This document shows positions 1 to 64,000 of a stretch of DNA of 64,000 bases, piece after piece. Source of the DNA: Ptychodera flava (taxonomy: Eukaryota; Hemichordata; Enteropneusta; Ptychoderidae); NCBI RefSeq assembly GCF_041260155.1, contig NC_091948.1, positions 3,084,001 to 3,148,000 of the forward strand, given 5' to 3'. A program made the position numbers and the translations under genes. Under the pieces are notes generated by a model. That model saw only the letters and a program-made list of their open reading frames with translations, had not been told where the DNA came from and did not search any database. Position 1 is the first letter of the stretch, and each line of letters opens with the position of its first letter.

Positions 1-1135
1 GGGATTCCGACGAGCTCTACCAATGAATCATTTTTTTCACGGACTCGTAGAGCAAAGTTGAAAGAAATTAAAACAGATTTGTCTGCTTCGACGCCATGCT
101 GCATGTGTGCTTGATCAAAATTTGGGAACAGCGAGACACGATGATCGTGCACGGTTGGCATTTATATAATTTGTCGCAACATTTCTGTCAATCACTCACT
201 TTCAGAAACTATCGCTAGCCTGAAAATTAGCAACGTAATTCATAGGCACAGCTGACATGATAACGTGCCTAACGTGATAACGTGTGGACTACGATGCCGA
301 TTTTTCAGACAACGCCCAGAGAATCCGAAACTTTCCACACAAAATGAGTGATTGACAGAAATGTGTTGCAACAAATTTCGTCTGGTTGTCGCCTAAGCTC
401 AGTCGTGGGGAGTGCTTTCGGTGTTATCCTTTGCGTATAGAAAACGCATAACGATGAAAAAAATGCGTAGAGAGTCAATTTCAATGCGTAAATACGCACG
501 ATTTTTGCGTAAACGCGAACTCTGGATATTGAAGTTTCATGTGACTTTTGAAGGTTTGTCAGAATTCAATGAAAGTAACAAGTACTGGGGATATTTGGAG
601 GAAATTTACAATGGCAAATAAATCTCATAGGATACAACATACTTTGCCATTGGGTTACACATACACACATTACTTGATCAATGTTTGCTTTGAAAATTTC
701 AACTTTCACAAAATCAACACAAGAGAATGAGATCCAATCTAGTCCCCCTACTGTACACCTGCCCGAGTTTCAGCATTGCTTTGTGAGCTCTAGGAAAGTT
801 CAAAAGAAACATGATGATATGGGTGGCAGAAGCACTGTCAGCTCTCATGTATTTTTTATGTCACCCTAACTGACTGTTTAATAGCTTTCAGACACTAATC
901 ACTAAGTGTAAAAGGGCGCCACCTAGCAGCAAGTTGGACAAGGTTGCCGACTTTAAAGTCACCCATCACTTCAGTAGAAGCTCTTCCTTATGCAAGATTT
1001 CAACAAGGTATAAATTGGATGTAATTACAGTATGCAGCTGATGAGTATCACTTGAATAAAATTTTGCTAGAAAACTGTTGTTGCTGATAAAAATCATTAT
1101 TTTCTACTTGGATCAGGACAAAAACACTGTGTTTT
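1..1135. other. Intergenic, no gene seen
   Basis: No conserved protein is encoded here; the short open frames are AT-rich and unlike any family I recognise. The last 200 bases or so probably include the 3' untranslated region of the minus-strand TIR gene, but no unambiguous poly(A) signal is visible on that strand. Confidence 0.5.
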
Positions 1136-1947
1136 CTATTTTAGATCAATCTGTTTGTTGTTTTTGTGCTGTGTTTTTGAAGTGTTCTTGTTGCTGGCCT
1201 GGAAAGGTGAGCCCATGCTGTAGCTACTAGAGCTGTCAGGTGATATACCACTGCTGCTGTAGCTGCTTCCACTGGGAGAGATTGACACTTCTTCCGTGGA
1301 GATGCCCATTGTGTTCTCCAATCGCTTCCAGAAGTGTTTGGCTGTGTACTTGACACCAGCAACAGTCTTCAGTGCACTTGGGGCTTCCTTCTTCTCCAGA
1401 TCGACGTAAATTGGAATCACGCAGAACTTGCGTTTGTGACTTTCCAATGCTCGTATGAGGCTGTGGTGAATGAGCTTTTCAAACCATGCAGACTGAATCG
1501 ACTTCCGCGATATAACAATGAGAATCTTCTCACTATTATCGACGCCCCTGTCAATATTGCGAAACTTGTCAGCACCAATAATGAAGTCCCTGTCCTCTAT
1601 GAATCCTTGAAGCTTGTGCTTATCTTCCAAGAAATCTATCAGTTCATAGGCTACTTGCTCATCTACCTTATCATACCACAATGTAAAGTCATAGCTTTCC
1701 TCTTTGGATTCCCTGCTAGAAGATGAGTGCTCTGTTTCACCAGGCGATGAATGAGAACTTGACACTGTTGCATCCTGGGCGTTTCTTGCTGACCCTGCAC
1801 TGTGGTGGAGTAGCTCTCAGGTGATGCGTCCACGGCTACATCTGACACCATGGATCTGCTGTTGGTTGACGATATCGATGACACCCCTGAGTCTGTACCT
1901 GATGCCATGGTTGATAGGATCGTTGTCAATGGTCACATGTCACAATT
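1136..1947 (-). CDS. TIR-domain adaptor protein (terminal coding exon, apparent frame break)
   Basis: Predicted cytosolic adaptor for Toll-like or IL-1-type receptor signalling. The open frame ending at TAG 1136-1138 encodes a serine-rich leader (SSSHSSPGETEHSSSSRESK) and then one TIR domain. Visible motifs are box 1 YDFTLWY, box 2 RDFIIGA, a core strand ILIVIS, the CVIPIYVDL strand and box 3 FWKRLENTMG, followed by a serine-rich tail. The segment resembles the TIR domains of MyD88 and TIRAP. No death domain is visible upstream, which argues against MyD88 itself. A TTTTTGCAG acceptor ends at 1948, so an upstream noncoding exon is likely. The best start context (CAACCATGGC, ATG at 1908) opens a Ser/Thr-rich frame that differs from the TIR frame by one base. 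Either a base is missing between about 1700 and 1825 or a different upstream exon is used. The TIR domain is certain; the N terminus is not. Confidence 0.8.
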
Positions 1948-2132
1948 CTGCAAAAATATGAAATTAATTTGATTTCGGCAAGGCGTTCAAATTAAGAATG
2001 TGAATGGAAAACAGATTTATCTTATGTGCAGCATAATTTGAGTAGAAAACAATGAAGAATGGTCGTGTACCGTGCTCATATAAAGCATTTGCTCATTTTG
2101 GCCACATATGGCCTGGCTGTACGTCATATTGA

Positions 2133-2742
2133 TAGAACATTAGCTGCAAATTGTAGCTCTACGGTGAGGCAGTCGGTGAGTCTTGGTTTGCGACATCGCT
2201 CACCAGTAGAGCTACAATGCCGAAGGCCCTGTAGCATACAAAATAAGCGCGCCACAGATGGCGCGGCATTTTCATGTAAAATCCCACATATTTACTGCAT
2301 TGGTCGTACCGATTTATCACTACTGAGACTAAACACTATACTTCACTAACCTTGTCGTTTATGGGGTTTGGTATTAGCACAGACACTTCGATCGCGTTCC
2401 ATAAACATTGAGCGTGTTTCTGGGAGCCGCCATTACCGTAAGTGGGTCATGGCGGCTCCAAAAATGTTTTTGGAACGCGATCGACGTATTTGAACAAATA
2501 CCAAAGCCCATACACGACAAGGTTGGTGTAGTATAGTGTTTAATCTTCAGTAGTGATAAATCAGTATGACCAAATGCAGTAAATATATGGGATTTTACAT
2601 CAAAATGCCATGCCATGTGCAGCTTGCTTATTTTGTATGCTTCAGGGCCTTCGGCATTGTAGTTCTACTGTGAGCGAGGTCGCAAAACCAAAACTCACCG
2701 ACCGCCTCACCGTAGAGCTACAATTTTGCAGCTATAGAACAT
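2133..2742. mobile_element. hAT-like foldback MITE with 8-bp target-site duplication
   Basis: Element 2141-2734 is almost entirely an imperfect palindrome with arms of about 300 bp meeting near 2437. Both ends read inward as TAGCTGCAAA(A)TTGTAGCTCT. It is flanked by an exact 8-bp direct repeat TAGAACAT at 2133-2140 and 2735-2742. An 8-bp duplication and lack of coding capacity suggest a non-autonomous hAT-type foldback element. The arms have diverged by scattered substitutions and small indels, so this is not a very recent insertion. Confidence 0.85.
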
Positions 2743-3280
2743 GAAGCAAGGATAGGAAGAGGCGCATGCCTTTACAGTTTGGAAACGGAGAAAAGACCAA
2801 GTATACGCAAATTACACACTTTCGAAAGTGTGGCTTCAGCTCACGACAAGAATTCTAGCCTGTGTACCGTGGGATTCCCAACTTCCGAATCCGCCTACAC
2901 AAATGCGGGGATTCCAGCACATCTACAGATTGCCATGTTCGTGTTGAGCTTCAACTACATCCCGTCGAGTCACAGAAATTTATACTTTAATTTGAAACTA
3001 GAGCAACAGCGAATGCGTTAAATGTGCCGAACAACAATGGCCAGCGAAAGCTTTTAAATATAGCTTTCTCTTTGCCATTCATTTGTTATCAATCGTGCGA
3101 TTACACTAGGTCGAGTCTGATTGTAACCGGAAGAGCGATGTAGCAAATTGACATGTTTACTGATATGATGGATGCACATTACCCCCCTTTCGACTTGCAA
3201 TGACACAAAGTCCGTAGAGCTGGCACTTACCTTGTTCGATATCTTATGAAAATAATATGTTGTTTTTCTCTACACACAAA

Positions 3281-3510
3281 CTATATATAAGTTACCTCCT
3301 CCGTACTCCGGAGTCCGTACCGTCACGATCGTACGTCGCGACCGTCACACAAGTATTCACCATCCGCCAATCAAAAATTTACTTCCGGGTTATTGCAGCG
3401 CCCTCAACATTTCAGGCACCTACGTGAGTCACGACAGCGAAAGACTGTGGAAAGTGGTGGGCAGACGTTTATACAGAAACATCAGTATTTTATCGGGTGA
3501 TTAGATTGAA
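3281..3510 (+). promoter_or_regulatory. PRCC promoter: CCAAT box and ETS site
   Basis: A CCAAT box (3367-3371) lies 9 bases before ACTTCCGG (3381-3388), the reverse complement of an ETS/GABP site, about 130 bases upstream of the PRCC start codon. NF-Y plus ETS sites are typical of housekeeping promoters. A TATATAA string near 3283-3290 could be a TATA box, but it would imply a 5' UTR of about 200 bases, so I weight it less. Confidence 0.45.
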
Positions 3511-5945
3511 ATGTCTTTAGTCAACTACGGGAGCAGCGATGAAAGCGACAGCGAGGAGGAAAACATGCATATGCCGAAGTCAACTGCCTCATCATCAGGA
3601 GACTCGTTCAGTAGTACTACAGCACGCAAACAAACTCCGCTTCCGGTTTCTTCGGCACGGTCACTCTTGTCCAGTTTGCCTCCTCCAAAATCTGCTTCAG
3701 TGGACACCGGTAAGCTGTTGATAATTCAAAGCAAAGATTAAACCCAGGGCTTATAGCCTTTGCTTTAAGCATAGATTTACTGTCTCGTGACTCAAACGGA
3801 AACATATCAGGAAAGTCTTCGTCTGGGTCCACGAAACGTATTAACACTGTCACTTGTTTGGTGCTCAAACTACTCATCAACCAGAGTGTTTACCTGTGAT
3901 GGAGCTCGGAGGCAAAAATATTCTACCTCCATAGATGGAGGGACTGTGGATGGTATAAATCTAGTGATATTCAAGCAATGTTGACAAAAATCAGGACAAC
4001 ATTGCCGACAAAGTTATGACCTCAACAACTTTTGTATTACGAAAACTGTCTTATTGTGATATCAGCTGTTGAGTGAGCTGCTGCAAGCATCCACATTTTC
4101 CCCAACAAACTGCAGCTCTCTGTTTGAAACGTTCACTGTTAAAACAGGAATATTCCCCACCATCAGTACTGACTGTCTTTTCTATACCTGCTTCAAAGCA
4201 ACAAAAGTAGTCTCTGTCAGTTAAAGGTACACACAGTTACCATGGAAGGAGAAAATCTAACCAATCACAGATTTTAAGCGGGTGGCCGTTTTTTTTTTTA
4301 AAACAGCGCCCTCACATGGGCATTTTGAATACTAAGGAACGCCCCTTTGACCATATATGGGCATATGTAGATTACAGGTGATTGTATACCTTTAAGCATG
4401 TTCTAGACTCTCGCCAGTCGCTTGTACCGCTTGGTCTCGCGTATTGGCGTAGCTTCCGGTATTTGCTGGTACAAGCGACTGTTACGCCTCACGCAATCCC
4501 CCTTGCTATTACATATTCATGAGGTATCGCATCATAGTAATGGGTGGGGTAACAATACCATATTTGGATAGTGGAAGGTCATCCTCCAGGTCATACATTC
4601 ATGTAGCTGTGGAAACGCAGCTATCTGTTGGCGGGGTAGCGGGCATCGCTATGCGGGTCAAAGGTCAACCCCGCCACGGATAGCTGCGGGCCAACTGCCA
4701 GCGAAAGTGGGTCTATTACGACGACACAATATGTATCGGAACTTTGAACGGCAAAATAAACCACAGTGAGCGTAATTCAATAAAATGACCTATACCTGCC
4801 TGAACTCTGATTATTGCTCATTCCATAGCTCCTTTTGTGAACAAACGTCTCATTCCCTAGCTCCTTTTGTGAACAAACGTCTCTCGTTCGAACGTGATCT
4901 TATTAGCATATCAATAGAAGTCAAAGTTCGCTGCTGGAGTGAAAATCTTGAGTACTCCTTGGAAAATCAGCCGAATTACGTAAACGAACCAGAAATTTTG
5001 TTCACAAAATTTTGCCCTTCCTTTACCACAGCCGCACTGTGTTTTTTATGTCGACAGTCGTTGTCTGGGAAGCGCATATAATCAAGGAATAGCGCTGCAG
5101 TTTAAGCCCACCCCTTTCCATGTCACTTGTTGTGACATCACCGTCGCCTTTTTCATACGGTTTTGTGAGGGCGCATACAAGGTATAACAGTCTTCGTGCC
5201 TTCCGCACTCGATCTCACGCCTTCGGCGCTCAATCGCCCACGTTTGATTGCTACCACACTTTAATAAAGTGAATCCGGTCAAAGAAGGCACGAGGGACTG
5301 TCGACAGTCTAAGCATGTTCCTGCATCCAAATTTAGTTCACCTATGTGCCTATGCCTGTGCTGTATCCCAGGAAGTGTCCTTTTGCTGTATGTTCAACCC
5401 ACCCCCAAAAAGTTGTAAACAGAAGCAAGCTAATTGCCTTTCCTGCAGGAACTGTTTCAGAAATATATTGTGCTTTTCTGCTGCAACTTCCATAGTGTAC
5501 AAAGTCTTAATAAAGTCAAAATTTGTTGCAGATGTAGTTACCATTGGATATGGCAAAGGGACAAAAACCATGTCTGAAAGTACAAATACAGAAACTTCTG
5601 TAAAGCAAGGTGGTCAGCCATCTTCAACCACAGATCGGCCAATGAGATCCCTGAATCTACCTCCTCCAAAGAAAGGCCAGCCTGTCAAAATTACTGTACC
5701 ATCATTGCCAGATGTGAGTATCAACAAGGGTTATCAGCGACAGTCGCCTAGTGTATAAATTTAATATGTTATTTACAGTGCAGGATTGGCTAAACCAATG
5801 CGTGGACACCCTTGTATGCCTTGTGACTGTGGATAAATTAATCATTTACTGTGGATAAATTAATCATTTGATAACTTTGTCTTTTTTTGTCCTTTATGGT
5901 ATGTACAATGCACTGAGACGTATGTGTAGTGCGTTTGTTAAGAAT

Positions 5946-5981
<36 letters not shown>

Positions 5982-8900
5982 TAATAATAGAGCAAGGGTC
6001 CTCTTTTCTCTTCACCATTGGAAACAATTAAACCTAAGTACAGAAAATTGTAACCAAAATGCTTGTAAGACAAGGCATTATCAGTTTGTTGCCAGCGCTT
6101 GTGCACTACTTTTGTCACCATGTCTATTTCTTGAATCAGATTTTAAAATGTGTTACACCGTACAAGTCAATGTCAGCAGGAGCCAATTCCAGTTTTTATG
6201 TCATCCAAACCACACATACCAAAAAAGCATCTGTTCATGTCTTAACAATGCAACTATATTTGTTGTGATCATCTTCAGCCTGACTCTGATGAGGACGAGC
6301 CAGCTCCAAAGAAAGCCAGACCAAGTTCCCAGGTATGTTATCTTAGTCCCGGATAATAACAGTACAGGTCTTACATACATGGAATACTGTTTTTCTCCTT
6401 CTCCTTACAATGGAGATTTTTTTTTTCAATAACTGATGTGGCTGTCAGGAGTAAGTAGTGCTGGAAAATATTTTGCTCTTCCCTAGGGAAATTGGAAAGA
6501 AGACTGCAGAGTGGCTCTGTGTCTTCCATGAAATGGAAAATTGCTAACTTACGACTTAAGTGCAAAATCGATTCAGATCATGAATCGGGATTATTTTCAG
6601 AATATTGCAAGTGTGAATGTTACAATGTGACAATTGTTAGTAAAGAAATACTAGAATGTGATTTTGTCTGTATGTCATCAGTTCATACAGGCTTTGGTCC
6701 CTATGCTGTGATTGCCAAATTGTGTCAGTGACCTTAAGTGCTCTGTCGTTATTGTTCGTCACTTCAAAGTATCAATAAATTTTTTCCAACTATGCTATTG
6801 CACTATGAAGCTGCACTCAAAATTTACTGTTCTATCTCTATAGGGTTCTGGACTGTTTGCGTTGCTTCCCCAACCAAAACATGCCATAGCAAAGGAAAAC
6901 AACAGGATCCTCATCCCACACACACTGACCAAGAAACCAAGTGTACAGAAACCACAGGTGAAGACACCAGCCACATCAACTAAACCACAGACATCCAAGC
7001 CAGCTGTCAGGACATCTGGAATGGCAGGATTTTTAAATTACGGCAGTGATGAAGACGACGAACCGAGTAGTTTCTTTTCTCTTGATGAAAAAGATACTCA
7101 AAAGTTAAATACTGAGAGACAAGTCCAGAATGTGAAATCAGAAAATGTTTCATCCACTGTGAATCAGACTTTGAATACCAAAATTTCTTCAGGTCAGGAT
7201 ACTCCACTGGCTTTCAAAAATTCACAGTCAAATTTGCATCAGAACAATTCAATATCTATGCAACAGGCAGCAAAAATTCCTCCAGTGAGTGACCATCTTG
7301 CATCCTCATCAGCGACTAGTACAATGCCAATGAACAGAGCAGATGCACCTCTTGATTTCAGTCGAAGTTCAAATGCCGTGAGTTCATCCAGCCATGGATA
7401 TGGAGCCAGTGGCAATTCCTATGGCTACAGTCAACAGTATCAACACAGCTACCAGGATTACAACCAACCGTATCAAGAACCCTACCAACAGGTGCTGGTC
7501 TGCTAATATGTACACTTTAACCATCAAAAGATTTTGAATTTTATCTTTTTGGGAGGTTTTCGTGTTTTTCACCAGTGATGATGAAAATGGGTATGAATTT
7601 TGTACGATAGTTAAAAAAATAAGATCTTGCTTCTTTTGCTGAAGATGAAATATGCACAACTGTGTGCCTCATCCTGCTACATGAAGTATTCGTACTTTCA
7701 TTCAGCCATCAAACAAGGCAAATGGAAACAAAACTTTTATGTAGCAATCTGTTAGGTACATCCAGTTGTTTAGAAATACATGAGTATAACAACACAAATA
7801 CTTGTTTTGTTAAGTGTAGTAGAATCTACTAGGTGTATAAATGAATGTTTGGTGGCTTCAAAATAAATTCACTGACCATGTCAAAAAATCCAACTGTAAG
7901 GTTACCACTTTATCTTTCACAGAATAACAAAATGTTATCACCAGCTCTAACTCAGCTGTATTTGCCTTTCAGTATACTGTTACAGAAGATCAATCCAGTG
8001 GTTACCTTGGCAACAATCAGGAGCAGTACCAAGCCGCTGAGAGTACATCACATGATGATTACATCAATGATGAAGGGGTGAGTCCTGGCATTGTAACTGC
8101 TTGCACACACTGTAGTTTGCATGTAGATGTTGATTTTGTTGTCAAGATTACTTCAAATGTCGTCAGATGCATGTCGATTTGTTTTGTGATACGATCTAAT
8201 TTGGCTGCCAGGCAGCCATTTTATTACGATTTTTTCATGTACAGAGCCATTACTCAGGTACGTTTCGACCGATTTATTCAAGTTGGTACAAGGACATTGA
8301 CCTATGTCATACATATGCATGTCAATTTGTTTTGTGATAAGATCCAATATGGCTGCCGGGGGGCCATTTTATTTTGATTTTTTTCATGTACAGAGCCATT
8401 ACTCAGGCATCATTCAAACGACTTTATTCAAAGTTGGTACAAGGACATTGACCAATGTCATAGCTATGCACATCAATTTGTTTTATGATATGCCACAGTG
8501 CGGCCATTTTGTTATGATTTTTTCATGCACAGAGCCATAACTCAGGAATATCTCAACCGATTTTATTCAAAGTCGGTACAAGGACATTGACCTATGTCAT
8601 ACACATGCACATTGATTTGTTTTGTGATACAATCAAATATGGCTGCCATGTGGCCATTTTGTGACGTTTTTTCATGTCCGGAACCATAACTCAGACATGT
8701 ATCAAGCGAATTTATTCAAAGTTGGTACAAGGAGATTGACCAATGTCATACATATGCACATTAATTTGTTTTGTGATACAATCTAATATGGCTGCTGTGC
8801 GGCCATTTATTTTTATGATTTTTAGTCCCCACGGACACCGTCCGGGGGACTTATAGTTTGGTCATGTCCGTGCGTGCGTCCGTGCGTGCCGTCCGTCCGT

Positions 8901-11900
8901 CCGTCGTGCTCCGTCCGTTCACGCAGATATCTCGGAGATGCAAGGAGCGATTTCATTCGAACTTGGTACAAGGATTACTTCATATGTCATACAGATGCAC
9001 GTCGATTGTTTTGTGATATGATCCAATATGGCCGCCAGGCGGCCATTTTATTACGATATTTTCATGTACAGAGCCATAACTCAGACATGTTTCAACCGAT
9101 TTTATTCAAAGTTGGTACAAGGACATTGACCAGTGTCATAGATATGCATGTCGATTTGTTTTGTGATACGATCCAATATGGCCGCCAGGCGGCCATTTTA
9201 TTACAATTTTTTCATGTACAGAGCCATAACTCAGACATGTTTCAACCAATTTTATTCAAAGTTGGTACAAGGACATTGACCAATGTCATAGATATGCAAG
9301 TGTATTTGTTTTGTGATACGATCCAATATGGCCGCCTGGCGGCCATTTTATTACAATTTTTTCATGTACAGAGCCATAACTCAGACATGTTTCAACCAAT
9401 TTTATTCAAAGTTGGTACAAGGACATTGACCAATGTCATAGATATGCAAGTCTATTTGTTTTGTGATACGATCCAATATGGCCGCCTGGCGGCCATTTTA
9501 TTATGATTTTTTCATGTACAGAGCCATAACTCAGACATGTTTCTACCGATTTTATTCAAAGTTGGTACAAGGACATTGACCAATGTCATAGATATGCAAG
9601 TCTATTTGTTTGTGATACGATCCAATATGGCCGCCTGGCGGCCATTTTATTACGATTTTTTCATGTACAGAGCCATACCTCTGACATGTTTCAACCGATT
9701 TTATTCAAAGTTGGTACAAGGACATTGACCAATGTCATAGATATGCATGTCAATTTGTTTTGTGATACGATCCAATATGGCCGCCAGGCGGCCATTTTAT
9801 TACAATTTTTTCATGTACAGAGCCATAACTCAGACATGTTTCAACCAATTTTATTCAAAGTTGGTACAAGGACATTGACCAATGTCATAGATATGCATGT
9901 CGATTTGTTTTGTGATACGATCCAATATGGCCGCCTGGCGGCCATTTTATTACAATTTTTTCATGTATAGAGCCAAAACTCAGGCATATCTCAACCGATT
10001 TTATTCCAAGTTGGTACAAGGACATTGACCTATGTCATACATATGTACGTCTATTTGGTTTGTGATACGATCCAATATGGCCGCTAGGCAGCCATTTTAT
10101 TACGATGTTTTCATGTACAGAGCCGTAATACTCAGACATGTATCAAGCGAATTTATTCAAAGTTGGTACAAGGAGATTGACTACTGTCATACATATGCAT
10201 GTCAATTTGTTATGTGATACGATCCAATATGGCTGCCGTGCGGCCATTTTGTTACGATTTTTTCATGTACAGAGCCATAATACTCAGGCATATCTCAAAC
10301 GATTTTATTCAAAGTTGGTACAAGGACATTAACCTATGTCATACATATGTAGGTCTTTTTTGTATGTAGGTCATTCTTGGCCATTGAGCGTATCTGTATC
10401 AAAGTATTTTTATCACAGACCTAATTAATGAAGAGGACTCTATCCTCTCTGAGGACATGTAATCAAAGTACCCATTAACAAGTGGGGACTGTGTCATCAA
10501 CGATGACTTGTTTCATGTACAGAGCCATAACTCAGGCATATCTCAACCGATTTTATTCAAAGTTGGTACAAGGACATTGACCTATGTCATACATATGCAC
10601 ATTGATTTGTTTTGTGATACGATCCATATGGCCGCCGTATAGCCATTTTATTAAGACTTTTTCATGTCCTGAACCATAACTCAGACATGTATCAAGCAAA
10701 TATACAAAAGTATTTTTATCACAGACCTAATGAAGAGGACTCTATCCTCTCTGAGGACCTGTAATCATAGTACCCATTAACAAGTGGGGACTGTGTCATC
10801 AACGATGACTTGGTTTTTAAACCTGAGGGGATCTGATTAGTCGCTCTATAAATATTCCTTATCAGCGATCTAAGCAATCTCACGTTTACATGTCAATCAA
10901 CAAGGTATAAATTTAGATCGGGTCAAGCATCCTCAGCGGTATTCACTGGACCAGAGAACAATCGTCTGCTTGCGATGGCAGACACAAACATTGGACAGCT
11001 GCTGTCTACGTAGTCCTGGGTACGACGCTGTGTGTTCCCCCAACGTTTTACGGCCTCCCACCACATGTGGTGGGAGCTAGGCCTTACAACGTCGGGAACT
11101 CACATCGTACGCAGGACTACTGTCTACGCTCTTTTTGTTTCAAACACGGAGACCGTGTTACAATCAATTGATCGAGACGCCATCAGCGAAGACATTTACT
11201 AGAAGAGAATTTTTATTGCCTCGCTCTGCCCAATGTCGATATCCATTCCGTTTTAAGATCGATGAGTCTCCGTTGAAGAAAAAGAGCAAGTTTATGTTTC
11301 CTTTTCCTGATCTGATCATGAATCCTGAACTGCACCCGTGTATTGGTCGATATGGACAAATACACAAACAAAACACTATCGTACTCATTAAAATACACTT
11401 CCCTACACCTATTCTTAACGAAACAAACACTATTGTAACACTAACAATTGGATAGTAACGTGGGGATCCTATTTCACATATATCAGAAACGAGACAAACA
11501 CCAATGCAAGGCAAACTTTTTTATTGTAAGGTGGGGACATCCATTTTTCTACCTTTGCCATAACGAGGGTTGTTGTCGGACACAGTTTTGAATTTGGCTC
11601 ACAACCGTTTGATTTTGTCGTGACGTTGCTCCGCGGTTCTCTTGATTTCCTTTTCCCTGGCCCTGGCAGCGATGACCTCATAAACTTGCCTATCTCTCGA
11701 CCATGGACGGAAAAAAAGATTGTTTATGTCCATGCTCGACCGTCCATCATACGGATGACGTTTTTATCTCGCCAGATGGAAATGAGTATATTTTGATTTA
11801 ATTAAACTACAAATGTACTCATTTCCATCAGTTCGTCCTGCAACCAATCGCTGCCACGATCGTCCGAACTTCTTGCCTGAACACCATCCATTGTGGTAAT

Positions 11901-13777
11901 GACCGCAAGCCCGAAGACAGGATATAGTTTGGCGTTTAGTTCGGTGCTCTGGTCACACGTGTAAATAGGCCATGTTTAGTACGGAGCACCGAACCTGGAC
12001 CAGCCCTTCCACACCAAATTAATTTAGTTCTTTGTTAGTTCGGTGTTGTCTGGTCACACGTCCAACTGACACAGGTTTAAATTTAACCCAGTGTCAGCTC
12101 CGGAGTAAACACGCACATGTAAACCCCACTTATCAAGATGTATGACATTGAACTAAACAAAGCTGTTTCTGTGTGTTTGTAATTTCTTTGCTCCCCTCCC
12201 TTTCTTTCCCTCTGTACAGTTTAAAAGGCTTCAGGGCAAGAAAAGGCAAGGTGAAGCTATTCAAATCATAGATATCCAGGAAGACAGGCAGGACTACACT
12301 AGTACAGAATGGGTTTCTAAACACCAGACAGAGGAAAAAGAGTACAGAGCCAAATTGGTGAGAGCATCTCTAGAATTAGATTTATCCATGTGGTTGTTCT
12401 ACCATCAGGATGTTTGCAGAAATGTTTGCTTGTAGGCTTTAGTGGCTTTTGTCCAAGTTTAGGCCCACGAAATGCCTGTATGCCAACGATGCCTTTCGAT
12501 ATTTCAAAATCAAGTTCCAAACAACTGAATGTGTAAAAGCATAATTTGAATGTTATGTTAATTTGCATTAGAGTCAACATACATGTAATTAAATTGGATT
12601 TTGAAAAAGGTTGTTGACCATACTTTCAACTACATTGAACTTGCAGATTTTGAAAATGCTTGCACTTTTTGAAAATGCAATTGATATAAGAATATTTTCT
12701 TGTTTTCTGCTATACTACTAATCTGCAAGGGTGTCTTGATCCATTCTGCAGGTACAAGTATAACATGTTTTGCTTGATATTTGCACAATAGAAAAAAATT
12801 GTAGGTTAATTTACCTTTAACAGTCAAGACTGCTCCAGCAATCTTTCTACTTGTCAGTCTGACTACATTTTCAGCAAATACTCATGAACCAGCAACGCTT
12901 TCAAGATTTCAAGACAACACTGGTGCAATCATGCAATTTATATCCAGTTAATATCCAGCTCTTCTAACTTCTTTCTGTTTTTATTTTTACCAAACTTTCA
13001 CAGAGAAAGGAGCAGCTACCAACCAGTCAACAGAGAAAGAAACATCAAATTACCTACCTTGCTCATCAGGTAATTCAATTCATTGATGAATTCACTCCAA
13101 GCTATTTTGTTATTTATTTTAGAAAAAACTAACAAAAGAAGCTTAGAGGGTCAGTTCATATTAGTCTCAGTTTCTTGGATGATTCCTACTATCAAAGAAT
13201 TTTCTGTTTGATAATTCACAGTGAACTACTGAAGACAAAATCAAGATTTGATGCACCTCGGAGACAGATATTCTGATTCTCACACTGTTGCGATACTGTT
13301 TTGGTCTACTATGTATGAAGGCTTCTTTTGAAGGCCATGCTTGTATTTTCCCTGCAGAGTTTACACAGGGATTACGGCCATTTTGAATTTCAAGTGTCGG
13401 GAAATATCGGTTACTTTGTTTATATGGTCACCCTGATTTTTATTTGTGATTTCAGAAGGAGATTGTCTAAAGTTTCCTTGAGGAAAGTCTGGGCAAAAGT
13501 GGAAATATTTAAATTTCGAGGCGAGAGCTACCTATAAAAAAATCACTGATTCATATAGCATTGAGTCCTTTATTGTCAATTCAGTAGGAATATTTGCATG
13601 AATGGTGTGCTGTTATGTACTTACACTCATCTTTTAAGTGTCAACTGAACATTTAGATGAAAACATGACTTGTTGTAAATCTCTTTGCAGGCCAAGGAGA
13701 GAGAATTGGAACTCAAAAACTCCTGGGCAGAAAACCGGCTGACAAGGAAGCAGACACAAGCAAAATATGGATTCTAG
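3511..13777 (+). CDS. PRCC: PRCC, mitotic checkpoint and splicing-associated proline-rich protein (8 exons, complete)
   Basis: Nuclear protein of the spliceosome periphery; the human orthologue binds MAD2L2 and is fused to TFE3 in papillary renal carcinoma. Coding exons: 3511-3709, 5532-5713, 6279-6332, 6844-7491, 7973-8077, 12220-12357, 13004-13069, 13691-13777. Phases join in frame to give 492 residues; human PRCC is 491. Hallmarks are the N-terminal MSLVNYGSSDESDSEEE, a LLSSLPPPK motif, the acidic then basic PDSDEDEPAPKKARP, GSGLFALLPQPK, and the highly conserved C terminus HQITYLAHQAKERELELKNS ending in QAKYGF. The start is fixed by identity to the family and the in-frame acidic repeat. 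Exon 4 ends at an unusual donor, CAG|GTGCTG. Intron 5 (4.1 kb) is filled by nested transposons. AATAAA signals at about 15343 and at 15488 suggest a 3' UTR of 1.6-1.7 kb. No frame breaks were seen. Confidence 0.95.
4395..5320. mobile_element. Non-autonomous TIR transposon, 908 bp, 9-bp target-site duplication
   Basis: Element 4404-5311 is flanked by the exact 9-bp direct repeat AGCATGTTC (4395-4403 and 5312-5320). Its ends are inverted: TAGACTCTCGCCAGTC on the left against TAGACTGTCGACAGTC read from the right, 14 of 16 matching. Each end also carries a subterminal hairpin: CAGTCGCTTGTACC pairs with GGTACAAGCGACTG near 4415-4480, and AGTCTTCGTGCCTTC pairs with GAAGGCACGAGGGACT near 5190-5298. 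There is no coding capacity. A 9-bp duplication is typical of Mutator-like elements, but other superfamilies are possible. Confidence 0.75.
4820..4886. repeat. 33-bp tandem duplication inside the 4404-5311 element
   Basis: The segment TAGCTCCTTTTGTGAACAAA and its flanks occur twice in immediate tandem, beginning with TCATTCCATAGC and then TCATTCCCTAGC. One substitution separates the copies, so the duplication is recent relative to the element. Confidence 0.7.
5945..5990. repeat. (AAT)n microsatellite
   Basis: A run of about ten AAT/ATA triplets followed by AAATAATAATAG, in PRCC intron 2. Confidence 0.9.
8143..10680. repeat. 150-bp tandem repeat core, about 16 units
   Basis: Units share ATCCAATATGGCCGCC, CATGTACAGAGCCATAACTC and AAAGTTGGTACAAGGACATT. 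Spacing is 149-150 bases through 9063-9962, which is a multiple of three, so a frame stays open for 210 codons (8874-9506). I treat that open frame as a by-product of the period rather than a gene: there is no start context, and the frame shifts where one unit is a base shorter. Confidence 0.9.
8824..10510 (+). mobile_element. Helentron-like non-autonomous element, inner complete copy
   Basis: The 5' end starts AGTCCCCAC at 8824 and folds with GGGGGACT about 20 bases later. The 3' end carries the inverse motif GTGGGGACT (10482-10490), then the hairpin GTCATC-AAC-GATGAC (10493-10507) and CTTG. Between them lie about nine core units of 149-150 bp, preceded by a CGTCCGTC-rich head (8870-8930) and followed by a unique 3' segment containing GAAGAGGACTCTATCCTCTC. 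Neighbouring core copies are very similar. Target bases are T on both sides. Family assignment is by structure only. Confidence 0.65.
10813..12219 (+). other. PRCC intron 5, distal part
   Basis: The interval contains a 109-bp MITE at 11011-11119, a segment around 11390-11520 that resembles 19740-19860, and an inverted and direct repeat cluster at 11930-12060 built on GTTAGTTCGGTG and CTGGTCACACGT. Overlapping open frames at 11135-11514 sit in this repetitive DNA and match nothing I recognise. Confidence 0.6.
11002..11128. mobile_element. 109-bp palindromic MITE with 9-bp target-site duplication
   Basis: Element 11011-11119 is a near-complete palindrome centred on CCCACCACATGTGGTGGGA, with ends TAGTCCTGGGTACGA and TAGTCCTGCGTACGA read inward. 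The exact 9-bp direct repeat CTGTCTACG flanks it at 11002-11010 and 11120-11128. The duplication length matches that of the 4404-5311 element, but the end sequences differ. Confidence 0.85.
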
Positions 13778-15520
13778 ACAACACAGTGATAAGGAGGTCA
13801 CTACAGAGAATGGAAATTACATTATGTGAATAGTGAAATAAGTGTAAAAGTTCCCTTGGTGATTTTCAAGGACTTGCCCTTTCTGATGATGTGAAATTGT
13901 CAGTACACCTAGGGTTACTTCAGACTCTCTCTGATTGTAATGCCAATAGCTTTTACAGCATATATTGATTTACATGTATGATTTGACAATGATCTCTTCA
14001 CTGCCATAAAACAGAAGCACTCACAAGTCATTCCTTACTGTCATTGATTTATCAAGAGGAGTTTAAAACGTCATGTAAAATTGCAGTAATTGTGATTTGC
14101 AGAAATTTCCAACAGGACAGTCAATCAGAGTGAATGGAAGCTACAGAGATCTCCAAATATGGCAATTACATGCAACATAGCTGACAAGTTCTTGAGCAAA
14201 AAATTCATCGTAAAGTATGCGATGATCACTATATAGTATTAACTTGTACCAGGCTTTAAAATTGGTATGTTTTTCACCATGACTGTGAATTGAGAAAAAA
14301 GATAGACACTGCAGTATGATTTGATCAGGAAACAATATCTACCATTGAACAACATGTTCTGATAAGCAAAGTTGCAAATTCAAAGAGAAATGTACAAGTG
14401 GCCCAGTAACTCACTGAAAAGACAGAACAATGACTCAATGAAAAGATGGAACAGTGACTTGAAGGAATTGTGTATAATTTAACTTTTTTCAAAGTTCAAA
14501 AGAACAAAGTTGCGGATTGTTTCAAATGTTGGGCTGCAAGTAAAACAAGAATTTCTACCAGCATCTACCAAGTATGAATCATGGTTATGGTGTTATATGA
14601 ATTTATTGTCCAAGAATTAAGTTTCCTGATAGTGAATCATATGTATGATTTAAAAATATTGGAGTGTTCTATTCATCGCTGAGTGTAGTGGTGTGAGATG
14701 AGTATCAGTATCAGTGTTATTGGGAAGGTACACATATTGAGTTTCATGTTGATTTGTTCCCAGTTTTTTGAGGGATTATATCACATTTGGCACACTTTTA
14801 CTAACTCATCATTTTGACGATTTTTGTCAAAAGAGGAAACTGTTTATGTCAACAACGTATCTTCCATTTCAGTTCTTTGAATTTAGTTTAAGTAATGATT
14901 GCATTCAAACACTGCAGATGAATACCGTTATCCAAATATCCTTGCATTCAGCAAAACATTGTGTATCCATTTCTATTGTTACAATATGTGGCTTGTACCA
15001 GTAAAGCTGTTCATGATGTTGAGTTGTATATACAAATGCCTGTGCAATGCATGACAAAAGCATGCTTACAAGTAGGCGTGTCGCAGATATTATCCCTGCA
15101 TAAGGTGGACACACGTACATTCATCCTGTAAATAATGATTTCACATGAGATATGGACTGTATGCAAGTCTCATCTTACAGAAAAAATGTCCTGACTGTGT
15201 TTTATTGCTCTACATACAGGAATGTATGCTTGAATATTGCAAGTTCTCTGAAAAGAAGCTACAATTCTGCTGTGTTGAATTTCACTAGATATTGACTGGT
15301 TTCATCCCTGATACCCTGTGAATAAGTTTACACTGGCCATTAATAAATACGGAATTTGGCCAAAACCATGGTGGTAAAAAGGGTTTATTCTTTTATGGTT
15401 CTGTCTGCCAATCACAGTGCCTGGTACTACCCCAGAGAGTGTGTTGGTTATGGATGCGTGCTGTGCAGTTTGTCTCAGTGGGGCTGAAATAAAGTTTATC
15501 ACACTTTGGACAAGTGTAAT
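13778..15520 (+). other. Probable PRCC 3' untranslated region
   Basis: AT-rich sequence directly after the PRCC stop codon with no coding frame of note. Candidate poly(A) signals are AATAAA near 15343 and at 15488, the second followed by a T/GT-rich stretch. Confidence 0.5.
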
Positions 15521-15551
15521 GTTGTTTTCAGTTGTTTGCTCTGGCATTCAT

Positions 15552-15976
15552 GTTTTGCTGCTTTTGGATTCAGACCCAGAAGATATGTTTTCTTTTTGTT
15601 TTGAATTATTTCAACTTTCAAATCACTTTGAATGTTAATGGGATTTACACTCCATCATTCTTCAGCATGCTGGCACACCTAAAGAATACTATAGGTCCAT
15701 TCCCATCATATTGTGCTAATCTGTCTGTCTTAGGGAGACTTTCAAAATAAATACAGAGAAATGAGCTCCCTAGGATAATGATGAATCATAACACAAATTA
15801 GCGCATACCATACCCACTATTCTTCAGCTCCACTAGCATGTTTTTTCCAGGTGTCAAAAATTATCGGAAAAATTATAGTTTGATTTCTTTAATATCAATA
15901 CATGTGGTTATTTTGCTGCTTATGGATTCCGACCCAGAAGATATGTTTTCTTTTTGTTTTGAATTATTTCAACTTT
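15552..15976. repeat. Pair of about 66-bp direct repeats
   Basis: The segment containing GACCCAGAAGATATGTTTTC and TTTGAATTATTTCAACTTT occurs at about 15552-15618 and again at 15911-15976, nearly identical, 357 bases apart. Short open frames over each copy carry the same peptide and are shadows of the duplication. Confidence 0.8.
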
Positions 15977-17989
15977 TCATGATGTTTATTTCACCCATGG
16001 CTATACTGTTCCATATTTCATTATCACTGCTATGTAAATATACATATTTGCCTTAGTACAATGAGTCTTTTGGCTGTTCATACACAGGCCATTGAAACGC
16101 CTCTGAAACGGTTCTGGGCCAATACTGACACAGAAAGTTATGTGTGGACACTCCGAAGTGGTTCTGAAGCGTTTCAGATTTGAGACGGTTTAGTCGGCCC
16201 GACCAGAGCCGTTGTAGGGATTAACTCTATCCGCAAATCGCTGTGTGGACAGACTGAGCCGCTTCAGAAGCGTTTCAAACGCCCTCACGCGACAGGTATT
16301 TGTAACATAAAACAAACAACAACCAACATACAATATTCACTTTCGCCATGGCTGCCGAACACAGTACTACATCTCGCAGTATACTGGTCCGACGAAGAGA
16401 TAAGCTTGCTACCAAAAACCCTATCAATTCGACCAGAAAAAATAATTACGATTTGAAAAACGTCGAATTAATAGGAAATTAAAACTGCCGAAATAATTTA
16501 GTGGTCGAATTTAATTTGGAACGACGATGATGAAATTTAAGCGAGACATGTTTGCCATGTTGAGACTTCAAAAGCATGGACTGTGAAATTTTGTGAGGTC
16601 GACAAATTAGGTAACAAAAAACCTCAAACGCATGTGGGTGTCACATCAAAATCAAAGTGGATGGATTACAGACGGAGCAATCTGTGACACTGCCACCGAC
16701 CGCTCGACGGACGACGAAAGTTGACATCGTGTGCCAGCCCTTGGAAATATATTGTAACTCCCTGACAGGCAGATGAGATAGTCTAATGGCGTTTGATGCA
16801 TTGAAAGTTTGTAAAAATAATAAAAAATGACATCACCGATCATAAGAAACGTGGTGTTGAAGATAATAGTTTTTAAGAGAAGACTATGACGACCATATTT
16901 CTGGAAGTATTATATAACTTTAGAAAACCAACATCTGAAGATTTACTTCAACCAACACTTTTGGATTTGTTCTACTCTTTATTATAAGATTAGTCGAATT
17001 TCTGGAAAGTAGGTGTACATTTTCGATGTCTGTGTATCGTCTACACAGAAGTCATATCCGAAAGAGTATAATCAGTTCACGACAGCGTAAACCTCTCTCT
17101 CTCCCTCTCTCCGGCATTTCAATTTTTATATTGTCGACATTTATATATCAGTCTGAAGTTTCAGGTCACTGCTCAATGCAATAGTTGATGTCAATTTTCC
17201 GTATCGGGCATGGTCTCTATCGTCACTCTAATCATTAGTGTTTTTCTGTTATATTCGACATCAGACTCAAAAACAACGTGAACAACACTGATAATATATT
17301 GCATCTTTCGTATCGAAAACCGGTAAAGGAATCATAACTGGCATGGTGACATGTCACGGCCTGGAGAAAGTTCATCACCATCGTCGAATGTGCGTGACAC
17401 TTTTGCTTCCAAATAGACATATTGAAATGCACAGGGAACTTCGCGGTATGGCAATTATATGAATTTTATAGTGAAGAAAGTCTGTGACTTTAAACTGGCC
17501 GTACAACCAACAATAAACATGGCGGAGCAATGATACCGACTTCAGAGACTTCGATTTTTTTTTCATTGCGACCGCTGGTGAGAGCGAGTCGTCGAATTTT
17601 TTCCCACTGGCTATTTGGCTTTGAATTTTCAATTGCCATCATGTGCTAAGTTAAAGCTAAAAACAAGACGGGCGTTCTCTGTAAATCAATGAGCCTTTTG
17701 AATATGAAAAAATCAGACATTGAACCTCAACACGCAGCTTGAAAGTTGTTCTCCGAATCAGGACAGGGACATCGGTGAGGCCGGATTTCACGTAGTAGCT
17801 ATGGAAACCGACGGCTCGTTTGTTGTAAGAAACCATGCGATGTACGCTCCCTTTGGCCGTGAGAATTTCGCCGTATCGCCTCTACAGACTGCACCGTCTA
17901 TTACCTAACCATGCTATTAAACAATCACACGATAGTTCAGTAACATATATCTTCATTAATCTACCGATCATCGACCGTCGAACACTTCA

Positions 17990-19580
17990 AAAACAATGGT
18001 CGCGGTCACGGATTCAAGGACGTTCACAAGAAGAAACTATCAATAAGTGGCGCGCAGAATTATTTTTACTGGTTTTGAGAACTTCTAAAATAACTTGTAA
18101 TCTGCATATCTTCGCACATCGAACCGATATTGTATACCTATCACCGTCGAAGTTTATGTCTTTCACTGTAGAGTTCTTTTCATCCAAAACACATATCCAG
18201 AAGAGTCCCACAGAGCGGTCAAATGAAAGGATATGTGCTCCAAACGAATGAAATTGCACGAAAGAATGAAAATCAACAGCACACCCTGGACGTGATTTAA
18301 AACAATTTAGCGCTTGTGGATAGGACTATTCTATTTGAGTAACGGGGACGGAAAGCACAGAACTGTAAAAGTACTGGAAAAAAGTGCCGTTTTTCTCGCA
18401 ATTTTAGCAACTGTAACGACCCTTTATTCTTTACTAGGTTTAGGGCCTATACACACAGTGTACACTGATGTACAGAACTTTAAAAAAGTACTCTGCTGGG
18501 AACGAGCAAGGGGTTACACTCTAACGGGCGCAGTAAAACAATGCGGTCACGTCCATAGGTTCAAGGACATTCATGGGGAGACACGATGACAAATAGCGCA
18601 GTGTCGTAAAATTGCTTAGACTAGTTTTAAGAACGGTACAACATCTGGTCATCGGTGTACCGCTACCTGTGAATCAAAACGACAAGTGTAGGCCTATAGC
18701 TTCGAAATTTTATGGGAGAGACACCACGACTGAGACCGACAGTAGCGTCCGTGTAGTGTAGGTGATTCTGGTTTCTCAATCGAATCAAAAGTCCGACATT
18801 GACAAAATTGACACGAAATAAGTCCAAAAAGTTGTGTTTTATTCAACTAACTGATTCATCTCCTTTGATATCCCCTAAGCTACATGTAAACAGTCCGGAA
18901 AGACTGACATCGATGTCTCCCGCGCCCCCATTTCTTCACCGTTTTGCAAAATATCTCATCAACCGGGCGCATGGGCAAATGTCTTTGTACGTTGGTCAAA
19001 ACTAATGACACTATAGGTCAGGATATAACATCGGTCAAAGTAATATTGAATATGGAAGACAAAAATGCTTTCATCGATTGACAAAAATGAGAAGGAACGA
19101 GTCAGTAAATATCGAACCATAAAGGGGAGATCGAGACTGCCATCCCCAATGATTAATCAACTGGGAACAAAATATATATTTCGATCAACAGACTTACACA
19201 ACCAGAGACAGCATTTTATTCAGCTTTAAAATAAGTCACCGCCTTTCCTATAATAACACCCCGTTTGCGTTTCGATCTACTATGCTCTGTCCCCAATCGG
19301 TATGGCCGTCCCAGTTTCGCCTACCGTACTGACTGATACATGGTTATTCTTCACATATTTTTTCATCGTTTGGCATAAATACAGCATCTCTTTTGGTGCA
19401 CAAGGCAAATCAACGTTTAGAAGGAAAGTCACAGGAGGTTGGGATATATATACCGTGGGTGAAATTAGAATGGAATATTGAAGATGAAAAGACTTTATCG
19501 GTCGACAAAAATTGCCATAAGCCGAGAATTGAGATTGTCTATGATTTATTAATTGGGAACAAAAATATTCAATTGAGTCA
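17990..19580. repeat. Diverged tandem duplications within the 16-20 kb region
   Basis: Segment 17990-18100 (GGATTCAAGGACGTTCACA ... GGTTTTGAGAACTTC) recurs at 18535-18650 (GGTTCAAGGACATTCATGG ... GTTTTAAGAACGG). Segment 19040-19175 (AATATGGAAGACAAAAATGC ... CAACTGGGAACAAAATAT) recurs at 19465-19570 (AATATTGAAGATGAAAAGAC ... TAATTGGGAACAAAAATAT). Identity is moderate, so these are old duplications. No open frame is conserved between copies. Confidence 0.55.
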
Positions 19581-19596
19581 TTAAGTTTGTGATTGA

Positions 19597-19801
19597 TTCG
19601 TTTCAAAAATGTGTTCCTACATTCCTATCCGATTGTTTGTGTTAATAAAATGTTTGTTTCGCCTCTGATATTTGTTGGGAAGTTTGGATTAGTGTGTACG
19701 GTAATTTTTGTTTGTGTGGGGAGAGCTTATGGCGAGGCGAAACAAACATTTTTATTAACACAAACAATCGGATAAGAATGTAGGAACACATTTTAGAAAC
19801 G
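19597..19801. repeat. Near-perfect 68-bp-arm inverted repeat (hairpin)
   Basis: The left arm, CGTTTC...GTGTTCCTACATTC...ATTGTTTGTGTTAATAAAA...TTTCGCCTC (about 19597-19664), is repeated in reverse complement at about 19733-19801 around a 68-base spacer. Arms differ at only a few positions, so the palindrome is young compared with surrounding repeats. Confidence 0.85.
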
Positions 19802-20079
19802 AATAAAACACAAACTCGACACAAAAACATTTGGATAGTTAGGTGGGGAGCCTCTTTCACATTCTTTACAGCCAGTACGACGTCGTCCATTTCAGCCATC
19901 TTGTTACAAACAATGCTTGGCCATACACACCTTTTGAACTCGAGAGGGCGCATTAAGACGTCTTAAACATCAAAACAATGGCTTAATTTTGTGTATGTGG
20001 ACGCAAGCGGACTCAAACTATTAATCCCCTGTGTTTACAAACACAAATAGTGTTGCAGAAGCGTTTCAATTTTCCCCTG

Positions 20080-21038
20080 TCTGAACATAGTATTTGTGAT
20101 GTCTGTAAGCTGTAAACTGTCATAAACTATTCTGTAGACATGTCTTGCAATGTATCAGTCTACACTATGAACTTAGAATAATGGATCACAAAGGAAGGAC
20201 AAAAAAGAAGCAGTCTGTTTTTACAGTTGTCTTTTATTTTGTTGTAAAACATGGCTACATATTGGTATAAAATAGAACTCTAATAAATTTCAACATTGTG
20301 CATTCAAAAGTAAAAAACAAATAAATTACATTGCATTCATCTGGAAAACCTGATTTACGAGTCATTTTCTTTAAAATATGTGTACCTCTGTCATACAGCT
20401 GCTAATTCACAATGGTTGACTTTTTATTGATAATTTACATAAATTTTTCAATCTACATGGATGTACGTATACTTTGGAGGCAAACTGAGTTTTCAGTTGA
20501 TGGTTAGGTACATTAACTTTATGAGATGTTATTCAAAAACTTCATTACAAAGAAAACAAACACTATGATAAAGATGTCATTTCTGTTAAACACATTTACT
20601 ATTTAGGTAATACATAGAACTTTGGTCAGTAGGTGTGTTGAAATTAATATGAACACATACATCTACATACACAAACATACATGCACATAGTACATGCGCA
20701 GAGTACATGAACACATACATCAATACACACATGCATGTACAGAGTACATGTACACAGTACATGCACACAGTATAATGAAGCGAGCTTTGTCTGCTGCAGT
20801 CCTTGCATTCCACATATGTTAAAGTCTTTGGTTTGTAAATGTCAAAATTTAATACAACTTTCTTGCATATGAATTTACATGTAATTATCATATTGATGAT
20901 GATATTCCTCTGTTTCTATGGTTACCCCATCACCATCAAGTTCATTCTCAAACACAGGAGTCCTACTGTTTACTGTTGGGATGTCATCCATAATTTGCCC
21001 AGTTACTTTGTTCATTTTTTTCAGTTTAATACCTGATT
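20080..21038 (-). other. 3' flank of the small heat shock protein gene
   Basis: Probably includes the 3' UTR. Minus-strand AATAAA signals are present near 20230 and 20423. A degenerate ACAT/GTACATG simple repeat fills 20645-20770. No gene was recognised. Confidence 0.45.
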
Positions 21039-23086
21039 TCAAGTGTTTGCAAGGCGGATTTGCCGATGTAGTCTGACTCCTTTTACTGGTATCTGAACGT
21101 CTTCTAGGGGAACATCATGACGATATTTGATACCTTCAATTTTCAGGATGCCATCTTTGTCGTAGTTTGCTGATAAACTCCGTGTGTCAACGCCCTGTGG
21201 GAGTTTCACCTTTCGCTCCAGTTCCCTCTCAAAACAACTTTCATCGCATCGACAGACATGTCTGCCTTCCAGTAAGAGGTTACCGCCATTTGTCGAAATA
21301 GTGAAATCTTCTGGATCATAATCTTTGACATTCAGAGAGACAATTTCAACTTTCTGTCCCATCTGTTTAGAATTCCGATGATTTGCATGGACTCTGTGAT
21401 GATTTTGATTGTGTTGGTGATTGGAATGCTGACCATTATGACCTGATGGATGCTGGTTCCTGCTTCCTGTCCTCTGTTGACCAGAGCTCACTGTCTCTCT
21501 CCTCAAACGTTCACTTTGTCTCATCCTTTCCTCCTGGAAATCAAAACATAAAAGGAATACGTTTGAAAACCAAGTTTGTCAAAGAATTACCATTGTGCTC
21601 TTGAACATCAAAAATGTTACATGTAATGAGTGCAAAAATCAGTCCCCCTAGCTAAATTTTCAAAAGTTGCTGCAAGCAATATTCTTTCATTTTAATGTGA
21701 CTAGATTTAAAATAAAATTTATGTAATGTCTAGATTTTTAGGGAATATTATTTCCCTCAGCTACTTATTTGAAAGATTACCAGAACCAAACAAATATTTC
21801 AAAGACAAAATTTAACCAGTTCACCTCTATTCCCTGTAAACAAGTCCACAGTTACCATTGGTAACAATGGGTTTGGGCCAAGTCATGGTTGTGAAATGGT
21901 TAAAGAAAAGTTACTGACCTCTTGCTTTTGTCTTAGGAGTTCAATCTCTCTCTGTTTCTGCTGCTGAAGTTCAAGTTCTTGCTGCCTTTGCTGTTGCAGT
22001 TCCAGCTCCCTCTGCCTTTGCCTCTGAAATTCACGCTCTCTTTGCCTCATCCTTTCAAGCTCCAGTTCTCGCTGTCTCTTTTCCTTCAGTTCTCTCTCTT
22101 TTTGTCTCTCCATTTCTTGTTTCTGCAGCTGAATTTGTTGCTGTCTTTGGACTTCTTCCTGCCTCCTAATTTCCTGCCATTGCTGTTCAATCTGCAACTC
22201 TTTTTGACGTTTCAGCTCCTCTCGTTGTCTCAGTTCTTCTTCAATCTTGTTTTGCCGTCTCAAGAGTTCCTCCCTTTCACGGACAAGTTCTTGGTACCTC
22301 TCAGCATTCTCAGTTTGGAGTCTTTCCAATTCCTGCTGCCTGGCAATTTCAGACTGCCTTTCACGTTCAACCTGGTGTTGCTGTTTGCGGATTTCTTCAT
22401 CTCTGGCTTGCTGGCAGGAAGTAGATCTGTCACGCTGGTGGTTTTTATCGCTAGTTTTCAGTCCTTGCTGCCTGTATTCACTATTTACTTTGTCTGTCAC
22501 ACCTTGTTGACAATTTGCTTCACATCTCCCGTGCTGCTGCCTCTCTGGGAGCAAGGAGTGGTACCATCTCTGAGTTTGGAAAATATCATCAAAGAAGTGG
22601 GACGCAAATGGATCTTTCCATTGACCATCCCAGCCATTCCAAGTCCACAGCTGTTCAGGAAAGTGTGGTCCAAAGTGCCACACATCAGATTGCAGAGGTC
22701 TCAATCTGGCAATTTGATACAAAAATGAAACATATTAATTTTCAATTCACACTGTTTTCATATTTGAAACAAGCAATGAAACATAGTACATGTTAAGGAA
22801 CATGCATGAGAAGCATTTGAAGTATTCGAGTAGTATATCAGGGCTGATCTGAAAGCACTTTTCTCTCTCAATATAATCCCATTATTCTGATCAGATCATT
22901 TGTTGATAAAACATATCTAATGATATCTGATACCTTATTTTGAATGTCTATTTCGATTAATATAAAAGAAAGATGGTATACCTACCCATTGTTTCCAAAC
23001 TGCAGTCTCAGTGCATCACATGTCTGGCTCTGCCACAATATTGTGGTCAGAGCTAGGCCAACCAACAGCTTCACAACTTTTCCCAT
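21039..23086 (-). CDS. Predicted secreted/ER small heat shock protein: signal peptide, coiled coil, alpha-crystallin domain (3 exons)
   Basis: Predicted holdase chaperone of the secretory pathway. Exons 23086-22986, 22705-21919 and 21533-21039 join in frame to 460 residues. Residues 1-25 form a signal peptide: basic MGKVVK, hydrophobic LLVGLALTTILW, likely cleavage after QTCDA. A Trp/Phe-rich segment follows (WHFGPHFPEQLWTWNGWDGQ and FFDDIFQTQRWYHSLLPE), as in small HSP N-terminal arms. Residues 110-320 are a Glu/Arg/Gln coiled coil, and 325-355 are Gly/Asn/His-rich. The alpha-crystallin domain spans about 357-430 (VEIVSLNVKDYDPEDFTIST, GNLLLEGRH, ANYDKDGILKIEG) and carries three cysteines in CRCDESC. 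An I-x-V anchor (QIPV) follows. There is no transmembrane segment after the signal and no KDEL-type end (RLANT). Small HSPs are usually short and cytosolic; this size and targeting are unusual. It is divergent from HAX1, and the promoter has TATA and ER-stress motifs. Confidence 0.85.
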
Positions 23087-23332
23087 CAGCAAATTGTAAT
23101 ATTATATCCAACAGATGTAAATTCTTCCGAACAAATACTAAGTTTCGATGAATATACTTTGAATCGCTAGATTATTTCTCCGAATCTACAAATTTCCCTC
23201 GATGAACAGTGACAGCCTTGACTTTCAGTATTTTACGCCTCTTTACCAATGCGTGGTTTCCAGATCTGGATTTACGGATTAGCTCAACTGAATAATTGAA
23301 TGGAATAACTACCACACCAAAACTTGTAAGAA

Positions 23333-23338
23333 TTTATA
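23333..23338 (-). promoter_or_regulatory. TATA box of the alpha-crystallin gene
   Basis: TATAAA on the minus strand, about 250 bases upstream of the start codon, which predicts a transcription start near 23305 and a 5' UTR of about 220 bases. It lies 22 bases downstream, on the minus strand, of the TGACGTG motif. Confidence 0.55.
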
Positions 23339-23359
23339 CTCACCGCCTGTCGCTAAACA

Positions 23360-23366
23360 CACGTCA
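23360..23366 (-). promoter_or_regulatory. UPRE/ATF6-XBP1 core TGACGTG
   Basis: The minus strand reads TGACGTG, the core of the unfolded-protein-response element bound by ATF6 and XBP1 in vertebrates. A 7-base match alone is weak; its position between the TATA box and a perfect ERSE is what makes it notable. Confidence 0.5.
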
Positions 23367-23382
23367 GCTAACTGTATCTCGT

Positions 23383-23401
23383 CCAATGAGAGTGACCCAC
23401 G
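23383..23401 (+). promoter_or_regulatory. ER stress response element (ERSE), CCAAT-N9-CCACG
   Basis: CCAAT (23383-23387), nine bases, then CCACG (23397-23401): an exact match to the NF-Y/ATF6 element found in promoters of ER chaperones such as BiP. It lies about 300 bases upstream of the alpha-crystallin start codon and 238 bases upstream of the HAX1 start codon. ERSEs act in either orientation, so it could serve one or both genes. Confidence 0.65.
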
Positions 23402-23638
23402 CAAGCATAGGATATCGATGAGTCCGCTGAGTTTGATGTACACGTGTATCTTGTTTGATTGCATCAGTGTTTACATCCAAAGTTCTAAAAATAGCAAGTA
23501 TGAATGACATCATGATTTGCCACTACGCATGACCGTGTACGTTTTACGGCCAGATTGTCGTGAATTTCCGTATTAGTGAGAACGGAACAGAAGCTTCGCG
23601 AGCAATCTGGCATTGTCCCTGAGGAACAGGAAGTCAGT

Positions 23639-26600
23639 ATGAACTTTCATGACTTTTTCGGAAATATTTTCGGTTTTCCTCGACATAGACGACCACCCAG
23701 GTTAGTAACGCTTTCCGGATGTTGCCGTTCAACCCCAAACCCCAGGCAAAACCTCGAGCGACTGTACTGCAGTCTGTACCAGTCTTACATCATAGGAAAA
23801 ATTACACACACAAATCTTGCAGTCTATACCTAACTACTGTAAATGTATTTATCATCTCAGACTCTGTTTCCCTGCGATAGTCACTCTGCCTATCATCCAA
23901 TTTTCACACACTCTGGCAACGCCAAGATCATGACGAATATAAATGTTAGGCAATATTACAACAGTGTTGAGAATTGTAATATCGAGATAATTTTTTTCCT
24001 CCACCAGTCCATGACATGATCTCACCATGGAGCTAGAAACGTATCTCACAATCATAAAACAACATAACTGTCATACACATATGTACCATATGACCTTTTC
24101 AGGGATGATGATGATGAGGATGAACATGGAGGCATTTTTGGTTTCCATGGTTTCCATGATGATGGTGCCGATGAAGACCAAGAGCATGGTGACTCCCATG
24201 GTGATTTTTTCGGGGATCCATTCCAAGGTTTAGCTCGGGAAACAGAAGACATGTTCAGACATTTTGAGAGACATTTCAATGAGATGTTTAAAAATTTTGG
24301 TTTGGCAGAATTTCCCCCGATAAGTGAGTAATGTTGATATTTTTACTTTTTAAAGTACAGTAATTGGTATGGAGCCAGTGTAGAGTTATTACACAGATGA
24401 TGAAATACCAATGTCACATTTCAAACATGTATTATGGAGTTCTGTGCAGTACCTTAATGTACCTGCTTACGTTAAGTTTATCCCTCCCAAACAGAGTAGG
24501 AAATGACTGCCAATTTAAAGTTCAGGGCTGGTAAATTGTCCATTGGGAAGTGGAAATTTTACAATGTAACCTGCCATATAGATGGGTGGATATAGGTCAG
24601 ATGGGATCATAGGCAAGGTGTTCTGGGTATACTGTGGGCAAGACATACCATATTGTCAAGGCAGCTAGTTTTTGCTTTTGCAGCAACTTTTATTTATAAT
24701 TCACAGTCACATGCACTGATGTCTGTCATTATTTTCCATTGATGTCCTATACTACCGAAAGTTATGATGTCATCGTGCAGTTTTTGATTCACACTTTTGG
24801 CTCATTTTTGCAAAAAACTCGCCAAATGCTACTTTTTTCTCGCATTTGCGATTTGGCGAGTGGGCAACGGAAACACTGCAGTATTCATCATGTACCTCTA
24901 ATAAAAAGTCTGACTCCTTGACTATTGCTGTTTTCCGTGCAACCCTTCTGTAGGGCAGGTAGCTCATATAGATCTTTGAATTCCTTATTCATAGACTGGC
25001 AAATGTTATTATGAATTACGGATAAAGTGTCATGCCACATTGTAACACAACTGATGTATAGATGTTGATATGCATCTTCATAAACAAAGGTTATTTAAAA
25101 ATCTACAAATTTACAAAAAGAGAACAGATCAAAGAGAGGCAAATGAGCAATTTGAATTTCTTTAATTTGTCATGACATATAATGTTATGGATGCATTTTG
25201 ATTTCCAAGGTGACCATTTTCAATCAATGCTAACAATGTTGTCCAAATTGTGATGGTGACAAGTAGAAATAGTGTTGGAGTGTATTGTTGTCTTTTTTCA
25301 TGTCAGTTTCTGTATACTTTGATATTGGTCTCTACAAAGCAGATAAATAGAACAAACACAAGACAAGTAGATCAATTTCGTCATCAAATATAGAAACTTG
25401 ACAATTTGTGTGTGTTTTTTTCTGCAGATGTACCATCAATTGAAGGTCCGAAATCGGAGGGAAAGTCAGATCCTTGAGAGATGAAATGCTTAAGAAACCA
25501 AATGCAGAAAAATTTTCAGATGCAGAGAGGAAGCCCTTGCCGTTTGATGATAGTAAAGTAAGTACACATTCCATTAACTCCAACACCGTAAAGCTGCAGT
25601 TGTGCTTATGCTAGATTACAAGGGTTTCCTAAATACCAATAATTGATGAAAATTTTAAAACAATTATAATTTATCAATTATCATATTTACTATTCTAGTT
25701 CTGTTTCAAGTACATAGCTTGAAGATATTATTCACTCTACTTGAAAAATTTCTTATTCTTATCAGACTGTGTTTGAATCAGATTCTGCAAAGATCAATTA
25801 CCAATAGCTGTCTAAATGTCATTTAATGTTTTGAATAGAAAATATCCAGTTTTCTGAAATATTAGTGTATTTCTTATTGATTTCCAGCCATTTTTCAAAG
25901 AGTGGCATTGGAACTTGCCATACAGGTTACCAAGGTCAACACAACCACCAACCAGGGACGAAAAGAGGGATCGAGGTAACATAAGCTGTATCATTAAAAT
26001 ACGTAAATTTTGGATTGTAACTGGAATGTAGCTAGTACAGGATAGCATAGTACTTTTTGTGTATATATTCATAAAAAATCATAATGTCTTTAATCAGTGT
26101 GTCTTCTGACTAAAAGTGCTACAATTTGATACCTTTGAAGAACTTGCTCAGATTGCCCAGATATCTCTTTAGTAGAATAATCTTAAATAGGTGCACAGTA
26201 ACAAATGAAACACCCAAACATTTGCATTGTCTCATCACTTGTAACTTGTCTTGAGTAGTTGTTGTTCCCCAGGGGTAAATTACAAACTCCTAACTGCATC
26301 TTGTCGATACTGTTGTATTGTAGATTTAGATGGTGAGATCTCTGCTGGCAACTTGGATGCCATCTTGCCAGGTGGCAACCAGAGTCCAGACCGAATTGTG
26401 CCAGACCAGCCCCAAAGCAGGTCATTCTTCCGTAGTGTGTCTGTGACTAAAGTGAGAAAACCAGATGGGGTAAGTGCTGATTTGGTCACATTGTGGAAAA
26501 CAAGTCTTTGGAAGGGAAAAATTCCATCAAACTCTGAATAGAAGGACTTTAACACTTAGCCCATAGGTAGGAAACCCTCAGGTCAGATATTCCAAGTTGT

Positions 26601-27370
26601 AGTGTATTCACTATTGCATTAACATGTCAAACGTCAGATCATGAATCTTGAAATTATTTCCCTGCCAAGGGTGTTGTGATTAAACAATCCATATTGGTAT
26701 GCAAATGAGTAATTTCAAAAAATCATGAAAATTGGCGTGTGAACATCAAAACGCATTTGCATTGGATGTGAATGTACTATGTAAAATGTAAATATATCCA
26801 CTGTGTGCTGACTTTATCATTTTCTGAATTTTTTTTTGTGAATGATGGTACTGCTTTTTGAAATTTGTCCACTAGAACTAATAGCTTGGTTAATTTTAAA
26901 TTATTTAGCTGACATTTTCCGTAAAGTGTTTTTCCATTCTTTTTAAAAATACTATATTTAATTCACTTTTATGTCGTGATTTGCTTTTGTATGTCTTACG
27001 GCATTCTGAACAAAATCACAACTTCTCTTTAGTACAGTATTGTGTGTGGTTTCCAATTTACATGCTATTGTGATAAATGCAAATTCCAAATACATGGTGT
27101 AGTAATATCATTTCATCTGGAATTACCTATCCCATCCATGCTTGTATATGTCATTCTTATCCACAGAGTATAGAGGAACGTAGAACTGTGAGAGATGACA
27201 AAGGCAATGTTGAGACCACGGTCACAACAATTGATGCCGATGGAATCAGACAGAGTCCATCAGGAGCTCCGGAAATTCCTATTAATGCTCCAAGACGACC
27301 AGTTGTACAGGAACCCATCCTGCCAGATGGATCAAAGTCAATATTTGAAAAGTTGTTTGGCAAGAGATGA
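23639..27370 (+). CDS. HAX1: HAX1, HCLS1-associated anti-apoptotic protein (6 exons, apparent frameshift in exon 3)
   Basis: HAX1 in mammals is a mitochondrial intermembrane-space factor that supports CLPB, PARL and HTRA2 and restrains apoptosis. Exons: 23639-23700, 24103-24323, 25428-25557, 25888-25975, 26324-26469, 27167-27370. Family marks are MNFHDFFGNIFGFPRHRR, the acidic box DDDDEDEHGG, FGLAEFPP, LRDEMLKKP, RSFFRSVSVTKVRKPDG, SIEERRTVRDDKGNVETTVT and the C-terminal IFEKLFGKR. With one base restored the product would be about 283 residues (human 279). As given, exon 3 reads into TGA at 25475-25477, while the family sequence LRDEMLKK continues in the next frame. Every other junction is in phase, so a one-base deletion near 25473 is the simplest reading, either an assembly error or a true null allele. 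AATAAA at 27386-27391 is the likely poly(A) signal. Confidence 0.92.
24324..25427 (+). other. HAX1 intron 2
   Basis: AT-rich intron with no recognisable gene or clear transposon ends. Short open frames near 24739-24967 match nothing known to me. Confidence 0.7.
26470..27166 (+). other. HAX1 intron 5
   Basis: AT-rich intron; nothing recognised. Confidence 0.7.
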
Positions 27371-27717
27371 CATCTGAAACTTGTAAATAAACTATCTTTG
27401 GAATTGTTGTAACTGATCAGCCGTATCACAGGATTATATGGATATCATATGCTGTACATGTGTTTCTCTTTTGCTGATTGGTTGGTTCTGTCTCATCCAA
27501 CACCTCTCAATGGCCAATTTCTGAATGTATTTGTGTCTCATAAATTGAGTGAAATCACATAGACTATTCTTCTTTGAAGTATAATCTGTGTTATTTGGAT
27601 TACACACAATGATACAAAAAATGAAACGGCTTGTACTCTTGGTGTTTTCTCACTCTAGTCCATAGTTTCTAACAATATGAAGCACTTGATTAATGTTTTT
27701 TATTATCCAATGTACTG

Positions 27718-28064
27718 AGGTAGTATGCGCCTTGAAAGTGAAAGAAAAACTTTTGCTCAAATTTTCCACAATGAAACTTTCAACCATTCTCTTGAATCAA
27801 GAATAAAAATCAGAGTTTACCATGGAATTTTTTTTACAAGAGAAACAAATCACCTAATATTTCCCATTATTTGAAAATCAAAATGGCCGCCATCCCTCTG
27901 CTAATGAGGGGAAAATATACTTTATGATTTTTGAAAAACTAAGATGGTGAACATTTTTCTTCCTGCACAAGCTTTAAAATATGCCTTAACAAGTGGTAGA
28001 CTAGACAAGAATTGTAAAAAATTTATAGTCAAAATATCTGTCCAGGAGGTGCATTCTACCTTAA
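27718..28064. mobile_element. TTAA-type MITE, copy 1
   Basis: The left end AGGTAGTATGCGCCTTGAAAG and the right end, read inward TTAAGGTAGAATGCACCTCC, are inverted repeats with a few mismatches. A second copy of its left 190 bases is at 63691 onward in the same orientation, preceded by TTAT. The reconstructed end TTAAGGTAGWATGCACCTC suggests a piggyBac-like TTAA target. There is no coding capacity. Confidence 0.6.
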
Positions 28065-28426
28065 CTTGAGTGCACATAGCAAGCAGTATAAACTGAGTCA
28101 TTGTGAGTCAGGATTATCAGCTTGCACTTGTCAAGTTAGAGTTGCTAACTGTTGCATGGGTGGTTGTGTGTGAAATATGATCAAAGTGTCAATACCACTT
28201 CATGTGTGCAACATAATATTTACATGCTAATTTATTAACATATGGTTTGGATCATTAACCCGATCCTCTCTTTAAGGTGTTGTTATCAGGTCTTGTTAGC
28301 TATCAGTACATTTGACATCAATATAACTGGTTGAAATAAAGATACACTTTAAATGTCTGTACTTTTGTTTTATTAATTCACTGCATTAATTGTGTCAGTG
28401 GTGTATTTGGATTTGGTAAAGTATCC

Positions 28427-28526
28427 TGGCAGTATGAGAGGTCAGTTTTCCTGGTAGTATGAGAGGTCAGTTTTCCTGGTAGTATGAGAGTTCAGTTTTC
28501 CTGGTAGTATGAGAGGTCAGTTTAGC
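28427..28526. repeat. 25-bp minisatellite, 4 copies
   Basis: Unit TGGTAGTATGAGAGGTCAG plus TTTTCC, repeated four times with single substitutions. Confidence 0.9.
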
Positions 28527-29087
28527 CAAATCAAAGCCATTAATTCAGGATCACTCCGTAACTCTAGCTGTCTGATCGATAACACAATGTTTAATCAGGT
28601 TGAACATATTAAAATTTTTGCAGAACTTTTATGCAAACATGTGGCGAATCACGTCTTATTTCCTCTCATTTGGACAGTGTGTGTGTGTTCATGTGTGGCA
28701 ATTGAAAATGTTCCCCATGGTTCAGCACTTCCTGTATATTTTAAAATTTGTTATAAAGAAATGTAATGGTTGAAGATTGTGTTTTGGCCCGTCCAGCCTG
28801 GAAGAGTAACTGATCGATGTGACAAACAAGTCTCCCAGAAGCACAAGGTTTGACTGTTTTGATGAAACGATTTACAAATACTAGTCTTCAGCTACCGTTC
28901 AGAGAGTGTGCTCTGGGAATATATGTGCAAGGAGAGAAGCATGACACTCTGTGGTAGCATTGATGGGATATTCCTATTTTTGCAAATTTCCAAACATGAG
29001 AAATTATGGAAGTCTTTTGATAGAAATTTATTGTTATTAACACAACCAAACTTCTGACATGCAATCTTGAACATGTACCAGAGACTG

Positions 29088-29109
29088 AGAGAGAGAGAGA
29101 GAGAGAGAT
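29088..29109. repeat. (AG)n microsatellite
   Basis: An uninterrupted run of about eleven AG dinucleotides in the HAX1-TENT2 intergenic region. Confidence 0.9.
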
Positions 29110-29727
29110 TTTTTGTGGAAATAACAACCAATACATTTGAACTTGTTGCTATGTTTTTCATCAAGTGACGCTGAAGAGTATTACCTGTGCATAATTTGAA
29201 GTGACAAGATCATGAGACGAGTGAACATTCACAGGTTTGCTTACATACATGCAGAGTAGTGTGTGCGTAATGAAATCTCCAAATGCAGACTGACAATGTC
29301 AGTGTTTCTCTTTGACAAAAAGACAAACTCATTATTATATTCATTTATTTATTTATTTTATTACAAAACATGAAAAAAGTCTGAACCTGAACAAAAAATA
29401 ACAACAAAATGAACCAAACAGGAAAACCTTACTTCAATGAGTATAATGATTCAGAAACTCTAGTAAACTTATAACAGTAACCTTGGCCCTGATGGACATC
29501 AGTAGAAAGAATTTCATTGTAACACGGAATGAAATTTGAAAGCGTTGCTGGACACTCAGAGAAACATCATTTGTACGTTTCTATTTTTTGTTCATTCTCT
29601 AAATAAAATGATGAATTAATCTGGGTTGATCCACCATGTATACAAACATTTCCTTGTTAAGTTGACTTACGTTTGAAAAAATTCCAAGAAAGAAAAAAAT
29701 GTCTACAGAACTTGAACAAATACTAAC

Positions 29728-29767
29728 AGTTCCAGAGGGCGCCTTTTAAGGCCCTCTGGGAGGAACT
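29728..29767. repeat. 40-bp palindrome
   Basis: AGTTCCAGAGGGC faces GCCCTCTGGGAGGAACT around GCCTTTTAAG, consistent with a minimal MITE remnant. No target duplication was seen. Confidence 0.5.
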
Positions 29768-31916
29768 AGGATATAAAGGGTTACAAAAAACTAGTCACAA
29801 TGTTGTTGAAATGGTTGACTCCAGATCACATGATCATTAATGCATTTCTTTTATACTAAAGATATTTGATTGTGTACCCTACAGACACCAGCCTGTACTT
29901 TTACTACTTTGTAGACCAAAACAAATTACAGATTGACACATGCAAGATAATTGTTGAAACAAGTACCACAACTCTATTTATCATGATGGCAGTTGGACCT
30001 TTTTGATAACAAATGCAGGTGAAAAGATCATCACACCTTCCAGTCCTGGGTAGACCTGAACAACGCTGGGCCCCTTCTTCCCTGTGAGACAATAAGGTTC
30101 TTTTAGGGGGTGCTTCCAAGGCTTTATGAAGTAACTGGGCCCCTAGGACTATGTTGATTTGTAAAACTCTTCAAAGTGGACCCAGTATTGTTAAGCCCTG
30201 CCCTGTATATAGTTGAATTGTGTGTGAGAAATATTTCAGTACAGAAATGGTGTACAATGAATACATCAGTCTTTTTTTCCTGACTACTTGTTTTTTTTCT
30301 GTTCTATAATATCATGGTAACTGGTGAAAAGTACTGGTAATTCATAAAATGTTTGAAACAAAATCTTGCAGTGATTGTGTTTTAACTGAATTAAGGGAGC
30401 GAGACAATTTTTATCTATTTGGGTATCAAAATATCTGTCCAGCATGAATTCAACTACAGTGAAAAAAGTTACGGAACCACTGATACATGACAGGAAATGA
30501 ACTTGGAAAGTTTTGAAAAACATTACTCCAGAGTTTATTGAGTTTTGAGAATTTGCTGTGCATTTACTCAGTATTGTGTGAACAAGGAGAGCTTCATTAA
30601 ACATAAAACACAATGATGGCAGTGAGGTTAGGATGTTCACCATGTCAACCTGTTGCCGAGTGTAATAACAACAGACCTTCATTTCAACATTTACACAACA
30701 GTAATGTGGAGACAAAGAAGAGTTGCTCTTTTCAAAATTTGGAATGTCAATTGCAAAATTTGATCAAGTTTGGCACCTTAAAATGATGCTGTAATTGTAC
30801 TATATACACTGTTAAACAGTTTTACAGAACATTGATAAGACTGGAAGAGCACATTGAGTAAGTTTTATCTCATAATATGCCAAAAAGTTTGGTATATTCT
30901 TGCTAAACTAATCCCTGTCATCTTCTGAAAGAAAAAATCTCAATATATTACTCTTGCAGCATAATTTCAAGTCGACATCTGTAAGTGTAACACAGAAACA
31001 ATAAATAATTTCAAAGTATAACACAAATATGTGACATTTTGGTATGAAAGTTTTCAATGCACGTGGTCACATCACACTATGCAATGCTAACACACCTATA
31101 AGTCACTGAAAATGAAAAGTGTAATTCTATAAAGGAGACACTTTGCATGTTTCTTCAATGGAATGTCTGGATCCACCAACAGAAGAAAGCTTTGACTGAC
31201 AGATTCTGTAATGGCGTTTATCCTGAGACCATAGATGATCGTAGCAGTTCCCTTCTATCGGCATCTACAGAGGGACTTGATAGAAGTTGGTTATTACCCA
31301 TTGCATGTTTGGTATATCGTCCTGCATATATCACACAGGGCTTCACTTGGCATCATGCAATGCATGGTGTAGCACTTGATGACGAGCCATTAATCATTCC
31401 ACCATAGATTTCACACTTCATGTTTTGTGAAAAACGCAAGTACTCCACGTTCTCCATTATTTGAAACGGTACATTTTTTGACAGATTTGTTTGTCAGTTA
31501 TCTGACACCTGCTAAGAAAGCAGTGTGTCGACAGGATATTGTTCATTTTTCATCCCAGACAGCATGTAACTGCAAAACAATTTTCATAAGCTCCATACTT
31601 CACCTTCTAAAGGGATAGATTCCTTTGTATCTTCCGTTGAATGCATATTCTTTGGTTCAGTATGGTACACAGCTGATATCATTTGATAACAGATAACAAA
31701 AACAGCCTTACTGTTCTGCTCCTGGTGACTACAGATAAGTTGAGTAACTCACCACTTGGTATCATGATTAGCATGTGTCGATATCTCACAAAAATCTGCA
31801 TCTCACACCTTTGACATCAGTGGGTATGTAATATTTCCTGACGTAACACTTGATATCTGTCAAAATCTGTAATATCATTGCATGACCCTTGACAGTACAT
31901 ACAGTACCACTCGAGT

Positions 31917-34900
31917 TTATAGTATGTCGTTCAAACTGGTAGCTTTTCCAATCTTCCTGTTTGTGTTTTTGAAGGTGTCAACGATCTGTTCATATTTGGA
32001 CTGCAGATACACTGGTCTTGCAGTGTTGTTGCTGTCAAATGGTTCTGTGTAACAAGAAAAAAAACTTACTGATATACAGAGAGACAGCAGGCTAAAAAGA
32101 TCCTAATGATTATTATAGGGGTTGAAAATTGTGCAATTTGTAAACAATTTCTAGTAGCTATATAACAATGACACGAAATTTTCGAAGATCAAATATGGTG
32201 AACTTTTTATGGCAAGACATTTGTCAACATAATTATTTCAAATCTGATGGCTGAACTTTAATAACCACAGACCCTTTTCTTTAGGGTCTATGTTTTAACT
32301 TTCTTGAACTCTTATTAGTGGGTTAAACCTCATCATTAAAAGAAACATTTTTCAGTGAGAACGACTTTCAATAGTGTCAAAAATTTAGATGGCCTTTACA
32401 TGCCTCATTGAATTGCTACAAAGCTGTCGACAGCCTTGGATTTATTATCTGTCAGATCAATGTCTTATCCCTTTAAGGGGAAGTTCACCACAGCTGATTT
32501 TTAAATATAAGGTCACTTACTCCAGAAGAGCATTTTTCACCACTTATAACTCGTGTGAATTTTACAAAAACGGATAAAAATAGTGGCAGAGGTTGCATTT
32601 TAGGGCTTCATCAACTCACTGTATTTTGAATCATGGGAATAAGTGCCAAGCTGGGCACTTTCATCACGTGATATGGCAGGTACCATCTTCTGAAGGGTAT
32701 TGCATTGTCCACTCACTCACTTTCAAGCTAGGTTCTGCGTATTTGCATAACTTAAACAATAGTTATGCAAATACGCAGCGCATGGTGTCACCGTGAATGA
32801 CAATGACAAGTCTAAACTGGATGTATTTTATGATTCAGAGAGAAATCAAAAGTGGTTTCACCTAACTTTGCAACATTGCAAGAGTTCATCAAAATTTTCT
32901 TTCAAATTTGCAGACCAGAACTTTAAATTTAATGTTTCTCAATCTGATAATAAGCGGTTTATTCTGTATTATGCAGAGTTCATTGTCGACAGCAATGTGG
33001 ATTTAATGCATATTGTGAGCCCTGATAAATCAGCCTCAATGATGATTAGAAGCATAGACAATAAAGAAACGTTTCTCTACTGTCTACATGAGAAGTAACA
33101 ACCAAAATGGAAACTACAGTACAGCAATAGGTAGTATACTTCTAGTACTGTGATTTTCAAATGTCCTAAATGATAGGGACAAATTTCATAGTAAATGCTG
33201 GTGGATACTTGTCCAGAAAAATTAATATGCCATCATCAGAGCCAATGCTCTCATTGTTACTGACCAAGTTTTCATTCACCTTCGATGCATATGTGTTTCC
33301 AGTGATATGGCTCAGAGACATTCAGTGACTTCTTTGGATAAGCAATGCCCAGTCTGACTGAGATGACCTGCGATGAAAAACTGTAGAAGACAGGTAGAGG
33401 GGTGTCAATCCACATAGCAACATACTGTCATGAGAGTGTAACTTCACAGCATCATTTTCAGTCGCTACAGCTAATATTACGACTGATTTAAACATGCTCA
33501 AAGATCATAAAATCCTGATCACTGGTGCTTTGAGCTTATCTCAGTACTCAACAAACACTTTTTTTTTCTGAGGAATATTCTCATCAAAGATGACATGAAA
33601 ACCACCTAATCCTATGTATTTTCAAAAGGCTGAGACTCTTAAGTTTAGTATGGTAGCAATAGTTTACTCAAAGGATGAAGCAGTACATTTGTAGCGTAGA
33701 AAACCAAATTTTGGTATCAATGATAGACATTAATTTAAGTAAAATCTTGATTTTACTTCATGAAATTTAATATCTCATTTGAAACTAGAGTATATGTGGA
33801 AAAAACAATTTTGTTTTGCATTGTCTATTCACATTCTTAAATGACAGAGGTTGAAAGATTGATATTAAAAAAGTGATTAAAATCCTGATAACCAAACTGA
33901 AATGACTCTTATTCAAAATGTAAAAATTTTCTTGCCAAACAAAACTGTATTTAGTTGTAGTGTTTAAAGAAAATACCGGTGATATGAATATTTCACAAAA
34001 TTTGACCATGCCAGAGTGGAAGTAAATATTTTTGAAATGTTGAAAATGGGAGAAAAAAGAGCCAGAAAATTTGGGTGATTTGCACAAATTTAAACCAAAT
34101 CAACTTACAATTGCTTGTCCTGATAAAAGGTGAACCTAACCAATTAAATTAATATATTTATCATGGGTTAACAAATTACTGAAAATTGAATGAATCTTTG
34201 CAAAAAAGCAATTTTGAGCAAAATACACTGTGTTATGTGCCACCTTAAATGCCCCCTAAATGAAAGGGAAACATTTTAAAAGTACATGCTGGTGGATACT
34301 TGTCCTATAAAGCTGTCATCAAAGTCATCAAAGTCAATGCTCTCAATCAGGTCCCATGTTTTCACCCTGTCGTGACAGTCAATGCCATTGTTGAAATTTG
34401 TAGCAGTATCATTGGCCCTTCAGTGTTTGCATTGTTTAACTTGCAAAAACATTGGTACACAGTTGCTGTGCTTGACCATACTGACTGTCTAGCTGAGTGC
34501 CAGTGAGGAATTCCATAACAGATTGCATTGCATTGCTAGACAAATTTTTTCAGCAAAACCTATCACAACATAACTATTCATAACGGCAGGATGTGCTGTG
34601 TATATAATTTGAAAAGAACCCATATTAAACAGAATTCAAGCTGGCATCACCCGAGGTTGTCTAACCACACAAAAGGGTATGATTTGTGTCTTGTCTATGA
34701 CATGCTCCAAGTGTAATCACCATACTGGTGCTCACACTTTGATCACACAGTGATAGCTAAAACATAACATAATCTAGCTGCACACAGTGATTTTATGACA
34801 CACAAGTCTGTGATAACTGATGTACACTGTGACACTAAATAAATGTAATCTTACACAATCATTTCTGAAATACAGCTCACTTACTCAAACTCCTCTGCAA

Positions 34901-37900
34901 AGTACTGGAAGAAACCCTTGAGCAGACCAGACAGGCTCTGAGTATTCTCTGAGTTGAACTGTAAATTCTTTGGCAAGGCCAAGTCAAGTGATGTCGATAA
35001 CAGATTTTTCACATCTGAGGTATTCCTGAATATGGTCTGGAAGAGTGAAACACATCACCATCTTTAGGAATGCTGAAAATATTGAACTTCTTAAATGTTA
35101 AATAATGCCATAGGAATTCTATCTTGCAAACATTCTACAGATTGCTGTCAGAAGAAAAGCCTGAACATGTTTGAAGTATTGATAGTTACAGAACAAATGC
35201 AAGGAATTTTTTTTTTTCACAGAAAAATGTCAGCAAAAATTCTCATGATAGACGTCAACCAGCATTGCCCATTCAACATATTACTCCTTGAAGCTTGAAT
35301 TTTTTTTGTGAATGGTTTGTGTTTGAAGCCAAGTTGCAAGAGAAAGCATTCAAGCCATTGGTACATTATAAGCTCTGGGGTATGTTTAGACTTTTTGCTT
35401 GACATGATGAAAATCATCCCCAATTTTGATAACTAACTATAATCAAGGTTGGTAATTTTAACAGAATATTATTCACTTATTTATGCAAGTTTTTCTGACT
35501 TTCATGTTGTGACTAATTCTATATTTGCATGTGCTGTACATGGTGAAATATAGGTATTTTGTGTGGGGTGGTTCATAAAGTTTTCCTATTTGCAATAGTC
35601 TCACCACAGGCAAAATATCCGTGTCTCAGCACGGTTGAAACATGTTTTTGAGGTCAAGTTGAACATTATAAGAGGAATTTTGTCTTACTGGGTATAACTG
35701 TTGTAAAGCAGGTATCACTGGAGGCCTCAGACCTGTAGACAAAGAGAGAAACGTTTACATTGCACTTTCATCAACATTACAACTCCAATTAAAATTTGCA
35801 TACTGGTTTATGCGGCAAAGACATTTGCCAGTTTCCATTGAACTCTGAATAACTGAATTCTACTAATCATAAGAATACAGCAAGGGAAAGCTGAGAAAAC
35901 AATGTTCCAGAATAGACTTGTTGTTCAAGGTCATAACACTGCAAGTCAGAAGTCTCTTGCACTACACCAAGCGAAAAAAAACCAGTAACTTCATAAGATT
36001 GTGTCTGAACAAGTTTGACATAAGCAGAACTGTAAACAGTTACTGTGCCTGACAATACTTGATTTCTTGCCAAGTATACAGCAGTAGAATTCAATGTCAA
36101 GGTCATAGAGGGTCAGCAAGGCACGAGTAACTAGACATTTCTGCATAATGTCAATCAATATTAATGTTTTTAACTGCAGTGTTCATGCCATATGTTACGT
36201 CTGAAATGTGTCCACATTATCACACAAAAACAGCCAGGGACATTAACAGAATGCACTAGGCTCAATAATTCACGTCGGATCTATGAAGTGTTTCATGTGC
36301 ATGTACAAGTGTGTGCATTCATAACATGAAGTCTTGGGGCAAGACAATATCTGGACTTACGCTGTAAATAGTGGAGAGCCATGAGAGCTAGTGAGTAACT
36401 GGACAGTGTAGACTGACTGGCATCATTGATATCGTGAGCACTGGCCCAGTGTTTGATCACCATCACAAGGGGTGCTACTCTCCAATCCACTGTCAAACAA
36501 AACACACAAGAGAGGTAAAAAAAATCATTGACAAATTCAGGACAGTTTGAAAAAGTTGCAAAGTATGAATGCTTTGTTTCAGGGCAACAAATCCGAATCA
36601 AATCTAAGGCAAGATTGAAAATTAGTGGACAGAAAGAAATTTTGGTTGAACTGTTAATGACCTAGGGAGTCCACTGATACCATCACTTTTATTTAAAGCC
36701 CCCTAAGAATATCCCATTTTGTTTGAAACCAGAGGTGTGTCCACTAATCTGCAGTCATCCCAAATCAAGTTGCAAATTTGTATTTGCAGTTATGAATTGT
36801 ACAATTATCTGCTTACTTTTTGCATAGACCTGGAGAAGATGTGTGTTTCTGATACCCTATGAAAAAGGAAATAGAGAATTGTATTATCAGAATAGATAGT
36901 GAATACTTGCGGTCTCCATAAAATATTCAAGTCTTATCTTTCTAATCAAAGTCATGGCAAACTTACAAGAAACGAACCAATCAGGAAATTCCAGGATCTC
37001 TTATGGCTACCTCACAACTCAGGTACACTTGACCTTTCCAGAAAGGTCACAAGATCTTTGTGATGTTAAAATATGACGAAGGGAATATTGAAAAGACTGC
37101 AACTGTGTTAAAATGACTTATCATATACCCATGCCAATATTGCTACATCATAGTGACGTTCAACATAAAATATCAGCCGTGATATTTCACGGTAAACGTC
37201 GAGATATGCACGATGAACGTCATCAGTTTTAGAGTTTTCCCCGAACTACATTAGCAGTTTGTTGGTAAACAACGTAAACAACAAAATGGCTGCCGCTCCC
37301 CGCCTGCGAAGCGATGTCGCCGACGTAAAAACTTGAAGGGCTTCGAGGAACACGGGTATTTCTGGTTGCAAAATACGGAAATATCACGTTGAGTCTTGAA
37401 ATGTTTTCCCGTGGTATTTTTTTGGTCAAGTTCTCGCAAACATTCTGCCGTTCGCACGGCGCCGGCACTGTGCACGGTCTCCACCGAATAGGTAGTGAGC
37501 GCGTGGCGTGACAGCGATGTCGCGCGCGCGACGACTGTTGACATGGCAACTCTAAAGGTAAACTAACAAAATGGCGTCCCCTCTCCGCGCGAGCTCCGTG
37601 CCGTACGACAATCGAATCACGATAGATTTTAAAGCTGAGCAGTTTTTGATCGGTTACAGTTGTAATAGCATATTGCATCTTAAAATGTTCCTTCTGTATG
37701 ACGATTTTTGTATCCCGGTGTCTTTCTTCTTGGGTTTCATTGAGATATGGACGACTTGCAGCGATGTCGCGCGTGATGTTGACATCTTCGTCGTATGAAT
37801 GAAGCCTGTTCACATAAACATTCTGATATTTATGCGCAAGGCGTAATAAAGTAAAGCCTCAAAATTAAAGGTTTTTCGTTCTATTTGTAAAAATTCCCTA

Positions 37901-40900
37901 AAATTATGGGCATGGGTATATGATAAATCGGTTATTACCCAATATCGCCTGTTCCTTGTGTCGTATCAGCATTCGTGTCATTTGTGCTGCGTCAGACACT
38001 CGACTTCGTCTCGTGTCTGACACAGCACAAATGACACTCATGCTGATACGACACAGGAACAGGCGATATTGGGTAATAACCTCTAATTATAATAAATTCA
38101 TGTAGATATGGTATCCATCATGAACTTTACATCTTGTGAAACAATTGACTCTATCAAAATATCTGTCAGTGTGTATCTGTGTCCCTAAAGTTTCTGAATT
38201 GACAGCTCAGTAAATGAAAGAGAAAGAGACTGAAAGCAGACTTACCGTAGCATTGTTGATGTTGATGTCACAGTCTAATCCACTGAAATACACAAAGTGA
38301 ATAGGGTTTGTTCAGATTTCAGTCTTTTTACAATAATAGCATTTGATGTTAAAATGAAGGCAACAGTGATGTATTGTAGAGTTTATTGACTGTGAGAAAA
38401 CTCTATATGACTGCTACATGTAGCGCAGTCATATTGTAACTGCGTTTGTTGAAAAAATGAAAGCTATGAAATCCATATTGGTTGACGCGCCAGAGTTGTA
38501 CATTACATGCAAATAGTACAGGTCCTTGATTGACCCAACGTTCTGTTAAAAACACCGATTTGTAATTTTAATTTTTACAGAGGGTTTCATTTTCTTACCT
38601 TCTCATATCTGTAAAACGTAAAATAGGCACTCTGGCTCTGATTACACTCATTCTTTGAAAATGACCTGCAATGTGCAAAAAGTAAGCATTACCTCTTTTT
38701 AGTTCCAACACATTTATACACCATAGGACTATTATGGCAGTATAACCTATTTGTGTAGTCTGGCACCAAAATGTTGTCTGTATGTCTGCTTGATTTACTG
38801 ATTCTAAATAACTTGATCATGTTAGATCCAAAACACTAAGTATTTTCGAAAAATTTCATCTGAACAAGTATACAACTATCATTTTGTTGTTGGAATTTAT
38901 AGTAATATAAGAAATAAGATAACTGAAGGTGGAATGTTGTGTCCTTCCGACCAAATGATATGTCACTACATGTGCACTTTAAGTAATGTAGGTATCTGTG
39001 ACCTGATGTCTCTTGATCAATATTTTGACTAAACCTTCAATTAGTTAAGATGATATGAGAGAGCACAATCCCTTTTTTTTTCAAATGGCAATGTTTTGTT
39101 ACCATAAAAATCAAGTACAAGAAAATACACCACATTTACATAATTATGAATATTCAGTATATGGATATAAATGTGAAAGATTACAGCACATCACTCCTAC
39201 AGTGTTGCAGTCATGATACTTACGGTGGTCTTGTCTGAACTGTGCTTCAATGTCATACAGGCAATTCAACACCATACTTCTGGATGGCTGGTAGTAGATG
39301 GACAAATAGTACATTAATGGTTAACACTGACTGTATCTTGATCAAAGCACCTCAAATATTGATTACTGTAAAAGTAAATGCTGTGATACTGGAAGTATCA
39401 GATCTTTGAAATCAAACTTTGATATTCTGTCAGCATGAAAATGTTGGATGAAACATAACTAGGTTTGTGAAAGAATAAGGACAACCTGTATTGAATGCTG
39501 TCTCATGGATATACATGTATAAATCATGTTTTAACGGGTGCTGTTTAATCAGAACAAGATATTGTTATACAACACAGCCTGTGAAGAAAGTGGGAAAAAA
39601 ACTGCAAAACTTTGATTACCCAAAAATGAAATACTTACTGATGTGCTGTTGAAACAATCTGTCAACATGAGACACATGTCAAGGTCACTATGTCTGTTGC
39701 CAAAACCATTGAGTGAAGACCCAGTGATGTGAAGACCTAACATAACATCTGTTGGGTGAGAAAGTATGACAATAATTCAGGCATATCCACCACTAAGGGG
39801 TTTTACAAAACTTGTTTGGTGTGCAATCCCTGTCTTGTCAAGAAAGAAACAGAAAAAACACAAACATGCTATTCTCTTTGGGATGAATCTTCTTCATAAG
39901 GCTGACTTATTCTTTGATCCTGTTCTGCCTTTGACAGTGAATGCTATGTGAGACTCTCTCAAATCAAACACACACTGAAATAGCTAACAACTTGTGAAAT
40001 ACTAGTTTATGGATAAAACCATAGACATTACTTTGCATTGGACATTCACTTCCTACATCCAAGAAACTATTATCACAATTGTCATTAGTAAAAAGCCATT
40101 GGTATATATGGACAACTCAATGACTTAATGATCACTCAAATCAAAATCTAATACCAGATAGTTCTCTCCCCATACACTACATTATCTTCTATTTATTTCT
40201 TTTCACTCTATACTTACTTCCTAGTGCAGCTAAGATACTTCCAAACATGCTATTTCTCAGTTGAAACTTCAAGTTAAGGTCCTCTTGTGTCTGTTTGTTT
40301 TGCAGGTAATAATTCCAAATATCTTGTGACAGCTGGAACATCCATGAAAAACAAAAAGCATAGGTATTGTTGCAACCAATGTGCCCTCTATCTGACATAA
40401 TTTCTAGAAACTTTGCGTCAAATTGAGGAACAGTGGAAATTTCTTTGCAGCAGCCCTTCATATTTACATGTAACAAAAATTTACATCACAAGCAATTTGT
40501 TTACACCATGGTCAGTCATATTGGCTTAGAAGGTGCAATCACAGCAACTCAAACACTAGCATGATAAATTAAAAAAATAATTTGAGTTGCACTTAAATTT
40601 AACAAAGGGACTGTGCTTAGCAGATAGCATACGCACTGTATCTTTATGTGTGTGAAAGCAACTATCCATACCTTATCTGTGTTCAGGGAGGGTTGATGTA
40701 ATTTTAAGAATTTGTCTATTGCTGAGGAGTACTTGGAATTTGTTTCACCACTGTCTGAATGTCCGCTCTGTTCAGGTGGCGATCTTTTAGCAACATACGT
40801 GCTGTCCCTTTGAGGAGCTGATGGTCTACTTGTTGATGATCTACTTGTTGGCGGTCTACTTGTTCTTGATGAGCTCTCAGTTGTAATTTTGTCCAGCTTT

Positions 40901-41897
40901 CTCTTTTCCCAACCTCTGATTTCAGTGTGTGGTGCATATGTTGTGTACAAATTCGCCAAGTTCTTTTGCTTTATTGTGGATTGTCTGCGTACTGGCGTCT
41001 TCTGTCTCTTTGCTCTATCATATTCATTATCATCGTCATCATAGTCGCGATCATACTGTGACAGTCTCCTGATGGTGGGAAAGAAGAGTTGTACCATGTG
41101 TTTGATTCAAAAGAAATTCTTTCGAATGGAATTGTGCTGCCATGAAACCTGTTACACAATGAATGTCTACTTCAGCTGTTAACTGAGCAATAGGTCTGTG
41201 CATGCAACATATGCCAACAAACCCACACAACCAATCTCCAACATTCTGGATGTAATAAAAGGTGTTGAGGTTTTTGAAGTATAGTTTTTAATATTTTTCA
41301 CACTAAGTCATTCCACATTATTAGTATATATGATATTATATCATACCAGTATATTGATGGTGCAAATAAAAGAATATTATAAAAGTTAGAGAGTCCTAAT
41401 ATCTATCCCTGAGGCAGGTTCTACCTTAATATCTAGTTTGACCTGATAGCCATAGATAAAGCTGGTAGGACAGTGATCTTCACACAGAACTCTCAGTTTG
41501 AATTGATCAATTCAATGTTTGACCATAAGAGAGATGCATATAGCATGTAGCAAAATACTCACTTTCTTTTAATTCTTGTTCCGTCAGATGACCAGTTTTG
41601 ATCTTCTCTTCCACTTGAACTGTTTGGTGTACTCACAAAGCTACCTGTACTACCATTTATCCTTGTCAGAAACTCCCTGATATTGAAATGTTGAGAGCTA
41701 TTGCCATACGCTGAGCCAGACATCAGTGGGCCCTGGGGAGATACTTGTGACGGCCTGGCTAACAGTGGGGTTCTCTGGACTTGCTGTTGTTGCACTGTTT
41801 GCTGCAAAGATTTCAGAGCATTGTCGTATGCGGGACTTGGGAATAAGAGAGACTGAAATTGCCAGGAGTTCCCGTAACCTTGGTAGTCACGGCTCAT
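31917..41897 (-). CDS. TENT2: TENT2/GLD2 cytoplasmic non-canonical poly(A) polymerase (13 coding exons, complete)
   Basis: Extends poly(A) tails of cytoplasmic mRNAs and adds 3' nucleotides to some miRNAs. Exons (minus): 41897-41563, 41068-40672, 40332-40218, 39748-39639, 39287-39224, 38665-38599, 38282-38246, 36856-36817, 36489-36361, 35732-35689, 35036-34885, 33380-33280, 32044-31917. All phases agree and give 572 residues; human TENT2 is 484. The N-terminal half is low-complexity (Gln- and Ser-rich, basic RAKRQKTPVRRQ). The nucleotidyltransferase core has GSSLNGFGNRHSDLDMCL with catalytic Asp304 and Asp306, and the third Asp368 in LDCDININN. The central domain has VMVIKHWASAHDINDASQST and SSYSLALMALHYLQ. 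The PAP-associated domain has LLKGFFQYFAEEF and CIEEPFDSNNTARPVY. The start lies just after an acceptor (exon begins 41900), so a noncoding first exon is expected upstream. Overall coding integrity is excellent. Confidence 0.95.
32736..32777. repeat. Perfect 17-bp stem hairpin carrying two octamer motifs
   Basis: TGCGTATTTGCATAACT and its exact complement AGTTATGCAAATACGCA flank an 8-base loop. Each arm contains ATTTGCAT, the POU-factor octamer. Confidence 0.9.
32793..33098 (+). other. Unrecognised 101-codon open frame in a TENT2 intron
   Basis: An ATG-started frame of 101 codons whose translation (MNDNDKSKLDVFYDSERNQK, then FKFADQNFKFNV) looks more protein-like than most background frames. 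No family, splice context or poly(A) signal supports it, and frames of this length occur by chance in this window. It could be a transposon remnant next to the hairpin. Confidence 0.15.
33155..34370. repeat. Diverged direct repeat, two copies of about 100 bp
   Basis: Both copies contain CTGGTGGATACTTGTCC, CATCA and CAATGCTCTCA in order, at 33155-33260 and 34243-34370. Copy 1 ends about 20 bases from the donor of the penultimate TENT2 exon. Confidence 0.65.
37118..37926. mobile_element. 809-bp element with perfect 18-bp inverted repeats
   Basis: TTATCATATACCCATGCC (37118-37135) is repeated exactly in reverse complement at 37909-37926. The interior is CpG-rich, unlike its surroundings, and contains two diverged direct units, each starting near AACAAAATGGC and ending near GCGATGTCGCGCG...GTTGACAT (about 37265-37555 and 37565-37790). 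No target duplication is visible; its right end abuts another hairpin element. It lies in the TENT2 intron between 36857 and 38245. Confidence 0.7.
37930..38081. mobile_element. 152-bp hairpin MITE
   Basis: GGTTATTACCCAATATCGCC ... GGCGATATTGGGTAATAACC: two arms of about 72 bp that pair almost perfectly around the apex CTCGACTTCGTCTCG. It is immediately adjacent to the 37118-37926 element. The near-identical arms indicate recent origin or selection on the palindrome. Confidence 0.85.
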
Positions 41898-41900
41898 CCT

Positions 41901-43009
41901 CTGTAGAAGAATAACAACATATGATAACATAAATCTGAGTTCATGTGTAATAGAATATACAAAGGGAGTCAATAAATGAAATGAAAGGGGGGGGGGGAAT
42001 CATTGGAGCTGCACCTCTGCGACTTTCTTGTTGCATTTCATGCATAATATTTGGATGCATACAGTATGACAAACATGTTTCAACTTTCATCAATCGCCAA
42101 TGCACCTGGATACAGTGTTTACATTGGTGGAGGGTCCCATGTGACCTTTGTGCACAGTTGATGAGACTATAATGAGATTATAAAACAGTATAAAAGAGAT
42201 CACCTCATATATTTGCAATATTTTGATTGCCTTTGGCATTGTTGTGCAAGTCACTGTGGGCACATTTTCATTGTTCAAACTAGCATCAGCGGCCAAAATC
42301 CTCAACATGCTTATTTTCCAGAAGGGCATTTGCCGATGTGCTATCAGCATGCCAACTGCTCTGCAATTGGACCAATTCTTGGTTTACCAGCTGATCCATG
42401 TATTGTAAGCAAGGCATGTTGGTATGTGCTTCTTTGACAGCATCTTTCCAACTGGGTATTGAATGATAGTGCTTTAGCTTGCTTGGACTGAAGATATCAT
42501 CACTTACTATGGTCAACGCATTACAAAACTGAGTTATAATACGTAGAAATTTGACTAATATGATGACAAAATTCTGTGCTTTCAATGGTCAGGAATTGTA
42601 GCTCTATAGACTAGCACTACACAGCCAACATGACAGAAGAAGCTGGCACATGACTCATGAGCTTAAATTTTTGCAGCTCCAAACCCCTCATTTTAACTAC
42701 CTTTGATTTTAGTTAAAATTACTTTTGTCATAATAGGCATGTTAGACAGAGGATTTGCCATTGACAAGGGTGATTTACAAATATTAAAATATCTTTCAAT
42801 AAATAATATTTCTGAATGGAATAGTGATAATTTTTTGCGTGAGTGTTATGGTATGGACAATTTCAAAGCAAACTGTCCAGGGTTAGGCCTTGAGTAATGG
42901 TCACAGTTAGAGTAATTGAAATGGAAAATTATGAGTTCATCAAAATAAGATAAAACTTTGCCACTGTCAATAGACATCAAATCAGGTCCAATGATCGTTA
43001 TCATTCAAG
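41901..43009. other. Intergenic upstream of TENT2
   Basis: Expected to hold the noncoding first exon and promoter of TENT2 (minus strand); neither could be placed. It includes a G-run at 41987-41997. Minus-strand frames at 42090-42585 match nothing I know. Confidence 0.4.
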
Positions 43010-44190
43010 GTAAACTGTGAAATTTACCAGGTCCAAGGAACATATAGATGATGACAAAGGCAATGGGGTCATCTTGACCACAAAATAGTGGTGGTACCAG
43101 GTGTCCGGAATGGGTAAGCGTACCCTGCCAGCTAGCCGCACCCGTCAAGATTGACCCAAAGCGACAAATTCATTGTTATTTGGTGAATTCACCAAATTAC
43201 TTTTGTGAGTCAAAATTTGGTATGCTGTCACTCATCATTTGAGAAACAGACAGGTCATATTTTGATACAACATCTCCGTATCTACCGTAGAACTTCTTAA
43301 ATGATTTCACTAATCTACTTTCTGAGAATCCTTGCCTCACTAACTTTTGAGCTAATAGGCTGTGTCTAACTTGAAAGTCTTCATATGAATGGCATGCTCT
43401 ACTGTATCTGAGGAGTTGTGAAATATACACACCATAAGCTGGAGATGATGGTATATTGCTCGACAAAAAGGGAAAGTTTATGATTTCAAAATTGAAATCG
43501 TCTCTTTTGTCATACAGCTTAGTATATAGTGTATTATGTCTAATTTCAAACAATACATCTAGGTATATGATGCGGAGTCCACACTTTCAGTTGTTTCTTT
43601 TATTTCTAAATCATCTGGGTAGATGTGGTGTAGATAATTGGATATACCAGGATTGTTTAAACTGATGAGATCATCAATATATCTGTGGGTGTTGTTAAAT
43701 CGCTTGGCAATCCTTTTACACCCAGATTTCTGAAGTGATTGCATGACTCCGCTTCATACGAATACAAAAATAAGTCTGCAAGAAGTGGGGCGCAGTTTGT
43801 GCCCATGGGAATGCCTATGGTTTGCCTGAATGTCATGCCAGCAAACTTGATAAATATGTTGTCAATTAGGAATATAGCATTTGAATCACCTCAACATCAC
43901 TGTATTTGAGTTTGGCATCACTGTTGTTGGTGAAATAGCCTAAGTTGCGCTTGATGGCAATGTATTCATACCTACGACTACCATTCTTGTAAAAGAAGGC
44001 TTTCTTCACGAGAGATGATAGTCTGTCTTTAAGTTTGTTATGTGGGATGGTTGTGTACAACGTTGAAAAATCAAATGTGTGGATTGAATTGAAAGTATGT
44101 TTGGGATTTTAGAGTGTATCTTAAATATCATGGAAATAGTTCGCCGATTGATATTTGTTTATGAAATATTTAGATACACAAACTACCAAA
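43010..44190 (-). mobile_element. Broken Penelope-like reverse transcriptase fragment
   Basis: Minus-strand remnant of a retroelement reverse transcriptase. In order it shows FDFSTLYTTIPHNKLKDRL, a GIPMGTNCAPLLADLFLYSY fingers/palm block, the RYIDDL catalytic box, and a C-terminal block with AYGVYISQLLRYSRACHSYE. LYTxIPH followed by (G)xPMGT and YIDD is characteristic of Penelope-like elements and their relatives. No endonuclease domain was found. The copy is broken, with a handful of interruptions across several frames, and is moderately old. Confidence 0.65.
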
Positions 44191-44479
44191 AATCTCGGGA
44201 AGTGAGCCTGCATTTTCGACAACAGTAACACCTAGCATGTTTTCGAACCCTATAAAATCCTGATGGCATGCTGCTGCTGGCTGGTTTTCGTGCCTCACTG
44301 TTATACCTCTGTGTGGTGTACGTGCATTAAAGGATACAACTTGATGCCTTCCACTGCAAATTTGTTGTGGTTTGAGTAAAAATACTCGACTGTACATTTG
44401 GAAATTGCAAACACTTATTTTCAAAATTGCCGCACGGGGTCAAATGGCGATTTTGCCATGAAGGCGCGACTTTGCACAA

Positions 44480-47420
44480 TTTTTAAATATCGGATATTTA
44501 CAATCTAGTATCGAAGTTTGACATATCGACGTTTTCGGGACTAGTATCGATACTAACGATACTAGAATGAAATGCCGTCGTTCCATGGGAAGCTGTTGGG
44601 ACTTTAATATCGATACTAGACGATACTATGATGACTAGCCTTGTACCTCGGCACACCGGATCTGTGAAATCTCCGATATTTACCCGATATTTATCGGCGA
44701 TTTGGGGACTCTAATATCGATACTAGACGATACTAGAATGACTTGCCTTGTGCCTCGGCACGCCGGATCTGTGAAATCTCCGATATTTACCCGATATTTT
44801 TCGGCGATTTGGGGACTCTAATATCGATACTAGACGATACTAGAATACTTGCCTTGTACCTCGGCACGCCGGATTTGTGAAATCTCCGATATTTACCCGA
44901 TATTTTTCGGCGATTTGGGGACTCTAATATCGATACTAGACGATACTAGAATGACTTGCCTTGTGCCTCGGCACGCCGGATCTGTGAAATCTCCGATATT
45001 TACCCGATATTTTTCGGCGATTTGGGGACTCTAATATCGATACTAGACGATACTAGAATACTTGCCTTGTACCTCGGCACGCCGGATCTGTGAAATCTCC
45101 GATATTTACCCGATATTTATCGGCGATATGGGGACTCTAATATCAATATATCATATATTTGAGTCTGTCAAATCGCAAGTAAATATCCGATATATATCGG
45201 AGATTTCACAACCTCACCGTTCTGGCCAAGCCCGACTTCCGAGGACTGACTCTAGCATCGATACTAGACAATACTAGAGTTTGTCAAATGGCAAGTAAAT
45301 ATCCGATATATATCGGAGATTTCACAACCTCACCGTTCTGGCCAGCCCGACTTCCGAGGACTGACTCTAGCATCGATACTAGACGATACTAGAGTTTGTC
45401 AAATCGCAAGTAAATATCCGATATATATCGGAGATTTCACAACCTCACCGTTCTGGCCAAGCCCGACTTCCAGGGACTGACTCTAGCATCGATACTAGAC
45501 GATACTAGAGTCTGTCAAATCGCAAGTAAATATCCGATATATATCGGAGATTTCACAACCTCAGAGTTCTGGCCAAGCCCGACTTCCAGGGACTGACTCT
45601 AGCATCGATACTAGACGATACTAGAGTCCGTCAAATCGCAAGTAAATATCCGATATATATCGGAGATTTCACAACCTCACCGTTCTGGCAAGCCCGACTT
45701 CCAGGGACTGACTCTAGCATCGATACTAGACGATACTATAGAGTCTGTCAAATCGCAAGTAAATATCCGATATATATCGGAGATTTCACAACCTCACCGT
45801 TCTGGCCAAGCCCGACTTCCAGGGACTGACTCTGGCATCGATACTAGACGATACTAGAGTTTGTCAAATCGCAAGTAAATATCCGATATATATCGGAGAT
45901 TTCACAACCTCAGAGTTCTGGCCAAGCCCGACTTCCAAGGACTGACTCTAGCATCGATACTAGACGATACTAGAGTCTGTCAAATCGCAAGTAAATATCC
46001 GATATATATCGGAGATTTCACAACCTCAGAGTTCTGGCCAAGCCCGACTTCCAGGGACTGACTCTAGCATCGATACTAGACGATACTAGAGTCTGTCAAA
46101 TCGCAAGTAAATATCCGATATATATCGGACACTTCCATGGACTGACTCTGGCATCGATACTAGACGATACTAGAGTTTGTCAAATCGCAAGTAAATATCC
46201 GATATATATCGGAGATTTCACAACCTCACCGTTCTGGCCAAGCCCGACTTCCAAGGACTGACTCTAGCATCGATGCTAGACGATACTAGAGTCTGTCAAA
46301 TCGCAAGTAAATAAATATCCGATATATATCGGAGATTTCACAACCTCAGAGTTCTGGCCAAGCCCGACTTCCAGGGACTGACTCTAGCATCGATACTAGA
46401 CGATACTAGAGTCTGTCAAATCGCAAGTAAATATCCGATATATATCGGAGATTTCACAACCTCAGAGTTCTGGCCAAGCCCGACTTCCAGGGACTGACTC
46501 TGGCATCGATACTAGACGATACTAAGAGTCTGTCAAATCGCAAGTAAATATCCGATATATATCGGAGATTTCACAACCTCACCGTTCTGGCCAAGCCCGA
46601 CTTCAAGGACTGACTCTAGCATCGATACTAGACGATACTAGAGTCTGTCAAATGGCAAGTAAATATCCGATATATATCGGAGATTTCACAACCTCAGAGT
46701 TCTGGCCAAGCCCGACTTCCAAGGACTGACTCTAGCATCGATGCTAGACGATACTAGAGTCTGTCAAATCGCAAGTAAATATCCGATATATATCGGAGAT
46801 TTCACAACCTCACCGTTCTGGCCAAGCCCGACTTCCAGGGACTGACTCTAGCATCGATACTAGACGATACTAGAGTCTGTCAAATCGCAAGTAAATATCC
46901 GATATATATCGGAGATTTCACAACCTCAGAGTTCTGGCCAAGCCCGACTTCCAGGGACTGACTCTAGCATCGATACTAGACGATACTAGAGTCTGTCAAA
47001 TCGCAAGTAAATATCCGATATATATATCGGAGATTTCACAACCTCACCGTTCTGGCCAAGCCCGACTTCCAAGGACTGACTCTAGCATCGATACTAGACG
47101 ATACTAGAGTCTGTCAAATCGCAAGTAAATATCCGATATATATCGGAGATTTCACAACCTCAGAGTTCTGGCCAAGCCCGACTTCCAGGGACTGACTCTA
47201 GCATCGATACTAGACGATACTAGAGTCTGTCAAATCGCAAGTAAATATCCGATATATATCGGAGATTTCACAACCTCACCGTTCTGGCCAAGCCCGACTT
47301 CCAAGGACTGACTCTAGCATCGATACTAGACGATACTAGAGTCTGTCAAATCGCAAGTAAATATCCGATATATATCGGAGATTTCACAACCTCACGTTCT
47401 AGCCAAGTAAAGATTTCACC
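44480..47420. repeat. Satellite array in two opposed halves, about 25 units
   Basis: Left half (about 44480-45140): five units of about 106 bp containing GTGAAATCTCCGATATTTAC and ATCGATACTAGACGATACTA. Right half (about 45150-47420): about 20 units of 116 bp containing AAATATCCGATATATATCGG, GAGATTTCACAACCTCA and TAGCATCGATACTAGACGAT. The left unit resembles the reverse complement of the right unit, so orientation flips near 45150. The CTCACCG and CTCAGAG variants alternate through the right half. One unit near 46120 is truncated. Confidence 0.9.
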
Positions 47421-48038
47421 ACCTCATCGTTCAATCTAAGTTCGATATTGTAGAGTCTAGTAGCCGTAAATATCGGATATCATATAAAAGTGCAATGTCG
47501 CGGTGTCCTCGATTTTGCAGTGGAGGATCGAAGATCAAGATGCTGGCAGTTGAACTTTGTGAGCGAATGAATTCGAATGATTCCTTCCGAAGTCCGTTCG
47601 GACGACTATGAGCCGTAAAATCTTACCGGTTCTTTCTATGTTTTTTGTGATGTTTACAGATAAGTTAATTAAAGACAATTCCCAGTTCTTCACTAACTGC
47701 ACCACGTCTTCCACAATGCTTCCTGCTAAATATTCAACCAGCTGAATGGTTTTACAAACGCCAAGCTTGCATTACAGCGCCACCATTCATGATTGTGTGA
47801 AACGTCACAGCTTGAGAGATATGAACTTTGACCGCACACCCATCGAAACGTGAAGTGTACGTCACAATATTCTGCGAACGTGGCTCGTGACATCGTGGAA
47901 TACGGCGTTTCATTCCTAACCAACGGATGCGAGAAAACTTCCAAGCCGTTTAGTACACTCTTTGCCGCTGCATTCATTTTTTGGAGTCCGTTTGTAGTTA
48001 GAGGACAAGAAACAAGGGTGTGTTGTTTTTACTGAACT
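47421..48038 (+). promoter_or_regulatory. UPF1 upstream region
   Basis: The sequence between the satellite and the UPF1 start codon should contain the promoter and 5' UTR. No TATA box is evident close to the start codon. Minus-strand and plus-strand frames at 47726-48035 look like background. Confidence 0.4.
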
Positions 48039-59517
<11,479 letters not shown>

Positions 59518-62414
59518 TAAGCTTGTATAGATGATTTTCAACATAATTTTCTTGCATTCATAATTTCCATTAATCAAAGTTTTCTTGAAGCTGAATTTGC
59601 ATATTAATACAGCATTTGCATATATAATAATATAATGAATACATTTATATCAGAAGCCAGTGAACCTCATGGTGATGTTGTAGCTCATAGTTCTTGCGCA
59701 CATCTGTTGAGCTGAACCACAGAACTAGGTCACCATACTCCTGTTCACTGACCCACCCATAATACCCAGATCAAACAAAAACCGCAGAGTTTCCATTAGA
59801 TTTCTGCTGGGTAAGCTTCATTGAGAAATAACGATTACAGGTGACATTATAGGGTAATTTCGGTTTGGAGTCTTCTGCTGTGCTGTCATTACATATTTGG
59901 CAGACACAAATTGTAGTGGTACTTCTGTGCATTGAAGTGTACCTTTGATATCATGGGCAGCAGTAATTATGTGATGAAATGTCTTTTCTGCTCTATTTTT
60001 TCTTCCAACCACACTGAATGATTCATATGCATTACCGACCTCCAACTCAGCAGTAAATTTGATGACCTACCTTTGGATGAAAATGAGGTCAGAGCTAAGA
60101 GCGGAGACGTTTACCTGTGGATTAATTGATCATATGTGCTAGACTGAATACTGTACATGTATGTCTTTTAAGTAATTTGTGATGAGAGTACAGTTTTCCA
60201 GAGCCTCCTATTATCTCCAGGTTGCAACGAAGGGAAACAAACATGCTCCATTTACCAGATGTGTGCTGAGTATTTATTATTGTTTTAACATTAGCAGACA
60301 TTTTTTTTCTGATAATTTAATGAGTTAATGGCATTAAAGACAGGGTATTGTGTTTGACAAATTGCCTGAACAGCCGTATTAATTTCCTTGGCATGATTGC
60401 AATAAAATCTGTGTAAAGTGTCTGACTATTTCATTAGAGCTAAACAATACTCAAAGACTAACTGACAGTTATCTCAAATTTGCAAAATGGTGTCTATCAT
60501 TTTAAACCTTGTGAAAGGTAAATTACAGTACAGAAATTATATCTTCAACGTGCAGGAGTATTCCAATTTTTTTTGCTAAGATATATATCTTGTCTGTGAT
60601 ATCTTATCTTATGAAGCTGATATGAAACCAGAAATTGAAAATACAAGATTTGTATCACCAATATTTAATCAGATACAGTCTTTCATTTTCTTTCATTAGA
60701 AAAACCAGTACTTGATGGTTTTGATAAACAACAAGAATTTTGATTTGTGTCTCTGTAATGTGATCTCTGTGAATGAATGAATTGGCCTCACCAGATCTAC
60801 CCATATTGTAACAGAAATAATGAGAACCTGGTTATTGTATTGAAGTAAGAAACTACTGCAATTCATGCTTTTAAAATTAGACAAGAAAGTCTGGTCACCT
60901 TTTGATGTACCATAAAATTCCTAATTGAAGCCGTGGCTTCTATTAGAGAATAGTTTTTACCACCCCCTCTAGACAAATGTTAAAACCACAGGCAGCTTCT
61001 ATTACACACATTTTCCTGATCTTGATATGGTTAGGTCAAGCCTCATAATGCTGGCCAGTTGCCTGGTGTTATGCAAATGATCTTGGTCAAGGATACTGAT
61101 CAAATATGATAAATGAAAATGAAAAATATGGACAAGGTATAACACTAGTGAAAATAAAGAAAGCCATTGCCTGACGTCAGACATATTTCACTGACCAATT
61201 TATTATGAGGCATACGATCACTCCTTTTCTTTGTCACAGCTTAGTATGTTATACTGCAATGGAAACAGAGTCAATCATCGACATTGGAGAAGGATTCTGA
61301 CTGGATTGCAGCGTGGATTTCACTCTCTGGTCATCCATCAGTGTCAGAGTCTCAATATCTGGTTTCTCTTTCAGTTTATCAACCCTTGCCACTCAGTTTT
61401 CCTTTTTCCGAGTGGAATTTGTGGCCAAAATATTGCCATATTGATGATCTTTTTGTATGTGGAATTTGTGTGATCATGACATCAGAAAATTTCCAGAAAG
61501 TCCTTTGCCTAGCATCATTAGTTGTGGAAAGCTTGGGGGAAGGGGGGGAGGGAGGGGGTTACAAGTCGAGGATGTCTAAAGGGCTATGCAGCTTGAACAA
61601 ATACCAGCAAAGTTGGGAGTAATAACCATAATCATAATCTTTATTTTTTACATAGCGCATATCTCAATGCTCTTGGCATTAAAAAAGTTGAAAATGATAA
61701 CAGTAAAAATGTTCAATAAAAGTAACAGCTTATAAAAATCATGAAATGGTCAAAATAGATCAACAAATAAAATTCATTTATAAAAAGACTTAAAATGGTA
61801 TAAAACTCACATATAAAATGACTTAAAAAGGTAGGTTTTGACCCAACTTGAAAATTATCAAATGATTCAGGGTATTGGGAGAGCATACTATACGATGTGA
61901 TGGTCCCGTAGGATTCAAACAAGCTTACCATCATAGTAGCAACTTTTGCCCAGCAGAGAAGTGGGTACCCAGAATATACTAGTACTTGGCCACATTTCCA
62001 AAGTCTGAAACAAGGGATGTTCAACAACCATTGAAAGTTTTTGCCCCTTTTTTGAATTTTCTATTATGTCAACATGCACAAAATTGTGTTTTGTATTCTA
62101 TAAATGTTTGAGACTGATGTCCAGAACAGGGATCTCACCAGCCTCCAAGCAGTTGTGGTCATTAATTGATATTCTTAATCATCAATATTATACACCTACA
62201 GCCGTAACCTATGGGAGTTTGACCGTCCAATAACTTTCCGTATATTGTATAGTATGTGGAGTCCCGAATACGCGCGACGCGCAATTTTAGGGGTTTGTAG
62301 CAATTTTATTTCAACAATCACGCGCGTTCCACTCATATCGCGCGTGCTGCATCCTTCAAAATTTACCATAGAATTAGTTTTAACGGACGATTAATGGAGG
62401 GAGGTGTATAATAA

Positions 62415-62550
62415 TAGGGTTACACACAAAATACGGCCCTGTATGGACTCGGGCTCAGTGAGTGACGTATTGGACGAGCCGAAGGCGAGTCCAATACGTC
62501 ACTCACTGAACCCTCGTCCATACAGGGCCGTATTTTGTGAATAACCCTAT
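62415..62550. mobile_element. 136-bp hairpin MITE
   Basis: ATAGGGTTACACACAAAATA ... TATTTTGTGAATAACCCTAT: two arms of about 60 bp pair with few mismatches around the apex GAGCCGAAGGCGAG. The arms are unrelated in sequence to those of the 37930-38081 hairpin, but the apex motif is shared. Confidence 0.8.
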
Positions 62551-63690
62551 AATATTCAGAATTTCCAGTAATGACATACAACTGTTACTATAAATTTAAA
62601 AAATCAAGAAATGTCAAAACTGAGCTCAGTGTATAAATTTACTTCTTTTCCAAAATCACTTTTACTATTCCTAAAGTACTTCTAGGAGATTGTGATAGCC
62701 GAGGGTGCAAAATTGTGGTCTAGAGTCTGTCAAGCTATAGCCACAGACAGATAGTGACTATACCATTGCTAATTTGAGAGTTCATGAATGTATTTGATTG
62801 TTAAGGGCCTGGTTACACTACATAGTCTGTGAATCTATCCATCTGTCCAATATATCCAACATATCTGCCAGCTTTTTCCATATCCAACATTGTTTGTTCT
62901 CTCTTGCAACGGTGGAATAGCTTCCCGACTTCTGAATAGTTTTCACTCCTGATTAATGAACCATGCTTGGGAGGTGTGTCGCTTTGACATTTTCAGATTA
63001 TCTGGGTCACCTTTTGCTTTCCTGTGGTGTTTCCTCAGGTTACACAGTTGAGTTGTACCAGCAACTCCTAAAAGTTAATGATACACAGTCAGAGAATACA
63101 TCATTTGGGCCCTAATTCATTTTAACCCACTATCACAGCTAAGGATTTTATGTTAACAAAAAGTAATGTTCATCTTTCATTGTTATATTACATATTATGC
63201 ATACATGTTCATGTATTCATCTTTTGTCAAATATGATGATAATAAACTAATATATAATCTTCAGCTAATGCCTCAGCAACTACTTCATGAACCTACCATA
63301 CTACTGCCACAACTGAGGCTACACATCATTATATCACATATATTTGCAGATGTTGAGTGAATTTCAACTCTGTATTTAGTTGTAGCATGCTAGTTTAGTT
63401 TCTACTAAGTATATCACAAAGATTTGTCACTTTCAAATTCTCACTGTTCTGTGCAGTCAAATGTTCATTTTGTCGCAATACTATAATTAAAGTGTACCAA
63501 TAGCCACACTGAGTACAATCTAGTGGTGGCCTGGCCCCGTTTGTCTGCAAAAATACTTTAACATGTCAGCATATGTTGACAGTTGACGGCTGCTTGTTTT
63601 GTTCTTACCTTTAATTTTGCATATGTAGTTGTGAAGGAAGTATAAGATGGTCATATCCACTGGGAATATTCACCTTGTCTTGCAACTTAT

Positions 63691-63890
63691 GGTAGTATGC
63701 ACCTCGAAAGTAAAAGACTTGAACTTTTGCTCAAATTTCTCTCAATGAAACTTCCAACCTTTCTGTCACCAAATCAAGAATAAATATCAGGGGTCACCAT
63801 GCAAATTTTGGCACTAGAGAAGAAAAATTATCTATTACTGAGACATGTATTTGAAATTCAAAATGGCCGCCATCCCTGTATTAACACCCC
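63691..63890. mobile_element. TTAA-type MITE, copy 2 (right end not found)
   Basis: GGTAGTATGCACCTCGAAAG begins a segment parallel to 27719-27912 through AAAATGGCCGCCATCCCT. It is preceded by TTAT, close to the expected TTAA. No right-hand inverted repeat appears before the window ends. Confidence 0.6.
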
Positions 63891-64000
63891 CCACCCCCAC
63901 GCACCCCTGACTTAATCCAAAAATCTCGCAACATATTTATAAAAAGATTGCAACTTCAAAAGAAGACAGAAGACAGAAACGCCTCATAATCTTCTTAACA

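Follow-up and report, generated by a model that had tools for sequence, protein, structure and literature searches.

The 64-kb window analyzed here (64,000 nucleotides of contig NC_091948.1 of Ptychodera flava) contains a predicted gene on the minus strand, whose three exons (23086-22986, 22705-21919, and 21533-21039) join into one frame of 460 residues. Both introns, of 280 bp (22706-22985) and 385 bp (21534-21918), are of the GT-AG type and carry stops in all three frames, and exon 2 has no stop in one frame of its strand, with 24 and 10 in the other two. The opposite strand also has long open frames across the helix-coding part, a consequence of the Glu and Gln codons of the helix. The coordinates, strand, GT-AG introns, and joined frame of an earlier sequence-only reading were all reproduced, and the predicted model of three exons encoding 460 residues holds. 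From the N- to the C-terminus, the protein comprises a predicted signal peptide, a Trp/Phe-rich arm, a Glu/Gln/Arg-rich helix, a His/Asn-rich linker, an alpha-crystallin domain with a CxCxxxC cluster, and an IPV anchor. The features are as follows:

22986-23086, minus strand: exon 1, 101 bp, residues 1-33 plus two bases, with the ATG start at 23086
23012-23086, minus strand: predicted signal peptide, residues 1-25, with likely cleavage after CDA25
22507-23011, minus strand, split by intron 1 (22706-22985): Trp/Phe-rich arm, residues 26-100
21919-22705, minus strand: exon 2, 787 bp, residues 34-296, carrying the arm and most of the helix
22510-22524, minus strand: CxxxC in the arm, residues 95-99
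21919-22419, minus strand: exon 2 part of the predicted polar Glu/Gln/Arg helix, residues 130-296
21504-22098, minus strand: run of seven decamers (residues 237-306) whose register is kept across intron 2 (21534-21918)
21039-21533, minus strand: exon 3, 495 bp including the stop, residues 297-460
21489-21533, minus strand: exon 3 continuation of the predicted polar helix, residues 297-311, outside the exon 2 AlphaFold2 model
21498-21509, minus strand: RLRR, a furin-like motif at the helix end, residues 305-308
21372-21482, minus strand: His/Asn-rich linker, residues 314-350
21108-21341, minus strand: core of the alpha-crystallin domain, residues 361-438, matching PF00011 and alpha-A-crystallin
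21234-21254, minus strand: CxCxxxC, residues 390-396
21084-21092, minus strand: IPV anchor, residues 444-446, within VQIPV
20238-20428, minus strand: pair of poly(A)-type AATAAA signals, starting at 20428 and 20238, 3' of the stop

On the 3' side of the gene, ATTAAA is also present at 21030 and 20853 of the minus strand. An ORF of 79 codons in a different frame (20875-21114, minus strand) overlaps the end of exon 3 and continues beyond its stop, possibly by chance. An alternative C-terminus through this ORF was dropped, as it matched no Pfam family and inspection by eye revealed no splicing that would join it to the gene. A tblastn search with the domain and the arm over the 64-kb window returned the gene itself and weak matches only, with no second copy; one of these (58261-58094, minus strand) resembled the arm at E 7.6e-4 with the low-complexity filter off, but it contains an in-frame stop and was judged a chance match. 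Scans of the viral_contigs and genome_contigs collections, both poorly suited to an animal gene, gave 26 and 45 pattern matches, respectively, and no relatives.

Neither tRNAs nor Rfam families were found in the 64-kb window, and two of ten neighboring ORFs matched Pfam (a TIR domain and a UPF1 zinc-binding region). The TIR-domain open frame lies at 1139-1816 on the minus strand (PF13676, E 1.3e-11). Plus-strand stretches at 48036-48386 and 59155-59517 belong to a UPF1 gene, whose zinc-binding exon matches PF09416 (E 3.9e-33); about 11 kb upstream of that exon lies the probable N-terminal UPF1 exon. From 23640 onward on the plus strand, with an exon near 24105-24325, lies what is presumably the start of a HAX1-like protein, MNFHDFFGNIFGFPRHRRPP, whose second exon has no Pfam match. 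This HAX1-like gene and the gene described above stand head to head, which suggests a common promoter region near 23400-23600. Further pieces of the window are, we assume, PRCC-like and poly(A)-polymerase-like. Tandem arrays with units of about 150 bp occupy 8215-8778 and 8948-10360, the second with about 9.4 copies and 91% matches, and open frames run through them. Adjoining satellite-like arrays with 107-bp and 116-bp units (95-96% matches) and with unit parts in common were found at 44598-47407.

The alpha-crystallin domain of the protein is clear. Residues 348-460, scanned alone (113 residues), matched the Pfam HSP20 family PF00011 with an E-value of 1.2e-9 (38.7 bits, cut-off 20.8). The whole 460-residue protein matched no Pfam family at E up to 1, an empty scan that we put down to the composition filter. 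A search of PDB sequences with the domain gave 40 distinct sequences at E up to 1, of which alpha-A-crystallin was the best (E 1.3e-8); 39 of the 40 are named crystallins, heat shock or small heat shock protein (sHSP)-domain proteins, or Stress-induced protein 1, the exception being an antibody chain (E 0.078). In NCBIfam, the only match was a sub-threshold one to archaeal Hsp20 (15.4 bits, cut-off 140), and AlphaFold2 did not fold the segment from its single sequence (mean pLDDT 34.9). When aligned with HSPB5, the three cysteines of CxCxxxC fall on E106, Q108, and G112, and R403 falls on R120. The stretch with these cysteines lies between strands beta-5 and beta-6+7 of HSPB5. The cysteine of HSPB1 in the same stretch, presumably Cys137, aligns with E400 and thus not with the CxCxxxC positions. 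The IPV at 444-446 aligns with the IPV of HSPB1 and is an anchor of the I-x-I/V type. Both the cysteine-bearing domain and the anchor proposed by the sequence-only reading are thereby confirmed, and by domain and anchor the predicted protein is taken as an sHSP. The computed mass of its mature chain (53.1 kDa) exceeds the 12-42 kDa given as the sHSP subunit range (PMC7069362), which is customary rather than defining.

Upstream of the domain, the arm contains seven Phe and six Trp in 75 residues, so the aromatic enrichment seen earlier is genuine, and its WKDPF and FFDDIF are reminiscent of the WDPF-type arms found in other sHSPs. This motif is suggestive, but alignments gave no support for homology, and none is claimed here: 510 of 2000 and 1378 of 2000 shuffles aligned equally well with the arms of HSPB1 and HSPB5, respectively, and none of eight matches to PDB sequences at E up to 10 was an sHSP. 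The N-terminal 133 residues matched no Pfam family at E up to 1. The earlier statement that typical sHSPs lack such an arm was too strong, since Trp/Phe (WDPF) arms are described in many sHSPs (PMC4175457). The linker is rich in His and Asn as proposed (nine His, seven Asn, and six Gln in 37 residues). Six cysteines occur in the mature chain, at 95, 99, 131, 390, 392, and 396, with none in residues 132-389, and these cysteines may suit an oxidizing space. The mature chain has no N-glycosylation sequon, which is also true of 0.229 of shuffles.

Between arm and linker, residues 136-313 contain 44 Glu, 41 Gln, and 35 Arg in 178 positions. Seven successive decamers of the E-x-E-L type were identified here, and exon 3 starts exactly at a decamer border, with Glu at residue 297. 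Identity at lag 10 was 0.294; with every lag from 2 to 40 considered, 0.0008 of 5000 shuffles came up to this value. Identity was likewise high at lags 20 and 30, mildly raised at lag 8, and 0.173 and 0.142 at lags 7 and 11, respectively. Tandem Repeats Finder reported a period of 30 at 21938-22038. The decamer register is kept across the exon 2/3 junction, which argues against a split of helix and chaperone domain between two genes and supports their membership in a single predicted gene.

A repeat of this kind might also point to a secreted structural protein of the egg coat, mucus, cuticle, or mineral matrix, in which a Gln/Glu decamer rod is cross-linked and the alpha-crystallin domain serves for assembly only. 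The 10-residue repeat itself and the 41 Gln in 178 residues fit this explanation, as does a likeness to cross-linked rods of the involucrin/trichohyalin kind. Involucrin and trichohyalin are rods, and involucrin likewise has 10-residue repeats and is cross-linked by transglutaminase. The retained IPV anchor and R120 equivalent indicate a working sHSP core instead. HSP20-domain proteins take two rows among the mussel shell proteins reported in PMC6641155, but these rows are silent on signal peptides. We consider a purely structural role rather unlikely.

Whether the chaperone would act outside the cytosol depends on the 101-bp exon 1. Its product has a top 11-residue Kyte-Doolittle mean of 2.52 (residues 7-17), preceded by K3 and K6, and Cys-Asp-Ala satisfies the (-3,-1) rule at the predicted cleavage site. 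The earlier claim of a signal peptide agrees with the rules for hydropathy, n-region, and cleavage. Among 3000 AG sites drawn at random from the window, 109 had an equally hydrophobic upstream exon and 32 had one that satisfied all three rules, so that the real exon exceeds chance expectation; the hydropathy threshold of this control was chosen after the real value (2.52) was known. In another control, which required a donor of at least 7/9 and a hydropathy of 2.3 or more, 14 of 800 sites qualified; the real donor (6) is below that bar. A location in the ER lumen or outside the cell, as suggested earlier, would fit a predicted signal on an alpha-crystallin protein; the C-terminus is RLANT, without a KDEL-type end. 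Retention in the ER lumen or in secretory granules, where the protein would help to fold or pack secreted clients like GRA45 of Toxoplasma, is in keeping with the predicted signal exon and with the GRA45 precedent (PMC7567896), but the missing KDEL-type end speaks against it, and we regard it as unlikely.

Exon 1 could also be false and the protein a cytosolic sHSP extended at its N-terminus by a long polar stretch. The donor TGG|GTAGGT agrees with 6/9 consensus positions, the start codon has a weak context (C at -3 and G at +4), the chance rate is 32/3000, and reviews describe sHSPs as leaving cells in vesicles or by direct translocation for want of a classic secretory signal (PMC9867986, PMC7481362). 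Against this, of the four candidate first exons within 955 bp upstream of exon 2 (correct phase and donor of at least 6/9), the 101-bp exon alone reached the signal-peptide rules, and without it no in-frame Met occurs before residue 232, which lies within the helix. No ATG occurs on the minus strand in the 321 bp before the start (23087-23407), and 23087-23640 has seven ATG compared with 10.5 expected. The cysteines, if they do suit an oxidizing space, would argue in the same direction. A cytosolic protein is quite unlikely, and the 101-bp signal exon is likely, as judged from these sequence features, to be the true first exon.

The Glu/Gln/Arg region had been described as a coiled coil of about 200 residues through which the protein might assemble. 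The region has about 180 residues, and it showed no heptad signal in the periodicity and a/d tests with which the coiled coil was checked. Heptad-band power over residues 134-313 was equalled by 0.547 of shuffles (0.323 and 0.999 for the first and second halves), whereas that of tropomyosin, treated in the same way, was equalled by 0 of 1000. Mean a/d occupancy was 3.13 of 8, compared with 6.88 for tropomyosin and 2.79 for the myosin VI single helix, and the exact periods 3.5, 3.6, and 7 were equalled by 0.188, 0.109, and 0.494 of shuffles, respectively. Counted with a single residue set for query and tropomyosin, hydrophobic triples at heptad spacings numbered three; shuffles averaged 6.6, and two tropomyosin stretches of 180 residues each had 47 and 46. 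By arithmetic, each 10-residue unit rotates the helix face by -80 degrees, and because of this turn no continuous hydrophobic seam forms. The length and predicted helicity of the region would suit a coiled coil that drives oligomerization after all, as might the slightly higher a/d occupancy of its first half (residues 134-223; 3.76 of 8) and the period of 7.25 of the largest single Fourier peak in the scan, a value without shuffle comparison. With the heptad, triple, and decamer results against it, such a coiled coil appears very unlikely and was not adopted as the main reading, and assembly by this route is unsupported.

A long polar helix is the more probable form of this region. AlphaFold2 predicted from exon 2 an uninterrupted helix of 166 residues (exon 2 residues 96-261, protein residues 130-295) with block pLDDT mostly 88-98; at a rise of 0.15 nm per residue, its length would be about 25 nm. 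In frame 0, exon 3 opens with EERMRQSERLRRETV, of which 10 of 15 residues are E, Q, R, or K. The AlphaFold2 helix is weaker evidence than it appears, because a polyglutamine protein is likewise drawn with pLDDT >90 (PMC10622901), and it may be an artefact of Gln-rich composition. Foldseek found one match to the exon 2 model (E 4.8), and PDB sequences gave two weak nucleoporin rows (E 0.78 and 1.2). Opposite-charge pairs show enrichment at spacing 3 (z 5.2) and, to a lesser degree, at spacing 4 (z 1.7), and a simplified single-alpha-helix score was 0.15, which none of 200 shuffles of the region reached (tropomyosin, 0.08; myosin VI, 0.39). The predicted helix resembles stable single alpha-helices as described in PMC5812594 in being long and polar without a hydrophobic seam; it differs from them in its Gln-rich composition and in a charge network weaker than that of the myosin VI control (0.15 versus 0.39), and a strong single-alpha-helix label was not adopted on account of that weak network.

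Taken as a whole, these features suggest, with about an even chance in our estimate, a secreted, ATP-independent sHSP holdase that acts both in the secretory pathway and extracellularly. The signal peptide would direct the chain into the ER and be cleaved after A25. As in other animal sHSPs, chains would dimerize through their alpha-crystallin domains, and oligomers would arise as the IPV anchor of each chain docks onto the domain of a different one. Exposed hydrophobic stretches of unfolding clients may be bound by the aromatic arm, and the polar 25-nm helix would act as a spacer rather than a coiled-coil zipper, holding the sticky arm off the domain core and keeping client complexes soluble. 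Arm and domain cysteines might form disulfides in an oxidizing space that lock loops or chains, and pH sensing or metal binding is a possible role of the His-rich linker. We favor this holdase because a single one of the four upstream first-exon candidates fits, with no further in-frame Met until residue 232, because the domain combines its PF00011 match (E 1.2e-9) with R403 at the R120 position and an IPV aligned to the HSPB1 anchor, and because the decamers stay in register across intron 2, one long helix without heptads is predicted, and all six cysteines of the mature chain lie outside residues 132-389. Counting against it are the mediocre donor (6/9), the C at -3, arm alignments no better than shuffles, the absence of sequons (0.229 of shuffles), the pLDDT of 34.9 for the alpha-crystallin segment, and the possible Gln-rich helix artefact. 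A two-chain, clusterin-like extracellular sHSP, cut by a furin-type protease at RLRR308 into an arm-plus-rod chain (26-308, 35.8 kDa) and a His-arm/alpha-crystallin chain of conventional sHSP size (309-460, 17.4 kDa) that disulfides would hold together by linking CxxxC of the arm to CxCxxxC of the domain, would mean that a clusterin-like design arose independently in animals, with the sHSP fold as its starting point, but it is highly improbable, and the single RLRR may be there by chance (1.7 expected in shuffles of residues 134-313).

With HSPB1, HSPB4, and HSPB5, the putative secreted holdase has in common an alpha-crystallin domain, the R120 equivalent, an IPV-type anchor after the domain, and an aromatic arm before it. 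It differs from all three in its predicted signal peptide, in the polar helix of about 180 residues and the His/Asn linker between arm and domain, and in its mature mass of 53 kDa, and from HSPB1 also in having three domain cysteines away from the position of Cys137. A closer counterpart is AvHSP28.6 of the sea anemone Anemonia viridis, described as a protein of 248 residues with a predicted signal (1-20, overlapping in part with a predicted transmembrane stretch), a WDPF-type arm (39-70), and one alpha-crystallin domain (101-184); its authors then knew of a signal peptide in no other identified small HSP (PMC4175457). By that description, the predicted signal, the WDPF-type arm, and the single domain are alike, while AvHSP28.6 is shorter and no long helical insert is stated for it. 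GRA45 of Toxoplasma gondii is also similar in its predicted signal, sHSP-like domain, and I/VxI/V motifs, and it is active in the secretory pathway; it is a protist protein whose sHSP homology was found via a secondary-structure-based search only, and the account consulted does not mention a long helix (PMC7567896). The main text of a survey of 228 annelid sHSPs contains neither "coiled" nor "secreted," and "signal peptide" once (PMC9075518). Among the literature matches listed, no animal sHSP combined a signal with a long helical insert, which is weak evidence of absence. Novelty is limited by the AvHSP28.6 and GRA45 precedents: a signal on an animal sHSP is already in print, and a long polar helix between arm and domain was not found in print among the sources consulted.

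In its proposed mode of action, the P. flava protein may work like clusterin, which is secreted and ATP-independent and has helices, disulfides, and hydrophobic client-binding parts, its disordered hydrophobic tails being likened to the substrate-binding regions of sHSPs (PMC12527946). Clusterin differs in its coiled-coil, disulfide, and alpha/beta domains and in its N-glycosylation (PMC12527946), and its family was not matched in Pfam at E up to 1 by the N-terminal 133 residues or by the whole protein, in whose scan composition may mask weak matches. Known animal sHSPs are cytosolic, and a signal encoded in the gene would mean that some animals have a dedicated secretory or extracellular holdase, a job that is clusterin's in vertebrates. 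The protein would also offer a natural construct for studying the sHSP core under oxidizing conditions and the effect of a rigid spacer between arm and domain.
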